Below, piece by piece: positions 1 to 64,000 of a DNA stretch of 64,000 nt (within the stretch, counting starts at the first letter, position 1; the number at the start of each line of letters is the position of its first letter). Origin of the DNA: Clostridiaceae bacterium JG1575 (GTDB lineage: Bacteria; Bacillota; Clostridia; Clostridiales; Clostridiaceae); the NCBI GenBank assembly GCA_002838815.1, contig LQGW01000052.1, positions 62,001 through 126,000 of the forward strand, read 5' to 3'. A program made the translations under genes and the position numbers. Below the pieces are notes generated by a model that saw nothing but the letters and a program-made list of their open reading frames with translations, did not search any database and was not told the DNA's origin.

Positions 1-229
1 CCCGCATCACATAGCGTTTCAGGTTTCGAGTGTGCCAGAAGCCTTCAGCCATTAAAAAAGCAAACAAAGGAAAAGCGAAGCGGCCCAGGGCGTGCAGGAT
101 CTGACCGGAGAAGCTATCTAAGGGGACAAAGGCCCACGCCAAATGATCCAATGTCATGGAAACGACAGCTATAAGCTTCAAGGCCGAGGCGCTGAAGCGT
201 TGATCCTTCTTTGGAGGCGTGAGAGTCAT
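1..229 (-). CDS. TraX-family membrane protein (N-terminal part, cut by window edge)
   Basis: Read on the minus strand from an ATG at 229, the frame stays open to base 1. It gives about 76 residues with a cytoplasmic lead of about 16 residues, then KLIAVVSMTLDHLAWAF, a polar loop, and GRFAFPLFAFLMAEGF followed by HTRNLKRY. These are hallmarks of the TraX family of polytopic membrane proteins (first two membrane segments, the conserved DH and the arginine-rich loop). TraX acetylates F-pilin in E. coli; chromosomal Firmicute homologues have no assigned substrate. The rest of the protein lies outside the window. No strong Shine-Dalgarno is visible at this start. Confidence 0.75.
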   Translation of the reverse strand, partial: MTLTPPKKDQRFSASALKLIAVVSMTLDHLAWAFVPLDSFSGQILHALGRFAFPLFAFLMAEGFWHTRNLKRYVMR

Positions 230-311
230 GGGGGTTCTTCTATTTGGCAACGGACAAGACCTCCCTTGGGGCGTTCCAAGGGATCATAGGGATCTCTTGG
301 GCATTGCCCCT

Positions 312-320
312 ATTGTATCA
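312..320 (-). promoter_or_regulatory. Extended -10 promoter for the traX-like gene
   Basis: On the minus strand the sequence reads TGATACAAT, an extended -10 about 85 bases upstream of the traX-like start. No good -35 is visible. The leader between it and the gene contains a CCTTGG/CCAAGG hairpin. Confidence 0.4.
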
Positions 321-386
321 CGAACTCTTAAAAGCTTGGCGCCATAGAGTACCCCATCGAGGCATCGGGAACAAAGGAGGGAGGCG

Positions 387-406
387 AAGCGCGCAAGCGC
401 TTTTTT
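387..406 (+). terminator. Intrinsic terminator with GCAA tetraloop
   Basis: AAGCGC, a GCAA loop, GCGCTT, then a T run: a perfect 6-bp stem with a GNRA tetraloop. It lies in the 354-base non-coding stretch 230-583, where no convincing + strand gene precedes it. It could stop antisense transcription running out of the traX region or end a small RNA. Confidence 0.55.
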
Positions 407-508
407 GCTGGAAGTTTCTCTTTGTTTTGGTCTTTTTTTGCGCTTTTGATCCATGCAGGGGCTGGCTCTTGTAATTGTTTCAAAGATTGGGCAGAGCCCC
501 CTTTATAC

Positions 509-515
509 CCGACTA
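509..515. promoter_or_regulatory. Putative IscR/Rrf2 half-site upstream of suf
   Basis: CCGACTA (TAGTCGG on the other strand) sits just upstream of the suf -35. The same heptamer sits inside the iscR promoter at 19058-19064. The pairing suggests one Rrf2-type regulator for both Fe-S operons; this is inference. Confidence 0.35.
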
Positions 516-521
516 CTTTGG

Positions 522-550
522 TTGACTATAGAAGGAAAGAGGTCTAAAAT
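522..550 (+). promoter_or_regulatory. suf operon promoter
   Basis: TTGACT (522-527), a 17-base spacer and TAAAAT (545-550), a near-consensus sigma-A promoter 34 bases before the sufC start. Confidence 0.7.
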
Positions 551-583
551 TAGTAATTGATAATTCGTATCAAAGGAGTCACT

Positions 584-1363
584 ATGTCTGAATTGTTGAA
601 AATAGAGGAGCTCTTCACCAAGGTGAAGCAACAAGAAATTTTAAAAGGATTGAACCTCACCATCCGGGAAGGAGAAATTCATGTCATTATGGGGCCCAAC
701 GGCGCCGGAAAATCCACCCTGGCCAACGTCATCATGGGCAACCCCATTTATGAAGTCACCAAGGGTTGCCTAAGGTTTATGGGCGAGGACATCACAGCCG
801 AGGCGGCCGATGAGCGGGCCCGGCGAGGGATCTTCATGAGTTTTCAATCGCCCTATGAAATCCAGGGGATTACGGTGGAACACTTCTTGCGCGCAGCCAA
901 GAGCGCGGTTTCTGGAGAAACGCAAAAAGCGTTGCCCTTCCGGAAGCTTTTGAAACGCAAAATGGATGAGCTGGGCATGACCGCCTCCTATGCCACTCGG
1001 TACTTAAACGATGGCTTCTCTGGTGGCGAGAAGAAGAAGAACGAGATTTTACAAATGGCCATCTTAAACCCCAAGCTCGCCATCTTGGATGAGACGGATT
1101 CCGGGCTGGATGTGGATGCCGTCAAGATTGTCTCAGAGGGAGTTTCTCGCTTCTACAACGACCAAAACGCAATTTTGGTCATCACCCACCACAATAAAAT
1201 TCTAGCCAATCTACAGCCGGACTTTGTACACGTCCTCGTGGATGGGCGCATCGTGGCGAGCGGCGGCCCAGAACTGGTGGCGCAAATTGAAGAGCACGGC
1301 TTTGCTCAGTTTAAAGCAAAGAAGGAGGAGACCGCGTGGAAACAAGAAATAAAACTTATGTAG
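584..1363 (+). CDS. sufC: Fe-S cluster assembly ATPase SufC
   Basis: ABC-type ATPase of the SufBCD scaffold, which drives the conformational change needed to build Fe-S clusters in the cytosol. Visible are Walker A (GPNGAGKST), the family's modified signature (FSGGEKKKNE) and Walker B followed by the D-loop (LAILDETDSGLDVDA). At 259 residues it has the usual length. I chose ATG 584 over an in-frame ATG at 557 because AAAGGAG (572-578) is correctly spaced before it and the protein then begins MSELLKI as in homologues. First gene of sufCBDSU, directly behind a strong promoter; its end overlaps sufB by 28 bases. Confidence 0.96.
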   Translation: MSELLKIEELFTKVKQQEILKGLNLTIREGEIHVIMGPNGAGKSTLANVIMGNPIYEVTKGCLRFMGEDITAEAADERARRGIFMSFQSPYEIQGITVEHFLRAAKSAVSGETQKALPFRKLLKRKMDELGMTASYATRYLNDGFSGGEKKKNEILQMAILNPKLAILDETDSGLDVDAVKIVSEGVSRFYNDQNAILVITHHNKILANLQPDFVHVLVDGRIVASGGPELVAQIEEHGFAQFKAKKEETAWKQEIKLM

Positions 1364-2745
1364 AGGACCTGGATCGGGGCATTTACGACGTCAAGAACGA
1401 GTTCAAATACACCTGGAAGGCTCAGGAAGGGTTGACCGAGCAGATCATCCGGGATATTTCCAATGAAAAGAACGAGCCTTCTTGGATGTTGGAGTTTCGA
1501 TTGAAGTCCTTGGAGCATTTCCACCGCATCGAGGTGCCCACTTGGGGGCCGGATCTTTCAGAGTTGCTGGTGGATGAAATCATCCACTACGTCAAGCCGG
1601 AGATTGGACAAAAACACCGCTGGGAGGATGTCCCTTCAGACATTAAAGAAACGTTTGAGCGCCTGGGCATTCCCGAAGCTGAGCGAAAATCCTTAGCCGG
1701 TGTTGGCGCCCAATACGATTTCGAGGTCGTTTATCACTCCATGCGTGAGGAGCTCGTGCGCCAAGGCGTCATCTACACCGACATCGAGACCGCGCTGAAG
1801 GAGCATGAAGACGTGGTCCGTCAGTACTTTATGACCCTTGTGCCTCCCAACGACCATAAGTTCGCGGCCCTGCACGGGGCGGTATGGTCCGGCGGAAGCT
1901 TTGTCTACGTGCCCGAAGGGGTCAAAGTGGATTTTCCGTTGCAATCCTATTTTCGTCTAAACGCTCCGGGGGCCGGGCAGTTTGAACATACGCTGATCAT
2001 TGTGGAGAAGGGCGCATCGCTGCACTTTATCGAAGGGTGCTCAGCCCCCAAATACAACGTCAACAACCTGCACGCCGGGTGCGTGGAGCTCTTTGTCAAG
2101 GAAAACGCCCACCTTCGCTACTCCACCATTGAAAACTGGAGCAAAAACATGTTCAATCTCAACACCAAGCGCTCCCAGGTGGAAAAAGGCGGCACCATCG
2201 AATGGGTTTCGGGGTCCTTTGGTTCCAAAATTTCCATGCTCTACCCCATGTCCATTTTGAAGGGAGAAGGCGCGCACTGTGAATTTACGGGCATCACCTT
2301 TGCCAGCAAAGGACAAATCCTGGATACAGGATCCAAGGTTGTGCACGCGGCGCCCCACACCACCTCCAACGTTATGAGTAAATCCATCTCGAAATCCGGT
2401 GGACAGGCTTTGTATCGAGGGATCTTGAAAATCAATCCCAATGCCTACGGCTGCAAATCCACCGTGACGTGCGAATCCTTAATGCTGGACAATGAATCGC
2501 GATCCGACACCATTCCAGTGATTGACGTTCAAAACGACGATGTGGATCTGGGGCATGAAGCCCGCATTGGGCGCATCTCCGAGGAGGCGATCTACTACCT
2601 CATGACCCGAGGCATTTCCGAGGAGGAGGCCAAGGCCATGATTGTCCGAGGATTTGTGGAGCCCATCTCGAAGGAACTGCCCTTGGAGTATGCCGTGGAG
2701 ATGAACAATCTCATCACCCTGGAGCTCGAAGGCACCATCGGGTAG
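1336..2745 (+). CDS. sufB: Fe-S cluster assembly scaffold SufB
   Basis: Scaffold subunit of SufBCD, 469 residues as usual. The long beta-helix region is recognisable (HGAVWSGGSFVYVPEGV, GCSAPKY, GHEARIGRISEEAIYYLMTRG), as is the C-terminal SKELPLEYAVEMNNLI segment. Starts with GTG at 1336, preceded by AAGGAGGAG; it begins inside the 3' end of sufC (28-base overlap), implying translational coupling that would keep the SufB:SufC ratio fixed. It accepts persulfide sulfur from SufS via SufU. Confidence 0.96.
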   Translation: METRNKTYVEDLDRGIYDVKNEFKYTWKAQEGLTEQIIRDISNEKNEPSWMLEFRLKSLEHFHRIEVPTWGPDLSELLVDEIIHYVKPEIGQKHRWEDVPSDIKETFERLGIPEAERKSLAGVGAQYDFEVVYHSMREELVRQGVIYTDIETALKEHEDVVRQYFMTLVPPNDHKFAALHGAVWSGGSFVYVPEGVKVDFPLQSYFRLNAPGAGQFEHTLIIVEKGASLHFIEGCSAPKYNVNNLHAGCVELFVKENAHLRYSTIENWSKNMFNLNTKRSQVEKGGTIEWVSGSFGSKISMLYPMSILKGEGAHCEFTGITFASKGQILDTGSKVVHAAPHTTSNVMSKSISKSGGQALYRGILKINPNAYGCKSTVTCESLMLDNESRSDTIPVIDVQNDDVDLGHEARIGRISEEAIYYLMTRGISEEEAKAMIVRGFVEPISKELPLEYAVEMNNLITLELEGTIG

Positions 2746-2757
2746 GAAGGAGAAACC

Positions 2758-3840
2758 ATGCAAGTCAAACCAAAAGAAGTGTTTAATGAGCTGCCCCGCA
2801 TCACCTTTCGTTGGGTGCGGGCCAACGACCTAAAGCTTGATGCGAAAAAGGGGCCAGTGAGCCCTTATCAAAAAGACCCCATCGTCCAAGGGCAAAGCTC
2901 CATCCAGGGGGTTCCAAGCCACCGGCTGGAGGAATTCTTAGGAACGTATCAAGGCACCAATGCCACCGAAATGCAAAAGATTTTGGCGGGAAATCCGGTA
3001 TCCCACCACATCGTCAGCGGGGGCGAGGACGCAAGGGTTCACCTGCGCTACGACTTGGATTCGGACAATCCGAGCCTTTTGGAGCTGAACCTCATTGAAG
3101 TGCGCGAGGGGGAAACCCTGCACGTGATCCAGGAATACCGGGGATCTTGCGAGGCGCTCTACGCCTCCACCTTAACGTTAATCTCCGTTGCTTCTGGGGG
3201 AGCGCTGCACCTCACGAAGATCAACCACCTGCCTTATGAACTTCGTCACATCGAGCAGCGCTACGCCAGGGTGTTCGAGGGAGGCGCCGTCCACTACCAA
3301 AGCGTGGAATTGGGAGGCGAGGAAACCATCATCCATTATGAGACGGATCTTTTAGGGCGCGAAGCCAAGGGCGACCTAGCCTGCATCTACGGCGGCCATC
3401 AAGGGCGCATTCTCGATTTATCGCACCAAATGAACCACTATGGCGAATGCAGCTTTTCGGATATGGATTTGCGTGGCGTTTTGAGCGACCGCGCAAAAAA
3501 AACCTTTCGCGGGACCTTGGATTTTAAAAAGGGCGCGGCTCAATCCGAGGGCGGGGAGGTGGAGTCGGTCCTATTGCTCCATCCTCAGGTGAAGTCTTTC
3601 GCCATCCCCTTACTGCTATGCGCAGAGCATGATGTGGTGGGCAACCACGCCGCTAGCGCCGGGCAGATTGATGAAGACAAGCTCTTTTACCTCATGAGTC
3701 GGGGGTTCTCTCAAGCGAAGAGCCGCCGCATGATCGTGGAATCCAGCCTGCGTCCGCTGGTGGATCGCCTGCCCACCGAAACGTTGCGTGAGGAAGTGCT
3801 GGAGCGTCTGGGGGAATTATTGGGCTCAGAAGCCCCATAA
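2758..3840 (+). CDS. sufD: Fe-S cluster assembly protein SufD
   Basis: Paralogue of SufB that pairs with it in SufBC2D; implicated in iron acquisition and scaffold stability. 360 residues, with the C-terminal signature GNHAASAGQIDEDKLFYLMSRG and the following helical RMIVESSLRPLVDRLP stretch typical of SufD. The N-terminal half is divergent, as in the family. ATG 2758 is preceded by AAGGAG. It sits 12 bases after sufB and 10 before sufS. Confidence 0.92.
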   Translation: MQVKPKEVFNELPRITFRWVRANDLKLDAKKGPVSPYQKDPIVQGQSSIQGVPSHRLEEFLGTYQGTNATEMQKILAGNPVSHHIVSGGEDARVHLRYDLDSDNPSLLELNLIEVREGETLHVIQEYRGSCEALYASTLTLISVASGGALHLTKINHLPYELRHIEQRYARVFEGGAVHYQSVELGGEETIIHYETDLLGREAKGDLACIYGGHQGRILDLSHQMNHYGECSFSDMDLRGVLSDRAKKTFRGTLDFKKGAAQSEGGEVESVLLLHPQVKSFAIPLLLCAEHDVVGNHAASAGQIDEDKLFYLMSRGFSQAKSRRMIVESSLRPLVDRLPTETLREEVLERLGELLGSEAP

Positions 3841-3850
3841 AGGAGAAGCC

Positions 3851-5078
3851 ATGCCATTTCAAGAGGAGTTTCCTATTTTTCGAAAAAGGCGGGCCCTGGG
3901 CCAGCCGTTGATTTATTTGGATTCTGCAGCCACCGCGCAAAAGCCCCAAGCGGTCTTGGATGCGGTGACGGAGTATCTGACGAGCTCCTACGCCAACCCG
4001 CATCGAGGCTCTTGCCGCCTTGCGGCACAGGCTACGAGCCAGTACGAAGCGGTACGCGCCCGCGTGGCTCGTTTTTTAGGAGCGCCGAGCGAGCGCAACA
4101 TCATCTTTGTGAAGAACGCCACCGAGGGCTTAAACCTGATCGCTCAAAGTTATGCCATGAAGGCGGTGGGCTCTGGCGATGAGATCGTCTTGAGCATCGC
4201 AGAGCACCACGCCAATCTTTTGCCCTGGCAACGAGTGGCGCAAAAAACCGGCGCGCGCTTGATCTATTTGTACCTGGATGAAACGGGCGCCATTTCAAAG
4301 AGTGAATGGGAAAAAATCAACGAAAAGACCAAACTTGTCGCCCTAACCCACGTCTCCAACGTCACAGGACGCATTACGGATGTGCAGGAGGCGGCCCGGT
4401 CGTGCCCATGAAGTGGGCGCTGTGCTGGTGTGCGATGGCTCCCAGGCGGTGGGCCATCTGCCCGTTCGGGTGGAGGAGCTCGGCGTGGATTTCTACGTTT
4501 TTACCGGCCATAAGATCATGGCCCTCAATGGGGCGGGGGTGGTTTATGGGCGAAGGGATCTTTTGGAGGAAATGGATCCCTTCCTATTGGGCGGCGATAT
4601 GATTGAATATGTCCAAGAGCAATCCGCCACCTTCAATACAGTGCCCTACAAGTTTGAAGCGGGGACGCCACTTTCGGAGGCGGTGATCAGCCTCGGAGCC
4701 GCCTTGGACTATCTGGAGGAGCGGGTGGGCTTTGAGCGCATCCAGCAGGTGGATCGTGAACTGACCGGGTATCTTTTGGCGGGCCTTGCCAACATTCCAG
4801 AGATTACAATCCTTGGAGGGGCCACGGCCCAGGAACGCACCGGCATCATTACCTTTACCTTGGAGGGGGTGCACGCCCACGATGTGGCTCAAATACTGTC
4901 CATGAAAGGAATCTGTGTGCGCTCAGGCCACCACTGCGCCCAGCCCTTGGCAAAGTTTTGTGGGGCTTCCTCCTCCACAAGGGTGTCTCTTTGGTTTTAC
5001 AACACCAAGGAGGACTGCGATGTTTTTTTGACGGAATTGAGTCGGGTGAGGAGGTTGATGGGACTTGGAGTTTCATGA
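3851..5078 (+). pseudogene. sufS: Cysteine desulfurase SufS, split by a one-base frameshift
   Basis: Group II PLP-dependent cysteine desulfurase that feeds sulfur to SufU and SufBCD. The first frame (ATG 3851, AGGAG upstream) carries LDSAATAQKP, NPHRGS, NATEGLNLIAQ and AEHHANLLPW, then runs into TGA at 4409-4411. The next frame resumes exactly where homologues continue (AHEVGAVLVCDGSQAV) and carries the PLP lysine motif (FTGHKIMALNG) and the catalytic cysteine loop (CVRSGHHCAQP). Dropping one base at about 4400 restores a full protein of about 408 residues. No slippery heptamer is present, so it is either a recent mutation or a sequencing error. The rest of the gene shows no decay. Confidence 0.9.
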
Positions 5079-5541
5079 GTTATATTCAGAGGTCATTTTA
5101 GAGCACAACCAAAACAAAGAGAATAAGCGCCCCTTGGCGCAGGCAACGCATCAAGAGCACGGGCACAATCCCAGCTGTGGGGATGATCTGACGGTGTCGG
5201 CGCGGGTGGTGGACGGTCGCATTGAAGATTTGGCTTATGAGGGCGTAGGGTGCGCCATCAGCCAGGCCTCCGCCTCCATGATGGCGGATCTTTTGCGAGG
5301 AAAATCCGTGGAAGAGGCCTTGGCGCTTACGGAACGCTTTTTAGGGATGATCCGACGGGAAGAAATTCCAGAGCAAAAGCTAGAAGAGCTCGGCGATGCG
5401 TATCTTCTAAAGAACATTCAAAACATTCCCGCCCGCGTCAAGTGCGCGGTTCTCGCTTGGCATGCCTTGCACGAGATTTTGGAAAAGGAGGCGGCCCGCC
5501 CCTACCCTAGAGCCATTGAAAAACCCTTTCCAGATGGGTAA
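5065..5541 (+). CDS. sufU: Zinc-dependent sulfurtransferase SufU
   Basis: Takes persulfide sulfur from SufS and passes it to SufBCD; resembles IscU but works as a zinc sulfurtransferase in Firmicutes. The three cysteines and the aspartate that hold zinc are visible (NPSCGDD, GVGCAIS, VKCAV). Length is 158 residues, with the SufU-type insertion between the second and third cysteine. TTG start at 5065, overlapping the end of sufS by 14 bases, with a GAGGAGG upstream. Last gene of the suf operon. Confidence 0.93.
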   Translation: MEFHELYSEVILEHNQNKENKRPLAQATHQEHGHNPSCGDDLTVSARVVDGRIEDLAYEGVGCAISQASASMMADLLRGKSVEEALALTERFLGMIRREEIPEQKLEELGDAYLLKNIQNIPARVKCAVLAWHALHEILEKEAARPYPRAIEKPFPDG

Positions 5542-5596
5542 GATGACAGTAGAACCCGGTGCCCAGCACCAACACACGCTTATAGGAGGACGATGC

Positions 5597-7006
5597 ATGA
5601 ATGTAACCTTGCAGCCCCAAAACGTCTTTGATTTTTTTATTGAACTGACGAAGATTCCCCACACCTCGGGCCATGAGCAGGCCATCAGCGATTACTTGAT
5701 GGACTTCGCTCAAAAAAGGGGCCTAAAAGCCCACCAGGATGCCGCCAACAACGTCATCATTTGGAAGGAAGGAACAATGGGCTATGAACAAAAAGAGCCC
5801 GTCATCATCCAAGGTCATATGGATATGGTGGGGGAGAAGACCAAGGAATCCCCCCATAATTTTTTGACGGATCCTTTGGCCCTACGCGTGGTGGACGGCT
5901 ATCTGTGCGCCACCGACACCACCTTGGGCGGAGACAACGGCATCGCGGTGGCCATGGGTCTTGCGCTTTTGGATGCCTCGGACCTTGCGCATCCCCCCAT
6001 TGAGCTTTTGATCACAACGGAGGAGGAGACGGGCATGGGGGGGGCTCAGGCCTTGGATCCCTCGCTGTTGAAAGGCACTCGCCTTTTGAACATTGACTCG
6101 GAAGAAGAAGGCATTTTCTTTGTCTCTTGCGCCGGGGGCAACGTCACCAAGGTCACCTTTAAACCGACCTATGAACGCTTCGAACAAAAGGGTTATGAAA
6201 TCACTCTATCGGGCCTTCGGGGCGGCCACTCGGGCTTAGAGATCATTCAGCAACGGGGCAACGCCATTAAACTTTTGGCTCGCGCCCTGAATCAAGTACC
6301 TGGCCTTCGGCTGAGCCTCATCGAGGGCGGGGCAAAGCACAACGCCATTGCGCGGGAGGCCCGGGCCATTTTCTCGGCCCCGAGCCTGGACGAAAAAGCC
6401 TTGAAGGCCTTTTGCGAGACGGTGCTGGCCAAGGAATACCCCCAAGACGCCATTGCCTGCCATTTGCGTCCCGTCACCGCCCAAGAATGGATGGATGAAG
6501 CCACCTCAAGGGCCCTTTTGGACTATCTCTACGTTGTGCCCGACGGCGTCCAGAGCATGATGAACGGCATGGACCACATGGTGGAGTCCTCCTTAAATGT
6601 GGGGGTTTTGGAGCATTTGGACGGGACCCTTGTGGCTACACACGCCATTCGCAGCGCCTCTCCCTCCCGAAAGGAAGAGCTTCGCCAAAAAGTGACGATA
6701 CTCGCCCAGCACTTTATGGGGGAGGCCAAAACCTTTTCGGATTATCCCGAATGGGCCTATGACCCAGAATCGGAGCTGACGAAGCGATGCCTTCAAACCT
6801 ATGAGGAAACCACGGGGAAGAAGGGGCGGATCATGGGCATCCATGCCGGTCTCGAGTGCGGCCTATTGAAAAAGAAGCGGCCCAAAGCGGATATGATCAG
6901 CTTTGGGCCGGACATGACCGATGTGCATACCCCCAAGGAACGCCTTTCCATCGCTTCGGTGGAACGCACTTGGACGTTCCTAAAAGCCCTTTTGAAGAAC
7001 CTTTAG
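5597..7006 (+). CDS. pepD: Cytosolic non-specific dipeptidase (M20 family, PepD type)
   Basis: Zinc aminoacyl-histidine dipeptidase that hydrolyses dipeptides in the cytosol. Metal-site motifs in order: QGHMDMVGEKT, GGDNGIAVAMGLALL, TTEEETGMGGA, NIDSEEEG, and near the C terminus HAGLECGLL; the lid-domain GLRGGHSG is present too. 469 residues is close to the E. coli enzyme. ATG 5597 was chosen because AGGAGGA lies seven bases upstream; an ATG at 5593 is out of frame. It follows sufU by 55 bases and could be read through from it, but is not functionally tied to Fe-S assembly. Confidence 0.92.
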   Translation: MNVTLQPQNVFDFFIELTKIPHTSGHEQAISDYLMDFAQKRGLKAHQDAANNVIIWKEGTMGYEQKEPVIIQGHMDMVGEKTKESPHNFLTDPLALRVVDGYLCATDTTLGGDNGIAVAMGLALLDASDLAHPPIELLITTEEETGMGGAQALDPSLLKGTRLLNIDSEEEGIFFVSCAGGNVTKVTFKPTYERFEQKGYEITLSGLRGGHSGLEIIQQRGNAIKLLARALNQVPGLRLSLIEGGAKHNAIAREARAIFSAPSLDEKALKAFCETVLAKEYPQDAIACHLRPVTAQEWMDEATSRALLDYLYVVPDGVQSMMNGMDHMVESSLNVGVLEHLDGTLVATHAIRSASPSRKEELRQKVTILAQHFMGEAKTFSDYPEWAYDPESELTKRCLQTYEETTGKKGRIMGIHAGLECGLLKKKRPKADMISFGPDMTDVHTPKERLSIASVERTWTFLKALLKNL

Positions 7007-7024
7007 ATCCTAAAACGGCACCAT

Positions 7025-7212
7025 GGCCCTAAGGACCCCTTTGCAAAGAATTTGAAGGGGCTCCTAGGGCCTCTGATTTGGGCCGCTCGCTTTGGCCCAG
7101 GGGGGGAAGATGAGTCCTTTGGAACAATGGAGAAAGACCCAAGGAGCCTCTTTGAAAATGAGCGCTTGATTGAAGGCAAGGTCAGGGGACAGGCGCCGGG
7201 GTCCCCTAGGGG
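7025..7212. other. Non-coding interval with three GC-rich hairpins
   Basis: The 365-base gap 7007-7371 has no credible gene. It holds a long imperfect hairpin (GGCCCTA 7025-7031 with TAGGGCC 7065-7071, inner CCCCTT/AAGGGG), a second hairpin (TGGGCC 7079-7084 with GGCCCA 7094-7099) and a third (GGGGAC 7185-7190 with GTCCCC 7201-7206) running into the palindrome CCCCTAGGGG. T runs follow at 7221 and 7232. Probably the pepD transcript end; anything more is unproven. Confidence 0.4.
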
Positions 7213-7371
7213 CAGAGCGCTTTTTTCGGGCTTTTTTAAGGCATTGCGGGGGCTATTGTTCACCGTTTATTGATGAAAGGAAAGGGGATTTGGTGTACAA
7301 TTTAGTCTGATTCAACGTGCGGAATGGTCTCGAAACACAAGCAGACAAGCCGCAGCAAAGGAGGACTGGAT

Positions 7372-7881
7372 ATGGCCACTGAATTCATGAAATACCTCGA
7401 TAAAAGTTTAAAATACCTCCATCGGCAAGGAGCGTTCCTCACCGTGGCGGACGACCAAGGACGCGAAAACGTGATGACCATTTCTTGGGGCAACATCGGG
7501 TTTGAATGGGGGCGTCCCATTTTTACGGTGCTGGTGCGCCAGTCCCGCTTTACCCACGAAATCATCGAAAACGCCAAAGAATTTACCGTATCGGTGCCCA
7601 CCCGGGCGGCCCTTAGGGACCAGCTGGCCTTTGCCGGCACAAAATCGGGACGCTTTTTGGATAAGTTCGCTCAGGGCGTCTTGACGAAGGTGCCCGGACG
7701 CACCGTCCAAGTGTCCACGGTGAAGGAATCCGACATCGTTTATGAATGTCGCATCGTATACCACCACGCCATCGATCCGAACATTTTGGCGAAGGATGTG
7801 GACCAGACCTCCTATATGGACGGGGACTACCACACCATCTACTACGGAGAGATTGTAGACTGTTACCCAAGGGAGGCGTAA
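7372..7881 (+). CDS. Flavin reductase-like FMN-binding split-barrel protein
   Basis: 169 residues of the flavin-reductase-like family (FMN-binding split barrel). Recognisable are the strand NVMTISWGNIGFEWGRPIF, which forms the flavin pocket, followed by RQSRFTHEIIENAKEFTVSVP. Family members bind FMN and act as NAD(P)H:flavin reductases or as flavoredoxin-like electron carriers, common in anaerobes; the partner is not known here. Start ATG 7372 has GGAGGA upstream. It abuts the PHP gene with zero spacing. Confidence 0.85.
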   Translation: MATEFMKYLDKSLKYLHRQGAFLTVADDQGRENVMTISWGNIGFEWGRPIFTVLVRQSRFTHEIIENAKEFTVSVPTRAALRDQLAFAGTKSGRFLDKFAQGVLTKVPGRTVQVSTVKESDIVYECRIVYHHAIDPNILAKDVDQTSYMDGDYHTIYYGEIVDCYPREA

Positions 7882-8655
7882 ATGCTTTACGACAACCACG
7901 TCCATTCGGCCTTTTCAGCGGATGGCTCCATGTCCTTAGAGCAAATTACGGCCCTTGCCAGAGGCAAACACCTCGGCGTGGTGCTGACCGACCACTTAGA
8001 TCTGGATCAGCCCAACGGTCGCTTTGAGGCAACGGATTATGCCAAGGCTGGCGCAGCTTTTCGCTCCTGCGGGCTGCTCCTAGGTACCGAGTGCGGCATG
8101 GTTCCTTCCCTGGCCCATGAAAACCGGGCATTTTTGAACCAGTCGGCGCCCGATTTTATATTGGGCTCGGTGCATACCTATTGCGAGGCGCCGACCTTAG
8201 CACCCTCGGGTCGAACCCCATTGCCTCCCGAGCTTTTTTGGGCCCGCTATTTGGACTATGTGCTGTACTGCCTCAAAACGCACCCCTTTATTGATTCCTT
8301 GGGGCACCTGGATTATCCGGCCCGTTATGCGCCCTATGAAGGCCTCTGCTTTTCTTGGACGAGGGATGAAAAGGAGCTTTCAGCGATCTACCGGTTTCTG
8401 ATCGAGCATGAAATTGCGCTGGAGCTTAATTTGCGGCGCTTCACCAAAGACAACCTGGAGGAGTTCACCGAAAACTATGGCGCCTACCGCTCCATGGGCG
8501 GGCGGCTCGTAACCTTGGGCAGTGACGCTCACCGCCCCGAAGCCTTGGGCGAGCGGCTCCAAGAAGGCTTTGATTTTTGCCGGGCCCTGGACCTTCTTCC
8601 GGTCCATTATGAGCATCACCGTCCGGTGGTGGAAGAAAGGGAGGAACACCTATGA
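7882..8655 (+). CDS. PHP-domain phosphatase, HisK/HisJ-type (histidinol-phosphatase-like)
   Basis: 257-residue PHP-family metallophosphatase. The metal-binding motifs are visible: DNHVHSAFSADG at the N terminus, LTDHLD, LGTECG, ILGSVHT, SLGHLDYPARY and near the end LGSDAHRPEALG. This is the histidinol-phosphatase HisJ subgroup in layout. No other his gene is in the window, so it may instead dephosphorylate another metabolite. ATG directly follows the TAA of the previous gene; its end overlaps the MarR start by four bases. Confidence 0.82.
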   Translation: MLYDNHVHSAFSADGSMSLEQITALARGKHLGVVLTDHLDLDQPNGRFEATDYAKAGAAFRSCGLLLGTECGMVPSLAHENRAFLNQSAPDFILGSVHTYCEAPTLAPSGRTPLPPELFWARYLDYVLYCLKTHPFIDSLGHLDYPARYAPYEGLCFSWTRDEKELSAIYRFLIEHEIALELNLRRFTKDNLEEFTENYGAYRSMGGRLVTLGSDAHRPEALGERLQEGFDFCRALDLLPVHYEHHRPVVEEREEHL

Positions 8656-9158
8656 GTGAACAACGTCAAGTGATGAACCACCTATTGGTTCATGTATTTA
8701 ATAAAATCCTGCGCATCGAAGAGCGGATGATCCATGAGGAATTCCATCTGAATCTCTCGGTGACGGAAATGCACACCATCCAAGCCATCGGCAAGGAAGG
8801 AACGCCCAACATGTCCGAAGTCGCCGATCAGCTGCACATCACCTTGGGGACCCTGACCACGGCCATCAACCGCTTGGTGGATAAAGGCTATGTGGATCGT
8901 ACGCGAGATAAAATGGATCGCCGGCAGGTGCGGGTTCATTTGACGGATCTTGGCCAAAAGGCCTATGAGATCCACGAAACCTATCACGACCGAATGATTC
9001 AAGAAGTCTTGGAGGAGCTCTCCGAAGAGGAAGCTCAAGTTTTGGCGGGGACTTTGGTGAAGCTTTCGGACTTTTTTTCGGTACCCTTTGACCTTTCAGA
9101 ACCCAGCGGCCCAAAGGCGCGCGCTTTGTCCAAAAAACAGGAAGAATCCCTTCCATAA
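8652..9158 (+). CDS. MarR-family transcriptional regulator
   Basis: 168 residues. The winged helix-turn-helix is clear: NMSEVADQLHITLGTLTTAI as recognition region, then KGYVDRTRDKMDRRQVRVHL as the wing. The N-terminal LSVTEMHTIQAI segment resembles FabT-type fatty-acid regulators, but no fab gene is close. It overlaps the PHP gene by ATGA, so the three genes 7372-9158 form one unit and may be self-regulated. Confidence 0.88.
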   Translation: MSEQRQVMNHLLVHVFNKILRIEERMIHEEFHLNLSVTEMHTIQAIGKEGTPNMSEVADQLHITLGTLTTAINRLVDKGYVDRTRDKMDRRQVRVHLTDLGQKAYEIHETYHDRMIQEVLEELSEEEAQVLAGTLVKLSDFFSVPFDLSEPSGPKARALSKKQEESLP

Positions 9159-9297
9159 TGCAGCCCTTTGAACCCCAGGATCTTTGAACGGACGACTTCG
9201 CCCGTTGGAGGCCGTGGGGTTTTCTCTTGGGGCATCCTCTGTCCTAGGGACAAGAGCACCCCCTTACCAACGACCTTTCTTTCGGAGGAACCATCCA

Positions 9298-9933
9298 ATG
9301 GATTTATTGATCGTACGCCACGGCCAGACGTTGGCCAATACCAAAAACTGGTACTACGGCGTCACCGATTCTCCCCTGACGCCGCGGGGGATGGAACAAG
9401 CCAAAGCAGCGGGGCTTTTAATCAATCGACTGCAGTTTTCCCCGGATCTGCTTTTTTGTTCGGAGCGCGAGCGCACCGTTGATACGCTCTCCCTCATGGG
9501 CTTTGAGGCGGCATTCGCCAAAGTGGATCGTCGCCTCAATGAGCAGCACATGGGGGATTTCGAGTGCATGACCTATGAAGAGATCGGCCGCCGATACCCC
9601 AAAGTCTTTGATGAATGGAACGCCGACTACAACCACTACGCGCCGCCAGGCGGCGAAAGTCGAGAAACGCTCTATCACCGGGTGAAGTCCTTTTTTGAGG
9701 AGCTTGTGGCCCAAGAAGGAGACAGCGATAAAAAAATCCTCGTGGTCTCCCATGGCGGTGTGATGCACTCGGCGTACACCTACTTCAACGGCGGCAGCTG
9801 GGATGCCTACTATGGCGTCTATTTTGGAAACTGCGCTACGCTGCGGGCTCGAACCATCGGTGGAAAGCTGGTCGTTCACGCCCTCTACAACCCCGAGGAG
9901 CTTCAAAAGGCTTACGGCAGCCAAGTGCGCTGA
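9298..9933 (+). CDS. cobC: Histidine phosphatase family protein, probable alpha-ribazole phosphatase CobC
   Basis: 211-residue branch-1 histidine phosphatase. Catalytic RHG (LIVRHGQT), the SERERTVDT arginine motif, the acid MGDFECMTYEEIG and the second histidine (VVSHGGVMH) are all present. It lies immediately upstream of cobU and cobS, which makes alpha-ribazole-5'-phosphate phosphatase (CobC) the best guess; a generic sugar-phosphate phosphatase cannot be excluded on sequence alone. ATG 9298 with CGGAGGA upstream. Confidence 0.75.
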   Translation: MDLLIVRHGQTLANTKNWYYGVTDSPLTPRGMEQAKAAGLLINRLQFSPDLLFCSERERTVDTLSLMGFEAAFAKVDRRLNEQHMGDFECMTYEEIGRRYPKVFDEWNADYNHYAPPGGESRETLYHRVKSFFEELVAQEGDSDKKILVVSHGGVMHSAYTYFNGGSWDAYYGVYFGNCATLRARTIGGKLVVHALYNPEELQKAYGSQVR

Positions 9934-9947
9934 AAAAAGGAGAAGTC

Positions 9948-10505
9948 ATGGCACGTAGGATATTCATTACGGGGGGAGCCCGATCGGGGAAGTCCTCTTA
10001 TGCCGAATCCCTGTTAGCGGACGAGGTCGATGTTTTATATCTGGCCACGGGACAGGCGGTGGATGAGGAAATGGTCCAGCGCATCGCCCGTCATAAAGCG
10101 CGACGCAATCCCAAATGGCGGACCCATGAGGGCATCATGGATTTGGGCAAAACCATTCGGGAAAGCGCTGCATCGCATATTTTGCTGGACTGCGTTACCA
10201 ATTGGGTCTCAAACTTGATTTTTCTGAAAGAAGAATGGCCCGATCCGCTCCCGGAAAAGCAAAAAAATGCCCTCTATGAAGAGATCCAAAGTGAGGTCCG
10301 CGACGTCTTGGCGGCCGTGGAGGGGACGCAGAAAACCCTTATTTTGGTCAGCAATGAAGTGGGCATGGGCCTCGTCTCAGAATATGCTCTGGGGCGTCTG
10401 TTTGTGGATTTTTCGGGCTTCATCCATCAATACATCGCCCAGCAATGCGATGAGGTGTACTTCATGGTGGCGGGTCTGCCGCTGAAGGTGAAGGGGCATC
10501 CATGA
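9948..10505 (+). CDS. cobU: Adenosylcobinamide kinase / GMP transferase CobU
   Basis: Bifunctional enzyme of lower-ligand loop assembly: phosphorylates adenosylcobinamide and attaches GMP. 185 residues, the usual size. P-loop [15 protein letters not shown] at the N terminus, RIARHKARR carrying the guanylated histidine, [12 protein letters not shown], and LVSNEVGMG near the C-terminal third. ATG 9948 with AAAGGAG upstream; overlaps cobS by ATGA. Confidence 0.94.
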
Positions 10506-11242
10506 ATTCATGGCTCTTATTGACTCAGTTTTTTACGAGGATTCCCGTGCGGCGCGCCGTGGACTACAGCCGAGCGGCGGCCGGGCGCGCGACCTATTTT
10601 CTGGGATTGCATGCGGCCCTATGCGCGGCGCTTTCGGCACTTTTTGGGACGCTGTTTCTCGCCGCACCTCTTCCTTGGACCCTTGGGGCTCTTTGGACCT
10701 TGCTATCTTGGGTGCTCTTGACCGGCGCCTTCCATATGGACGGCTTTGCCGACACCTGCGACGGTATGTTCTCCGGTCGCTCCGAAGAACGCATCCTAAC
10801 GATTATGAAAGATCCGCTCCTGGGCTCTTTCGGCGCCATTGGCCTACTTTTTGATCTGGCCTCTCACGGCTTGATCCTCTATGAATTGGGCCGTCAGGGA
10901 CGACTATGGGCGTTCCCGTTGATGGCCTTGGGTGGAAAGCTGGCCCTTTTGGGCGGGGCGGCGCTTGGTCCCTTGGCCCGTCCCAACTCTTCAGCGGCGC
11001 TTTGGATTGGCAACATTCCCCGAGGGGCGCTCGTCGTCAACGGGCTGTTTTATGTTCTTGCCGCTTATTTTTTGCGGGAGCTCCCCGGGGGGCTTTTGGG
11101 CCTTGTGGCCGTTCTCTTGTTCACCCTTGCCACCGTTCGCTGGTGTCGCCGGCGGGTGGGGGGACTTGTGGGCGATCATCTGGGATTTTTGGCTCAGGTG
11201 GGTCAAGTGCTGGTGGGGGCCGGCCTTTTGTTGTGCCCATAG
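10502..11242 (+). CDS. cobS: Adenosylcobinamide-GDP ribazoletransferase CobS
   Basis: Integral membrane cobalamin synthase that joins adenosylcobinamide-GDP with alpha-ribazole. 246 residues with several hydrophobic segments and the conserved cytoplasmic motif [18 protein letters not shown] followed by [16 protein letters not shown]. Start ATG overlaps the end of cobU. The preceding cobC-like and cobU genes and downstream cobT complete the nucleotide-loop pathway. Confidence 0.94.
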
Positions 11243-11280
11243 CATTTTTGAAAAACCAGCTGCGCCCTATGCGTGAACGA

Positions 11281-11310
11281 TTGGCTTTTTGTTGAGGTTG
11301 CCTTTAGAAT
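11281..11310 (+). promoter_or_regulatory. Possible promoter before prs
   Basis: TTGGCT (11281-11286), 18-base spacer, TAGAAT (11305-11310), 36 bases ahead of the prs start. Confidence 0.4.
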
Positions 11311-11345
11311 AGATGAGTAATCATGGTGAAAAAAGGAGTAAAAGG

Positions 11346-12518
11346 ATGTCAAAAAAATTTCGATGCACCAATGCGGACCTAGGGATTATCGCCTTGGACA
11401 ACTGCAAAGACCTTGCCCAAAAGGTCAACCAAGCAATTTTAGATGCCCGGCGGGAGCGGGGGGAACTATACGATCGTTCCGGAGAACCCATCACCACCTA
11501 CCTAATTGACTCCGAGCAGACCCGCTTTGCCAATGGCGAAGGCAAAGTAAAGCTCAGCCAGACCGTTCGGGGTAAGGACATCTACATCTTGGCGGATGTG
11601 TCCAATTATGGAATGACCTATAAAATGTTTGGACGGGAAGTCAACATGGGCCCCGACGAGCATCTCCAAGACATCAAGCGCGTGCTCTCAGCCATGAACG
11701 GCCGGGCCAATAAGGTCACTGTGGTCATGCCGCTTTTGTACGCATCTCGTCAGCATAAGAAAAAGTCTCGGGAGTCTTTGGACTGCGCCATGGCCCTGCA
11801 GGATCTCGAAGGGCTTGGGGTGGATGAGATTGTCACCTTCGATGCGCACGATCCCACCATCCAAAACGCGATTCCCTTGGTCTCCTTTTTGAATATTTAC
11901 CCCACTTTGGAGATTTTGAAGCATTTTCTTTCCACGGAAAAATGGCTCTTTGATTCTTCGGAAAAATTGGTGGTCATCTCTCCCGATACCGGCGCCATGG
12001 ACCGGGCGATCTACTACGCCGGGGTTTTGGGGTTGGATGTGGGCTTATTCTACAAACGCCGGGATCATTCGCGCATTGTGGACGGCAAAAACCCCATCGT
12101 ACAGCATGAGTACATTGGAAGAGACATCTGTGGCATGAACGTGCTCATTGTGGATGATATGATCGCATCCGGCGGATCGGTTTTTGATGTGGCTCGGGAA
12201 CTCAAACGCCGAGGCGCCAAGAAGATCTTCGTCGCATCCACCTTTGCCTTTTTCACGGAGGGACGCAAGAAATTTGACGAGCACTACAAAGAGGGCATCA
12301 TTGATCGGGTGTACTCCACCAACCTCAACTACGTGCCCGAGGAGCTCAAAGAAGCCGAATGGTTCTCCCAGGCGGATCTATCCACCTACCTTGCGCTCTT
12401 CATCGACACCTTGGCCCAAGAAAAAAGCGTCTCCAAGCTCCTGGACGCCACCCAGGGCATCCGTTCGTTCCTGTTGGCCAACGGATTTGATCCGGACAAC
12501 CGGCGCCAAGAGTCCTAA
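11346..12518 (+). CDS. prs: Ribose-phosphate pyrophosphokinase, long atypical form
   Basis: PRPP synthase family, making phosphoribosyl pyrophosphate from ribose 5-phosphate and ATP. At 390 residues it is about 75 longer than the classic enzyme. The catalytic-flexible-loop equivalent reads YASRQHKKKSRES, the DLH-type metal motif is FDAHDPTIQNA, and the PRPP-binding loop is VLIVDDMIASGGS where classic enzymes have DDMIDTAGT. Start ATG 11346 follows AAAGGAG; an ATG at 11313 would add 11 residues but has no ribosome site. It lies between cobS and cobT. Long Prs paralogues occur in other Clostridia; biochemical difference is not established by sequence. Confidence 0.85.
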   Translation: MSKKFRCTNADLGIIALDNCKDLAQKVNQAILDARRERGELYDRSGEPITTYLIDSEQTRFANGEGKVKLSQTVRGKDIYILADVSNYGMTYKMFGREVNMGPDEHLQDIKRVLSAMNGRANKVTVVMPLLYASRQHKKKSRESLDCAMALQDLEGLGVDEIVTFDAHDPTIQNAIPLVSFLNIYPTLEILKHFLSTEKWLFDSSEKLVVISPDTGAMDRAIYYAGVLGLDVGLFYKRRDHSRIVDGKNPIVQHEYIGRDICGMNVLIVDDMIASGGSVFDVARELKRRGAKKIFVASTFAFFTEGRKKFDEHYKEGIIDRVYSTNLNYVPEELKEAEWFSQADLSTYLALFIDTLAQEKSVSKLLDATQGIRSFLLANGFDPDNRRQES

Positions 12519-12559
12519 GAGGAACCCTAAGAGCCTGTCGCGAAAGGAAGGGATGTCCG

Positions 12560-13666
12560 TTGCTTAACCATGCGGTCTTTTTCCCAAGGGGAGAGCAGGA
12601 GGCGCAGTTTGTGCAAAGACTACAAAAGATCCAGGGGCCGGATCCTTCGGCCCTACTGCGGGCCAAGGCACGCCACGATGGCCTTTGCAAGCCTCCGGGC
12701 TCGTTAGGGGTTTTGGAGGATTTGGCGGCGCGCCTGGAAGCCATTACGGGCAGTCCCACCCCCGTGTTTCAAAAAGCCGTGCTGGTGTTTGCCGCCGACA
12801 ACGGGGTTTTTGCCGAGGGCGTCTCGCAAAATCCCCAAGAAACCACTTGGAAGGTTTGCCAGAATATTTTGAAGGGGCGCTCCGGCCTGGGCCAAATGGC
12901 TGCCTTTTACGGCGTGGATGTGTTCTTAGAAGATGTAGGCGTCCTTCGCGATGTGCCCGGTCACACCCGCTACAAAGTCTGTCACGGTACCGGCAACATC
13001 CGAAGGGAGCGAGCGCTGAGTCGGAACGAGGCGTTTCGTTGCCTTTTAGCGGGAGCGGCCCGGGCCCGAGAGGCAATAACCTGTGGCTACAATTTTTTGG
13101 GCGCCGGGGAGATGGGCGTGGGCAACACCACCACCTCCGCCGCCGTCATCTGCGCCATGACGGGGGCTTCGCCGGAGGAGGCGACGGGCTACGGCTCGGG
13201 GTTGACCCTCAGCGGGTACCGTCGCAAGGTGCAGGTTGTGCGCGAAGCCCTTCAACGCCACCAACCCTTTGAGGATGCCTTAGAGGTGCTTTCTTGCCTT
13301 GGGGGCGCGGATCTATGCGCCATGGTCGGGGTTTATCTAGAATGCGCCCTGCACCAAATTCCCTTTGTTCTAGACGGTATCATTTCCTTCGCGGCGCTCC
13401 TTTGCGCCAAGGCACTGGCGCCGGAGGTCACGGCGTACGCCATCGCTTCGCATCAAAGTGCGGAGGCGGGCGCCCGATGCGCACAAAAGGCATTGGGCAT
13501 CACGCCATTTTTGGAGTTATCCATGCGGCTTGGAGAAGGGTCCGGCTGCCCCATGGCCATGAACGTTGCAGAATGTGCTCTTTTTACCTTGGCTCACATG
13601 GCTTCTTTTGAAGAAGTCCAGCTTACTCGCGAATCGTACATTGATCTTAGGAGGAATGAAGAATGA
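12560..13666 (+). CDS. cobT: Nicotinate-nucleotide-dimethylbenzimidazole phosphoribosyltransferase CobT
   Basis: Activates the lower-ligand base to alpha-ribazole phosphate using nicotinate mononucleotide. 368 residues. KPPGSLG near the N terminus, VFAADNGVF, GAGEMGVGNTTTSAA, and the catalytic-base segment RLGEGSGCPMAM near the C terminus are family signatures. The start is TTG 12560 with AAGGAAGG upstream. Its last four bases overlap the btuF start, tying base activation to corrinoid uptake in one transcript. Confidence 0.93.
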   Translation: MLNHAVFFPRGEQEAQFVQRLQKIQGPDPSALLRAKARHDGLCKPPGSLGVLEDLAARLEAITGSPTPVFQKAVLVFAADNGVFAEGVSQNPQETTWKVCQNILKGRSGLGQMAAFYGVDVFLEDVGVLRDVPGHTRYKVCHGTGNIRRERALSRNEAFRCLLAGAARAREAITCGYNFLGAGEMGVGNTTTSAAVICAMTGASPEEATGYGSGLTLSGYRRKVQVVREALQRHQPFEDALEVLSCLGGADLCAMVGVYLECALHQIPFVLDGIISFAALLCAKALAPEVTAYAIASHQSAEAGARCAQKALGITPFLELSMRLGEGSGCPMAMNVAECALFTLAHMASFEEVQLTRESYIDLRRNEE

Positions 13667-14718
13667 AACGAACACAACGTTTTGCCGGATTGATGATGGC
13701 GGCCGTGCTGCTGATCGGCGGGTGCGGCCCCGCAAAATCCACCACCGCAGGAGGGCCAAAATCCGATCCCAAGCCCGCAAAGACCGCGCCCTTAAATCAA
13801 AACAGCACGCCCGGCGGAAATAACGTCATTCCTTTGCCCACTCAGCCCGCTACCCAGTACCCCATGGAATTCAAGGGATCTGATGGTAAGAGCGTCACCA
13901 TTGCGAAGGAGCCCCAGCGGATTCTTTCCCTGTCTCCCACCTTCACGGAAACCATCTACGCCCTGGGACGCGGCGATCGGTTGGTGGGACGCACCGATTC
14001 CTGCGACTACCCCGCCGAGGTTTCCAAGGTGCCCAGCGTGGGGCCCATGATGATGCCCTCCGTGGAAAAAATCGCTGAACTGAACCCCGACGTAATTTTG
14101 GTAAGCTTTATGAAGGCGGAAGTGGTGGCACAAATCGAGAAGGCCGGCGCGAAAGTCATTCAGATTCCTTCGGCGCAATCGATCCAAGGATCTTATGAGA
14201 CCATGGCCACCCTGGGCAAAATCCTCAACGCCAACGAAGGAGCCCAAACGATCCGAAAAGCCATCGAAAAGGACATCCAAGCGGTGCAAGAAAAAGTTAA
14301 GAATCTGCCGAAAAAGACGGTGTATTATGTGGCCGGCTTTGGCAAAAGCGGAGACTACACCGCCGGAGCCAATACCTTCATCAACGATCTGATCGTGGCG
14401 GCCGGCGGGGACAACGTCGCAAAGGACGTCAAGGGATGGAAATATTCGGTGGAAAAGCTCATGGAAAAGGATCCAGAGTATCTTTTCATCGGCAACATGG
14501 CAAAACTCGCCGATGAATTCAAAGTCACCGAGCCTTATAAAAACCTCACCGCCGTAAAGGAAAATCGGTTCCTTGAAGTGGACGACAACCTCATCAACCG
14601 GGAAGGCCCCCGCATGGGCAAGGCCGTGGAGATGATTGCTGAAATCCTTCATCCAGAAGCTTTCGGCAAAAAAGCCGCCGTTTTGGAGCGTCGCTTTGCG
14701 GGACTTCTTGTCGCTTAA
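13663..14718 (+). CDS. btuF: Corrinoid (or iron-siderophore) ABC transporter substrate-binding lipoprotein BtuF-like
   Basis: 351 residues. Signal peptide with lipobox LIGGC (lipidated cysteine about residue 21), a Pro/Ser/Thr-rich linker, then a class III periplasmic-binding fold: PQRILSLSPTFTETIYALG, VGRTDSCDYP, SVEKIAELNPDVILV, and late GPRMGKAVEMIAEIL. FecB/BtuF-type receptors bind vitamin B12 or ferric siderophores; the neighbouring cobUST genes favour corrinoids. Coupled to cobT by a four-base overlap. Confidence 0.85.
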   Translation: MKRTQRFAGLMMAAVLLIGGCGPAKSTTAGGPKSDPKPAKTAPLNQNSTPGGNNVIPLPTQPATQYPMEFKGSDGKSVTIAKEPQRILSLSPTFTETIYALGRGDRLVGRTDSCDYPAEVSKVPSVGPMMMPSVEKIAELNPDVILVSFMKAEVVAQIEKAGAKVIQIPSAQSIQGSYETMATLGKILNANEGAQTIRKAIEKDIQAVQEKVKNLPKKTVYYVAGFGKSGDYTAGANTFINDLIVAAGGDNVAKDVKGWKYSVEKLMEKDPEYLFIGNMAKLADEFKVTEPYKNLTAVKENRFLEVDDNLINREGPRMGKAVEMIAEILHPEAFGKKAAVLERRFAGLLVA

Positions 14719-14771
14719 GTCTCGATGCGCATCCATTGCCCTAAGGACACTCGTCAAAGGAGGAGGAATCC

Positions 14772-15815
14772 ATGAACCCCAAACGTGCCAAGCAGCGCAG
14801 GGTCTTCATGATCCTCCTTTTGCTTTTGCTTTTACTGGCCCTTTTGTCCATTACCCTAGGCGATGCGCGCATCGGAGTCTTTGAGACCTTTGAACTATTA
14901 GGCCGCCGCCTGCGAACCTGGGTTCTAGGGGAGTCCATGGAAGGGGGCGTAAAGGGCGTCATTTTGCTGCAGATTCGCATCCCCCGGATCGTGGGGGCCG
15001 CTTTTGTGGGGGCTGGTCTCTCGGTGGTGGGTTGCGCCTATCAGGGCGTATTCCGAAACCCCATGGCCGACCCCTACATCCTCGGCATTTCCTCGGGCGC
15101 AACCCTTGGGGCTGCGCTCACCATCAGCTTGGGCGCCACGGGGACTCTTTGGGGGTTTGGCGCCGTCACTTTGGGCGCGTTTTTAGGGGCCTTGGGCGCG
15201 ACGTTTTTGGTCTATGCACTGGCCCTGCGAAGGCGCTCCCAAGAACTGACGGCGCTTCTTTTGTCGGGGATTGCCGTGAGTTATTTGCTCTCGGCGCTGG
15301 TTAGCCTTATTTTGGTGTTTGATGAGCGTAACGTCTCGCGCATCGTCTATTGGACCATGGGTTCCTTTGCCGGCGTGGGCTATCCCCAGCTGGCGCTTTT
15401 GATCCCCGTGACGCTTTTGGGCAGCGCGCTGCTTTGGACCAAGTGGCGCCCTTTGGATATTCTCTCCAGTGGGGAGGAGGTGGCCCGCTCCTTGGGGGTG
15501 GATCCCCGCCGGGTGAAAATCCAAATTATGATCACCTCCTCTTTGGTGGTGGCCGTGGCCGTGGCATTTACAGGAACCATTGGCTTTGTGGGGTTGATGA
15601 TGCCACACATCATGCGCATGGTGGTGGGGCCTTCCCACCGGCGGTTGATGCCCTTTAGCATGATGGCGGGCGCATTGTTTCTTTTGCTGGCGGATACCTT
15701 GGCGCGCTCGGCCCTATCTGGCGCAGAGCTCCCGGTGGGGGCGGTGACGGCGCTCTTTGGGGCTCCCTATTTTCTGGTGTTGCTTTTGAGGCGCAAAAAA
15801 GGGGAGGGATCATAA
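14772..15815 (+). CDS. btuC: FecCD/BtuC-family ABC transporter permease
   Basis: 347 residues with about ten hydrophobic segments. Family motifs RIPRIVGAAFVGAGLSVVG, GVFRNPMADPYILGISSGA, and the coupling-helix stretch GTIGFVGLMMPHIMRMVVG are present. Probably transports corrinoids given its place between btuF and btuD in the cobalamin block. ATG 14772 with AGGAGGA upstream. Its stop overlaps the ATPase start (TAATG). Confidence 0.9.
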   Translation: MNPKRAKQRRVFMILLLLLLLLALLSITLGDARIGVFETFELLGRRLRTWVLGESMEGGVKGVILLQIRIPRIVGAAFVGAGLSVVGCAYQGVFRNPMADPYILGISSGATLGAALTISLGATGTLWGFGAVTLGAFLGALGATFLVYALALRRRSQELTALLLSGIAVSYLLSALVSLILVFDERNVSRIVYWTMGSFAGVGYPQLALLIPVTLLGSALLWTKWRPLDILSSGEEVARSLGVDPRRVKIQIMITSSLVVAVAVAFTGTIGFVGLMMPHIMRMVVGPSHRRLMPFSMMAGALFLLLADTLARSALSGAELPVGAVTALFGAPYFLVLLLRRKKGEGS

Positions 15816-16612
15816 TGGAGATGAGAAATGTGAGTTTTTCCTACCATGGGAACGACCTTTTCAAAGATTTTTCCCTGAACCTTCCCCAAGGCCGCTGGCT
15901 GGCCGTTCTCGGTCCCAACGGATCGGGGAAAAGCACGTTGTTGAAGCTTTTTTTGGGCTTGATCCAGCCCCAAAAGGGGGAGGTGCTCTTTTTGGGGGAG
16001 AATCTCCAAGGCATGAGTCCTCGGGAGCGCTCGCAGCGCATGGCTTATGTCCCCCAGCAGTTTTTAGCGCCCTTTGAGTTCACCGTCCAGGACGTGGTGG
16101 CCATGGGCCGCGCCCCTTATTTAAAGGGCTTTCAAGAGCCCAGTGGTCGCGATTGGCACTTGGTGGAGGACGCCCTTGCTCGAGCGGGCGTCTTGCATTT
16201 AAAGGACCAGCCCATTACAAAAATTTCCGGCGGAGAGGTGCAGCGCTGCGCTGTGGCGCGGGCGTTTGCTCAGGATACGCCGTGGATTTTTCTGGATGAA
16301 CCGGTGAACCATTTGGATGTGCGCCATCAGGTGGCCATCTTGGATGATTTGAAGCGGGCGACTCCGGAAAAAAGCGTGGTGGCGGTGATGCACGATTTGA
16401 ATTTGGCGAGGGACTATGCCGATGAGGTCCTCGTGCTCTCCAAGGGCACGCTTTTGGCAAAGGGAGCGCCCAAAGACTGCCTCACTCCGGAGGTGCTGGA
16501 GCCTCTATACCAGATGAAATTTTTAATCGCCCGCACCCTGGAGGAGGAAAAGCAGTATCTTTTCCCCAAGACGCAAGCGGTGCAAAGCACTCCCCACGAA
16601 AGGAAGCAATAG
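15815..16612 (+). CDS. btuD: ABC transporter ATP-binding protein, BtuD/FepC type
   Basis: 265 residues. Walker A GPNGSGKSTL, Q-loop region, signature ISGGEVQRCAVARA, Walker B and D-loop IFLDEPVNHLDV, and the switch histidine (AVMHDLNLA). Energises the BtuC permease. Starts within the stop codon of btuC. Only three bases separate it from rlmN, so the block is read into a housekeeping gene. Confidence 0.9.
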   Translation: MEMRNVSFSYHGNDLFKDFSLNLPQGRWLAVLGPNGSGKSTLLKLFLGLIQPQKGEVLFLGENLQGMSPRERSQRMAYVPQQFLAPFEFTVQDVVAMGRAPYLKGFQEPSGRDWHLVEDALARAGVLHLKDQPITKISGGEVQRCAVARAFAQDTPWIFLDEPVNHLDVRHQVAILDDLKRATPEKSVVAVMHDLNLARDYADEVLVLSKGTLLAKGAPKDCLTPEVLEPLYQMKFLIARTLEEEKQYLFPKTQAVQSTPHERKQ

Positions 16613-16615
16613 ATC

Positions 16616-17716
16616 ATGGAAGAGAAGAACGAACAAACCCTGCGCCCCTCGCTGCTGGATTATACGCGGGCCGAACTTGGGGAGTGGCTCGCCGCTCATG
16701 AGGATAAAGCCAGCCGCGCTGAGGTGGTCTGGCGCTACCTTTATCGGGAAGGGATCCAAAACCCCCACCGAATGACCGAGCTTCGGGAGGCGACCCGAGC
16801 GCTTCTTGACGAATCCTTTCAGGAGCGGCGCTTGACTCGAGAAGCCGTACGGGAAGACGATGATGCGACGGTGAAGTTTTTGTTTCGTCTCCCCGATGGT
16901 CATCTGATTGAAACGGTGCTGATGAAGCATCCCTACGGCCGCTCGGTCTGTCTGACCAGTCAAATCGGCTGCAACATGGGGTGCCGATTTTGCGCCAGCG
17001 GGCAACTTTTTCGGGAGCGCAGTTTAAAGGCCGGAGAATTGGTGGCTCAGTGGATGGAGGCCGCCCGTTGGCTCAACGAAAACGCGCCAGACGAGTCCTT
17101 GACGCATATGGTGCTCATGGGCATCGGCGAGCCTTTTGACAATTACGAAGAGGTCGTTCGCTTTTTGCGCATTGTAACGGACCAAAAGGGCCTGGCCATC
17201 GGCCCCCGGCACATCAGCGTCTCCACCAGCGGGTTGGTTCCGGGCATTCGCGCCTTTGCCCGAGAGGCCTTGCCGGTGAAGCTCGCCATCTCGCTGCACG
17301 CGCCCAACGATGCGCTGCGCTCGAGCCTCATGGCGGTGAATCGACGATATCCTTTAAAAGAGCTCATGGCCGCCGTGACGGAATACATTGATCGTTCGGG
17401 GCAGCGCGTGAACTTTGGATATATTTTGATTTCCGGCATCAACGACGACGTGAAGCAGGCTCAAGAACTGGCGGACCTGCTGCGCCCCTTAGGTCGGCGC
17501 GCCGCGGTGAATTTGATTCCTTATAACCCCGTGGCCGGCACCTCGTTTGAGCGGAGCAACAAAGAGGCCATAGACGCCTTTTATGAGACCTTGGTGCAGC
17601 AGGGAATTCTCTGCGTACGTCGAAAAGAACGGGGTAAGAACATCGATGCGGCCTGCGGCCAGCTGCGCAGCCGCTACCTGCATAACCCCGCTGAGTCCCC
17701 ATCGCATCGCCCATAG
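16616..17716 (+). CDS. rlmN: 23S rRNA (A2503-C2)/tRNA (A37-C2) methyltransferase RlmN
   Basis: Radical SAM enzyme methylating C2 of adenosine in 23S rRNA and some tRNAs. 366 residues. The cluster-binding motif CNMGCRFC lies near residue 118, followed by GELVAQ, MGIGEPFDNYE, STSGLVP and SLHAPNDALRSS. The C-terminal cysteine that forms the methyl-protein bridge is in DAACGQLR. ATG 16616, three bases after btuD, with GAAAGGAAG upstream. The Cfr resistance paralogue is unlikely: N-terminal layout and neighbours fit RlmN. Confidence 0.95.
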   Translation: MEEKNEQTLRPSLLDYTRAELGEWLAAHEDKASRAEVVWRYLYREGIQNPHRMTELREATRALLDESFQERRLTREAVREDDDATVKFLFRLPDGHLIETVLMKHPYGRSVCLTSQIGCNMGCRFCASGQLFRERSLKAGELVAQWMEAARWLNENAPDESLTHMVLMGIGEPFDNYEEVVRFLRIVTDQKGLAIGPRHISVSTSGLVPGIRAFAREALPVKLAISLHAPNDALRSSLMAVNRRYPLKELMAAVTEYIDRSGQRVNFGYILISGINDDVKQAQELADLLRPLGRRAAVNLIPYNPVAGTSFERSNKEAIDAFYETLVQQGILCVRRKERGKNIDAACGQLRSRYLHNPAESPSHRP

Positions 17717-17742
17717 GGCGTCGAGGGAAAGGAGAATTTCGC

Positions 17743-19035
17743 ATGGAACCTTTAGCTTCACGGCTGCGGCCGCTGTCCTTGGATCAGGTCTTGGGGCAGC
17801 GCCATCTTTTGGGACCGAACAAGGTATTATCCGGCATGATCCGCAACCATCAACTGATGAATCTGCTTTTTTATGGGCCACCGGGGACTGGGAAAACCAC
17901 TGTGGCCCGGCTTTTGGCCGATGTTTCCAACCGCCGCTTTGTGATGCTCAATGGCTCCACCGATTCCTTGAAGGACGTGCGGGAGGTGCTCAATGAAACC
18001 CAAACCATGATGGGGTTTCAGGGATTGGTGCTCTACATTGATGAGATTCATCTATTCAACAAGCGCAATCAGCAGATCCTTTTGGACTACATCGAGGACG
18101 GCCGCATTCTCTTAATCGGAGCCACCACGGAAAATCCGCATTTTGCCGTGTTCAAGGCTTTGGTTTCTCGCTGCGTGGTGGTGGAATTTCGAGCGCTTTC
18201 TCCACAAGAGCTAAAGGGCGCTTTGGATCGGGGCCTAAAGGCGCTCCAGGACGAATACCATCTAAAGGAACTTTCCATGGACGAAGGGCTGCGATCGGCC
18301 CTGGCCCACCAAGCGCAAGGCGACGCCCGACGAGCGCTGAATCTTTTGGAGGCGGTGTTTCTTAGTCGGGTGCGCAGCGGCGAATCGAGCCTTCTTTTGA
18401 CGGGACGGGAGGCGGAGGATGTCCTGGGACGCCCCATCGGAGCCTATGATTCGGACGGGGATGTGCACTTTGATCTGTTGAGCGCTTTTCATAAATCCGT
18501 TCGGGGATCGGATCCCGATGCCTCCGTGGTGTATCTGGCCCAGCTTTTAAAAGGCGGAGATCTTTTGGCCCTTTGTCGGCGACTTCTTTGTATCGCCTCA
18601 GAGGATGTGGGTCTTGCGTACCCCTTGGCAATTCCCATCGTCAAAGCCTGCGTGGATTCCGCGCTCCAGTTGGGCTTGCCCGAAGCGATGCTGCCCCTAG
18701 TCAATGCGGTGGTCCTCTTGGCTACGGCCCCCAAATCCTCCAGCGCTCCCGAGAGCTATTGGGCCGTGGAAAAGGCCCTCTCGGAAAAAGCCTTGGGAGA
18801 GATCCCGGCGGATCTTCGCGATGCCCATTACGAAGGCGCCAAGGAGTTGGGGCGGGGCCTTGGATATCGTTGGCCCCATGCCTTTCCCCGTCATTGGATC
18901 CCTCAGGAGTATATGCCCACGGGGCTTAAAGGTGAGGTGTTCTACCGGTTTGGAGACAACAAAATGGAGCAGGCGAGCAAGGCGTATTGGGAGGCCCTCA
19001 AAGCTGAGGTTTTGGGGAAAAACCAAGGAAAATAA
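17743..19035 (+). CDS. rarA: Replication-associated recombination protein A (RarA/MgsA)
   Basis: AAA+ ATPase acting at stalled replication forks; homologous to the clamp-loader and RuvB. 430 residues. Walker A GPPGTGKTT, Walker B LYIDEIHLFNKRNQQ, sensor GATTENPHF, arginine finger region ALVSRCVV, and the C-terminal tetramerisation domain with YWPHAFP-type ending (GYRWPHAFPRHWIPQEYMP). AAAGGAG precedes ATG 17743. Confidence 0.95.
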   Translation: MEPLASRLRPLSLDQVLGQRHLLGPNKVLSGMIRNHQLMNLLFYGPPGTGKTTVARLLADVSNRRFVMLNGSTDSLKDVREVLNETQTMMGFQGLVLYIDEIHLFNKRNQQILLDYIEDGRILLIGATTENPHFAVFKALVSRCVVVEFRALSPQELKGALDRGLKALQDEYHLKELSMDEGLRSALAHQAQGDARRALNLLEAVFLSRVRSGESSLLLTGREAEDVLGRPIGAYDSDGDVHFDLLSAFHKSVRGSDPDASVVYLAQLLKGGDLLALCRRLLCIASEDVGLAYPLAIPIVKACVDSALQLGLPEAMLPLVNAVVLLATAPKSSSAPESYWAVEKALSEKALGEIPADLRDAHYEGAKELGRGLGYRWPHAFPRHWIPQEYMPTGLKGEVFYRFGDNKMEQASKAYWEALKAEVLGKNQGK

Positions 19036-19047
19036 ATCCCTTGTAAA

Positions 19048-19077
19048 TTGACAGGAATAGTCGGATTATCCTATAAT
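19048..19077 (+). promoter_or_regulatory. iscR promoter with overlapping IscR-type operator
   Basis: TTGACA (19048-19053), 18-base spacer, TATAAT (19072-19077). The spacer contains TAGTCGG (19058-19064). With TTGAC at its left, the stretch 19048-19064 forms an imperfect dyad (TTGAC...GTCGG), placed where a repressor would block polymerase. Autoregulation by IscR is known in other bacteria. Confidence 0.65.
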
Positions 19078-19113
19078 TATCTTATTGAGATTCCGATGAA
19101 GGAGGGTTTTTTC

Positions 19114-19569
19114 TTGAAACTGTCAACCAAGGGCAAATATGGCGTCAAGGCGATGGTGGATTTGGCCATTCACCGGGGGGAGGTCCCGGTCTCCATTAAA
19201 AGCATCAGCCAACGGCAAAACATTTCAGAGTATTATCTGGAACAGCTCTTTGCCCCCCTTCGCCGGGCTGAGATGATCAAAAGCATCCGAGGAGCACAGG
19301 GGGGATACATCTTAAACCGCGATCCAAAAACCGTTACGGTTCTTGAGATCATGGACATATTGGAAGGACCCATTGAGATTTCAGAGTGCCTCGAGCATGA
19401 GACGTGCGGCAACATCGACTGCTGCGCCACCCGCACCGTCTGGCGAAAACTCAAGGATGCCATTGACGGAGTCATGGAATCCATTACGCTTCAGGACATC
19501 GTGGATGACTACCGAAGAAACAATGAGCTTCAAATCAAAAAAAGCAGCAAAGGGGAGTACGAGCAATGA
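19114..19569 (+). CDS. iscR: Rrf2-family Fe-S-sensing regulator IscR
   Basis: 151-residue winged-helix regulator. Begins with KLSTKGKYGVKAMVDLA as in IscR/CymR, recognition helix region NISEYYLEQLFAPLRRA, wing IRGAQGGYIL. The cluster-ligand cysteines are kept (ECLEHETCGNIDCC), which argues for IscR rather than the cluster-less CymR. TTG start at 19114 with AAGGAGGG upstream; the in-frame sequence before it covers the promoter. Overlaps iscS by ATGA. It probably represses its own operon and perhaps suf. Confidence 0.9.
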   Translation: MKLSTKGKYGVKAMVDLAIHRGEVPVSIKSISQRQNISEYYLEQLFAPLRRAEMIKSIRGAQGGYILNRDPKTVTVLEIMDILEGPIEISECLEHETCGNIDCCATRTVWRKLKDAIDGVMESITLQDIVDDYRRNNELQIKKSSKGEYEQ

Positions 19570-20789
19570 GGGATGAACAACGGATTATTTATATGGACAA
19601 TGCGGCTACGACCCGCGTGAAGAAAGAAGTCCTCGAGGCTATGATGCCTTGCTTTGAAGAATTCTATTTTAATCCCTCGTCCATTTACGGCCCCTCTCAG
19701 CACACCAAGGCTCTTTTGGATGTGGCCCGGGACCAGGTGGCCAAAGCGCTTGGCTGCGATCCTTCCGAGGTCTATTTTACGGCTGGTGGCTCTGAGGCCG
19801 ACAACTATGCCATTAAGGGCGTGGCGTTCCGCAATCGCGCCAAGGGCAATCACATCATCACCAGCGCCATCGAACATCACGCGGTGCTGCATACCTGCCA
19901 ATGGCTGGAAAAGCAAGGGTTTGAAGTGACCTATCTGCCCGTGGATGAAGAAGGTTTTGTCACAGCTCGGCAGGTGAAAGAAGCCATGACGGACCAGACG
20001 ATTCTGGTGTCCATCATGATGGCCAATAACGAAATCGGCACCATTGAGCCCATTGCTGAAATTGGGACGCTCTGCCGGGAACGCTCCGTCTATTTCCACA
20101 CCGACGCCGTTCAGGCGGTGGGCCAGATTCCCATCGACGTCCAGGCCCTGAAGGTGGACCTTTTATCCCTGTCGGGGCATAAGTTGCACGCGCCCAAGGG
20201 CGTGGGCGCCCTTTACGTGCGTAAGGGCGTTCGCTTGGACAACCTCATTCATGGAGGAGCCCAAGAGCGGGGCCGGCGTGCTGGCACGGAAAATGTCGCA
20301 GGGATTGTGGCGCTGGGCAAAGCCATTGAATTGGCGGACGCCCACTTGGCAGAACACGCTCAGCGTATGAGGGGGCTACGGGATCGACTCATTGAAGGCA
20401 TTCTTCAGATTCCCTACAGTCGCCTCAACGGACCGGCAGGGGATCGTCGGTTGCCCAACAACGTCAATGTGATTTTTGAGTTCATTGAAGGCGAAGGCAT
20501 CCTCTTGAATTTGGATTTTGAAGGCATCTGTGGCTCTTCGGGATCCGCCTGCACCTCGGGCTCCCTGGATCCCTCCCACGTGCTCTTGGCCATCGGCCTG
20601 CCCCATGAGTTGGCTCATGGCTCGCTGCGGCTGACCTTGGGTGAATTCAATACGCCTCAGGAGGTGGAGAAGGTGATTGAAGTCCTACCCGGCATCATCG
20701 AAAAATTACGCAGCTACTCTCCGCTTTGGCTGAATCATCTGAAGGAAGAGCAGACAAAAAAAGTTCAATCCAAAGAAGACACTTTATAG
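19566..20789 (+). CDS. iscS: Cysteine desulfurase IscS/NifS (group I)
   Basis: PLP enzyme supplying sulfur for Fe-S clusters and for tRNA thiolation by the downstream mnmA product. 407 residues. YMDNAATT at the start, GGSEADNYAIKG, SAIEHHAVL, MMANNEIGTIEP, HTDAVQAVGQIP, PLP lysine in LSLSGHKLHAPKG, and the catalytic-cysteine loop GSACTSGSLDPSHVL. It is intact, unlike sufS, so it could cover for SufS if that frameshift is real. Confidence 0.95.
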   Translation: MRDEQRIIYMDNAATTRVKKEVLEAMMPCFEEFYFNPSSIYGPSQHTKALLDVARDQVAKALGCDPSEVYFTAGGSEADNYAIKGVAFRNRAKGNHIITSAIEHHAVLHTCQWLEKQGFEVTYLPVDEEGFVTARQVKEAMTDQTILVSIMMANNEIGTIEPIAEIGTLCRERSVYFHTDAVQAVGQIPIDVQALKVDLLSLSGHKLHAPKGVGALYVRKGVRLDNLIHGGAQERGRRAGTENVAGIVALGKAIELADAHLAEHAQRMRGLRDRLIEGILQIPYSRLNGPAGDRRLPNNVNVIFEFIEGEGILLNLDFEGICGSSGSACTSGSLDPSHVLLAIGLPHELAHGSLRLTLGEFNTPQEVEKVIEVLPGIIEKLRSYSPLWLNHLKEEQTKKVQSKEDTL

Positions 20790-20801
20790 GAGGCTAGAAT
20801 C

Positions 20802-21257
20802 ATGATTTACAGTCCAAAGGTAATGGATCATTTTCGCAATCCGAGAAATGTAGGAGAAATGGAACACCCCGATGCCATCGGGGAAGTGGGCAACGCCAAA
20901 TGCGGCGATATAATGCGTATTTATTTAAAGGTTAAGGACAACGTCATTGAGGACGTGAAATTTATGACCTACGGGTGTGGCTCCGCCATCGCATCGTCCT
21001 CCATGGCCACCGAACTGATCAAAGGGAAAACGCTGGAGGATGCCTGGGAGCTCACCAATAAGGCCGTGGCGGAGGCACTGGAAGGGTTGCCTCCCATTAA
21101 AATGCACTGCTCGGTGCTCGCTGAAGATGCCATTCACGTGGCCATCAACAACTACCGCAAAGAGCATGGCCTGGAGCCTTGGGATTATCATGAGTCCGAT
21201 CACGATCACGATCACGGCGATCCTCATGAGGATTCTGCGAAGGACGAGGAGATTTAA
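20802..21257 (+). CDS. iscU: Fe-S cluster scaffold IscU with acidic/histidine tail
   Basis: 151 residues. The three cluster cysteines are visible ([34 protein letters not shown]) with the aspartate after the first. It starts [16 protein letters not shown] like NifU/IscU N-domains. The last about 25 residues are an unusual tail of alternating Asp and His ([14 protein letters not shown]), a possible metal-binding extension not needed for the fold. AGGAGG precedes ATG 20802. Confidence 0.93.
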
Positions 21258-21400
21258 ATGGCCCCATCGGCGTCCGGCGCCCCCAAAAGGGGAGCCGGTT
21301 TTGCCGTATTTTAGGACTTTTGTACAACCAAAAGAGAACGCTTCGGCGGACGAAGGCGCGCCCTCCCTCCGTTTGCAAAGTCAATAAAAAGGAGATGGAG

Positions 21401-22570
21401 ATGGAAGAATACAAGAAAGCAGCAACGTCTGCCCCGAAAAAGGCCATGGTCGCTGAAGCCCTATTGAACGAGGGTGGTTTTGCGCCAAAGCAAGCCCGTC
21501 CCCGCGTCGTTTTGGGGATGTCTGGCGGCGTGGATTCCTCCGTGGCGGCCTATCTTTTAAAAGAGCAGGGCTATGAAGTCATCGGCGTGACCATGCAGAT
21601 TTGGCAAGAGGATGAGGAGTACACCGACCGAGAAGGGGGCTGCTGCTCTTTATCCAGCGTCAATGACGCTCGGCGGGTGGCCGACCGGTTGGGGATTCCC
21701 TTTTATGTGCTGAATTTTCGCCAGAGCTTTCGAGAGAAGGTCATCGACTATTTTGTGGACGACTATCTTTCGGGAGAGACCCCCAACCCTTGCGTGGCCT
21801 GCAACCGCTATCTGAAATTCGATGAGCTTTTTCTGCGGGCCAAGGGCTTGGGGGCGGATTATGTGGCCACGGGTCATTACGCCAGGATCTATCAAGAAGA
21901 CGGCCGTTATGTCTTGGAGCGGGCTAAGGACGATCATAAGGATCAGACCTATGCGCTCTATCATCTGACCCAGGAGCAACTGGCCCACACCCTGATGCCC
22001 TGCGGTGAATACCGCAAGGAAGACATCCGCGCCATTGCAAAAAAACTTGGACTTTTGGTGGCGTCGAAAAAGGATTCCCAGGACATCTGCTTTGTTCCCG
22101 ACAAGGACCACGGCTCTTTTGTGTATTCCATGGTGCCTCAAAAAAAGAATCCCGGGGCCTTTGTCGACACCAAGGGTCGGGTATTGGGCGAGCATAAAGG
22201 CATCGCCTATTACACCGTGGGTCAGCGCAAAGGGCTGGGGATTGCCCTTGGGCATCCCGTCTTCGTGTTGCGCATTGATGCCTCGCGCAATGAAGTGGTG
22301 TTGGGATCCGATGCGGACCTTTATCATCATTCGCTGATCTGCGACGACGTCAACCTCATCATGCAGGAGGCGTTAAACGAGCCTCGGACCCTTACGGCAA
22401 AAATTCGCTATGCCGCAGTTCCGGCTCCTTGCCGTTTATCGCCCTTAGGGGACGGCCGTTGGCGGGCGGATTTTGAGGATGCTCAGCGGGCCATGACCAA
22501 GGGCCAAAGTGTCGTTTTCTACGATGGGGATCGGGTCTTTGGCGGCGGCACCATTCGGGAGATTGAATAG
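21401..22570 (+). CDS. mnmA: tRNA-specific 2-thiouridylase MnmA
   Basis: Thiolates U34 of tRNAs for Lys, Glu and Gln using persulfide from IscS. 389 residues. PP-loop [12 protein letters not shown] near residue 40, catalytic cysteines in [12 protein letters not shown] and [10 protein letters not shown], and ATGHYAR. I chose ATG 21401 because AAAGGAG is six bases upstream; the ATG at 21395 is too close to it. The start leaves an N-terminal extension of about 33 residues (Lys/Ala/Glu-rich) before the usual domain. Last gene of the isc operon. Confidence 0.94.
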
Positions 22571-22588
22571 CGCCCTGGCGAAAAACAA

Positions 22589-22617
22589 TTGACAAGAAAA
22601 ATCCCCCTTTCTATAAT
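22589..22617 (+). promoter_or_regulatory. Promoter of the T-box-alaS unit
   Basis: Consensus TTGACA (22589-22594), 17-base spacer, consensus TATAAT (22612-22617). Confidence 0.85.
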
Positions 22618-22621
22618 GAAT

Positions 22622-22840
22622 CGTAAAGTAAATACGAGATGCTGACGAAAGATAAGTAGGTCATGGTGCCTCATCCCCAGAGAGAAACCGCAGGTGGAAG
22701 GTTTTGGTGAAGCCATGGATTGAAGCTGCTTTTTGAGTCTCACGCAATGAGTGACGGTCCTTGGGCCGTAACTAGGGTGGTACCGCGGAACAAGACTTTG
22801 TCCTTTCGTCCCTAATTCAGGGGACAAAAGGACTTTTTTA
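22622..22840 (+). promoter_or_regulatory. T-box riboswitch leader (tRNA-Ala sensing) of alaS
   Basis: The leader contains the invariant T-box AGGGTGGTACCGCGG (22774-22788), whose TGG bulge pairs with the uncharged tRNA acceptor end, and AGAGAG-type stem I sequence (22679-22685). A GCT Ala codon, repeated in tandem at 22725-22730, is a reasonable specifier. The leader ends in a terminator: TTGTCCTTTCGTCCCT (22798-22813) pairs with GGGGACAAAAGGACTT, then a T run. Uncharged tRNA-Ala would stabilise the antiterminator and let alaS be transcribed. Confidence 0.93.
22798..22840 (+). terminator. Regulated terminator of the alaS T-box
   Basis: Long stem with loop AATTCA and a seven-base T run, mutually exclusive with the antiterminator that uses the T-box sequence. 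Confidence 0.85.
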
Positions 22841-22857
22841 ATGTGGAGGTTTGGACG

Positions 22858-25473
22858 ATGAATCAACCCATGACGATGAACGAATTACGACAAAGCTTTT
22901 TGGACTTTTTTTCGAAAAAAGATCACTTGGTAATGGAGAGCTTTCCTTTGGTTCCCAAAAACGACAAATCCTTATTGTTGGTCAGTGCGGGGATGGCGCC
23001 CTTGAAACCGTATTTCACGGGGCAGCTGACGCCGCCTTCGCCCCGGGTAGCCACCTGCCAAAAGTGCATCCGCACCGTGGATATTGAAAACGTCGGGAAA
23101 ACCAGCCGTCATTTGACCTTCTTTGAGATGTTGGGGAATTTCTCCTTCGGCAATTACTTCAAAAAAGAAATCATCCCCTGGGCTTGGGAATACATGACCC
23201 AGGTGCTGAAGCTCCCCAAGGACCAGCTCTACGCCACCGTTTATGAGGACGATGATGAGGCGTTTGAAATCTGGGCTACGGAAACGGACATTGGGGAGGA
23301 TCGCATCTTCCGTTTGGGCAAAGCCGATAACTTTTGGGAAATCGGCGTCGGTCCCTGCGGCCCCTGCTCGGAGATCCACTACGACTACGGCCATGCAGGG
23401 CCTCTCACAACGCGGGAAGAATTTGAAGAGGCCTCGGAGAAGGACCTGACGGTGGAGGTGTGGAACCTTGTGTTCACCCAATTCAATCGAGACGAAGAGG
23501 GGATCTATCATCCCTTGCCCAACCCCAACATTGATACGGGCATGGGGCTTGAGCGCCTGGCGACCATCCTCCAAGGGGTAAAAAACGTCTTTGAGATTGA
23601 CACCATTCGAAAGATCCTGCAACAGGTAGAGGACGTTTTGGGGGTGACATACGGCAAGGAGCCTTTGGCGGACGTATCCTTACGCATCATCACCGACCAT
23701 GTAAAATCCGCCGCCATGCTGATCAGCGACGGCGTCTTGCCCAGCAATGAGGGGCGGGGCTACATCCTTCGTCGCCTGCTGCGCCGTGCGGCACGTCATG
23801 GGCGGGTGCTCGGGCAGCGCGAACCGTTCTTGGCGTCGATTTTGCCCACCGTCTGTCAAGAGTACGGCGTCGCCTACCCGCTGCTTTTGGAAAACCAGGA
23901 GTACCTGATGAAGATCGTGGCTCTTGAGGAAGAGAAGTTCAATGCGACCTTAGACGGCGGCATGAGCGTTCTTCAGGGAATGCTCGAGGAAACCAAGGGG
24001 TCGGTTTTCTCCGGGGAATTTGCCTTCAAGCTCTACGATACCTATGGATTTCCGTTGGAATTGACGAAGGAGCTCATCGAGGAGAAAGGACTTTCTTTGG
24101 ATGAGGCTGAATTTACGCAACGCATGAACGAGCAAAAAAAGCGAGCCCGTGCGGCCCGGGGCGAATCCAATTACCTGGGACAAGAAGCACACATCATCAA
24201 TACCTTGAAGACAGGTCACCCCTACGAATTTACGGGGTACGATTTGGGACAGGATCAAGGAGAGCTCCTTCTTTTAGCCAATGAAGAGGGTCCGGTAGAG
24301 CAGCTTGAAGAGGGCGCTTTGGGGTATGCCATTCTTTCTCGGGCTCCTTTTTATGCCGAAATGGGTGGCCAAGTCGGGGATGTGGGAGAAATCCACGGAG
24401 CGCATTTTTGCTTAAAGGTCTTGGATACTCGGAAAAACACTTTGGGAGAGGTGGTGAACCGCATTGAGGTGGTGCAAGGCACCGCCGTTCCGGGGCCGGT
24501 GGAAAGTTCCCTTGTGGCAGAGCGGCGCCTTTCCATAGCCAGAAACCATACCGCCACCCATCTTTTGCACCGGGCCTTGAAGAAGGTCCTTGGGGACCAC
24601 GTGCAGCAGGCGGGCTCCTTGGTCGAGGCAGACAAGCTGCGCTTTGACTTCAATCATTTTTCGCCCCTCACCGTGGAAGAGCTGCAGGCCGTGGAGGATG
24701 AAGTCAATGGACAGATTCTGGCCGCCCAGCCCGTCACGACCAAAGTCATGAGCCTCGAAGAGGCCAAAGCCTGTGGCGCCATGGCGCTCTTTGAGGCCAA
24801 ATACGGCGAAAATGTGCGGGTGGTTTGCGCCGGAGAAGAGTCCGTGGAGCTTTGTGGGGGCACCCACGTTAAGAATACCGGGGAAATCGGGTCCTTCCTC
24901 ATTGTATCGGAAACCGGTATTGCCGCAGGAATCCGACGCATCGAAGCGCTGACGGGTCGGCAAAGCCTTCTCCAGTGCCGTAGAGAAAAACAATGGCTCG
25001 AGGAAGCGGCACAACTTTTGAAGACCGCCCCTAAGGAACTCACGCGGCGCATTCGTCAGATGCAAAGCGATCTCAAGGAAGGAGAAAAGGAACGGGCGGC
25101 CCTTCGATCGGCGCACGCTCAGGATGAAGTTTCCGATCTCATGGCCCGCATGGAAACCGTGCATGACGTGCCCGTGGTGCGCGGTGTTTTGGCGGGTAAG
25201 AGCCCGCAGGAGCTTCGAGACCTCACCGAAAAGGTCTTGGATCGCCTAGACCACGGCGTCTGCCTTTTAGCATCGCGTCTGCCCGATAAAGTTGCCTTTT
25301 GCATCATGGTTTCCAAGGATTTGGCGGGCACGGTGCATGCGGGAAAACTCATCGGACAAGTGGCTAAGGTCGCAGGTGGCGGCGGGGGCGGTCGGCCGGA
25401 TATGGCTCAGGCCGGAGGAAAAAACCCGGAGAAAGCGCAAGAAGCCGTGGATCTTTTGCCCACGCTGTTGTAA
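22858..25473 (+). CDS. alaS: Alanyl-tRNA synthetase
   Basis: 871 residues, normal length. Class II catalytic core (MNELRQSFLDFF, ATCQKCIRTVDIENVG, FFEMLGNFSFG), editing-domain metal motifs HTATHLLH (about residue 563) and CGGTHVKNTGEIG (about 665), and the C-Ala domain with the glycine stretch GGGGGGRPDMAQAGG. ATG 22858 has GGAGGT seven bases upstream; a GTG at 22843 overlaps the ribosome site and is less likely. Controlled by the T-box leader before it. Confidence 0.97.
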   Translation: MNQPMTMNELRQSFLDFFSKKDHLVMESFPLVPKNDKSLLLVSAGMAPLKPYFTGQLTPPSPRVATCQKCIRTVDIENVGKTSRHLTFFEMLGNFSFGNYFKKEIIPWAWEYMTQVLKLPKDQLYATVYEDDDEAFEIWATETDIGEDRIFRLGKADNFWEIGVGPCGPCSEIHYDYGHAGPLTTREEFEEASEKDLTVEVWNLVFTQFNRDEEGIYHPLPNPNIDTGMGLERLATILQGVKNVFEIDTIRKILQQVEDVLGVTYGKEPLADVSLRIITDHVKSAAMLISDGVLPSNEGRGYILRRLLRRAARHGRVLGQREPFLASILPTVCQEYGVAYPLLLENQEYLMKIVALEEEKFNATLDGGMSVLQGMLEETKGSVFSGEFAFKLYDTYGFPLELTKELIEEKGLSLDEAEFTQRMNEQKKRARAARGESNYLGQEAHIINTLKTGHPYEFTGYDLGQDQGELLLLANEEGPVEQLEEGALGYAILSRAPFYAEMGGQVGDVGEIHGAHFCLKVLDTRKNTLGEVVNRIEVVQGTAVPGPVESSLVAERRLSIARNHTATHLLHRALKKVLGDHVQQAGSLVEADKLRFDFNHFSPLTVEELQAVEDEVNGQILAAQPVTTKVMSLEEAKACGAMALFEAKYGENVRVVCAGEESVELCGGTHVKNTGEIGSFLIVSETGIAAGIRRIEALTGRQSLLQCRREKQWLEEAAQLLKTAPKELTRRIRQMQSDLKEGEKERAALRSAHAQDEVSDLMARMETVHDVPVVRGVLAGKSPQELRDLTEKVLDRLDHGVCLLASRLPDKVAFCIMVSKDLAGTVHAGKLIGQVAKVAGGGGGGRPDMAQAGGKNPEKAQEAVDLLPTLL

Positions 25474-25508
25474 GAGAACGGGGCGCCTTGCCCCCCTTAT
25501 CCTTACTC

Positions 25509-25537
25509 TTGAAACTATCGCTTAAGGAGCGTATAAT
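25509..25537 (+). promoter_or_regulatory. ireB promoter
   Basis: TTGAAA (25509-25514), 17-base spacer, TATAAT (25532-25537), 36 bases upstream of the ireB ATG. Confidence 0.75.
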
Positions 25538-25572
25538 AGAATGGAAGATCCATCCAAGGAGGGCGAATCATC

Positions 25573-25845
25573 ATGTTGACTGATAAGAATCATACGGATG
25601 CCACAGTGACCATGGAGTTTGGAATTCCAAAGGAAGAGTCAACCCAGGTGAAAGAAGTCCTGGATGATGTTTATAAATCCTTAAGCGAGAAAGGGTACAA
25701 TCCCATCAATCAAATTGTCGGGTATTTTATTTCCGGCGATCCGACCTACATTACGAACTATAATGGGGCGAGGACGAAGATCCGGAAACTGCATCGGGAT
25801 GAAATCCTGGAAGTCATTCTCCAACATTACTTGGATATCAAGTAG
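25573..25845 (+). CDS. ireB: IreB family regulatory phosphoprotein (DUF965)
   Basis: 90 residues, nearly the whole DUF965/IreB domain: the N-terminal Thr-rich stretch (DATVTMEFG), GYNPINQIVGYFISGDPTYI and the basic IRKLHRDEILE helix. In Enterococcus IreB is phosphorylated on N-terminal threonines by the IreK Ser/Thr kinase and affects cephalosporin tolerance; TDAT is the matching region here. Own promoter upstream and terminator downstream, so it is expressed alone. AAGGAGGG precedes the ATG. Confidence 0.92.
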   Translation: MLTDKNHTDATVTMEFGIPKEESTQVKEVLDDVYKSLSEKGYNPINQIVGYFISGDPTYITNYNGARTKIRKLHRDEILEVILQHYLDIK

Positions 25846-25847
25846 TC

Positions 25848-25884
25848 TTTAAGGGTGCCACACAATTGGGGCACCCTTAAATTT
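25848..25884 (+). terminator. Terminator after ireB
   Basis: TTTAAGGGTGCC (25848-25859) pairs perfectly with GGCACCCTTAAA (25870-25881) over a 10-base loop, followed by a short T stretch. Confidence 0.75.
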
Positions 25885-25954
25885 GATTCAAACGAAGAGT
25901 CGGGCCCCGATTGTTAGACAGCGGATGTCTTTGGATCCGCAAAGGAGGACCATG

Positions 25955-26437
25955 ATGCGAGTCCTATGTTTGGATGTAGGCGACCGGCGCATTGGGGTGG
26001 CCGTGTCGGATCCTACGGGATTTTTGGCCACAGGCCTTGGAACGATCACGAGAGGTCGCGGACCCCAAGAAAAGGAAGAAGCCGTCGGTGAAGTTCTCTC
26101 GTATAGTAAGCAAGTGGGGGCGGACTTTATTGTGGCCGGATACCCCAAAAATATGGATGGAACCTTGGGCTTTCAAGCGCAAAAGGTGGAGGATTTTCTC
26201 CAAGAACTGCAAAAGCAATGCCCTTTGGATATTGTGCGATGGGATGAGCGGCTCACAACGGTGAGTGCCCATCAGACCATGGCCAAAAAGAAAACGAAAA
26301 TTAAGAAACGTAAAGAAGAAGTCGACAAGATCGCTGCTTGCTTTATATTGCAAAGCTATCTTGATTCTGCAGCATTTAAACAGCGAAAAGAAAGGTCCCC
26401 CAACGATGCGGACCACATCACAAAGAGCGAGGTGTAA
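25955..26437 (+). CDS. ruvX: Holliday junction resolvase-like / pre-16S rRNA nuclease RuvX (YqgF)
   Basis: 160 residues of the YqgF family, an RNase H-fold nuclease thought to process the 16S rRNA 5' end. Acidic residues of the active site are in LCLDVGDRRIGVAVSD, WDERLTTV and DKIAACFILQSYLD. Of two neighbouring ATGs (25952 and 25955) the second is better spaced from AAAGGAGG. Two bases separate it from the DUF1292 gene. Confidence 0.92.
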   Translation: MRVLCLDVGDRRIGVAVSDPTGFLATGLGTITRGRGPQEKEEAVGEVLSYSKQVGADFIVAGYPKNMDGTLGFQAQKVEDFLQELQKQCPLDIVRWDERLTTVSAHQTMAKKKTKIKKRKEEVDKIAACFILQSYLDSAAFKQRKERSPNDADHITKSEV

Positions 26438-26439
26438 CA

Positions 26440-26700
26440 ATGGAACATACCGTGGATCTGATCGTCCTCACCGGGGAGGATAATGAGGAATTTGAAGTAG
26501 AGGTCATCGATCGAGTCGAAGTCGGCGATAACGAGTATTTCATTGTCCGGCCGGTGGAAGAAGAAGACGTCTACACCGCCTTGCGCGTCGAGATGGATGA
26601 AAACGGAGAGGAAGCCTTCAGCACCGTGGATGACGATGAAGAAATCGCCGCGGTGGAGGAAGCCTACAGTTTATCCCTACTCGATGAGGATGATGCCTGA
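26440..26700 (+). CDS. DUF1292 / UPF0473 family protein (YrzB-like)
   Basis: 86 residues, very acidic (many Glu and Asp). Homologues sit with ruvX and IreB throughout Firmicutes but their function is unknown. The core DLIVLTGEDNEEFEVEVIDRVE matches the family. Its stop overlaps the fur start (TGATG), so the two are translationally coupled. Confidence 0.88.
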   Translation: MEHTVDLIVLTGEDNEEFEVEVIDRVEVGDNEYFIVRPVEEEDVYTALRVEMDENGEEAFSTVDDDEEIAAVEEAYSLSLLDEDDA

Positions 26701-27182
26701 TGACCAAGATGGATCAACAAAGCGTGGAGCGCATGAAGCAAATGCTCCGCGAAGGCGGATCCAAGCTGACGCCTCAGCGCCTCACCATTTTGGATGTTAT
26801 TGTGCAAGAGGAAGGCAATCATCTCACCATTGAAGAAATTTTTGAAAAGGTCCGTGTGGTCAAGCCTGAGATGGGCGTGGCCACCGTTTATCGGACGATT
26901 CTGCTCTTTGAAGAGCTGGGCCTTGTCCAAAAATTAGACCTCAATGATGGGATCTATCGGTATGAACTCACCCATGAGGAAGAAACCCATGGCCATCACC
27001 ACTTAATCTGCATGGCTTGCGGCCGGGTGGAAGAAGTTCGAGACGACCTCTTGGACTCCGTGGAGGAGATCATCGAGAAGGATTACCGATTCCGCATCAA
27101 GGACCATTCGCTGAAATTCTATGGATTATGCAGTGACTGCTATAAGAATGAAAGCGAGGAAACAAATGAGAAATCGAAGTAA
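26700..27182 (+). CDS. fur: Fur-family transcriptional regulator
   Basis: 160-residue metal- or peroxide-responsive repressor. Winged helix (KLTPQRLTILDVI, MGVATVYRTILLFEELGL), metal-site HEEETHGHHHLICMACGRVEEV, and the structural zinc CxxC pairs (CMAC and CSDC). Both pairs are intact. Whether it senses iron, zinc or peroxide cannot be settled from this sequence; none of its typical targets is adjacent. The last 17 bases overlap the RNase J start. Confidence 0.92.
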   Translation: MTKMDQQSVERMKQMLREGGSKLTPQRLTILDVIVQEEGNHLTIEEIFEKVRVVKPEMGVATVYRTILLFEELGLVQKLDLNDGIYRYELTHEEETHGHHHLICMACGRVEEVRDDLLDSVEEIIEKDYRFRIKDHSLKFYGLCSDCYKNESEETNEKSK

Positions 27183-29409
27183 CAACGGACGCCCCGAAGG
27201 GTCACAGACGACCCCCAAAGCGGAGACCAATCCCGCCCGAGCGCGCAATGAGTATGGAGAATCCATCCAGGCAGAGGCGAAGAAAAGATCGCGGCGCAGC
27301 GCAAAGCCTGCAGCCGTAGAGGGCGCGGAAGGCGCGCCGGGCACCGCAAAGACCAGCGCCCCAAAACCCAGACGTCAAGCCCCCAAGCGCACGACATCCG
27401 AGGTGGGGGTGCAAAAAAGCGAAACACTTCAGGAGAAGCCCGCGCCAAGAGCGCCTAGAGGGCGTAAGCGGGTCGATCCCCCTGCCGCTGAAGCGGCAGC
27501 CTCTGCAGAACCCAAAGAACTGCAACCGCCCCAAAAGAGTCGCACCGGCTCCCCCACGCGCCGAGCCCCGCGTGCTGCCAATGCGCCGCAAGCGGCGACT
27601 CAAAAATCTCAAGACACCCGTCGGCGCCGCGCTCCTAAGGACACTAAGCCAGTCCAGGACGGCACGGTGCATCATCGCGGTCCTGTGGTGCGCATGGTGA
27701 GAAATCAAGAGGGCCACAATGAAGAGCTGATCATTCAAAATAACAGCGACAAGGACGCCGTACGCGTGATTCCTTTAGGCGGATTGGACGAGATCGGCAA
27801 GAACATGACCGTCATTGAATACCGCGAAGAGATGATCATCGTGGACTGTGGCTTGAAGTTCCCAGAGGACGAAATGCTGGGCATTGACATCGTCATTCCA
27901 GATGTGACCTTCCTTGAGGACAACCTCAAGCGCATTAAGGGGTTTTTCATCACCCACGGGCATGAAGACCACATCGGTGCCTTGCCCTACATCCTCAAAA
28001 AGATCAATGTGCCGGTCTACGCCACGCAGCTGACCTTGGGACTTATTGAAATCAAGCTGCGCGAGCACGGCCTCTTTGATAAAGTGCGGCTGCATGTGGT
28101 GAAGCCCAAGGACGTCATCAATCTCTCCCACATGAAGGTCGAATTCATCAAGACCAATCACTCAATTCCCGATGCCTGCGCCTTGGCCATTCATACGCCG
28201 GCAGGGATGCTGATCCATACGGGAGACTTCAAAATTGATTTGACGCCAGTGGATGGCGACGTCATTGATTTGGCGCGGTTTGCCGAACTTGGAACGCAAG
28301 GAGTGCTGGGCCTTTTGGCGGAATCCACCAACGCTGAGCGTCCGGGCTACACCCAATCGGAACGCACCATCGGACGCAATTTTGAGAAAATATTCCTTGG
28401 CGCCAAGGGCCGCATCATCGTGGCGACCTTCTCCTCGAACGTACATCGGCTGCAGCAAATTGCGCAGGCGGCCGTGAAAATGGGCAGAAAGTGCTGCTTT
28501 ACGGGGCGGAGCATGGAAAACGTCGTGGGGGTTGCCCGAGAGCTTGGGTACCTCTCCATTGAAGATCGGCACATCATTTCGGTGGATGATATCAAGCGGT
28601 TCCGGGACGATCAGCTGTGCATCATGACCACGGGAAGCCAGGGGGAGCCGATGAGTGCCTTGACCCGGATGTCCATGGGCGAGCATCGGCGCATCAAGAT
28701 TCAGCCCGGCGATACGGTGATTCTTTCCTCTCACCCCATTCCGGGAAATGAGAAAAGCGTCTCGCGCACCATCAACTACCTCTATAAGCTGGGCGCTGAG
28801 GTTATCTATGAGGCCATCGAAGACGTTCACGTCTCCGGTCACGCCTGCCAAGAGGAATTAAAGCTCATCCATGCGCTGGTGAAGCCCAAGTACTTTATTC
28901 CCGTACACGGAGAGTACCGGCACCAAAAGGTTCATTCCGAGCTGGCTCAGACCATGGGCATCGCGAAGGAGAACATCATCATTCCTTCCAATGGGGACGT
29001 CATTGATTTGTCTCAGGAAAAGGGCATCCGCACCCTGGGGCGCGTGCGCTCGGGCCAAGTCCTCGTGGATGGCTCTGGTGTTGGGGATGTAGGCAATGTG
29101 GTGTTGCGCGACCGCAAGCATTTGTCGGAAGACGGGATCTTGACGGTGGTGGCCACCATCGATTCCGAATCAGGCGTGTTGATCGCAGGACCGGACATCA
29201 TCTCTCGAGGGTTTGTGTACCTAAAAGAAGCCGAAGGCCTTTTGGAAAATGCCCGGCGGATGGTGCAGCGGTTGCTTATCGAAGCGGAAGGCGATCGATT
29301 CAAGAGCGTGGATTTCTTGAAAAACAACATAAAGGAAGAACTGAAGAACTTCCTTTATCAGCGCACCAAGCGCAAGCCCATGATCCTTCCGGTCATCATG
29401 GAGATCTAA
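27166..29409 (+). CDS. rnj: Ribonuclease J with long basic N-terminal extension
   Basis: 747 residues. The metallo-beta-lactamase/beta-CASP core begins near residue 200 (RVIPLGGLDEIGKNM), with the catalytic HGHEDHIGA near residue 263, SIPDACAL, HTGDFKID, TGSQGEP and HVSGHA. Ribonuclease J is the main 5'-3' exonuclease and endonuclease of Firmicute mRNA decay. The first about 195 residues are low complexity, rich in Ala, Pro, Arg and Lys, predicted disordered and probably RNA- or partner-binding. Start ATG 27166 has GCGAGGAA upstream and overlaps fur. Within the extension, in-frame alternatives exist, so its exact start is moderately sure. Confidence 0.92.
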   Translation: MRNRSNNGRPEGSQTTPKAETNPARARNEYGESIQAEAKKRSRRSAKPAAVEGAEGAPGTAKTSAPKPRRQAPKRTTSEVGVQKSETLQEKPAPRAPRGRKRVDPPAAEAAASAEPKELQPPQKSRTGSPTRRAPRAANAPQAATQKSQDTRRRRAPKDTKPVQDGTVHHRGPVVRMVRNQEGHNEELIIQNNSDKDAVRVIPLGGLDEIGKNMTVIEYREEMIIVDCGLKFPEDEMLGIDIVIPDVTFLEDNLKRIKGFFITHGHEDHIGALPYILKKINVPVYATQLTLGLIEIKLREHGLFDKVRLHVVKPKDVINLSHMKVEFIKTNHSIPDACALAIHTPAGMLIHTGDFKIDLTPVDGDVIDLARFAELGTQGVLGLLAESTNAERPGYTQSERTIGRNFEKIFLGAKGRIIVATFSSNVHRLQQIAQAAVKMGRKCCFTGRSMENVVGVARELGYLSIEDRHIISVDDIKRFRDDQLCIMTTGSQGEPMSALTRMSMGEHRRIKIQPGDTVILSSHPIPGNEKSVSRTINYLYKLGAEVIYEAIEDVHVSGHACQEELKLIHALVKPKYFIPVHGEYRHQKVHSELAQTMGIAKENIIIPSNGDVIDLSQEKGIRTLGRVRSGQVLVDGSGVGDVGNVVLRDRKHLSEDGILTVVATIDSESGVLIAGPDIISRGFVYLKEAEGLLENARRMVQRLLIEAEGDRFKSVDFLKNNIKEELKNFLYQRTKRKPMILPVIMEI

Positions 29410-29410
29410 G

Positions 29411-29442
29411 GCCCTTCTAAGGCCCTTTCAGGGCGCCTTAGA
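29411..29442 (+). terminator. Hairpin just after rnj
   Basis: CTAAGG with an inner CCT/AGG pairs back to CCTTAG, forming a stable hairpin right after the stop codon. It lacks a T run; it may protect or process the 3' end while the real terminator follows at 29470. Confidence 0.4.
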
Positions 29443-29469
29443 AAGAAGGGTGAGGCACGGATTTGATCC

Positions 29470-29499
29470 AAAGAGGCCCGAAGTGCTTCGGGCTTCTTT
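29470..29499 (+). terminator. Terminator of the fur-rnj transcript
   Basis: AAAGAGGCCCGAA (29470-29482), loop GTGC, TTCGGGCTTCTTT (29487-29499): 13 pairs with one G-T, A-rich before and T-rich after. Confidence 0.75.
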
Positions 29500-29566
29500 C
29501 CACGAAAAAAACGAAAAAGCTTGCCCCACTGCGGGGAGAAGGTCTATGGATTTGGAGGAATAACGC

Positions 29567-29908
29567 ATGAATAATATTTATGACAAAGCCCATGAATTGG
29601 CCCAGGTTTTGAAACAGGACGAGACGGTGTGCGCGTATCGCGAGGCCGTACAAAAAATAGAATCGGATGCGTCCAAGAAAAAAATGGTGGAGGATTTCCG
29701 CGCCATTCAGTTCGAAGCGTACCAGGCAAAGATGACCAAGGGGGAAGTCGGCGACGAAACCAAAAAGCGCCTGGAAGATTTGGTGGCCATCATTCAACTC
29801 AACCCCGAGGTCACGGATTTTTTGAATTGTGAGCAGCGCTTTAGCGTGCTCTTCAACGACATCATGAAGATCCTAAACGATGCCATTGGCGTCGAGATCA
29901 TCGGATAA
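29567..29908 (+). CDS. YlbF/YmcA-family protein (RicF/RicA type)
   Basis: 113 residues, mainly helical, of the YlbF family. In B. subtilis YlbF, YmcA and YaaT form the Ric complex that binds [4Fe-4S] clusters and guides RNase Y maturation of transcripts. Here the gene follows the RNase J gene, which suits an RNA-processing role. Only one family member is seen in the window. ATG 29567 with TTGGAGGA upstream. Confidence 0.85.
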
Positions 29909-29927
29909 TTGACATAGAGCAAGGCCC

Positions 29928-29957
29928 ATTGGATACGTGAGGTATCCAATTTTCTTT
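29928..29957 (+). terminator. Terminator between ylbF-like gene and typA
   Basis: ATTGGATAC (29928-29936), loop GTGAG, GTATCCAAT (29942-29950), then TTTCTTT. A TTGACA hexamer at 29909-29914 lies just upstream with only a weak -10 match inside this hairpin. Confidence 0.7.
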
Positions 29958-29987
29958 GAAACGGCAAGGGGGCTTTTAGGAGGAAAC

Positions 29988-31799
29988 ATGTACCAAAGAG
30001 AAGAAATACGAAACGTGGCGATAATCGCCCACGTAGACCACGGCAAGACCACCTTGGTGGATGCATTGCTCCGGCAAAGCCATACCTTCCGTGACAATGA
30101 AAAAGTAGCAGAACGCGTGATGGACTCGAATGATTTGGAGCGGGAGCGGGGCATCACGATCCTCTCCAAGAACACTTCGGTGAAATACCAGGGGCATACC
30201 ATCAACATCGTGGATACCCCAGGGCACGCCGATTTTGGCGGAGAAGTTGAACGTGTACTGAAAATGGTGGATTCCGTGCTTTTGGTCGTGGACTCCTATG
30301 AGGGCCCCATGCCTCAAACCAAATTTGTGCTCAAAAAAGCCTTGGAGCTGATGCACTGCCCCATCGTCGTCATCAACAAGATCGACCGAAAGGATGCTCG
30401 GCCCAACGAGGTCATCAACGAAGTCTTTGACTTATTTTTAGAACTGGGGGCAACGGATGAGCAGTGTGATTTTCCGGTGCTTTACGCCTCGGCCCGAGAA
30501 GGGTATGCCATGGAAGAGCCGGACGGTAAAGGGGAAACCATGACGCCGCTCTTTGACGCCATTATAACCAAGGTCAAGCCGCCCACGGGGGATCCCGACG
30601 CACCGCTGCAAATGTTGGTGTCCACCTTGGATTCCTCAGAGTATATGGGCAAGCTGGCCGTGGGTAAAATCGAACGTGGGCGCATTCGTAAAAACATGAA
30701 CGTCGCCATTATGAACCGAGACGGCAGCCTGAAAAAGAATACCGTTTCTGCGCTCTTCATCAATGAAGGCCTCAAGCGGGTGGAAACTCAAGAGGCGAGC
30801 CTTGGGGATATCGTGGCCATTGCTGGCTTGGGCGATGTGAGCATTGGCGACACCGTTGCGGACGCCCTGGCGCCCGAGGCCTTGCCGTTTATGGACATCG
30901 ATGAACCGACGCTTTCCATGAATTTCATGGTCAACGATTCGCCCTTTGCCGGGCGCGAAGGAGACTTTGTCACGTCTCGTCATTTGCGCGACCGTTTGAT
31001 GCGGGAAATTCAGACCAACGTCTCCATGCGGGTTCAGGAGCTTTCACCCGACTGCTTTGAAGTCTCGGGGCGCGGCGAACTGCATTTGTCCATACTCTTG
31101 GAAACCATGCGCCGAGAGGGCTATGAGCTTCAGGTTTCCAAGCCCTCGGTCATCTTCCATGAAGTAGACGGCAAGCGCATGGAGCCTATGGAAGCGCTGA
31201 CCATTGATGTGCCCGAAGATTTTGTCGGCCCCGTCATGGAAAAGCTCGGGCCGAGAAAAGCAGAGATGGTGAACATGTCTTCTGCGGTCAATGGCTACAG
31301 CCGTTTGGAGTTTGTCATTCCCGCCCGCGGACTCATCGGTTTTCGCAATGAATTTATGACCGATACCCGGGGCAACGGCATCATGAACCACGTCTTCAAA
31401 GGCTACGGTCCGTATAAAGGCGACATTCCCGAGCGCAACCGTGGCTCCCTGGTGGTCTTTGAGACTGGAACCGCCATCACCTATGGCCTTTTCAATGCGC
31501 AGGAGCGGGGCGATCTTTTCTTGGACGCCGGCACCGAGGTGTATGCAGGGATGATCTGCGGGCAGTGCGCCCGAGCCGACGATATCGAAGTCAACGTCTG
31601 CAAGAAAAAACACCTCTCCAACACTCGGAGCTCCGGATCGGACGATGCGTTGAAACTGACGCCCCCCATTCAAATGTCGTTGGAAAACTGCTTGGAATTC
31701 ATCCGCAATGATGAACTGGTGGAAATCACCCCGAAAAACATTCGGATGCGCAAGCGGATTTTGGATCCCACGCTGCGCAAGCGGGCCGCTCGCAAATAA
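29988..31799 (+). CDS. typA: Translational GTPase TypA/BipA
   Basis: 603 residues, the normal length. G1 [15 protein letters not shown], switch [10 protein letters not shown]3 [15 protein letters not shown]4 [10 protein letters not shown], and the C-terminal BipA domain [18 protein letters not shown] and [16 protein letters not shown]. Ribosome-binding GTPase involved in stress adaptation and 50S assembly. ATG 29988 with TAGGAGGA upstream. Confidence 0.96.
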
Positions 31800-31842
31800 A
31801 AATGCGGGCCCAAGCCTTGGTGGATCTTGTCAGGAGGTAATG

Positions 31843-32958
31843 ATGAAAAAAGTCCTGATTACGCTTATAATGGTTCTTCTTTTGGTTGGGGGCTTGCTCT
31901 TCGGAGCCTGGACGATGTATCACAGCAATGCAGCAGCGCCTTTTGCCGCAGGGGAGCCCATCACGGTAGCGGTTTCGGCCAACGAATCCCTCAACGAACT
32001 GGTGGATCGGCTGGGCCGGGACGGCCGGCTGAAAAACGCCTGGCTCTCCAAACTCTACTATCGACTGTCGGGCTTGGATCGATCCATTCGACCTGGCCGC
32101 CACGAGGCGCCTGCAAAGACGGATCTGAAAGGATTTTTGGCCGCGCTACAGACCCAGAGCTTGGACGACATTACGGTCACCATTCCGGAGGGATTGACGC
32201 TAGAGGCGGTGGCTTCACGCCTGGACGCGGCGAAGCTTTTCCCCAAAGAGGAGTTCTTGGAAGCCGCTGAGGCCTTTGCCGCGCCGGAGGTTATTCCCGC
32301 CAAGGGGAATCGCCGCCATCGTTTGGAGGGTTATTTAAAGCCCGATACTTACACCTTTTCTAAGGGAGTGGCGCCCCGAGAGGTGTTGCGGGTTATGAGT
32401 GAAGCCTTCCAAAGGGATCTGAGGCGCCTTTTGGCCGAAACGGGTCGTCACCTGAGTGCCTCTGAAATTGATGCGGTGATCGTGAAGGCGTCCATGATTG
32501 AAGGAGAGACCAACAATCGGGAAGAGCGTGCGAAGGTGGCTTCGGTCATTGAAAACCGATTGGCCCAGAAGATGCCGCTGCAGCTTGACGCCACGGTGCT
32601 CTACGCCTTGAAAACGGGCCCCCGTGAATTGACGTATCAGGATCTGGAGGTTCAAAGTCCCTACAACACCTATTGGGTGAAGGGACTGCCCGCAGGCCCG
32701 ATTTGCAGCCCCTCCACCCATTCCATTCGCGCAGCCTTAACCCCAGAAAAGACCGCCTATATTTATTATGTGCTCAATCCCAAGACGGGAAAGCATTTCT
32801 TCACAGCCTCCTATGATGAGTTTTTGAAGAAAAAGGATGAGTTTTTAGGGTCCCATGAGGCGCCACCCGTCTCAGGAGACTCCTCGGTGCCTGGACCGAA
32901 AAATCCCCATGAGGGCCCTAAAATTTTCCCCGGGGGCCTGGAGCGAAAAACCCCTTAA
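31843..32958 (+). CDS. mltG: Endolytic murein transglycosylase MltG (YceG-like)
   Basis: 371 residues. N-terminal membrane anchor (VLITLIMVLLLVGGLLFG), a LysM-like subdomain, then the catalytic domain with the glutamate in SMIEGETNNREERAKVASV (about residue 221) and GLPAGPICSPSTHSI. Cleaves nascent glycan strands and so sets their length. The last about 40 residues are Pro/Gly/Ser-rich. ATG 31843 is best spaced from AGGAGG; a tandem ATG lies at 31840. Same order as B. subtilis yrrL-yrrM-yrrN/O-udk. Confidence 0.93.
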   Translation: MKKVLITLIMVLLLVGGLLFGAWTMYHSNAAAPFAAGEPITVAVSANESLNELVDRLGRDGRLKNAWLSKLYYRLSGLDRSIRPGRHEAPAKTDLKGFLAALQTQSLDDITVTIPEGLTLEAVASRLDAAKLFPKEEFLEAAEAFAAPEVIPAKGNRRHRLEGYLKPDTYTFSKGVAPREVLRVMSEAFQRDLRRLLAETGRHLSASEIDAVIVKASMIEGETNNREERAKVASVIENRLAQKMPLQLDATVLYALKTGPRELTYQDLEVQSPYNTYWVKGLPAGPICSPSTHSIRAALTPEKTAYIYYVLNPKTGKHFFTASYDEFLKKKDEFLGSHEAPPVSGDSSVPGPKNPHEGPKIFPGGLERKTP

Positions 32959-32971
32959 GCCCTGACCTTAG

Positions 32972-32989
32972 CGATGCGCTGGCGCATCG
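32972..32989. repeat. Perfect short hairpin after mltG
   Basis: CGATGCG, loop CTGG, CGCATCG. No T run follows; possibly a transcript-stabilising hairpin between mltG and trmR. Confidence 0.35.
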
Positions 32990-33013
32990 GACGAGAACGA
33001 AAGAGGATTCCCT

Positions 33014-33679
33014 ATGAACATCACGCAGACCGAAACGGCCCGTTACTTAAAAGAGATCGCTCGGCGTAAGCAAGAGCCCGATCTCTTGGCGATGGAAGAT
33101 TTTGCCCAAGGGCGATTCATTCCCATCTTGCAAAAAGAGGCAGGGGAGGTTCTGCGTTTTTTTGTGGCGTGGCAGGCCCCTCAGCGGATTTTAGAGCTCG
33201 GGTGCGCCATCGGTTATTCCGCCATTCTCATGGCCCGGGCCGCAGGCCCAAGGGTGCATATTGATACCTTAGAGCGGGAGGACGCCCTTTGTGATTTGGC
33301 GGAGGCGTTCATCGCCGAGCGAGAGCTCTCAGAGCAGATCACCGTGCACCGCGGCGAAATCGACGAGCTATTGCCGACGCTGTCCGGACCTTATGATTTT
33401 GTGTTCATGGACGCCGGAAAAAGCCACTATAGTGAGTACCTCAAAAAAGTGCTGCCGCTGCTTTCTCCGCAGGGCGTGATTCTTTGCGACAACGTCCTGG
33501 TGCGGGGCCTTGTTGCCGCGCAGGGCACTTACCGAAAGCATTCCACCGCCATCCTCTCCATGCGTTCCTTTATTGAGGAAGCTTCTTTTATGGCGCGATT
33601 TACCACGGCCATTCTCCCTGTGGGAGACGGCATGCTGATTATGAAAGACAAGGAAGATCCAGATGAAGCAAGATCATAG
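33014..33679 (+). CDS. trmR: tRNA 5-hydroxyuridine methyltransferase TrmR (YrrM-like O-methyltransferase)
   Basis: 221-residue class I SAM methyltransferase of the catechol-O-methyltransferase-like family. SAM motif ILELGCAIGYSAILMA, acid DTLERED, metal site FMDAGKSHYSEY, and CDNVLVRG. Placement between mltG and the U32 hydroxylation protein gene matches B. subtilis yrrM (trmR), which methylates 5-hydroxyuridine at tRNA position 34. The end overlaps trhP by 17 bases, consistent with consecutive steps of one modification. Confidence 0.87.
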   Translation: MNITQTETARYLKEIARRKQEPDLLAMEDFAQGRFIPILQKEAGEVLRFFVAWQAPQRILELGCAIGYSAILMARAAGPRVHIDTLEREDALCDLAEAFIAERELSEQITVHRGEIDELLPTLSGPYDFVFMDAGKSHYSEYLKKVLPLLSPQGVILCDNVLVRGLVAAQGTYRKHSTAILSMRSFIEEASFMARFTTAILPVGDGMLIMKDKEDPDEARS

Positions 33680-34898
33680 ACCGGAGCTTTTGGCCCCGGC
33701 AGGAAATTTAGCCAAACTGAAAACCGCCGTTGATTTTGGCGCAGATGCCGTTTATCTTGGCGGACCCCGTCTAAACCTTCGCGCCTTTGCCGATAATTTC
33801 TCCTTGGAGGAAATGGCCGAGGGCATTGCCTATGCCCATGGGCGGGGGCGAAGGGTCTATTTGACCTTGAACGTTTTTCCGCATGAAGCGGATCTCATTG
33901 GGCTTGCGGAGTATTTAAAAGAGATGCAGGGGGTGGGGGTCGATGCGCTCATTGTCTCAGACCCGGGGATCATCCTTGCTGCCCGGGAAGTGATCCCGCA
34001 GATGGAACTGCACCTCTCCACCCAAGCCAACACCGTCAATTCGGCAGCGGCCCGGTTTTGGCATCAGCAGGGGATTGCACGCATAGTCCTCGCGCGGGAG
34101 CTGTCTTTAGAGGAGATTCGTGCCTTACATCAAGAGATTCCGGACACGTTGAGCTTGGAGGCTTTTATTCACGGGGCCATGTGCATGGCCTATTCGGGCC
34201 GCTGCCTGATGTCCCACGTCATGACGGGCCGCGACGCCAACCGAGGTGCCTGCGCGCAGCCTTGCCGCTATCACTATACAGTGGTCGAGGAGAAGCGGCC
34301 CAATCAGTCCATGGACCTTTTGCAGGATGATCGGGGCAGCTACATCATGAGCGCTAAGGATCTATGCATGATCGATCATCTGCCGGATCTTTTGGCGGCG
34401 GGCATCAGCTCCTTGAAAATCGAAGGGCGCATGAAGTCAGAATTTTATGTGGCGTCCGTCGTCAAAGCGTATCGTGAGGCCTTGGATCTTGCGATGATTG
34501 ATCCGCTTGGCTATAAAGTTCAGTCGGCGTGGCGCAATCTTTTAGAGAACGTCAGTCATCGCACCTACCACACGGGCTTTTATTACGGTCGCACGCAAGA
34601 GATGATTCACGCTGAGGGGCAATACCTTCGGGGCTTTGATCTCGTGGCCATGGTGCTTGAGGAGTTGGGGGAGGGACGCTACCGCCTTTTGGAGAAAAAC
34701 CGACTCTTTCCGAAAACCCCCGTGGAGATTTTGCGCAGCGAAGGGCCCGTCCAAGAGGCTGTGCTGAGTGACTTTTTCGATGAAGAAGGCCATTCCATCG
34801 CGGTGGCCAATCAAGCCGCCATGATCTTTCAGTGCAAAAGCTCCGTTCCCCTGAAAGCGGGGGACATGCTGGTGCAGTCCGCCAAATTTCGCCAATAG
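33663..34898 (+). CDS. trhP: U32-family tRNA hydroxylation protein TrhP (YrrO-like)
   Basis: 411 residues of peptidase family U32, now linked to prephenate-dependent 5-hydroxyuridine formation in t[29 protein letters not shown] at the start (quoted in part), [32 protein letters not shown], and [10 protein letters not shown]. The cysteines of the conserved Cys cluster are all present. B. subtilis has two such genes in tandem (yrrN, yrrO); here there is one. Confidence 0.88.
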
Positions 34899-34920
34899 GC
34901 CCCATAAGGAGGAGCGTTCC

Positions 34921-35568
34921 ATGAATCAACCCATTCTCATCGGCATCACCGGAGGGACCGGTTCTGGCAAAAGCAGCATCGCCAAGGCCATCTTTCAGCG
35001 GTTTGGGGAGGAGTCCATTGCCTTGATCCCCCAGGATTCTTACTATAAAGACCAAAGTCATTTGGCTTTTGAAGAGCGGATCCGCACCAATTACGACCAT
35101 CCCTGTGCCTTTGATACGGATCTGCTCATCGAGCACCTCCATGAACTCATGGCGGGGCGCTCCATTGAGATGCCGCAGTACGATTTTACTTGGCACAATC
35201 GAACCTCTGAGACCCAAACCGTGGAGAGCCGCCCCATCATCATCGTGGAAGGCATCCTAGTGTTGGAGGATGCCAGATTGAGGGATCTTTTGGCCATTAA
35301 GATCTATGTGGATACCGATGCCGACATTCGGATCCTGCGGCGCCTCGTACGCGATATGGAGGAACGGGGCCGAGATGTGGCTTCGGTCATCGAGCAGTAC
35401 CTGGACGTGGTTCGTCCGATGCACCTACAATTCATCGAACCCACGAAAAAATACGCAGACCTCATCATTCCCGAGGGGGGACAAAACCATGTGGCCATTG
35501 ACGTCATGGTTCGCTCCATCGGGACCCTTGTGGATGAGGGGTTTAAAGAAACCCTCGGGCAGCCATAA
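34921..35568 (+). CDS. udk: Uridine kinase
   Basis: 215 residues. P-loop [36 protein letters not shown], and the [17 protein letters not shown] lid segment. Phosphorylates uridine and cytidine in pyrimidine salvage. ATG 34921 with AAGGAGG upstream. Last gene of the mltG-trmR-trhP-udk group; a strong terminator follows. Confidence 0.95.
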
Positions 35569-35580
35569 GTCTTTTAAGAA

Positions 35581-35618
35581 GAGCCTTTTTCTTTGCGAGA
35601 AAAGGGCTCCTTTTTGTT
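35581..35618 (+). terminator. Terminator after udk
   Basis: GAGCCTTTTTCT (35581-35592) pairs with AGAAAAGGGCTC (35598-35609), loop TTGCG, then CTTTTTGTTT. Confidence 0.8.
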
Positions 35619-35665
35619 TAGAGGCGGGAGCTCCTGGCATAATCCCCAATAAAGGGGGGAGACCT

Positions 35666-36640
35666 ATGGAGAAGGAATTACACGAGCTTTTGGCCTCGGG
35701 CCGGGACCAGCGAGCCACGGATCTTTTGCTGCGGGAGGAGGAAGCGGTGTATGTACGCATCAACGATCGCCTGGTTCAAGGGCAGGGGGTAGCCAGTAAA
35801 GCGCTGATGAGTTGGCTTTTTACCCGAAGCATTCCTGGAAGCAGCGTGTCCGAGGGCGCCAAGGGGTTGGATGTCGATCAGGCGTATGAATGGGACGGCC
35901 GCTGCCGGATGAATCTATTTACTTCTCAAGGCAAGCGCTGCTGCTGCATTCGTCTGTTGCCCCAAAAAGTGCGGTCCTTGAAGGAACTGGGCGTATGTGA
36001 AGCGTTGCCTGCGCGCATTCATGCCCATAGGGGGCTTTGTCTTTTGGTGGGAAAAACCGGATCGGGGAAGAGCACCACCCTGGCGGCGCTGCTGACGGCT
36101 TTGACCGAGGAGGCGCCCTGGCACATCATCACCTTGGAGGACCCGGTGGAGGTGGTCTTGACGGCCCGTCAGGGCCTCATCACGCAGCGGGAGCTCGGAC
36201 GCGACTTTTTATCGTTTGAAGAAGGCATCCGCAGCGCCCTTCGTCAAAGTCCGGATCTTTTGATGATCGGGGAGATCCGGGACCCCATCAGCTTACGAGC
36301 CGCTCTGGCGGCTGCAGAGTCTGGGACAGGGGTTATTGCCACCATGCACTCCTTGGGGGCTCAGGGGACCCTCTCGAGGATGCTGCACATGTTTTCCGCC
36401 GCCGAACGGGACTTTGTTCGCTTTCAAATCGCCGCTACCTTGAATTTTCTGCAAAGTCAGATTTTAGTTCCATGGAACGATGGGCTGAAATTGGATTATG
36501 AACTGCTGCTAGGGACCCCCGCCGTGTCTTCAATCATTCGAGACGGTCAATTTGCGAATCTAAAGAATTGTATCCTTCTTGGGCGAAGACTCGGCATGAA
36601 ACCTTTTGAAGAGCAGGTGGGGGCATCAGCGGTTCCTTAA
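35666..36640 (+). CDS. PilT-like type IV pilus/secretion ATPase, orphan
   Basis: 324-residue hexameric secretion ATPase of the GspE/PilT superfamily. Walker A GKTGSGKSTT (about residue 128), Asp box TLEDPVEV, Walker B DLLMIGEIRD (about 201), His box ATMHSLGAQG, and PilT-type layout with the short N-terminal domain rather than the long GspE/PilB one. PilT powers pilus retraction. No pilin, prepilin peptidase, PilB or PilC gene lies in the window. The AIRNLIRE-type C-terminal motif of true PilT is not obvious. ATG 35666 follows a GGGGGGA site. Confidence 0.82.
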   Translation: MEKELHELLASGRDQRATDLLLREEEAVYVRINDRLVQGQGVASKALMSWLFTRSIPGSSVSEGAKGLDVDQAYEWDGRCRMNLFTSQGKRCCCIRLLPQKVRSLKELGVCEALPARIHAHRGLCLLVGKTGSGKSTTLAALLTALTEEAPWHIITLEDPVEVVLTARQGLITQRELGRDFLSFEEGIRSALRQSPDLLMIGEIRDPISLRAALAAAESGTGVIATMHSLGAQGTLSRMLHMFSAAERDFVRFQIAATLNFLQSQILVPWNDGLKLDYELLLGTPAVSSIIRDGQFANLKNCILLGRRLGMKPFEEQVGASAVP

Positions 36641-36730
36641 AAGGAAGACCAAAGGGGGCCATCGGATGTCAGGGGTTGGGGGATCTTAAGGAGAAAAAGG
36701 AAGTTTCCAGGCATGAGGGTGGGGTTTTCA

Positions 36731-36739
36731 TGGTATAAT
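36731..36739 (+). promoter_or_regulatory. Extended -10 promoter before the glycosyltransferase
   Basis: TGGTATAAT with no recognisable -35. Transcription would start about 36746, only about 13 bases before the terminator hairpin at 36759. Confidence 0.5.
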
Positions 36740-36758
36740 AGGCCTGTACTTCAAGCGG

Positions 36759-36788
36759 AAGTCACTTTGTAGGAAAGTGGCTTTTTTT
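36759..36788 (+). terminator. Terminator hairpin in the leader of the glycosyltransferase gene
   Basis: AAGTCACTTT (36759-36768), loop GTAGG, AAAGTGGCTT (36774-36783), followed by T5. Ten pairs with one T-G. It lies between an extended -10 and the gene, so it may be an attenuator; it may also simply end pilT transcription. Confidence 0.65.
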
Positions 36789-36815
36789 ACGGAATGAAAG
36801 CGAAAGGAGAAAGCC

Positions 36816-38087
36816 ATGAACTTTCTCAAAACAGGCTTGGACTGGCTGCTGTGGCTGATCAGTACTTTGGCCTTCATCATATCTCTCTATTATACCTTTT
36901 TAGCGATATTTTCCCTCTACGTGCGCCGGCGCAAGGCCAAGGAGCAGGGGGAACGCAGCTTCGCCATCGTCATTCCGGCCCACGACGAAGAGGAAGTCGT
37001 GGTACAAGGCATTGAATCGGTGATGAGAAGCCACTACCCCAAAGCGCTTTTTGATGTGTATGTCATTGCGGACAACTGCACGGATCAAACCGCTCAAAAA
37101 GCACAAGAAGCCGGGGCCATCGTGCATCGCAGGGAGGATCCCGAGCATGGCGGCAAAGGATACGCCTTGGAGTGGTTCTTTGAGCGATTGCTGAAGATGA
37201 AAAAACAGTACCGCAGCGTCGTTATTTTAGATGCCGACAACATCATTCATCCGGATTTTTTGAAAAACATGAACCGAAAGATGAACCAAGGCTATGAGGT
37301 AGTGCAGGGCTATTTGGATTCCAAGAATCCCTTTGATTCGGCCATCACCGGCTTTTATTCCGTGGAGTTTTGGATTTCCAACCGCATGCTCAAGCTCTCT
37401 CGAGACAACCTCGGCATCTCCGCTCAGCTGGGCGGAACCGGATTTGCCGTGAATTCAGACATTTTGCGGCACTACGGCTGGGATGCCACCTGCTTGACGG
37501 AAGATTTGGAGTTTACGTGCAAGCTTTGTCTTAATGGATATCGCGTGGGCTGGGCCCATGATGCCGTGATCTTCGATGAGAAGCCCTTGACGTTAAAGGC
37601 CAGTTGGCATCAACGAAAGCGCTGGATGCAGGGGTTTGCGGACGTCTTTAGCCAGTATTTCTTTCCCTTGATGAAAAAGGGAATAAGAACCGGCAGCCTA
37701 GCCATGGTGGATTGTGCCATCTATTCCATTCAACCGATCCTGTTGATCATCTTCGGGATAAACGCCCTTTTGAGCATCGGTGGCAACATCCTGAGCCTTT
37801 TGCAGGTAGCTCAAGGCGTCATGCCCTCCCTGCCGGTGTTGGATGTCACTTTAAAAGGCATTCTCTTTGCCGGTGCGACGGGATTCCAGATTCTTTTTTC
37901 CCCATGGGTCCTTTGGAAGGATGGAAAGCTCTCAGGTAAAAGCCTCCTCTATTATGTTTTATACCCCCTTTATCTCGTGACCTGGTTGCCGGTGGCCCTC
38001 TTGGGAATCTTGCATAAAAACGACAAGCATTGGTCCCATACCATCCATACCCGGGCTATTACCATCGATGAGCTCAACGGGAAATAA
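36816..38087 (+). CDS. Membrane-bound family 2 glycosyltransferase
   Basis: 423 residues. One N-terminal membrane segment (about 10-38), a GT-A domain with FAIVIPAHDEEEVV, VIADNCTD, the DAD metal motif (VILDADNIIH, about residue 138), a GGTGFAVNSD stretch, TEDLEFTCKL, and the processive-type QRKRW (about 265). Three to four C-terminal membrane segments follow. Layout resembles cellulose/hyaluronan-synthase-like polymerases. The polymer is unknown; no partner glycan genes adjoin. AAAGGAGA precedes ATG 36816. Confidence 0.87.
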   Translation: MNFLKTGLDWLLWLISTLAFIISLYYTFLAIFSLYVRRRKAKEQGERSFAIVIPAHDEEEVVVQGIESVMRSHYPKALFDVYVIADNCTDQTAQKAQEAGAIVHRREDPEHGGKGYALEWFFERLLKMKKQYRSVVILDADNIIHPDFLKNMNRKMNQGYEVVQGYLDSKNPFDSAITGFYSVEFWISNRMLKLSRDNLGISAQLGGTGFAVNSDILRHYGWDATCLTEDLEFTCKLCLNGYRVGWAHDAVIFDEKPLTLKASWHQRKRWMQGFADVFSQYFFPLMKKGIRTGSLAMVDCAIYSIQPILLIIFGINALLSIGGNILSLLQVAQGVMPSLPVLDVTLKGILFAGATGFQILFSPWVLWKDGKLSGKSLLYYVLYPLYLVTWLPVALLGILHKNDKHWSHTIHTRAITIDELNGK

Positions 38088-38094
38088 GCAATTC

Positions 38095-38130
38095 AACCAC
38101 CGTCTCTTGGCCTAAGAGCGGTGGTTTTTA
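38095..38130 (+). terminator. Terminator after the glycosyltransferase
   Basis: AACCACCG-T-CTCTT (38095-38108), loop GGCCT, AAGAG-CGGTGGTT (38114-38126) and a T run; one bulged base. Confidence 0.8.
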
Positions 38131-38201
38131 ATTGGCCGTGGGCGCGAAACAAAAAATAGGAAAAGATTTTCGCTCTTTCTGGGCTAAATTTTTTTTGGGC
38201 G

Positions 38202-38230
38202 TTCCTTTCCCTGTAAGACCCATGTATAAT
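38202..38230 (+). promoter_or_regulatory. Promoter of ftsA-ftsZ
   Basis: TATAAT at 38225-38230 with a weak TTCCTT at 38202-38207, 17-base spacer; AT-rich surroundings. The 238-base gap 38088-38325 otherwise holds only the terminator above. Confidence 0.5.
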
Positions 38231-38325
38231 GGGGATATTGATGGCTTTTGCGGTCCTTAAAGTTAACATATTATATTTTAGTGCAACTTATGCTTAAGGC
38301 ATGGAAGAAAAAAGGGGGGATCATT

Positions 38326-39657
38326 TTGGCGCAAGACCAATTCATCACAGGGCTGGACCTTGGATCCTATTTGATTAAGGCTTCAGCCATTACCGGACGA
38401 AACGGCGACATCATCTTCTCAGCCTATGGAGAATCCCAGGGAATTGAGGACGGGGTCGTGACCGATTCGGTGCGGCTTTTGGCCAGCATTAAAAGCGTGC
38501 TGCGTCAATTGGAGCTCAAGACGGGGGCTCCGGTGACGGCGGTGTTTTTGAATGTGGATACGGCCTACACAAGGCAAGAGGCAAACCTTGGGTCCTCTGC
38601 TGTACGCACTGGTGTGGTGACGGAAAATGACATGATCCGGGCCATTCAAAGCGCGATGCGCGTGGCGAAGGGAACCGACGAAGAGGTCTGCGATGTGCTG
38701 TTGGGCGACTATAAGGTCGACGGCGTAAAGTTCGCGGCGCCCGTGGGGGTAAAGGGCCATTTGATTGACGTATCCACCCAAACGATCCTCGGGGATCTTT
38801 CCGTCGTGGACGGGCAGGCGAGGGTTCTTCAGGGGGCTGGATTGAAGGTGCTGGGGACCGGCCTTTCGGTTCACGGCATGGCCAATCTTATGTTGAGCCG
38901 CTCCCAGCGTTATGACGGCGTGCTGATGATTGATGCAGGCCATCGGAAAACCGATGTGGCGGTGCTGCGCAACAACCGCATCATGTATTCAGAGACCCTC
39001 CCTTTGGGGGGCCGAAACATTACAAAGGATCTTTCCATTATTTTGAAGATCTCTATGCGTGAGGCTGAGGATCTGAAGGTGGCTTACGGCAGTGGAAAGC
39101 TTCCGCCTTCTCATGCCAAATATGAGCTGATTAAGGAAATCACCACGGCGCGTATGGATGAAATCTTGCGCTATGTAAAAAAATCCTTTGAGGCCTATCC
39201 GCACCACGGCGAGATTCGCCAAGCCTGTCTCTACGGCGGAGGACTTTGCGGATTCAAGCAGATTCCAGAGCTTGCGCAAGAGATTTTAGAATTGTCTACA
39301 AATGCGCTTACTTCTGATATAATGAGGAGTGACGATGTTTTCTCCCTCAACGCAACGGGTGTGGCCTACAACATGATCCATGAGCTTCAGGCAGGCTTGA
39401 TTGCGCAAATGTGGGAAGACAATGAACCCGATGACCCAAGGTCTTTCGGAGAACCCGATGAGGATTATTTCTCGATTTTTGACAAGGTGCGCAAAAAAAC
39501 GAGAAAGACCGTAGGGGGTCTTTTGGAATACGATGAAGACGACGAACAAGGGGATGAGGATCGGTCGTATCGGTCCAGAACCCAGGAGGATTTCCATAAG
39601 AAAGCCTCGGAGAACAGCTTCAAAAGCAGAATGAAAAAACTATTTGGATTTCGATAG
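38326..39657 (+). CDS. ftsA: Cell division protein FtsA
   Basis: 443-residue actin-like ATPase that tethers FtsZ to the membrane. FITGLDLGSYLIKASAI phosphate-1 motif, an SHS2-type 1C domain, VLMIDAGHRKTDVAVL, LPLGGRNITKDLSI, CLYGGGLCGF. The C terminus (SFKSRMKKLFGFR) is the expected amphipathic membrane-targeting helix, preceded by a long acidic linker (EYDEDDEQGDED). TTG start at 38326 with AAGGGGGGA upstream; an upstream in-frame ATG would add 26 residues without a ribosome site. 12 bases before ftsZ. Confidence 0.87.
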   Translation: MAQDQFITGLDLGSYLIKASAITGRNGDIIFSAYGESQGIEDGVVTDSVRLLASIKSVLRQLELKTGAPVTAVFLNVDTAYTRQEANLGSSAVRTGVVTENDMIRAIQSAMRVAKGTDEEVCDVLLGDYKVDGVKFAAPVGVKGHLIDVSTQTILGDLSVVDGQARVLQGAGLKVLGTGLSVHGMANLMLSRSQRYDGVLMIDAGHRKTDVAVLRNNRIMYSETLPLGGRNITKDLSIILKISMREAEDLKVAYGSGKLPPSHAKYELIKEITTARMDEILRYVKKSFEAYPHHGEIRQACLYGGGLCGFKQIPELAQEILELSTNALTSDIMRSDDVFSLNATGVAYNMIHELQAGLIAQMWEDNEPDDPRSFGEPDEDYFSIFDKVRKKTRKTVGGLLEYDEDDEQGDEDRSYRSRTQEDFHKKASENSFKSRMKKLFGFR

Positions 39658-39669
39658 GGGGACAACAGC

Positions 39670-40848
39670 ATGTTAGATTTTGATCTCGAAGTAACTGGAC
39701 CGGCAAACATTAAAGTCGTTGGCTGCGGCGGAGGCGGAAACAACGCCGTCAACCGCATGATCATGGAAGGTCTTGCCAATGTGGACTTCATATCCGTTAA
39801 TACGGATAAACAGGCGCTGAGCCAGTCCAATGCACCACATAAAATTCAGATTGGTGAGAAGCTCACCAAGGGATTGGGCGCAGGCGCAAACCCCGAAATC
39901 GGCCAAAAAGCAGCCGAAGAATCAAAGGAAGAAATTGAAGCGGCTTTAAAAGGGGCCGACATGGTCTTCATCACTGCGGGTATGGGGGGCGGTACCGGAA
40001 CGGGCGCAGCGCCCATCGTTGCGGAGATTGCCAAATCCATGGGCATTCTCACCGTCGGCGTAGTGACCAAGCCCTTCCTCTTTGAAGGAAAGGCCCGCAT
40101 GAAAAATGCAGAGATTGGCATCGAGAACCTTAAAGGCAAGGTGGATTCCTTGGTGACCATTCCCAACGAGCGGTTGCTTTTGATTGTAGATAAGAAAACC
40201 AGCTTCAAGGAATCCTTTAAAAAGGCCGATGAAGTCCTGCGCCAAGGCGTTCAGGGCATTACGGACCTGATTACGGAAAACGGCTTGGTGAATTTGGACT
40301 TCAACGACGTCCGGGCCATCATGTTAAATCGTGGAGTGGCTCACATGGGCGTCGGCTATGGCAAGGGCGACAACAAAGCCACGGACGCTGTTAAGGCCGC
40401 CATCTCTTCCCCGCTTTTGGAAACCTCCATCAATGGAGCCACGGGCATTTTGCTGAACGTTACGGGCGGAGAGGACTTATCCTTGCTTGAGGTCAACGAA
40501 GCGGCTGAAGTGGTAAAAGAAGCCGCCGATCCCGACGCCAACATCATCTTTGGTGCCGTCATCGATCCAGAGCTCAACGACGAGGTAAAAATCACCGTTT
40601 TGGCCACGGGCTTTGAAATGCCGATGCCCAAGGTGGAGAAAAAGGGTCAGCGGGAAGAAAGAAAGCCCGAAGAGCGCCTGTTTCCCACTTCCCAAGAACC
40701 TCAAAGAGGGTTTGAGCGTGCCCCCCAAAGAGAGTATGCTCGGGAGGCTTATCGTGAAGAGCCCCGCCGCAGCGAGCCCGCGTATCGCCCGGAAGAGGAA
40801 GAAGAAGATCAGATCGAAATTCCTGCCTTTTTGCGCAACCGTAGATAA
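39670..40848 (+). CDS. ftsZ: Cell division protein FtsZ
   Basis: 392-residue tubulin-like GTPase forming the Z-ring. [16 protein letters not shown], tubulin signature [10 protein letters not shown] (about residue 106), T7 loop [12 protein letters not shown] variable, Arg/Glu/Pro-rich linker is followed by the C-terminal peptide [11 protein letters not shown] that binds FtsA and SepF. AGGGGGAC precedes ATG 39670. Confidence 0.98.
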
Positions 40849-40968
40849 CGCAATTATGGCCGCTAGGATCGGCATGGATGGGGAAGGCGTCTCGCACTTT
40901 TGAGCCCTTCTCCTTTGCCATGACCGCTCCGTTTCGCGTCTTAGGGCCATTTGAAAGGACGTGTAGGT

Positions 40969-41484
40969 ATGAAGTGCCCGTATTGTGGCCATGACAAAAC
41001 AAGCGTGATCAATTCTCGACCCATAAACAATGGGGAGTCGGTGAAACGCCGCCGCAGCTGTCCAAACTGCGAGGCGAGATATTGGACTTTGGAGACGGTT
41101 TGGCGTCAGCCCATCACCGTGATTAAAAAAAATCAGTCCAAGCAGCCTTATGAACGCAATAAAATCCTTAAAGGATTGGTCCGCTCCAGCGAAAAGCTCA
41201 AATTGTCCATGGATGATTTGGAGCGGGTGGTGGACGAGATCGAGCAGGATTTATCCGATGAAATGGTCTCGGAAATTACCAGCGAGCGCTTGGGGAATTT
41301 GGTGTTGGAAAAATTGAAAAACCTCGATGAGGTCGCCTATATTCGCTTTGCCGCAGTGTATCGCCGCTTCAGCGACATCAACACCTTTTTGGAGGAAATT
41401 TCCAATCTTTTGGAACGGGAACCTTCTTCCGAGGCCCCAAAGTCTCTCGACGAAGAGGACCCAGTCGCCAACCACCGCCAGTAG
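40969..41484 (+). CDS. nrdR: Transcriptional repressor NrdR
   Basis: 171 residues; represses ribonucleotide reductase genes, sensing dATP/ATP by its ATP-cone. Zinc ribbon CPYC...CPNC with the VKRRRSCPNCEARYWTLE stretch, then the ATP-cone (PITVIKKNQSKQPYERNKIL). The ribbon differs from the common form (EARYWTLE where FTTYE is usual), and about 20 residues extend the C terminus. ATG 40969 has GAAAGGA upstream. No nrd gene is adjacent. Confidence 0.93.
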   Translation: MKCPYCGHDKTSVINSRPINNGESVKRRRSCPNCEARYWTLETVWRQPITVIKKNQSKQPYERNKILKGLVRSSEKLKLSMDDLERVVDEIEQDLSDEMVSEITSERLGNLVLEKLKNLDEVAYIRFAAVYRRFSDINTFLEEISNLLEREPSSEAPKSLDEEDPVANHRQ

Positions 41485-41577
41485 GAGAGGAGCGTCTACG
41501 GCTTTTTTGAAGTCACGCAGCCATCCAATAGACATCAAGGGCTGATCCAGGGGAATCGGCCAAGGGAGAGTAAAAAC

Positions 41578-42123
41578 ATGCCAAAGACCATCAAGGATAT
41601 GGATGCCCGCATCATGAAGGCCGGAGCGGCGCTGTTTGGAAGCCAGGGCTACCACAACGTCGAAATGAAGATGATCGCGAAAGAGTGCGATGTGGCCGTC
41701 GGAACGTTGTATAACTACTACCAAAGCAAATGGGACGTCTTTTCCCGAGTGTTGCGCCTTTTTTGGCGAGATCTGTTGCAGGAGATGAGAGAGTCCTCCC
41801 ATCAAGAAAATTCCTTGGAGGCGTGCATCCGCCTGTTGGACGAGCGGTTAAAGGGGCGCCAATCCTTAGCCGCTATTTTCTACTCCGTAGACTGTCTGGA
41901 TGCGTTGCAGCAGCGGGAGGTGGCGGATCTTAGGGACAACGTCGTTAAGGATCTGGCAGAGCTCATTACCCCTCACCTCAATCCCCAGAGCGTTCAAGGG
42001 TTTGAAGAGCCGGCCCTTCGAGTGGCGAGCATGCTCCTTTTGATGCTTTCGCATATGGAAGAGCATTTTGACAACAACAGCGCCTTCTTGCTGCTGTCCT
42101 TAAAAAACGCATTCATCTCATAG
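41578..42123 (+). CDS. TetR-family transcriptional regulator
   Basis: 181 residues. N-terminal helix-turn-helix: RIMKAGAALFGSQGYHNVEM then AKECDVAVGTLYNYYQSKWD. The ligand-binding domain is not assignable. It stands alone between nrdR and a strong terminator, so its target is unclear. Confidence 0.9.
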   Translation: MPKTIKDMDARIMKAGAALFGSQGYHNVEMKMIAKECDVAVGTLYNYYQSKWDVFSRVLRLFWRDLLQEMRESSHQENSLEACIRLLDERLKGRQSLAAIFYSVDCLDALQQREVADLRDNVVKDLAELITPHLNPQSVQGFEEPALRVASMLLLMLSHMEEHFDNNSAFLLLSLKNAFIS

Positions 42124-42132
42124 CTTTTGGTC

Positions 42133-42196
42133 CCCAGGTCCTAAAGACAGCCTCCACCGTGTGAGGGGCTGGTCGTTTAGGACCTGGGCTTTTTTT
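42133..42196 (+). terminator. Strong terminator after the TetR gene
   Basis: CCCAGGTCCTAAA (42133-42145) pairs perfectly with TTTAGGACCTGGG (42176-42188), enclosing an inner GAGG/CCTC hairpin, then CTTTTTTTG. Confidence 0.9.
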
Positions 42197-42294
42197 GATG
42201 GGATGTTAAAAATGCGTAAAAAACAAATGGCGGTCCCCACATGCAAGGGGAGCCATGATAGGGTTACCTTGAGGACGTGTGAGGAGGATGCAAC

Positions 42295-42996
42295 ATGGCA
42301 GAAAAAGTACTCATCATCGATGATGAAGAACATATTGTGGAATTAATTCGCTACAATCTGGAAAGTGCTGGGTATGAGACCGTATCCGCCGCCAACGGCG
42401 CACAGGGGCTGGAGAGGGCTCGCAGTGAGGCCCCAGATTTGGTGTTGCTGGATTTGATGCTACCCTTGGTGGATGGTTTGGAGGTCTGCAAAAGAATGCG
42501 CTCCGAGGATAAATTGAAAAACATCCCCATCATCATGCTCACCGCAAAATCCGAAGAGATCGACAAAATTCTGGGGCTGGAACTGGGCGCGGATGACTAT
42601 ATGACGAAACCCTTCTCGGTGCGTGAACTCACCGCCCGGGTCAAGGCGGTGCTTCGCCGAGCGACGCCTGCGGAAGAAGAAGGGGAGGTCTACCGCTTCC
42701 AAGATGTGGCCATCGATTATGATAAACATGAAGTGAAAAAGCAGGGGCGAAAGGTGGATCTGACATTAAAAGAGTTTGATTTATTGGATATGTTAATTAA
42801 AAACAGGGGGAAAGTCTTGACGCGGGATCTTTTGCTGGATAAGATCTGGGGCTACGAATACGTGGGCGAGACGCGGACCGTGGATGTGCACATTCGCCAT
42901 CTTCGGCAAAAGCTTGAGCCCGATGATAAAAATCCCCGATACATTGAGACGGTGCGCGGCATCGGCTACCGCTTCAATGACGCTCCGGATCCTTGA
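42295..42996 (+). CDS. phoB: Phosphate-type response regulator PhoB/PhoP
   Basis: 233-residue OmpR-family regulator. Receiver domain with DDEEH acids, phosphoacceptor in LVLLDLMLP, KPFSVREL; C-terminal winged helix with LTLKEFDLLDMLIKN and TVDVHIRHLRQKL. Assigned to the Pho system because of the downstream sensor kinase and phoU. AGGAGGA before ATG 42295. Overlaps the kinase by TTGA. Confidence 0.9.
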   Translation: MAEKVLIIDDEEHIVELIRYNLESAGYETVSAANGAQGLERARSEAPDLVLLDLMLPLVDGLEVCKRMRSEDKLKNIPIIMLTAKSEEIDKILGLELGADDYMTKPFSVRELTARVKAVLRRATPAEEEGEVYRFQDVAIDYDKHEVKKQGRKVDLTLKEFDLLDMLIKNRGKVLTRDLLLDKIWGYEYVGETRTVDVHIRHLRQKLEPDDKNPRYIETVRGIGYRFNDAPDP

Positions 42997-44759
42997 AACG
43001 AAGAATCCTTCTAGCCCTTTTCCTTTTGGGGCTTTGCGGCGTGTTGATGGCGAGCTCTTTGCTGCTTCTCTTATCGCGTGCCCAATGGAAACAGCAGCAG
43101 GGAGCGGAGCTTTTGCGCTCAGCGCAATGGCTGGCCCGTAGCGCACAAGATGCAATCACCTTGCAAAAAAAAATGACGGACCCCTCCTTTGAAGGGACTT
43201 TTGCCTATCTTTTCCAGGGGGAAGGTTCACTTCTTTTCAAGACGGCGGACGCGCCGCCGCTCCCAGCGCCGCGCCTTGAGTCCTTGGAGGATCATGCGGC
43301 GGCCCCCCAAGAGCGGGTATTGGCGGGACGGTCCTACCTTTGGGCCGAGGTTCCCTTAGGCAAGAAACAAACACTGATTCTTTTGCGTCCTCAAGGCTTT
43401 TTTGAGGGATTTATGAGGGATCAAGGGTCGAATTTGGCGGGAGGATTGTTGGCCATCGGCTTTTTGCTCTTGGCGTTGGCCTCTGCGCTTTTGCGCCTGC
43501 TTTTGCGGCCCCTGGAGGAGATGAATCACGCCACCGCCATCATTGTGGGCGGAGAATTATCGGCGCGCCTATCCACCAGGGAAAAGGCGCCCCTGGGCCC
43601 TTTGGCGGAGAACTTCAACAACCTGGCCGATCGCCTAGAATCCAATGTTTTGGATTCTTTGGCCAAGCAAAATCAGCTGGAAGCCATCTTAGGCTCGATG
43701 AATTCCGGCGTCATCGCTGTGGATCAACACGATAAAATCCTGATTTTTAACCCCTTTGCCCAATCCATTTTCGGCGTTCGGGAGGAAGCCATCGGCAAGG
43801 ACATTCATCAAGTCATTCAAAACACCGATTTGGATCACATGATGCAGGTCTGGGATTCCTTTCAAGAACTAGAACTAAAGCCCAGCAGCAAAACCGTCGT
43901 ACGCTATAAAACCACCAATCTGACCTCGGAGCGGGGGTACCAAAGGGGCAAGGTCACGGTCATTCAAGACGTCACCGATTTGAAAAAACTGGAGCTCATG
44001 CGCAGTCAATTCGTCGCCAACGTCTCGCACGAACTAAAGACTCCCCTGACGTCCATCAAAGGCTTTACCGAGACCCTTCGGTCTGTGGACGATCCTCGCA
44101 CCAAAGACAAATTCCTAGACATCATCGATGCGGAATCCGAGCGGCTGCGACGGCTCATTGAGGACATTCTCTCCTTATCGGCCATCGAGCACCAAAGCGA
44201 GGGGCAAAAGGAGATTGTGGAGGCTGCGGAGCGCACCAAAAGCACCCTATCCCTTCTGGAAGGTCAAGCGCGGGCGAAAAATGTGGACCTTACGCTGCTC
44301 ATCAAAGGCCGCCCTCGTTTTTGGGGGAATGAGGATCAATACCGCCAGTTGCTCATCAACCTTTTGGATAATGCCATTAAGTACACGGAACCCCACGGCC
44401 GGGTCAAGGTTCGCCTGGAAGAGGTGGAAGATCAGGTGCGCCTCACCCTCTCCGACACCGGCACGGGCATTGGTGCGGAGCACTTAGAGCGCATCTTTGA
44501 GCGGTTCTACCGAGTCGATGCGTCCAGAGACCGAGCCAAAGGGGGCACAGGGTTGGGCTTGGCCATCGTCAAACACATTGTGCTGAATTTTGGTGGCAGC
44601 ATTCGCGTGCAATCTAAGGTGGGACGGGGCACGACCTTTTTCATCACATTCCCGGCGTATCGGCAAGAGTCAGAGCCCCTAGATAAATCCATCACCGCCT
44701 TGGCCTTCCATGAGCCCCTTCAAGATCCAAGCGGTGGGATGAATCCAGGCCCCCCCTAA
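42993..44759 (+). CDS. phoR: PAS-containing sensor histidine kinase PhoR
   Basis: 588 residues. Two membrane segments (about 4-28 and 146-170) enclose an extracellular domain; then HAMP, a PAS domain (AILGSMNSGVIAVDQHDKIL region), the dimerisation H-box NVSHELKTPLTSIKG (about residue 342), N-box INLLDNAIKYT, G1 DTGTGIG, F-box and G2 GGTGLGLAIVKH. Start is TTG 42993, overlapping the phoB stop. Followed by a 177-base gap with possible Pho-box-like repeats, then phoU. Confidence 0.9.
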   Translation: MKRRILLALFLLGLCGVLMASSLLLLLSRAQWKQQQGAELLRSAQWLARSAQDAITLQKKMTDPSFEGTFAYLFQGEGSLLFKTADAPPLPAPRLESLEDHAAAPQERVLAGRSYLWAEVPLGKKQTLILLRPQGFFEGFMRDQGSNLAGGLLAIGFLLLALASALLRLLLRPLEEMNHATAIIVGGELSARLSTREKAPLGPLAENFNNLADRLESNVLDSLAKQNQLEAILGSMNSGVIAVDQHDKILIFNPFAQSIFGVREEAIGKDIHQVIQNTDLDHMMQVWDSFQELELKPSSKTVVRYKTTNLTSERGYQRGKVTVIQDVTDLKKLELMRSQFVANVSHELKTPLTSIKGFTETLRSVDDPRTKDKFLDIIDAESERLRRLIEDILSLSAIEHQSEGQKEIVEAAERTKSTLSLLEGQARAKNVDLTLLIKGRPRFWGNEDQYRQLLINLLDNAIKYTEPHGRVKVRLEEVEDQVRLTLSDTGTGIGAEHLERIFERFYRVDASRDRAKGGTGLGLAIVKHIVLNFGGSIRVQSKVGRGTTFFITFPAYRQESEPLDKSITALAFHEPLQDPSGGMNPGPP

Positions 44760-44763
44760 AGCG

Positions 44764-44798
44764 TTTTACGGGAGTTTACCTCCAAATAACATTTCAAC
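44764..44798 (+). promoter_or_regulatory. Possible Pho-box-like repeats before phoU
   Basis: TTTTAC (44764), GTTTAC (44774), AATAAC (44785) recur about every 10-11 bases, the spacing of PhoP/PhoB boxes; the match to the TTAACA consensus is loose. A perfect hairpin ACAAAGGC/GCCTTTGT follows at 44800-44823. Confidence 0.25.
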
Positions 44799-44936
44799 AA
44801 CAAAGGCAAAACATGGCCTTTGTAAACTACTAAAGTATGAACCCCATCATGGAATTTCGGTCAAAAGGGGGCGCATCTTGGGCCCCTCAGGGGCCGAGGG
44901 TCCCCCCTTTAGGCAAACGGTTGGAGGCAAAGAGAA

Positions 44937-45593
44937 ATGTCATTTAAAAACATACAGAGCGGTCTTTTGAGCATCAACAATCACTTAGTTCGCATGGCGG
45001 TATTGGCGGAAGAGCAGGTTCGGGATGCGGTGGACGCCTTGGAGCATAAGGACATGGCCCTTGCCGAACGGGTCAAATCCCAAGACGGCATCATTGACGA
45101 TTTGCAAAAGGTGGTGGAGGATCAGGCCATCCGCTTGATTGCAACGCAGCAACCGGTGGCTTCGGATCTGCGCAATTTATTCACCACCATTAAAATCGTC
45201 ACGGACGTGGAGCGCATCGCCGATTACGGAGTGGATATCGCCCGCATCGCCTTGCTTTTAAAGGATGAGGACATCGAGTCGTGCCTCGGTCAGATCAAGA
45301 ACATGACGCAAATTGTCTGTCGGATGCTGCGCGATTCCATTGATGCGTACACCTCAAAGGATGACGATCGCGCCTATGAAGTGACCAAGTGGGACGACGA
45401 GGTGGATCAGGAGTTGATGAACCTCATCAAATACCTCTATTACGAGGATGAAGGGATGAAGACCAACCATTTTAAAGCGTCCCAGCTGAATTTCGTGGGA
45501 AAATACCTCGAGCGCATCGGCGATCACGCAACCAACATCTGCGAGTGGACCATTTACATCGTGACGGGAGAATACGTAGAACTTAACGTATAA
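44937..45593 (+). CDS. phoU: Phosphate signalling/transport regulator PhoU
   Basis: 218 residues; two three-helix repeats with metal-binding acids, e.g. VTDVERIADYGVDIARIAL and YLERIGDHATNICEW. PhoU damps PhoR signalling and restrains phosphate uptake, usually together with PstSCAB. No pst gene is seen; only the two-component system is adjacent. ATG 44937 with TTGGAGGC upstream. Confidence 0.94.
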   Translation: MSFKNIQSGLLSINNHLVRMAVLAEEQVRDAVDALEHKDMALAERVKSQDGIIDDLQKVVEDQAIRLIATQQPVASDLRNLFTTIKIVTDVERIADYGVDIARIALLLKDEDIESCLGQIKNMTQIVCRMLRDSIDAYTSKDDDRAYEVTKWDDEVDQELMNLIKYLYYEDEGMKTNHFKASQLNFVGKYLERIGDHATNICEWTIYIVTGEYVELNV

Positions 45594-45614
45594 CCCGACC
45601 CCTTTTGCCGTCGC

Positions 45615-45640
45615 CAGCCCGGATTCCGGGGCTGTTCTTT
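45615..45640 (+). terminator. Terminator after phoU
   Basis: CAGCCCGG, loop ATT, CCGGGGCTG with one bulged G, then TTCTTTTTGG. Confidence 0.7.
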
Positions 45641-45670
45641 TTGGTTTTTTGGTGGTTATTTAAGCATTGA

Positions 45671-45722
45671 CCCCCACAAGCTATGGGGGCTCATGGAGGA
45701 CTCATGAGCCAAGAATTCTTGG
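45671..45722. repeat. Three adjacent inverted repeats upstream of der
   Basis: CCCCCA/TGGGGG (45671-45689), GCTCATG/CATGAGC (45689-45709) and the perfect palindrome CCAAGAATTCTTGG (45709-45722) follow each other with one-base overlaps. No coding capacity. Confidence 0.6.
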
Positions 45723-45755
45723 CGTCTGGTTTTTCAGGCAAGAATCTGGGGGGTT

Positions 45756-45764
45756 TGATATAAT
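45756..45764 (+). promoter_or_regulatory. Extended -10 promoter of der
   Basis: TGATATAAT (with TATAAT at 45759-45764). Perfect palindrome ATTGATTCAATCAAT begins three bases later at 45767, over the expected start site: an operator-like position. Confidence 0.6.
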
Positions 45765-45766
45765 GA

Positions 45767-45781
45767 ATTGATTCAATCAAT
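45767..45781. promoter_or_regulatory. Operator-like palindrome at the der transcription start
   Basis: ATTGATTCAATCAAT, a 15-base perfect palindrome (one central base) of the TTGATN3ATCAA shape common among MarR-family operators. A MarR gene lies at 8652. Confidence 0.35.
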
Positions 45782-45837
45782 ATTGAGCGTTAATAAATGA
45801 CGGGTGATTTAAGCCCGTTCAGGAAGAGGTGAAGGAT

Positions 45838-47157
45838 ATGGGAAAACCCATTGTAGCGATTGTCGGGCGACCAAACGTTGGAAAATCCACATTATTTAAC
45901 CGGCTGGCGGGCCGCCGCATCGCCATTGTAGAAGATACCCCAGGGGTCACAAGAGACCGCATTTATGCCGATGGAGACTGGCTCAGCCACGAGTTTCGTC
46001 TCATCGATACCGGTGGCATTGAGCCGCACAGCGAGGATGAGATTCTGGCGCAGATGCGTCGCCAGGCAGAAATTGCCATGGAAACGGCGGACGTCATTAT
46101 TTTTATGGTGGACGGAAAAGTCGGCTTGGCCGATGCCGACCGCGAAGTAGCCTCCATGCTGCGCCGCTCAGGAAAGCCGGTGGTTTTGGCCGTCAATAAG
46201 ATCGATTCGTTGCGCGATGAGCCCAACGCCTATGAGTTTTATAACCTTGGAATGGGGGAGCCCTTCCCCATTTCCTCCAGTCAGGGGCTGAATTTAGGGG
46301 ATATGCTCGATGAAGTGGTGAAGCATTTCCCGGATTATGAGAAGGAAGAACAAGAGGATGATCTCATCCGGGTAGCTTTTGTGGGCAAACCCAACGTGGG
46401 AAAGTCCTCCCTTGTCAACCGACTCTTGGGCGATGAGCGGAGCATCGTTACGAATATTCCTGGAACCACCCGGGACGCCATCGATTCCTACTTGGAGACC
46501 GAACAAGGTCGCTTTGTCCTCGTGGATACCGCGGGGCTTCGTCGCAAGGCTCGGGTCAAGGAAGAAATTGAGCGCTATTCCGGGCTTCGTACCATGACCT
46601 CCATCGAGCGGGCCGACGTCATCGTCTTGTTGATCGACGCCAATGAGGGCGCCTCCGAGCAAGAGGAACGGATCATCGGCTACGCCCATGAGATGAAAAA
46701 AGCCATCCTAATTCTGGTGAATAAATGGGACCTCATTGAAAAAGACGATAAGACCATGGATCAGTTCGTCAAGGACCTCCGGGTGCGTTTCCATTTCTTA
46801 AACTACGTTCCTTTTTTGTTTATTTCGGCCAAAACCGGACAGCGCACGCAAAAGGTGCTTCAGGAAGTCGTTCGTTTGCACAAAAACTACAATCGGCGTA
46901 TTTCCACTGGGGTGCTCAACGACGTCATTTCCAAGGCGCTGATGATGAAAGAGCCCCCCGTGGTGGCCAATCGCCGCTTGAAAATCTTCTACGTTACGCA
47001 AACCGGCGTGGAGCCGCCGACCTTTATCTTCTTTGTCAACGATCCGGCGCTTTTGCATTTTTCTTACCAGCGCTATTTGGAGAACCAATTGCGGGCCAGC
47101 TTTGACTTTGAAGGAACGGGCATTCGGATGGAGTTCCGGGAAAGGAAGGAGCAGTGA
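45838..47157 (+). CDS. der: Ribosome-assembly GTPase Der (EngA)
   Basis: 439 residues with two tandem G domains ([14 protein letters not shown] at the start; [16 protein letters not shown] near residue 181), NKID and NKWD specificity motifs, and a C-terminal KH-like domain. Needed for 50S subunit maturation. ATG 45838 preferred; a GTG three codons earlier is an alternative. Overlaps gpsA by four bases, as in many Firmicutes. Confidence 0.97.
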
Positions 47158-48137
47158 AACTGACGTTCTTGGGCGCGGGGTCCTTTGGCAGCGCGCTGGC
47201 GTTGGCCATGACCTATGCCGGTCATGAGGTGACGCTTTGGGATCGCTCCATGGATACGGTGCGGGAAATCAATGAAAAGCACAAAAACCATCGGTATCTT
47301 CCAGAAATTTCGTTGCCCCAAAAGCTTTGGGCCACCAAAGACTTGGCGGCCGCTTTGGCCTCGCCAGAGCTTTTGATCTTTGCGGTGCCCTCCTCCGCCG
47401 TGCGGGAGATGACCTCGAAGGTTCGGCCCTACCTTAGGGGACAGGAGATCCTCGTGTGTATCGCTAAGGGAGTGGATCCCAAGACCCTGGCCCCTTTGTC
47501 GGAGGTTTTCTTGGAGGAACTGGGGCGGGAGGCCGTCATCCTCTCGGGTCCTTCTCATGCGGAAGAAGTGGCGCTGGGCCTGCCCACCACCATGGTGGCG
47601 TCCTCTCGAGACGAATTGGCCATGCTGCGGGTTCAAGAAGCCTTTTCCACCGACACGTTGCGCATCTACCGAAACCACGATCTTTTGGGGGTGGAAATCG
47701 GCGGTGCTGTAAAAAATATCATTGCCCTAGCGGCAGGGATTTCTGACGGCGTGGGCTTTGGGGATAACGCCAAAGCCGCGTTGATGACGCGGGGGATGGC
47801 GGAAATCATCCGGGTGGGGGAGAAGATGGGGGCTAAGAGCGACACCTTCTATGGCCTCACCGGCATGGGCGATCTCATCGTCACCTGTACCTCCATGCAC
47901 AGCCGCAATCGCCGCTGCGGGATCCTTCTAGGGCAAGGCAAAAGCATGAAGGAAGCCACGGAGGAAGTGGGGATGGTGGTGGAGGGGATCAAAGCCACCC
48001 AATCCTTTTACGAACTGGCGCATCGTCTAAAGGTGGAGATGCCCATTACCGAAGCGGTGCATCAGATCCTCTTTGAGAACGTGCGCCCCCGGGATGCCGT
48101 CTACCAGCTGATGAATCGGGAGCTGAAGCGGGAATGA
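47154..48137 (+). CDS. gpsA: Glycerol-3-phosphate dehydrogenase [NAD(P)+] GpsA
   Basis: 327 residues. [18 protein letters not shown] dinucleotide-binding motif, [34 protein letters not shown] with the catalytic lysine, and [13 protein letters not shown]. Makes sn-glycerol 3-phosphate for phospholipids. GTG start at 47154, AAAGGAAGGAG upstream. Confidence 0.96.
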
Positions 48138-48556
48138 TTTTTTACTTTGTCTTGGCCGGAGTCTTTGGGGCGTATTACTTCAAGCACCGAAAAGACACGC
48201 CCAAGGAACCGGGGGCTCAGCTGCCCCTGATGGCCGCTCTGTTTTTCATCCTCGCCGGCCTCTTTGTATTCGTGGAAACCTTGGTCGGTCATACGCTTCC
48301 TTGGCTTGAGGGCGTGCTGTTGGTGTTGGCCCTGCTTTTGGTCGGTCTCACCCTTCGCCAGGAGATTCAAAAAGCCGTTCGGCAAAGAGAGACATTTTTC
48401 GACCGCGCCCGGGACGAGGAACGAAAAAAGCTTTTAGCGTTGCCCAGAAACTCCATCTTGGCGTATAAAAAAGAACAGGAGGCGGCGCAAGCCGCCGGCA
48501 AAGGAATCGAGGCCGAAAGGCCCACCCTGGATAAGGAAAAAAGACGTGAATCCTAG
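48134..48556 (+). CDS. Small membrane protein of unknown function, coupled to gpsA
   Basis: 140 residues, not recognised. Three hydrophobic segments (about 2-15, 31-50, 58-75) are followed by a charged helical, possibly coiled-coil C-terminal half rich in Arg, Glu and Lys. Its ATG overlaps the gpsA stop (ATGA), so it is co-translated. A strong terminator follows at 48589. Confidence 0.7.
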   Translation: MIFYFVLAGVFGAYYFKHRKDTPKEPGAQLPLMAALFFILAGLFVFVETLVGHTLPWLEGVLLVLALLLVGLTLRQEIQKAVRQRETFFDRARDEERKKLLALPRNSILAYKKEQEAAQAAGKGIEAERPTLDKEKRRES

Positions 48557-48588
48557 GCAAAGCCCAGCATCTGGGAGAGAAGATCCTG

Positions 48589-48640
48589 CCGCTTTGGAAA
48601 ATGAGTTCTTATGGGGACGAGCTTTTCCAAAGCGGTTTTT
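48589..48640 (+). terminator. Terminator after the der-gpsA operon
   Basis: CCGCTTTGGAAAA (48589-48601) pairs perfectly with TTTTCCAAAGCGG (48623-48635), 21-base loop, then T5. Confidence 0.85.
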
Positions 48641-48752
48641 GCATGGGCAAGAGGGTCCAATACAGCAAAACCCTACTTCATGGTTGGGGCGGCCGATGCG
48701 TTTAAATTGTCTTTTTTGTCGCGGGAGTCCTCCGATCGAAAGAGCCTTCATG

Positions 48753-48758
48753 TATAAT
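48753..48758 (+). promoter_or_regulatory. Probable -10 of the O-acetylation operon
   Basis: TATAAT at 48753-48758, 85 bases ahead of the SGNH gene; no clear -35. Confidence 0.4.
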
Positions 48759-48842
48759 AAGGAAAGAGCGCCTTCTTCCATTTTTGGGGAAACAGCGAAG
48801 GGAAGGGCGCACAAATTCAACCATCCCCGGGGAGGTGCCCCC

Positions 48843-49613
48843 ATGAAAAAGAGAAATCAGCGTCGAGGCAGGCAGCGAGTGGTTCTAGTGGTCCTTTTGC
48901 TCTTGGTTCCCTTGGCCTTATTTATGGGTTATAAAAAGATGCAGGAAGCGCAAGAAAAAGAGCGCATTCGCATCAATCGAGAGATCGTCAAAGCCATGGA
49001 ATTAAAGTCCGTCACCGAGCTTGAAGGACGGCTTCGGGAATTGCGTAAGGAATACGGCATCGGCAAAATTGCTGTGGAAGAGATTTCCAACAAAAAATAC
49101 TTTGAGGATTCGCTCTTTATGGGGGATTCCATGACCGAGTCCATCGCCTATTATGAATTTTTGCCCAAGGCCAACGTTTTGGCCACAGTGGGTCGAAACA
49201 CCAAAACGGCCTTGGCGGATTTGGCGCTTCTAAAAAACCTTGCGCCGCACCGCATCTTTTTATGGTACGGGGCCAATGATTTGTCGAATTTCAGCAAAGA
49301 AGAGTTCAAAAAACAATACATAGAGCTTGTGGCCAAAATCCGCCAGGAAAAGCCGGATGCGCAGCTGGTTTTCCTGCCCATTCTCCCGGTGACGGATGCC
49401 GCCGTGGCCGCGCAGCCGGAACTCTCCTTCGAGAATATGAAGGCCTACAACCAAGTCATCGGCGAGGTAGCTCGGGAAACCAAGGGCCTGCTCCTCGACC
49501 TCAAAGAGGTCTTTTCGCCTGAGTACTATGAACCCGACGGCATTCATATGAAGCCCGCCTTTTATAAGAACTTACTCAACACCATCAAAAAGGAGCTAAT
49601 CGAACGAGGATGA
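48843..49613 (+). CDS. Membrane-anchored SGNH/GDSL-family hydrolase-like protein
   Basis: 256 residues. N-terminal anchor helix (VVLVVLLLLVPLALFMGY), then a coiled linker and an SGNH fold: SLFMGDSMTES (Ser nucleophile, about residue 96), the Asn motif LWYGANDLSNF (about 142), and DGIHMKPAFYKNLL with catalytic Asp-x-x-His (about 232). Probably an extracellular esterase or acetyltransferase acting on surface glycans with the MBOAT and DHHW partners downstream. GGGGAGGT precedes ATG 48843. Overlaps the next gene by ATGA. Confidence 0.83.
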   Translation: MKKRNQRRGRQRVVLVVLLLLVPLALFMGYKKMQEAQEKERIRINREIVKAMELKSVTELEGRLRELRKEYGIGKIAVEEISNKKYFEDSLFMGDSMTESIAYYEFLPKANVLATVGRNTKTALADLALLKNLAPHRIFLWYGANDLSNFSKEEFKKQYIELVAKIRQEKPDAQLVFLPILPVTDAAVAAQPELSFENMKAYNQVIGEVARETKGLLLDLKEVFSPEYYEPDGIHMKPAFYKNLLNTIKKELIERG

Positions 49614-50119
49614 ATAAGACAGCCCTTCGAAGAAACAAAACGTCCTCTCCTTGGAGCCACGTCCTAATCGTCGTGGGGATGTTTGCGGTGACCTTGGGAC
49701 TTTTGATCCGCCTTGGCGTGGTGTCCTTGCGCCCGCCCAATTTTAAAAATGTGGAACAAGCCGCACGCTCTGTCGCGGACTTAAAAACCATGGTACCCGC
49801 GGATGCAGGAGCATTGCGTAAAGCCTTTGGCCTCTCGGAACGGGAGATTGTCGAAATGGTTTACTATGCGCCCAAAAGCTCCATGGACGCCAGCGAACTT
49901 TTGGTCCTTCGAGTCAAGGATCCGGCAAAGCTTTCTGCCTATCAAGCGAGGATTGAAAACAACCGCAACCAAAAGGCTGAGATGTTTCGAGCGTATCGGC
50001 CGGCCCAAACCGAGATACTAAAGCAGTCCGTGCTGCGAATCGAGGGGCCTTATCTTATCTATTTATGCGGTCAAAATGTTCAGCAAATGGACCAAGCGAT
50101 TACGGCTGGTTTTCGTTAG
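49610..50119 (+). CDS. DUF4358 domain protein
   Basis: 169 residues: one N-terminal membrane segment (about 17-39), then an extracellular domain with the DUF4358 pattern (EIVEMVYYAPKSSMDASELL, a central Tyr-rich strand, YRPAQTEIL, GPYLIYLCG). DUF4358 proteins have no known activity but are common next to MBOAT O-acyltransferases in Firmicutes. Translationally coupled to the SGNH gene. Confidence 0.7.
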   Translation: MNKTALRRNKTSSPWSHVLIVVGMFAVTLGLLIRLGVVSLRPPNFKNVEQAARSVADLKTMVPADAGALRKAFGLSEREIVEMVYYAPKSSMDASELLVLRVKDPAKLSAYQARIENNRNQKAEMFRAYRPAQTEILKQSVLRIEGPYLIYLCGQNVQQMDQAITAGFR

Positions 50120-50131
50120 GAGGAGAGAGGC

Positions 50132-51529
50132 ATGATTTTCAACAGCATTCCCTTTCTCATCGGATTTCTTCCGCTGAGCCTTTTGGTCTATTACCTGACC
50201 CCCATGAAGGGCCGAAATGTGACTCTGCTTTTATTGAGTCTTTTCTTTTTTTCCTGGGGCAGCCCCCAATACTTGGGCCTGATGGCCGCCTCGGTGCTGG
50301 TCAACTACGCCGGCGTGCGTTGGATGGATGGCTTGGCGCAAAAGACGCCCCGCAAGCGACTCCTAGTGGCCTTGGTCACCTTCAATCTGCTGATCTTATT
50401 TGTCTTTAAGTATCTGGGATTCTTTTTTTGGAATCTCAATGGGCTTTTGGGGACTCAGATCACGGTGCGCCAGCTTGTTTGGCCCCTGGGCATTTCTTTT
50501 TACACCTTCCAGGTCCTCTCCTACGTCCTGGATGTTTATAAAGGACAGTTTCCCGCCAGTAAAAATCTTCTTCAAGTGGCGCTTTACTTTTTGATGTTTC
50601 CCCAGCTTGCCTCTGGACCCATCATGCGCTGGGATGAGCTTTCGCCTCAATTTGCGCCTCGACTCATTCGACCCAATCTCATGGCCGACGGCGCCGAGCG
50701 CTTTGTAGTGGGCCTTTTTAAAAAGGTGTTGGTGGCCAACTCCTTTTGGACGCTTTGGCAGACCGTTAAAGGGTATGATCCCTCCAAAATGTCAGCCCTA
50801 CTAGCCTGGGTGGGCATTTTGGGCTTTACCTTTTACATTTATTTTGATTTTTCTGGCTATATGGATATGGCCATCGGCACGGCGAACCTTTTCGGCTTCC
50901 AACTGCAAGAGAACTTCGATTTTCCGTATACCTCAAAGAGTATTGGGGAATTTTGGCGGCGTTGGCATATGACCTTGGGCCGTTTTTTTCGAGATTACCT
51001 CTACATTCCCATGGGAGGGTCCCGAGAAGGAACGGGACGATATCTCTTGGCTCTTTTCACGGTTTGGTTCACCACAGGACTCTGGCATGGTGCCGCTTGG
51101 CACTACATCCTCTGGGGCCTTTGGTTTGGGGTCTTGATTTTGGTGGAGCATTGGGGCTTAAAACGTGTTCTGGGCCGGATCCCCTCGTTTTTTGCCCATC
51201 TTTACACCATGATCCTTGTGATCATCGGCTGGGTGTTCTTCGCTCTGCCGAATCTTTCCACCGCGGGAGCCTACCTTCGGGCCATGGCCGGGGGCGGGGG
51301 CTTGTGGGATCGGACGGGGTTTTATTACCTCTACACCTACGCTCTTTTGTTCCTTTTGGCCGTTGCACTGTCCACGAGGGCCCCGCAGCGGGTTCTTCGA
51401 CGAATGAAATACCACATGAATCCCCCGCGGCGCGTGGTGTTTTTGCTGGGCTTGGTCCTTATGCTGATCCTGTCCACGGCATTTATTCTCAATCAAAGCT
51501 ATTCGCCTTCGATGTATATCGGATTTTAG
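50132..51529 (+). CDS. MBOAT-family membrane O-acyltransferase (AlgI-like)
   Basis: 465 residues, about ten membrane segments. Signature block: DFPYTSKSIGEFWRRWHMTL, RDYLYIPMGGSR, and the catalytic-histidine motif WHGAAWHYILWG (about residue 317). AlgI/DltB-type proteins move acetyl groups across the membrane to a partner that acetylates exported polysaccharide. AGGAGAG precedes ATG 50132; ten bases separate it from the DHHW gene. Confidence 0.92.
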   Translation: MIFNSIPFLIGFLPLSLLVYYLTPMKGRNVTLLLLSLFFFSWGSPQYLGLMAASVLVNYAGVRWMDGLAQKTPRKRLLVALVTFNLLILFVFKYLGFFFWNLNGLLGTQITVRQLVWPLGISFYTFQVLSYVLDVYKGQFPASKNLLQVALYFLMFPQLASGPIMRWDELSPQFAPRLIRPNLMADGAERFVVGLFKKVLVANSFWTLWQTVKGYDPSKMSALLAWVGILGFTFYIYFDFSGYMDMAIGTANLFGFQLQENFDFPYTSKSIGEFWRRWHMTLGRFFRDYLYIPMGGSREGTGRYLLALFTVWFTTGLWHGAAWHYILWGLWFGVLILVEHWGLKRVLGRIPSFFAHLYTMILVIIGWVFFALPNLSTAGAYLRAMAGGGGLWDRTGFYYLYTYALLFLLAVALSTRAPQRVLRRMKYHMNPPRRVVFLLGLVLMLILSTAFILNQSYSPSMYIGF

Positions 51530-51538
51530 GAGGTACTC

Positions 51539-53134
51539 ATGGCCAAACGACGAAATCCACAACTTCGAATCTACCGGCGGCATCTTCTTTGGCTTTTTTT
51601 CGGGCTCCTGCTTGGCGCGGCGCTGTTGCACGCTGGCATGGGGGACCGCGATGCCTCCATCGTGGAAAATCGCGTGCTGAAAGGTCGTCCGGCATTTTCC
51701 ATGGCCGCCTTTGCCCGGGGCGCTTACCAAAAGGAGTTGATGACTTATTTGGAGGATCAGTTTCCATTTCGGGACACGTTCATCAAAATGAAGGCTAAGG
51801 TGGAAAAATTGGTGGGGCGCCAAGAGAATAACGACGTCTACATTGCTTCAAGAGACACCCTCATCGGGAAATTCCGACTCGACACCCCTGAGGATTTAAA
51901 AGAAAAGCAGCGAGTGCTCAATGCTTTTGCCAAAGCGCATCCCAAGGTGGAAATGTCCATCCTTTTGGCCCCAACCAAGGCCGAGGTCTTAAAAAATAAG
52001 CTGCCGCCCCTGGCTCCGGAGCCCAGTCAAGAAGCCTTTCTTCACTCGTTTTATGGGGGACTGTCCTCGGCTTACCATAAAATCAACGTTCTGCCGCTAT
52101 TCCAGGAACATCACGATCAGCCGCTGTATTTTCGTGCCGATCATCACTGGACTCAAGAAGGCGCGTTTTTAGCACAAAAGCCCTACTTATCCGCTTTGGG
52201 CTTTTCTCCGAGAACCAGGGAAGAATATGACGTTCGCAAGGTGGCCGAGGACTTTCAGGGGACCCTATCGGCAAAGTCCGGCGTAAGTACCCCGGGGGAT
52301 GTGCTCTCCCTCTTCGTGCCTCGAAAAAGCGAGGACTTGGTGGTGAACCTTCCCGAGGCGCGAAAGAAGATGACCTCCTTTTATCAAATGGACTACGTAG
52401 AGCAAAAGGACAAATACTTGGTGTTCTTAGGGGGCAACTACCCCTTAGTGCGTATCAGCACCTCGAGCCCCAGGGATCGGCGCTTATTAATCCTCAAAGA
52501 TTCGTACGCCAACGCCTTCGTCCCCTTTATGACGAGGGACTTCAACGAGATCACGCTCTTGGATCTTCGCTATTTTACGGGCAACGTTCAGCAGGTAGTG
52601 GCCGACTACCTCATCACCGACGTCTTGATTTTGATGAATGTGGAGACCTTTAATGACGATGATTCTATTTTGAACTTGGGGGATGGCCTGAATCTTCAAG
52701 AAAAGCCCTCGGATACCATGGGGGGCGTGCATCAGGATGTGGCGCAACGCAAGAAAGAAGGACTCTCCCTTTTGGCCAAAACCGATCCCCACGATCCGGG
52801 CATGCTTTTGGTCCGCCTGCAAAACCATACGGCCTCCGCGGCGCAATACCAGCGAAGCATCCTTTTGGAACGCCAAGAAGGGAACCGCTGGCAAAAAATC
52901 CCCACTGTGACGCCGCAGGAACCCTCAGATCCCCTGCATTCCTTGGCGAGCGAATCCAACGACGAATACGCCGTGGACTTGAAAAAACAGTATGGAGCCC
53001 TCTCAGAGGGGGTCTACCGGGTGACGCAGATCGTCAATCAAACCGTGCGGCTCACCGCAGAATTCAGCTTGGGGGGCTCCAAGGAGAACAAGGGGTCCTT
53101 GCCGGGAAACGCTTCCGATCCCAAATCTCCCTAG
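51539..53134 (+). CDS. DHHW-family O-acetylation protein with C-terminal Ig-like domain
   Basis: 531 residues. N-terminal anchor (HLLWLFFGLLLGAALLHAG), a DHHW/AlgJ-type SGNH domain with the DHHW motif in YFRADHHWTQEG (about residue 198) and ILKDSYANAFVPFM (Ser). The last about 115 residues (from about 415) look like a bacterial Ig-like strand domain of the sort ending with LYG(K/A)L..G.YR: here QYGALSEGVYRVTQI then LTAEFSL. It fits a transacetylase working with the MBOAT protein, with a glycan- or wall-facing Ig-like add-on. Last gene of the operon; a strong terminator follows. Confidence 0.85.
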   Translation: MAKRRNPQLRIYRRHLLWLFFGLLLGAALLHAGMGDRDASIVENRVLKGRPAFSMAAFARGAYQKELMTYLEDQFPFRDTFIKMKAKVEKLVGRQENNDVYIASRDTLIGKFRLDTPEDLKEKQRVLNAFAKAHPKVEMSILLAPTKAEVLKNKLPPLAPEPSQEAFLHSFYGGLSSAYHKINVLPLFQEHHDQPLYFRADHHWTQEGAFLAQKPYLSALGFSPRTREEYDVRKVAEDFQGTLSAKSGVSTPGDVLSLFVPRKSEDLVVNLPEARKKMTSFYQMDYVEQKDKYLVFLGGNYPLVRISTSSPRDRRLLILKDSYANAFVPFMTRDFNEITLLDLRYFTGNVQQVVADYLITDVLILMNVETFNDDDSILNLGDGLNLQEKPSDTMGGVHQDVAQRKKEGLSLLAKTDPHDPGMLLVRLQNHTASAAQYQRSILLERQEGNRWQKIPTVTPQEPSDPLHSLASESNDEYAVDLKKQYGALSEGVYRVTQIVNQTVRLTAEFSLGGSKENKGSLPGNASDPKSP

Positions 53135-53172
53135 ACATCTTAAGACGGTCCCTGGCCAGCGCCTCCTGAAAT

Positions 53173-53226
53173 AAAAAACGGCAGCCCTTTGCGTTAATTC
53201 ATAGCGCAAAGGGCTGCCGTTTTTTA
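53173..53226. terminator. Bidirectional terminator after the O-acetylation operon
   Basis: A-run plus CGGCAGCCCTTTGCG pairs with CGCAAAGGGCTGCCG plus T-run, so it can work on both strands; it also faces the IS remnants transcribed from the right. Confidence 0.9.
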
Positions 53227-53252
53227 TGGGTGAAATGTAAGCGGTTATTTTT

Positions 53253-54063
53253 AAGTCAAGTCCATATTTGTGTGGAAAATCGACGCTGGTATATTAAGCA
53301 GCACTTGAGTTGGTAGAGACAGCAATAGGAACAGGTTTGGCACAGGCCTCCGGCGGAAGGGACAGGTACCGGCGCCCGGCCTGCCACTCTTCGTGGATGT
53401 CTATTAGGAGCGCCTCGATCAGGCGGTGTAGCGAGGCCCCGTTCACCCCGAGGGCCACAAGTAGCTTTTTGGAGCGCACGGCGCCTGCCTCCTGTACTTT
53501 GGTGTAGATGGCATCGACGATCAAGTAGGGATAGATTTTCTCCAACGGACGCTCACGGAGCGCCGTGACCACGGGATCGAGCTATTCGCAGAGCGAGGAT
53601 CCAGTGGACTTGGAGAAGGCGGTGCCACACAATTCTTCAGTGATGGCCGAGACCTTGCGGGTGAATACGCCATTCACCACCATCTCCATCATGGCGAGCA
53701 CCAGAGCTCATTGCGCTGATAGCGCGCGAAGAGCTCGGTGCTGAAGGGGCCGACCCGTGTTTTTAGGTGCGACCCCGGTAGCCGTTGCGGTAGGCCTGCC
53801 GCTTTTCGCTACGCTCGTAGAGGCCGGCACCCGGTTGCTCCATGGCTTGGTGTTCCAGGACCTGGTTCAAGATGGATTCCATGAGCTTTGCGTAGGCTTG
53901 ATCCCTGCCTTCAAGAGAGAAAAGGTCTTTCAAAAGATGGGTGTCCAGTGTACTATTAAGTTGAGCCATCAAACAAATCCTCCAGGTAGTTATTTGTGCA
54001 ACTTAATGATACCAGAGGTCTGTTTTTTGGCTTATTCAATTTACACCATTTTAAGGACTTAAT
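53253..54063 (-). mobile_element. Degenerate IS256-family element
   Basis: A decayed IS256-type (Mutator) element of about 810 bp, against about 1.3 kb for intact members. Its transposase is broken (see below). The left edge reads AAGTCCATATTTGTGTGG (53258-53275); the right edge read inward on the minus strand gives AAGTCCTTAAAATGGTGT. Both share AAGTCC and GTGT, as IS256 ends do, so imperfect terminal inverted repeats survive. I see no target duplication. Confidence 0.7.
53294..53972 (-). pseudogene. IS256-family transposase remnant
   Basis: Minus-strand pieces in several frames follow the IS256 transposase order: N-terminal part ending YERSEKRQAYRNGYRGRT; then (after a stop and small deletion) FSTELFARYQRNE; then in another frame MMEMVVNGVFTRKVS and ITEELCGTAFSKST; a stop; then RPLEKIYPYLIVDAIYTKVQ with the first catalytic Asp, VALGVNG; then a jump to the C-terminal DIHEEWQAGRRYL. 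The segment with the second Asp and the Glu of the DDE triad is deleted, so it cannot transpose. Confidence 0.88.
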
Positions 54064-54117
54064 CAGTTCTTCTACCGTATTGCGTTCGTTTTCTGGGGTA
54101 TTCATGCGCTTTTCCAT
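54063..54117 (-). pseudogene. IS66 TnpC start fragment
   Basis: From ATG (54117, minus) the frame reads MEKRMNTPENERNTVEELIK, resembling the N termini of IS66 transposases, and then runs into the IS256 end near 54063. The rest of tnpC is absent. This suggests the IS256 element inserted into an IS66 copy, or that a deletion joined the two. Confidence 0.5.
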
Positions 54118-54139
54118 ACCTTTATTATACCCGATTCGG

Positions 54140-54200
54140 ACAAACAAAAAAAACTCTGAAATACTGAAATAGCCAGGCTTTCAGAGCTTTTTTTGTTTGT
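54140..54200. terminator. Long hairpin with A and T runs between IS66 fragments
   Basis: 54140-54161 pairs with 54179-54200 in a 21-pair stem with one mismatch; A-rich arm before and T-rich arm after, so active on either strand. Confidence 0.7.
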
Positions 54201-54201
54201 C

Positions 54202-54522
54202 TTAGATGACTTTACGGGCTAATGCTTCTTTGCATCCATCCCTTTGATGAATGCTCAGTCCATTCATGAGCCAGTCGTATTGATCTTTGGAAATTGAGAG
54301 GATGGGCTCTTCAGAATTTGGCCAGTTGAACTTGCCGGATTCTAGTCTTTTGTAATAGAGCCAGTATCCATTGTAATCCCATTCAATGATTTTGAGTTTA
54401 TTCCGCTGGTTATTACAAAAGAGATAACTGCCATTCTCCATGGGACTATGATTGAATTCTTCTTGAATCAATGCAGTAAGTCCGTCGATGGATTTTCTGA
54501 AATCTACCGGGGCACAAATCAA
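54202..54522 (-). pseudogene. tnpB: IS66-family TnpB (Orf2) remnant
   Basis: 106 residues on the minus strand match IS66 Orf2: CAPVDFRKSIDGLTALIQ, YLFCNNQRNKLKIIEWDYNG, LYYKRLESGKFNWP, and the ending YDWLMNGLSIHQ. The domain looks nearly complete; the frame stays open upstream to at least 54590 without a good start or ribosome site. With tnpC cut off and no tnpA recognised, the element is dead. The IS66 remnant extends over about 54063-54600. Confidence 0.8.
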
Positions 54523-54704
54523 AAAATATGGGGGACTCTGGTTTATATCCGTGATAATTACTGATAAGGCAGCACCTCCAAGTCTTAATGCCGCAATTGT
54601 CTCACGGTCTTTAAGGCATTGGCATGTGCTTCCATTTACCGCTTACGGTGAAATGATTTGAACCAGGCGCATGCGTTCTGGAGGTCGGGTACTATTTTAC
54701 AGCG

Positions 54705-55265
54705 TCAAGGAGTGGTGCGGGAGCCCTCCTCCAAAAGCAAATCCACCTCCTGAAGCTCCTCTTTGATTTCGGGCGCCAAAGGGCGGTTCGAAAGTGGCAC
54801 TTCTTCAAACCCTATTTTTTGATACAAAGAAAGGGCGGGGTGATTCTCGGTGTTCACATATAGATAGAGCTTTTGATGCCCGGATAAAGCTAAGGCACTT
54901 TCACCGGACTGTATGAGGGCCTTGGCCAACCCTTTCCTTAAATGATCGCGACCCGTGAAAAGATAGGTTAAGGTGGGCTCGCCGCGGAAGCTGCAGATGA
55001 AGAGGCAGGAGACAATGGCTTCATGCTCATCCAAGATCATAAACGAGGCCTCGTTCATCAGATCGCCGTAGAGTCCGCGAAAGAGCATGGAGATCTCACG
55101 CAGCGCATCGATGCGGTTTTCTCCCTCGTAGTCTGGGGTGTTGCGATAGGCATTGAGCATCAGATCGGCGATTTCTTCCAGGCGTCCCTTATCCACGGGA
55201 CGAACATCCAGTAAGGGCTCCGGATGTATGCGCACATCCTTTGCCATTTTGATCCGTTGGGCCAT
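54705..55265 (-). CDS. GNAT-family N-acetyltransferase
   Basis: 186 residues. GNAT core: a long N-terminal arm (LEEIADLMLNAYRNTPDY), FMILDEHEAIVSCLFI, the acetyl-CoA pyrophosphate loop DHLRKGLAKALIQ (Q/RxxGxG/A type), and YLYVNTENHPALSLYQKIGFEEV. Substrate unknown; related to peptide or small-molecule acetyltransferases. Start ATG 55265 has GGAGGG upstream on the minus strand. Divergent from sbcD. Confidence 0.87.
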   Translation of the reverse strand: MAQRIKMAKDVRIHPEPLLDVRPVDKGRLEEIADLMLNAYRNTPDYEGENRIDALREISMLFRGLYGDLMNEASFMILDEHEAIVSCLFICSFRGEPTLTYLFTGRDHLRKGLAKALIQSGESALALSGHQKLYLYVNTENHPALSLYQKIGFEEVPLSNRPLAPEIKEELQEVDLLLEEGSRTTP

Positions 55266-55388
55266 GGCTCCCTCCTGCAAACGTTGTTGTGATTGATATT
55301 AAGTATAGAGGGGCCTAGGAAGGAATGCAACTTTATCGTCCGAATGCCGTGATAGAATAAAAGAAGAGATTTGAAAGGAGGAGTATCC

Positions 55389-56528
55389 TTGAAATTGATT
55401 CATCTGGCCGATTTGCACATCGGCCGAACCTTTGATATGAAATCCATGTTGGCCGACCAGGCCCATGTTTTGGCTCAGGTCACTGCTTTGGCGAAGGAGC
55501 GCAGACCTGATGCCGTATTGATTGCCGGGGACGTCTTTGACCGGGCGGTCCCTAAAGAAGAGGCGGTGGCTCTTTACGATCGGTTCGTCGCAGAGCTCGT
55601 ATTGGAGCTGGCCATTCCAGTGGTGGCCATTGCGGGGAACCACGATTCCGCGGGACGGCTCGAAGGAATGCAGGGGCTGCTGTCGAAGGCGGGCTACACG
55701 GTACAGGGTTCCTTGACTCGTCCCTTGGCGAAGGTGACGCTATTCGATGAATTTGGACCCGTGGATCTTTATCTTTTGCCGTATAAAGATTTTCATGGAA
55801 TGCGCGGACTCTATGAGATCAAAGATACCAAGGAGGACGGCGAGACCTTACGCCGGGTCTTGGCGCCGGCCAAAGCCAAAGCGGGGCGGAAAATCCTCAT
55901 GGCTCATCATTACTTCTCTCCTTCCGGAGAGGCCCTCGACGAATCGGATTCGGAGCGTCGCTTATTCCTGGGCGGCACGGACGTTGTATCCTCCTCGGTG
56001 CTCGAAGGCTTTCAATATGTCGCTTTGGGACACTTGCACAAGGCCCAGCGAGTAGGGCGCGATTCCATTCGCTATGCAGGATCTTTACTGAAGTATTCAG
56101 CCTCGGAGGCGACCCATCAAAAAAGCATTACCTGGGTGGAGATGGACGGCGAAGGCAACGTCAGCATCGAGCTCTTGCCGGTTTCGCCGCTGCGGGATTT
56201 GCGCCGCCTAAAAGGATCCTTTCAAGAACTGATGGATCCCGAGAAAGGGGAGGGATCCGAAGACTTTTTAGCAGTGGTTCTCACCGATGAGGAGCGGATT
56301 TATGACGCCTACGCACGGCTCTTGACCCGCTATCCCAACATCATCTCTTTGACTTATGAGAACATCCAAGAATCCTATGAGCTGCGGGTGGATTCCTCGG
56401 CCCTTCAAAAGGCAGATACCCAAAAGCTCTTTGAAGACTTTTTTGAAGAAAAGAATCACCGCCCCATGAACCCTGAGGAAGAACGCTTTATGGCCGGGGT
56501 TTTTGAACAATTGGAGGAAGAACGATGA
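55389..56528 (+). CDS. sbcD: DNA double-strand-break repair exonuclease subunit SbcD
   Basis: 379-residue Mre11-type nuclease. Metallophosphoesterase motifs HLADLHIGR, LIAGDVFDRA, AIAGNHDSAGR, MAHHYF and GHLHKAQ. Pairs with SbcC to cut hairpins and protein-blocked ends. TTG start at 55389 with AAAGGAGGA upstream. Its end overlaps sbcC by ATGA. Confidence 0.95.
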   Translation: MKLIHLADLHIGRTFDMKSMLADQAHVLAQVTALAKERRPDAVLIAGDVFDRAVPKEEAVALYDRFVAELVLELAIPVVAIAGNHDSAGRLEGMQGLLSKAGYTVQGSLTRPLAKVTLFDEFGPVDLYLLPYKDFHGMRGLYEIKDTKEDGETLRRVLAPAKAKAGRKILMAHHYFSPSGEALDESDSERRLFLGGTDVVSSSVLEGFQYVALGHLHKAQRVGRDSIRYAGSLLKYSASEATHQKSITWVEMDGEGNVSIELLPVSPLRDLRRLKGSFQELMDPEKGEGSEDFLAVVLTDEERIYDAYARLLTRYPNIISLTYENIQESYELRVDSSALQKADTQKLFEDFFEEKNHRPMNPEEERFMAGVFEQLEEER

Positions 56529-59500
56529 TTCCACTGCGTCTTGAAATGGAAGGCTTTTTGACGTTTCGGGAGCCCACGCGAATTGATTTTCAGGCCCTCA
56601 ACGAAGAAGGGTTGTTTTTAATCTCCGGGCCCACGGGCTCGGGGAAAACCAGTATTTTTGATGCCATCACTTATGCTCTTTATGGGGTGGCCACCACCTC
56701 CGTGCGCAACGCGGCCAGCGATCTGCGCAGTCATCTCATTGCGCCCGAGGGCACGATGAGGGTGTTTTTTGAATTTCGCTCCGGAGAGCATCTTTATGCC
56801 TTGACGCGCTGGCAGACGGGTCAGCGCCCCATCAAGCAACAGCTGATCATCGATGGGGATGATGCGCATCCCTTGACAAAAGTGGGCGAAATCAAAGAGA
56901 AGATGGCGGAGGTTTTGGGACTCACTGCGGACCAGTTTTGTCAGATTGTGCTGCTGCCCCAAGGAGAATTCCGTAATTTTTTGGGGGCCTCCTCCAAGGA
57001 AAAATCGGAGATTCTTCGAAAGCTTTTTGCCACCGGCCCATACGCCAAGGTTCGCGATCGCGTCCATGAACTGTTTGGGAACGCCGACGCCAAGGTCAAA
57101 GAGGCGAAAACCATTATCGATTCGCAAAAGAAGGGGTCGCTCGTAGCCCGAGAAGAAGACGCGCCTGAAACGATCCTTGCGCTGATGGAAGAGGAGCGGC
57201 AACGAGAAGAGGGACTTCGGTCGGTGAAAGCACAAGAGCGGGAAGCGCTGATCAAACGGAAGGAACGGCTCTCCCAAGACCTCGTGCAAAGCCTGAAGCA
57301 GGAAAAAGACCAAAAAGCGTTGGAGAATCTCATGGCGGATCTTCAACGCCTGGAAGCCGAGGAAGGCGTCTTTCTTGAGGCGCTTGAAAAAGCCGATCTT
57401 CTGCGTTCATTAGCCGCTGTTGTGGTGCTCTACGATCAGCTGCAAGCAGCTCGCAGCAAAAAAAAGGAACTGCTGGAGCTGCAAGAGCAACTGTCGAACA
57501 GGCATCAAGCGACGAAGGAGCAGTGGGCCGAGTCTTTGGTGCGATCTAAAACATGGGACGATCAAGCCCGCCATCGGGAAGAAATGCTGGCGGCCATTAA
57601 AAAGAAGGAAGCAACCCTGGAGGATTTGACGCTCCTGGCCCAGGAGCAGCAACAAGAACAGCGGGAAGCGGCGACCGTATCGACGCTGTCCCAGCAGCTC
57701 AAAAAAGAAGAAGCGGCGCGGGAGGAGCGGGAGGCGCTGCTCCACCAAGAGCGCGCCCAGCAACAAAAGAGCCTCAAGGTGCAGGAGCGGTACGAGGCCC
57801 TTCGGGAAGCCTATCGAGAATGCGAAGCATTGTTGGAGCGCTTGACCAAAAGAGACCAGCTGAGGGAGGCTCTCCAACAAGAAGACGTGCAGCAGACGAA
57901 CCAGAGCGAGGAACTCATCGAGGCTCAAAGGATCCAGGAGGCGGCAAAAAAAACCCTCACGACGCTGAAAAAAGAATGGGAGATGAGCGGCCTTGCTCCC
58001 TTTTCCCAAGCCTTGGTACCCGGGGCGCCCTGTCCTTTATGCGGCAGTACGCATCACCCGATGCCCTATGAGCTTCCCAAGGAACTAACCTCCGAGGGCA
58101 TGGCAAAAGCGCAACAATTGTTTGACGCCGCCCAAGAAGGCGTGCGGCGTTTGGAGGAAGCCCTGCGCTTTTCGAAGAAAGAGGCAGCGCGCCTGAGGGC
58201 AGAGCTTGAGGGACAAAGGGAGCGACTGGGCAAGCAGGATCAGGATCGGGACAAGGAGCCCTTGATTCAGGAACTGAAGCGCCTGGAGGAAGAAGGTCGG
58301 GCGGCAGCTCAAGAGAAAAAAACGCTTGCTTTGGAAGCAGAAACACTGAAAAAACGTTTGGTGCTCTTGGAGCGCACGCTCTCGGAATTTACCGACACAT
58401 CCCAAGCGCTTCGCTCCGCCTTGGAATTGCTCTTTGCTACCCGAAGCCGCATCCAGGAGGCGAAAAAACGAGCCGGTGATGCTTCGTGGCAGAGCCTGAC
58501 TCAGTCTCTTCAAACGCTGCGCAAGGAGGAACAAGCGCTTCAAAAAATCATCCGGCAAGAGCAAGAGATGCACCGGTCATTGAGCGAACAGATGGCCCGG
58601 GAAGAAGAGCAGCTAAAAAGCCGCAAGGAACAAGAAGAGGAGCTTTTGTCGCTTTTGGCGGAGCTATCTCAGCGGTTTTCGTCCGCCCTTTCAAAAAAAG
58701 AGCTGACTTTGGATGCCTTCCTTTTCTTGAAAAAGGATTTGGCGCAGGAAGCGTCCCTTCGAAAAAGCGCCCAGGATTTTATGGAGCGTCTCAAGCGCAC
58801 GAGGACTCAGTGCGAGGTGCAAAAGGAAGCATTGAGTCAAAGCCCCGCCTGGGATTCGGAGGCGATTCGAGAAGAGATCGAGGAGGTGCAACAAAAGCTC
58901 AGCGCCGCCCAGGAAGCCTATGATGCGGCCAATGGGCGACTCTCCCGCCTCGATTCGTGCTTGCTAGAAATTCGTCCCGCCACCGCCGATTTTCTTTATT
59001 GGTCGGCACAGCGTGAAGTCGCCCACAACTTGGATTACACCTGCTCCCGAGGAACGACCTTTGAAAACTATGTCCTGAGCTATTATCTCGACGGAGTATT
59101 ACTCCTGGCCAACGAGCGCCTAAAGGCCATGAGCGCCGGGCGGTATCACCTCATTCGCCAGGAAGTGGGTCAGGATGGACGCCGGAAGATTGAAGGCCTT
59201 GAGCTCAACGTCTTTGATGCCTATTCCAACACCCAGCGGGACGTGCGTACCCTCTCTGGCGGAGAAAGTTTTAAAGCCGCCATGGCCATGGCGTTGGGTC
59301 TCTCCGATTTCATCCAAGAGACGCGGGCTGGCATGCGCCTTGAGACGATTTTCATCGACGAAGGTTTTGGGACATTGGATCAAGAATCTTTGGATATCGC
59401 CATGGAAACCATCCTGGACATCCAGGGCCAAGGGCGTCTCGTGGGAATCATCTCTCATGTGGAAGAACTTAAAGAACGCATTCCCGCCAAAATCATGGTG

Positions 59501-59554
59501 GAGAACCGAGGCGCTCAGGGGTCCTTCCTTTCGATCCAAGGGATTGCTCCATGA
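56525..59554 (+). CDS. sbcC: DNA repair ATPase SbcC
   Basis: 1009-residue SMC/Rad50-type ATPase. N-terminal Walker A SGPTGSGKTSIFDAI (about residue 34), long Glu/Gln/Lys-rich coiled coils, zinc hook CPLC at about residue 503, second coiled coil, signature LSGGESFKAAMAMALGLS and Walker B TIFIDEGFGTLDQESL (about 942). Normal length. Coupled to sbcD before it and to nfo after it (four-base overlaps at both ends). Confidence 0.95.
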   Translation: MIPLRLEMEGFLTFREPTRIDFQALNEEGLFLISGPTGSGKTSIFDAITYALYGVATTSVRNAASDLRSHLIAPEGTMRVFFEFRSGEHLYALTRWQTGQRPIKQQLIIDGDDAHPLTKVGEIKEKMAEVLGLTADQFCQIVLLPQGEFRNFLGASSKEKSEILRKLFATGPYAKVRDRVHELFGNADAKVKEAKTIIDSQKKGSLVAREEDAPETILALMEEERQREEGLRSVKAQEREALIKRKERLSQDLVQSLKQEKDQKALENLMADLQRLEAEEGVFLEALEKADLLRSLAAVVVLYDQLQAARSKKKELLELQEQLSNRHQATKEQWAESLVRSKTWDDQARHREEMLAAIKKKEATLEDLTLLAQEQQQEQREAATVSTLSQQLKKEEAAREEREALLHQERAQQQKSLKVQERYEALREAYRECEALLERLTKRDQLREALQQEDVQQTNQSEELIEAQRIQEAAKKTLTTLKKEWEMSGLAPFSQALVPGAPCPLCGSTHHPMPYELPKELTSEGMAKAQQLFDAAQEGVRRLEEALRFSKKEAARLRAELEGQRERLGKQDQDRDKEPLIQELKRLEEEGRAAAQEKKTLALEAETLKKRLVLLERTLSEFTDTSQALRSALELLFATRSRIQEAKKRAGDASWQSLTQSLQTLRKEEQALQKIIRQEQEMHRSLSEQMAREEEQLKSRKEQEEELLSLLAELSQRFSSALSKKELTLDAFLFLKKDLAQEASLRKSAQDFMERLKRTRTQCEVQKEALSQSPAWDSEAIREEIEEVQQKLSAAQEAYDAANGRLSRLDSCLLEIRPATADFLYWSAQREVAHNLDYTCSRGTTFENYVLSYYLDGVLLLANERLKAMSAGRYHLIRQEVGQDGRRKIEGLELNVFDAYSNTQRDVRTLSGGESFKAAMAMALGLSDFIQETRAGMRLETIFIDEGFGTLDQESLDIAMETILDIQGQGRLVGIISHVEELKERIPAKIMVENRGAQGSFLSIQGIAP

Positions 59555-60441
59555 AGCGAACAGATACGATGCCCCAGCCCGGTACAGCCCGGAGATCTGC
59601 GCGCGAGGACTTTTTGATCGGTTGCCACCTCTCCTCCTCCAAGGGGTTTTTGAGTCTGCAACAGACGATGGAGTCCTTGGGCGCCAACACCTTTCAATAC
59701 TTTTCCCGAAACCCTCGCGGGAGCCGGCAAAAAAAGCTGGACCTTAGGGACCGCGATGCTTTTTTGAGTCGGCGCCAAGCCTTGGGGCATGGCCCTTTTG
59801 TGGCTCACGCACCCTATACCCTGAATCTAGCCTCGGCCTCAGAGGCCGTCCGAAGCTTTGGGCGGCAGGTGCTTTTTGAGGATCTTCGAAGAATGGAGGA
59901 ATTTCCCGGCAATTTCTATAACCTGCATCCTGGCAGCCACGTGGGTGCTGGGCTCCAACAAGGCATTCACTGGATCCGGGAAGCACTTTGCGACGCCCTG
60001 CCGGAGGCTCAAAACACGATAGTGCTTCTTGAAACCATGGCGGGCCAAGGGACGCAGATCGGCAGATCCTTTGAGGAACTCGCCGCCATTTTAAACGATC
60101 TGCCCTACGGGCAGCGCCTCGGGGTTTGTCTGGATACTTGCCATGTGCATGATGCTGGGTACGATCTTGTGAGTGATTTGGAGGGCGTCCTTGAGACCTT
60201 TGATCGGATTATCGGACTCTCTAGGCTCCGCGCCATTCACCTCAATGATTCACAGAACCCCCTAGGGTCGAAAAAGGATCGCCATGCGGCTTTGGGGGAG
60301 GGATTCCTGGGGTGGGGGAGTTTCGAGCGCATCATCAACCATCCGGCCCTTCGCTCGTTGCCATTTTTGCTGGAAACGCCCAACAATCTTTCCGGATATG
60401 CAAAGGAAATTGCAGCACTCATCGACCGGCGAACCCCTTAA
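59551..60441 (+). CDS. nfo: Endonuclease IV (AP endonuclease Nfo)
   Basis: 296 residues; cuts DNA at abasic sites. TIM-barrel metal motifs: IGCHLSSSKG, NLHPGSHVGAG, VLLETMAGQGTQIG, CLDTCHVHDAGYD, HLNDSQNPLGSKKDRHAALGEG (quoted here to the end), FLLETPN. About 18 extra residues lead the N terminus; an internal start at the MPQPG ATG (59569) is possible. Its start overlaps sbcC, making a break- and base-repair operon. Confidence 0.95.
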   Translation: MKRTDTMPQPGTARRSAREDFLIGCHLSSSKGFLSLQQTMESLGANTFQYFSRNPRGSRQKKLDLRDRDAFLSRRQALGHGPFVAHAPYTLNLASASEAVRSFGRQVLFEDLRRMEEFPGNFYNLHPGSHVGAGLQQGIHWIREALCDALPEAQNTIVLLETMAGQGTQIGRSFEELAAILNDLPYGQRLGVCLDTCHVHDAGYDLVSDLEGVLETFDRIIGLSRLRAIHLNDSQNPLGSKKDRHAALGEGFLGWGSFERIINHPALRSLPFLLETPNNLSGYAKEIAALIDRRTP

Positions 60442-60621
60442 AGTAGTTTTTGAGGGCCAAAAGGGCGTTCCTTGTCTCATTTTTGAATCGGTCCATCGCT
60501 CCAAAGGGGAGGAGTTCAGGGAAAAGAATTGCGCGGGACTCTCTCATCAAGAGGGCTGTGAATCCAAGACCTAAGCCTCCCAAGGCGGCTCAACAACGGA
60601 CAGAGGCTCCCTTGAAATCTA

Positions 60622-60650
60622 TGGACAAGGGGGCCGTGCTCGTTTATACT
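60622..60650 (+). promoter_or_regulatory. Promoter and operator-like dyad of the sdpR-like gene
   Basis: TGGACA (60622-60627), 17-base spacer, TATACT (60645-60650). Directly after it TTAAAC-TAAA-GGTTAA (60650-60665) forms an imperfect dyad where an ArsR-family autorepressor would bind. Confidence 0.55.
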
Positions 60651-60683
60651 TAAACTAAAGGTTAAATGAATGGAGGGGCTCTC

Positions 60684-60953
60684 GTGGGGGTTCAAAACAC
60701 AATACGGGCTTTGGCGGATCCAACCCGGCGAACCATCCTCAATCTCTTAAAGGATGGGGAACGCTCGGCGGGCGATCTGTCAAAGCATTTTGACATGAGT
60801 CTTCCTGCGGTGTCAAAGCATCTAAACATCTTGAAAAAGGCCGAATTGATCCGGGATCGGCGTGAGGGAAAATACATTTATTATGAGTTGAACGCTTCCG
60901 TACTGGATGAAGTTTTGCTTTGGCTTGAAGAGTTAAAATCCAGCGGTAAATAG
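60684..60953 (+). CDS. ArsR-family repressor, SdpR-like
   Basis: 89 residues, winged helix: IRALADPTRRTILNLL, DLSKHFDMSLPAVSKHLNIL, REGKYIYYELN. No metal-binding cysteines, as in SdpR-type members. GTG 60684 has GGAGGGG upstream and starts VGVQNTIRAL; an ATG at 60666 lacks a ribosome site. In B. subtilis SdpR partners SdpI, which is found 296 bases downstream here. Confidence 0.85.
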   Translation: MGVQNTIRALADPTRRTILNLLKDGERSAGDLSKHFDMSLPAVSKHLNILKKAELIRDRREGKYIYYELNASVLDEVLLWLEELKSSGK

Positions 60954-61249
60954 TCCAAAGACTTTTACATAGATAGAACCTTGAAAACCGAACAGTTTCG
61001 AACAAATGTGAGCAAAATAGCGCTAGGGTAACAAGGCCTGCTCTTTGTAGAAAACAGACCGGTAAAATTGCCATCCAAGTTATTGGATTGGCATCTGGTC
61101 GAGTTGTCCCTCACGCAGCAGAGCCTAGACGAGCCGGACTAAATTTTCTAGCAGTGAGTACGAGTGCACGTTTGTTTGGAGAGCGAGAGGCTTCTTTGTA
61201 CTTCAGCAGATTTTCCAACCGCATTTACTACTAGACGAGGGGAATAAGG
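60954..61249 (+). other. Non-coding structured interval between sdpR-like and sdpI-like genes
   Basis: 296 bases without a gene. A hairpin TGCCATCCAA/TTGGATTGGCA (61069-61093, one bulge) sits inside an outer GACC/GGTC pairing (61057-61100). The start (60977-60995, CTTGAAAACCGAACAG) resembles the ends of Firmicute 16S-23S rRNA spacers, but no rRNA follows. No promoter for sdpI is obvious. Confidence 0.45.
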
Positions 61250-61912
61250 ATGAAAAAACTCTATACCATTTGTGCTGCGCTTATTTTGCTGTGTATTTTC
61301 GGTACTGCGGTGTTCTTGATGGTTTTGCCGGATACGATCCCCGTACATTACAACTTAGGGGGGGAGATTGACCGCTATGGCAGCAAATATGAAACCCTGA
61401 TTTGGCCGTTATTGTCCCTTGTTTTTGGGGTCTTATTTATGAGGCTCGCCCGACAGCAGCAAAAAAGGGGGGACGGGACCAATGCGAAGGGATTCCTCTA
61501 CGCCGGAATGATTCCCTTGATGGTGTTCACCGGTCTAGGCTTCTATTTTATGGTGAAGGCGCTGCGATACGACCCTTCCGCCATGTCTATCGATCGCATC
61601 GATCCCATGAGGGGGATCAGTATTGCCTTCGGTAGTTTACTGGTGCTCCTTGGGAACATCATGCCCAAGTTGCGTCGAAACTCATTTTTCGGACTTCGAA
61701 CCAAATGGAGTATGTCCAATGACCGAGTCTGGCAAAAAAGTCAGCGTTTTGGGGGATTCGCTTCAATGGGCTTTGGGTTGCTGATGATTCTTTTGGCAGT
61801 GCTGTTCCCCAGAGAGTGGATCCTTGGGATGCTGACCGTCGTTGTCAGTATCTGGCTCATTGTATGTGTTGCGGCCTCTTACTATTACGCTCAATCGGAT
61901 CCAATCCCCTAA
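61250..61912 (+). CDS. SdpI-family membrane protein (DUF1648 + SdpI)
   Basis: 220 residues, six membrane segments. N-terminal DUF1648 motif PDTIPVHYNLGGEIDRYGSK, then GNIMPKLRRNSFFGLRTKWSMSNDRVWQKSQRFGG-type SdpI signature (positions about 137-172). In B. subtilis SdpI gives immunity to the SDP toxin and relays its presence to SdpR. No SDP toxin gene (sdpABC) lies in the window, so here it may be a free-standing immunity or signalling protein. GAGGGGA upstream of ATG 61250. Confidence 0.85.
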   Translation: MKKLYTICAALILLCIFGTAVFLMVLPDTIPVHYNLGGEIDRYGSKYETLIWPLLSLVFGVLFMRLARQQQKRGDGTNAKGFLYAGMIPLMVFTGLGFYFMVKALRYDPSAMSIDRIDPMRGISIAFGSLLVLLGNIMPKLRRNSFFGLRTKWSMSNDRVWQKSQRFGGFASMGFGLLMILLAVLFPREWILGMLTVVVSIWLIVCVAASYYYAQSDPIP

Positions 61913-61987
61913 AAAAGGAAGGACTGTTCGAAACACCTGAAGGAACGTAAGCGCAAGACCATTCTTCCTTGAGGGAATGGAGGGCAA

Positions 61988-62045
61988 AAAGAAAGTGAAG
62001 GATTCTCCCTGGATGAGCCTAAGAGAATCCTTCGCTTTCTTTATT
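61988..62045. terminator. Bidirectional terminator between sdpI-like (+) and M42 operon (-)
   Basis: 61988-62007 pairs with 62023-62042 in a 20-pair stem (one T-G), A-rich before and TTTATTT after. Serves both convergent transcripts. Confidence 0.9.
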
Positions 62046-62073
62046 TCAGTCAGGTTGATGACTAGGGGCTGGA

Positions 62074-62253
62074 TTAACGCGCTCCGGCATCCTCATCGTT
62101 TCGCGCCCCGAATTTCGTATAAAGAAAATAGGCGATGCCAATGAGCAAGGCGGCGCCCATCATTTGAGCCAGTGCACGGATCAAGTAGCCCACAATGGAA
62201 AACCCGATGAGAATGAGGACGACCACTAGGATGGGATGTAATTTTTGATTCAT
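62074..62253 (-). CDS. 59-residue membrane micro-protein coupled to the M42 aminopeptidase
   Basis: Read on the minus strand from ATG 62253-62251 to TAA at 62074-62076. Two hydrophobic segments (about residues 7-20 and 24-43), a short basic linker and an acidic C-terminal tail (TKFGARNDEDAGAR). The ATG overlaps the TGA of the M42 gene (ATGA), and GGAGGG lies just upstream, so it is almost certainly translated by coupling. No homologue recognised; function unknown. Confidence 0.7.
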   Translation of the reverse strand: MNQKLHPILVVVLILIGFSIVGYLIRALAQMMGAALLIGIAYFLYTKFGARNDEDAGAR

Positions 62254-63314
62254 AAGCGTAAGCCCTCCTTGGGAAAGGATGTGAGGATGGCGCAGGCCAA
62301 TTCAATGGCGGCTTCCAGATCCGCCAATGCGGCATGATTGTAATGCGTGTGGATGAAACGGGAGGGAATGCCAAGAACCAAGCAAGGAACGGCTTTCCCG
62401 GTGATGGAAATCCGGCCGGCGTTGGTGGATCCGGCCCGGCGGATGGCATGTTGCGTGGGAATGCCTTGGGCTTTTGCCGTATCGCCGGCGAAGCGCAGGA
62501 AGGCGGGAGAACTGATGTAGCTGGCATCCAAGTGGCGGATCTGCACGCCCTTTTTCAAGGCCCCCTGAGCTTCTGCGCTGGAAAAATAGAGGTCATCGGC
62601 GGGAGAACCCTCAAAGACGATGGCGAAGTCTGGTCGCAGGACCTGGCTTGTTACCGCCGCACCCCGCATGCCTACTTCCTCTTGGCTCGCCAAAGCGCCC
62701 ACAAGATCCACAGGCAATTCCTCATGACGCAGGCGATGCAGGACTTCTGCGACGGCCGCACAGCCCAGTCGGTTGTCAAAGGCTTTGCCAAAGAGAATGT
62801 CGGTGTCTTTTTCGTAATGGGACGCCACGAGGGGCGCGACAGGGTCTCCAGGGGCGATGCCATAGACGTGCAACGTTTCTTCCCTCGAGGAGGAACCCAC
62901 ATCGATGACTAAATCCTCCAACACGACCTGATCGGCGGCGCGTTCCTTGGCGCTCATAAAGTGCGGCGGCTTGGAGGCCACAATGCCCTGAACCATTCGT
63001 CCGGTAGCTGTTCGAATCCGAACCGTATGAGCGGGAACGTTGGAGGGAACCCAGCCGCCCAAGGGAACAAAGCTCAGCGTTCCGTTGTCGTGGATGGACT
63101 GAACCATGAAGCCCACTTCATCCAAGTGCGCATCGAGCTGAATGAGGGGACGGTTCCCCTGATTGCCCGGATGCGGGATATAAAGGTTGTGCATGGCGTC
63201 TTCCGTGATTTCAAAACCGGGAAGGTATTCTTTAATGCAGTGGACCGGCTCTTCTTCAAAGCCGGAAGGGCCAAAGGCGGCGCAAAGCGATTCGATAAAG
63301 GGGACATCAGTCAT
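62250..63314 (-). CDS. M42-family metallopeptidase (glutamyl aminopeptidase-like)
   Basis: 354 residues on the minus strand. Metal-site motifs: LDAHLDEVGFM, FDNRLGCAA, ASQEEVGMRGA, IVFEGSPADD-type acid, and RFIHTHYNHAA. Layout is the cytosolic M42 tetrahedral aminopeptidase (PepA/YsdC/FrvX type), hydrolysing short peptides. GTGGAGGAT lies upstream of the ATG. Downstream it overlaps the 59-residue membrane-protein gene; rqcH lies just upstream on the same strand. Confidence 0.92.
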   Translation of the reverse strand: MTDVPFIESLCAAFGPSGFEEEPVHCIKEYLPGFEITEDAMHNLYIPHPGNQGNRPLIQLDAHLDEVGFMVQSIHDNGTLSFVPLGGWVPSNVPAHTVRIRTATGRMVQGIVASKPPHFMSAKERAADQVVLEDLVIDVGSSSREETLHVYGIAPGDPVAPLVASHYEKDTDILFGKAFDNRLGCAAVAEVLHRLRHEELPVDLVGALASQEEVGMRGAAVTSQVLRPDFAIVFEGSPADDLYFSSAEAQGALKKGVQIRHLDASYISSPAFLRFAGDTAKAQGIPTQHAIRRAGSTNAGRISITGKAVPCLVLGIPSRFIHTHYNHAALADLEAAIELACAILTSFPKEGLRL

Positions 63315-63347
63315 GGTAAGAATCCTCCACTTAATGATCTTCTGGGG

Positions 63348-64000
63348 CTAAAGGCGGTCCAGGCGGGGCCGATCGGGGTCCACCAACAGCGTTTTGTTGG
63401 CGGAATAGATGACCATGCCGGGTTTTGCACCATGGGGTTTTTTTACATGGCGCACTAAAGTGTAATCCACGGGAACCTTGCTGCCGCATTGGGCTTTGGA
63501 ATACCAAGCGGCGAGGTTCGCAGCTTCGAGCAGCGTTTCCATGGAAAACCCTTCTCCTTTGATGATGACGTGGGAGCCCGGGTAGTTCTTGGTGTGCAAC
63601 CAGGTATCCCGTCCGTCGGCCAGGCGCAAGGTCAGGGCGTCGTTTTGGTTGTTGTTTTTGCCCACGTAAAGATCAAAGCCTTCGGTGGAGCGAAAATGCA
63701 TGGGTTTGGAGGGGGATTCTTTTTTGCGCTTCCCCGACGGAGCGCGAAGGTAGCCGGCAACCACCAATTCCTTACGAATTTCCGCTAAATCCGAGGGGTC
63801 CTCTGAGCGGAGCACGGAATCGGCGACGGATTGCAGGTAGGAGAGTTCCTCTTGGGCCAAAAGCAGTTGTTCTTTGGCAAATTCTTCACTGCGCTTAAGC
63901 TTATTATACTGCTTAAACGCCAGCTGCATATTTTCGGCTGGGGTCCGATGAGGATCCAGCGTAAGGGCCACCTCTTCCTGTGCCTCACTAAAGTAATTGG
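63348..64000 (-). CDS. rqcH: Ribosome-quality-control protein RqcH / NFACT family, C-terminal part
   Basis: The frame is open from 64000 to the TAA-side end at 63348, about 217 residues, C-terminal part only. A helical coiled-coil section (YNKLKRSEEFAKEQLLLAQEE) is followed by the NFACT-R domain (STEGFDLYVGKNNNQND, TWLHTKNYPGSHVII, NLAAWYSKA, VDYTLVRHVKKPHGAKPGMV). RqcH (YloA/FbpA in other names) recruits tRNA-Ala to stalled 50S subunits to add alanine tails. The N-terminal catalytic-like half is outside the window. Confidence 0.92.
   Translation of the reverse strand, partial: NYFSEAQEEVALTLDPHRTPAENMQLAFKQYNKLKRSEEFAKEQLLLAQEELSYLQSVADSVLRSEDPSDLAEIRKELVVAGYLRAPSGKRKKESPSKPMHFRSTEGFDLYVGKNNNQNDALTLRLADGRDTWLHTKNYPGSHVIIKGEGFSMETLLEAANLAAWYSKAQCGSKVPVDYTLVRHVKKPHGAKPGMVIYSANKTLLVDPDRPRLDRL

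Follow-up and report, generated by a model that had tools for sequence, protein, structure and literature searches.

A single surplus base splits the sufS frame of the sufCBDSU operon in the assembly of Clostridiaceae bacterium JG1575

Introduction

SufS, represented by the family model TIGR01979 and by solved chains such as 5xt5 and 5j8q, is the type II cysteine desulfurase of SufU-type suf operons. The locus described here lies in a window of 64,000 nucleotides (the whole stretch of DNA that was analyzed, G000:C52:62001-126000) of the 2.38-Mb draft genome of Clostridiaceae bacterium JG1575 (64 contigs, 97.1% complete and 0.23% contaminated). It resembles the known SufU-type operons in its gene order (sufC-sufB-sufD-sufS-sufU, with sufU downstream) and in the motif stretches of its desulfurase, whose two parts match known SufS end to end. 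It differs from them in one respect: in the present assembly the frame of sufS is split by one surplus base.

Frame breaks of this kind have been surveyed in 1106 complete genomes with the GeneTack program. According to the available part of that report, unclustered one-base breaks are common and are mostly attributed to errors or fresh indels, and unclustered frame transitions validated by BLASTp are expected to represent sequencing errors and not genuine indels; the class of programmed frameshifting, by comparison, needs a site that is conserved and five or more genes in the cluster (PMC3711429, Table 1). The sufS case is like the singleton class termed "hypothetical pseudogene / error" in the same source (PMC3711429), since it occurs in a single genome as searched, its site is not conserved, both parts of the gene are matched by Pfam and by homologues, and no slip signal is visible by eye. 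No feature setting it apart from the available description of this class was found.

Organization of the suf operon and the frame break in sufS

The genes sufC, sufB, sufD, sufS and sufU are arranged in one direction on the forward strand (positions 584-5541 of the window), and in a profile search all of them except sufS were found in open frames. The first two genes are intact: sufC (584-1363; start picked by reading the sequence), encoding the ATPase of the Suf scaffold (TIGR01978, 328.5 bits, cut-off 212.8), and sufB (1336-2745), encoding a scaffold subunit (TIGR01980, 715.9 bits, cut-off 346.4). The product of sufD (2758-3840) has TIGR01981 as its best family, yet its score of 185.6 bits is below the cut-off of 222. 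The last gene, sufU (5065-5541; TIGR01994, 169.7 bits, cut-off 92.5), encodes the sulfur acceptor of SufS, and its apparent TTG start lies inside the end of sufS (5065-5078). Translation of sufU may be coupled to that of sufS, and might suffer if sufS truly stopped early.

The sufS gene begins with ATG at 3851 and runs in frame 0 for 186 codons to a TGA at 4409-4411 (upstream part, 3851-4411), and the remainder is found in the +1 frame, which is open from 4347 and ends with a stop codon at 5076-5078 (downstream part, 4413-5078). SufS ranks first among the families for both halves, which follow each other in order and contiguously on TIGR01979 (profile positions 4-182 with 223.3 bits, and 189-402 with 274.9 bits) and on Pfam Aminotran_5 (1-164 and 169-371); neither frame alone attains the curated TIGR01979 cut-off of 475.1 bits. 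The upstream part retains the EHHAN stretch and the downstream part retains GHK, RSGHHCAQP and YNT, as in the aligned solved SufS chains. We take GHK and RSGHHCAQP to contain the PLP lysine and the catalytic cysteine, respectively. The predicted role of the protein, as judged from its sequence, is that of a desulfurase with SufU as acceptor.

A frame model based on codon usage, for which 147 long ORFs of contig C52 served as the training set, placed the switch at positions 66402/66403 of the contig (4402/4403 of the window). The sequence and the comparison with homologues confine the surplus to one base within about 4391-4411, where the letters alone give no unique placement. The initial annotation had proposed that a single inserted base splits sufS into parts that, when joined, carry the desulfurase motifs, and both proposals are borne out by the end-to-end halves and by the motif stretches listed above. 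Its assignment of the insertion to an extra T at 4400 is correct as regards one surplus base near that position, with 4400 being one position among several that the letters allow. The break is truly present in the letters, and it is of an ordinary kind. A profile search of the 97% complete draft found no second intact sufS, the other matches being below the cut-off and belonging to paralogues.

Comparison of the break site with other SufS-like loci

A comparison with related genomes, which had been suggested along with the initial annotation, comprised 99 other SufS-like loci. These were the best 80 of 288 confirmed relatives from a scan of GTDB species genomes (named contigs), to which the SufS model was not applied and among which the genome's own and very near records may be omitted, and 19 loci over the SufS cut-off from 58 genomes searched (that of the window and 57 relatives). 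The frame changes at the homologous site in none of the 99 loci (best 80 of 288 plus 19), and the site is flanked by matches on both sides in all of them, also in L044 and L084, in which the contig starts within the gene. Ninety-six loci are open throughout, with no stop. Two others (L065 and L085) have a stop one residue ahead of the end of the span, and the last one (L042) has a separate frame change further upstream, and its frame is unbroken at the homologous site. In G002, a single-contig genome of the same genus, sufS is in one frame (C1:914006-915202, 549.9 bits). As far as searched, the break is private to the present assembly.

The upstream frame change of L042, located in the sufS of a Selenomonas MAG (L042:5448-6657), lies between the residues aligned with 135 and 144 of the query, and is apparently an independent lesion or error of assembly.

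Co-occurrence of SufB and SufS

The presence of SufB and SufS was compared in two samples of genomes. In the first, composed of the 58 genomes mentioned above, SufB over the cut-off was found in 19 genomes and SufU over the cut-off in exactly the same 19; SufS was over the cut-off and in one open frame in all 18 other SufB genomes, the genome of the window being the exception. The second sample included 293 genomes of the class (that of the window and 292 others, with a completeness of 90% or more), 47 of which had SufB over the cut-off; SufS was present in 46 of these and was missing only from the genome of the window. With two genomes common to both samples, 62 of 62 distinct other SufB genomes have a one-frame SufS over the cut-off. 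This strict companionship is a useful by-product of the analysis, and because of it a split sufS serves well as a warning about sequence quality and gives little ground for proposing a rerouted sulfur pathway.

SufS over the cut-off was also observed in eight genomes without SufB over the cut-off, i.e., G017 of the first sample and G146, G164, G167, G235, G242, G250 and G318 of the second. Six of these eight open frames are longer (446-552 aa), and the eight genes may encode desulfurases acting in other settings.

Constraint on the two halves of sufS

The decay of sufS was assessed in a relative-rate comparison with G002, with five further relatives and with 37 named loci. Only rows that covered more than 80% of a protein were kept; these numbered 28 for SufD and 42-44 for the other proteins. 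The identity to G002 is 87% for SufB, 79% for SufC, 71% for SufU, 69% for the C part of SufS, 60% for the N part of SufS and 58% for SufD, so both SufS values lie between the extremes of the other suf proteins. In columns on which the outgroups agree, private changes in the genome of the window and in G002 numbered 9:4 for the N part of SufS and 14:9 for the C part (chi-square 1.92 and 1.09, respectively), and 13:7 for SufB, 9:6 for SufC, 9:8 for SufD and 5:8 for SufU. These counts contain no significant excess of change in the genome of the window for any suf protein, an outcome that a young lesion would share, and the lean seen for SufS has the same direction as that of SufB and SufC.

Near-invariant columns are departed from at 7 of 45 positions in the N part (4 in G002); the corresponding count for the C part is 8 of 72 (8 in G002). 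A slight relaxation in the N part is possible in view of the former counts, and constraint on the downstream half apparently persisted until recently. Since significant decay was detected in neither half, the candidates are a consensus error and a very young mutation, and the pattern of constraint fits either of these better than an old loss.

Other frame changes in contig C52

Along the 345 kb of contig C52, the frame model indicated 84 changes of frame on the same strand, 20 of them inside the window. In a control, it detected 60 of 60 random one-base changes introduced mid-segment (700-1600 bases), short genes and gene ends being outside this control. Altogether, 69 of the 84 frame changes were examined, mostly via the downstream protein alone and, for the last 43 pairs, with at most the first 300 residues of that protein scanned; outside these 69 were ten with a strong start signal, three straddling two sequence stretches and two others. 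A filter for suspicious junctions flagged a rhodanese-like pair and not sufS, and wider criteria were used thereafter.

Two split genes were recognized among the 69 frame changes examined: sufS and the rhodanese-like gene. All 20 changes of the window were included, and sufS was the only split gene found there; at 48077-48553 of the window the sole family match was below its cut-off. Eight downstream parts had no family match (L139:4402-4743, L137:18077-18319, L142:9532-9708, L142:9687-10076, L145:2540-3439, L148:2451-3350, L140:15044-15943 and L145:17788-18687). At L139:3852-4743, two overlapping frames are located downstream of a T2SSF gene, the first of them pilin-like by eye; they have no Pfam or NCBIfam match, and may be neighboring genes or one split gene.

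The rhodanese-like gene (C52:272191-272837; L146:6191-6837) is split at, or adjoining, a run of seven A, which is located in C52:272690-272720. Its two pieces match positions 2-47 (33.8 bits) and 60-99 (22.2 bits) of Rhodanese, and its N terminus is lipoprotein-like by eye. This split represents either an error or a slippage-prone site. On some platforms indel errors are most frequent at long homopolymers. The occurrence of two breaks in 345 kb, with a homopolymer at one of them, is moderate evidence for sequence errors, and the second broken gene moderately favors an error in sufS as well. They are no proof of it, because the break site of sufS is not a long homopolymer.

Origin of the surplus base

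We infer, with a probability of roughly 0.55, that the deposited consensus is in error at the surplus base and that no very recent mutation is involved. The locus would then be an ordinary SufU-type sufCBDSU operon with one surplus base in sufS in the present assembly only, and the SufS made by the organism would be of normal full length and would pass sulfur to SufU and SufBCD. Counting for an error are the absence of the break from all 99 other loci, the retention of SufS in the 62 other SufB genomes, the lack of significant decay and the second broken gene in C52. Counting against it are the nature of the site, which is not a long homopolymer, the fact that frame breaks are not rife in the contig (two split genes among the 69 examined of 84 changes in 345 kb, with eight of the examined changes lacking a family match and so possibly split genes as well), and the departures in the N part (7 versus 4 of 45 near-invariant columns). 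The finding as it stands matters little.

The alternative that survives best is a genuine, very recent frameshift in the sequenced strain, which we consider possible, if somewhat doubtful. Under this explanation, sufS would be a fresh pseudogene and the cell would depend on the isc-like pair encoded further along the window (desulfurase gene at 19566, scaffold gene at 20802), with the Suf scaffold idle or weakly fed. The break is unambiguous in the letters, and the genome has the intact second desulfurase with its scaffold, plus two more desulfurases. Moreover, related bacteria live without a suf operon: SufB over the cut-off is absent from 39 of the 57 relatives sampled, and the same-genus G001 has no SufB or SufU match and SufS matches only below the cut-off, although in this 87% complete draft the absence is uncertain. 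A recent mutation is opposed by the 62 other SufB genomes, none of which lacks an in-frame SufS, and by the lack of significantly relaxed constraint in either part, from which it follows that the lesion would have to be very young, e.g., arisen in culture.

Recoding and restart

Production of a full-length SufS by recoding, through a +1 slip of the ribosome or during transcription, or of a two-piece enzyme by restart at ATG 4380 or GTG 4413, is very unlikely. The C part does retain its frame and motif stretches, the spacing between the TGA and the GTG is short, and reading of the ORFs revealed an internal ATG in the +1 frame (4380-4382), preceded by AGGA, which could potentially start a C-terminal product of 232 codons. 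However, this ATG is missing from the sufS of G002, and its occurrence with the upstream AGGA is probably due to chance. Inspection of the overlap of the two frames (4347-4411) by eye revealed no recognized +1 slip site, and no codon in this shared open stretch allows tRNA re-pairing after a +1 slip; a long homopolymer that could support transcriptional slippage is also absent. A split enzyme formed by restart was retained as a remote rival only.

Programmed frameshifting of sufS is unlikely and was rejected, because the site is not conserved, being common to none of the 99 other loci. The initial annotation had also spoken against programming, on the grounds that no slippery heptamer is present. 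Its conclusion stands and its reason is irrelevant: slippery heptamers serve -1 slips, and a surplus base needs a +1 shift. Phase variation was rejected too, as no repeat is visible by eye at the site.

Other desulfurases and the supply of sulfur to SufBCD

Besides sufS, the genome contains three intact desulfurase genes, located in the isc cluster of the window and in contigs C51 and C34. The first (19566-20789, forward strand) had been annotated as an intact iscS; its frame is indeed open, but its product passes the NifS model TIGR03402 (594.3 bits, cut-off 530.75) and not the IscS model TIGR02006 (442.4 bits, cut-off 643.2). Beside it, on the same strand, lies an intact gene (20802-21257) for a NifU/IscU-type scaffold (TIGR03419 NifU_clost, 219.9 bits, cut-off 187.9). 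The C51 gene is of the NifS type, with NifS ranking first for the scanned first part, and its frame is open to the stop codon. The C34 gene is of the TIGR01977 type (369.8 bits, slightly below the cut-off of 377).

The initial annotation had concluded that, if the break in sufS is real, IscS must supply the Suf pathway with sulfur via SufU. Such a cross-over would be called for only if the base is real, and even then it is not required, because intact desulfurase genes exist in C51 and C34 in addition to the one at 19566. A real and fixed base, by which the species would keep SufBCD and SufU, lose its dedicated SufS and draw sulfur from one of the three other desulfurases, is highly improbable. 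If true, it would be the first such state among the 63 SufB genomes sampled, and a strain in which the base was upheld would be a natural test of feeding SufBCD without SufS.

A permanent loss of SufS with IscS feeding SufBCD through SufU as the working pathway is scarcely credible. In its favor, SufU and SufBCD are in open frames with the NifS-type desulfurase of the isc cluster about 15 kb away, and IscS-type enzymes serve several sulfur carriers according to the available part of a review (PMC8300815). The nitrogenase Fe-S clusters of Paenibacillus polymyxa need both SufCDB and a NifS-like protein, as stated in the accessible text of another article (PMC8038749), so some help across systems, i.e., a desulfurase of another type assisting SufBCD, is conceivable by analogy. 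Nevertheless, the state occurs in none of the 62 other SufB genomes, and the NifU-type scaffold encoded beside the 19566 gene is a direct partner for its product. The published reports, in the parts available, are mostly contrary as well: SufSU of Bacillus subtilis is not interchangeable with IscSU (PMC8038749), and IscS of Mycobacterium tuberculosis has no physical interaction with SufU (PMC8300815). The cross-over is neither required nor favored.

The TIGR01977-type desulfurase gene of C34 is placed between selB and selA, with yedF upstream, and the four genes of this selenium locus (G000:C34:124381-129696; L103:4382-9697), in the order yedF, selB, desulfurase gene and selA, are all open frames.
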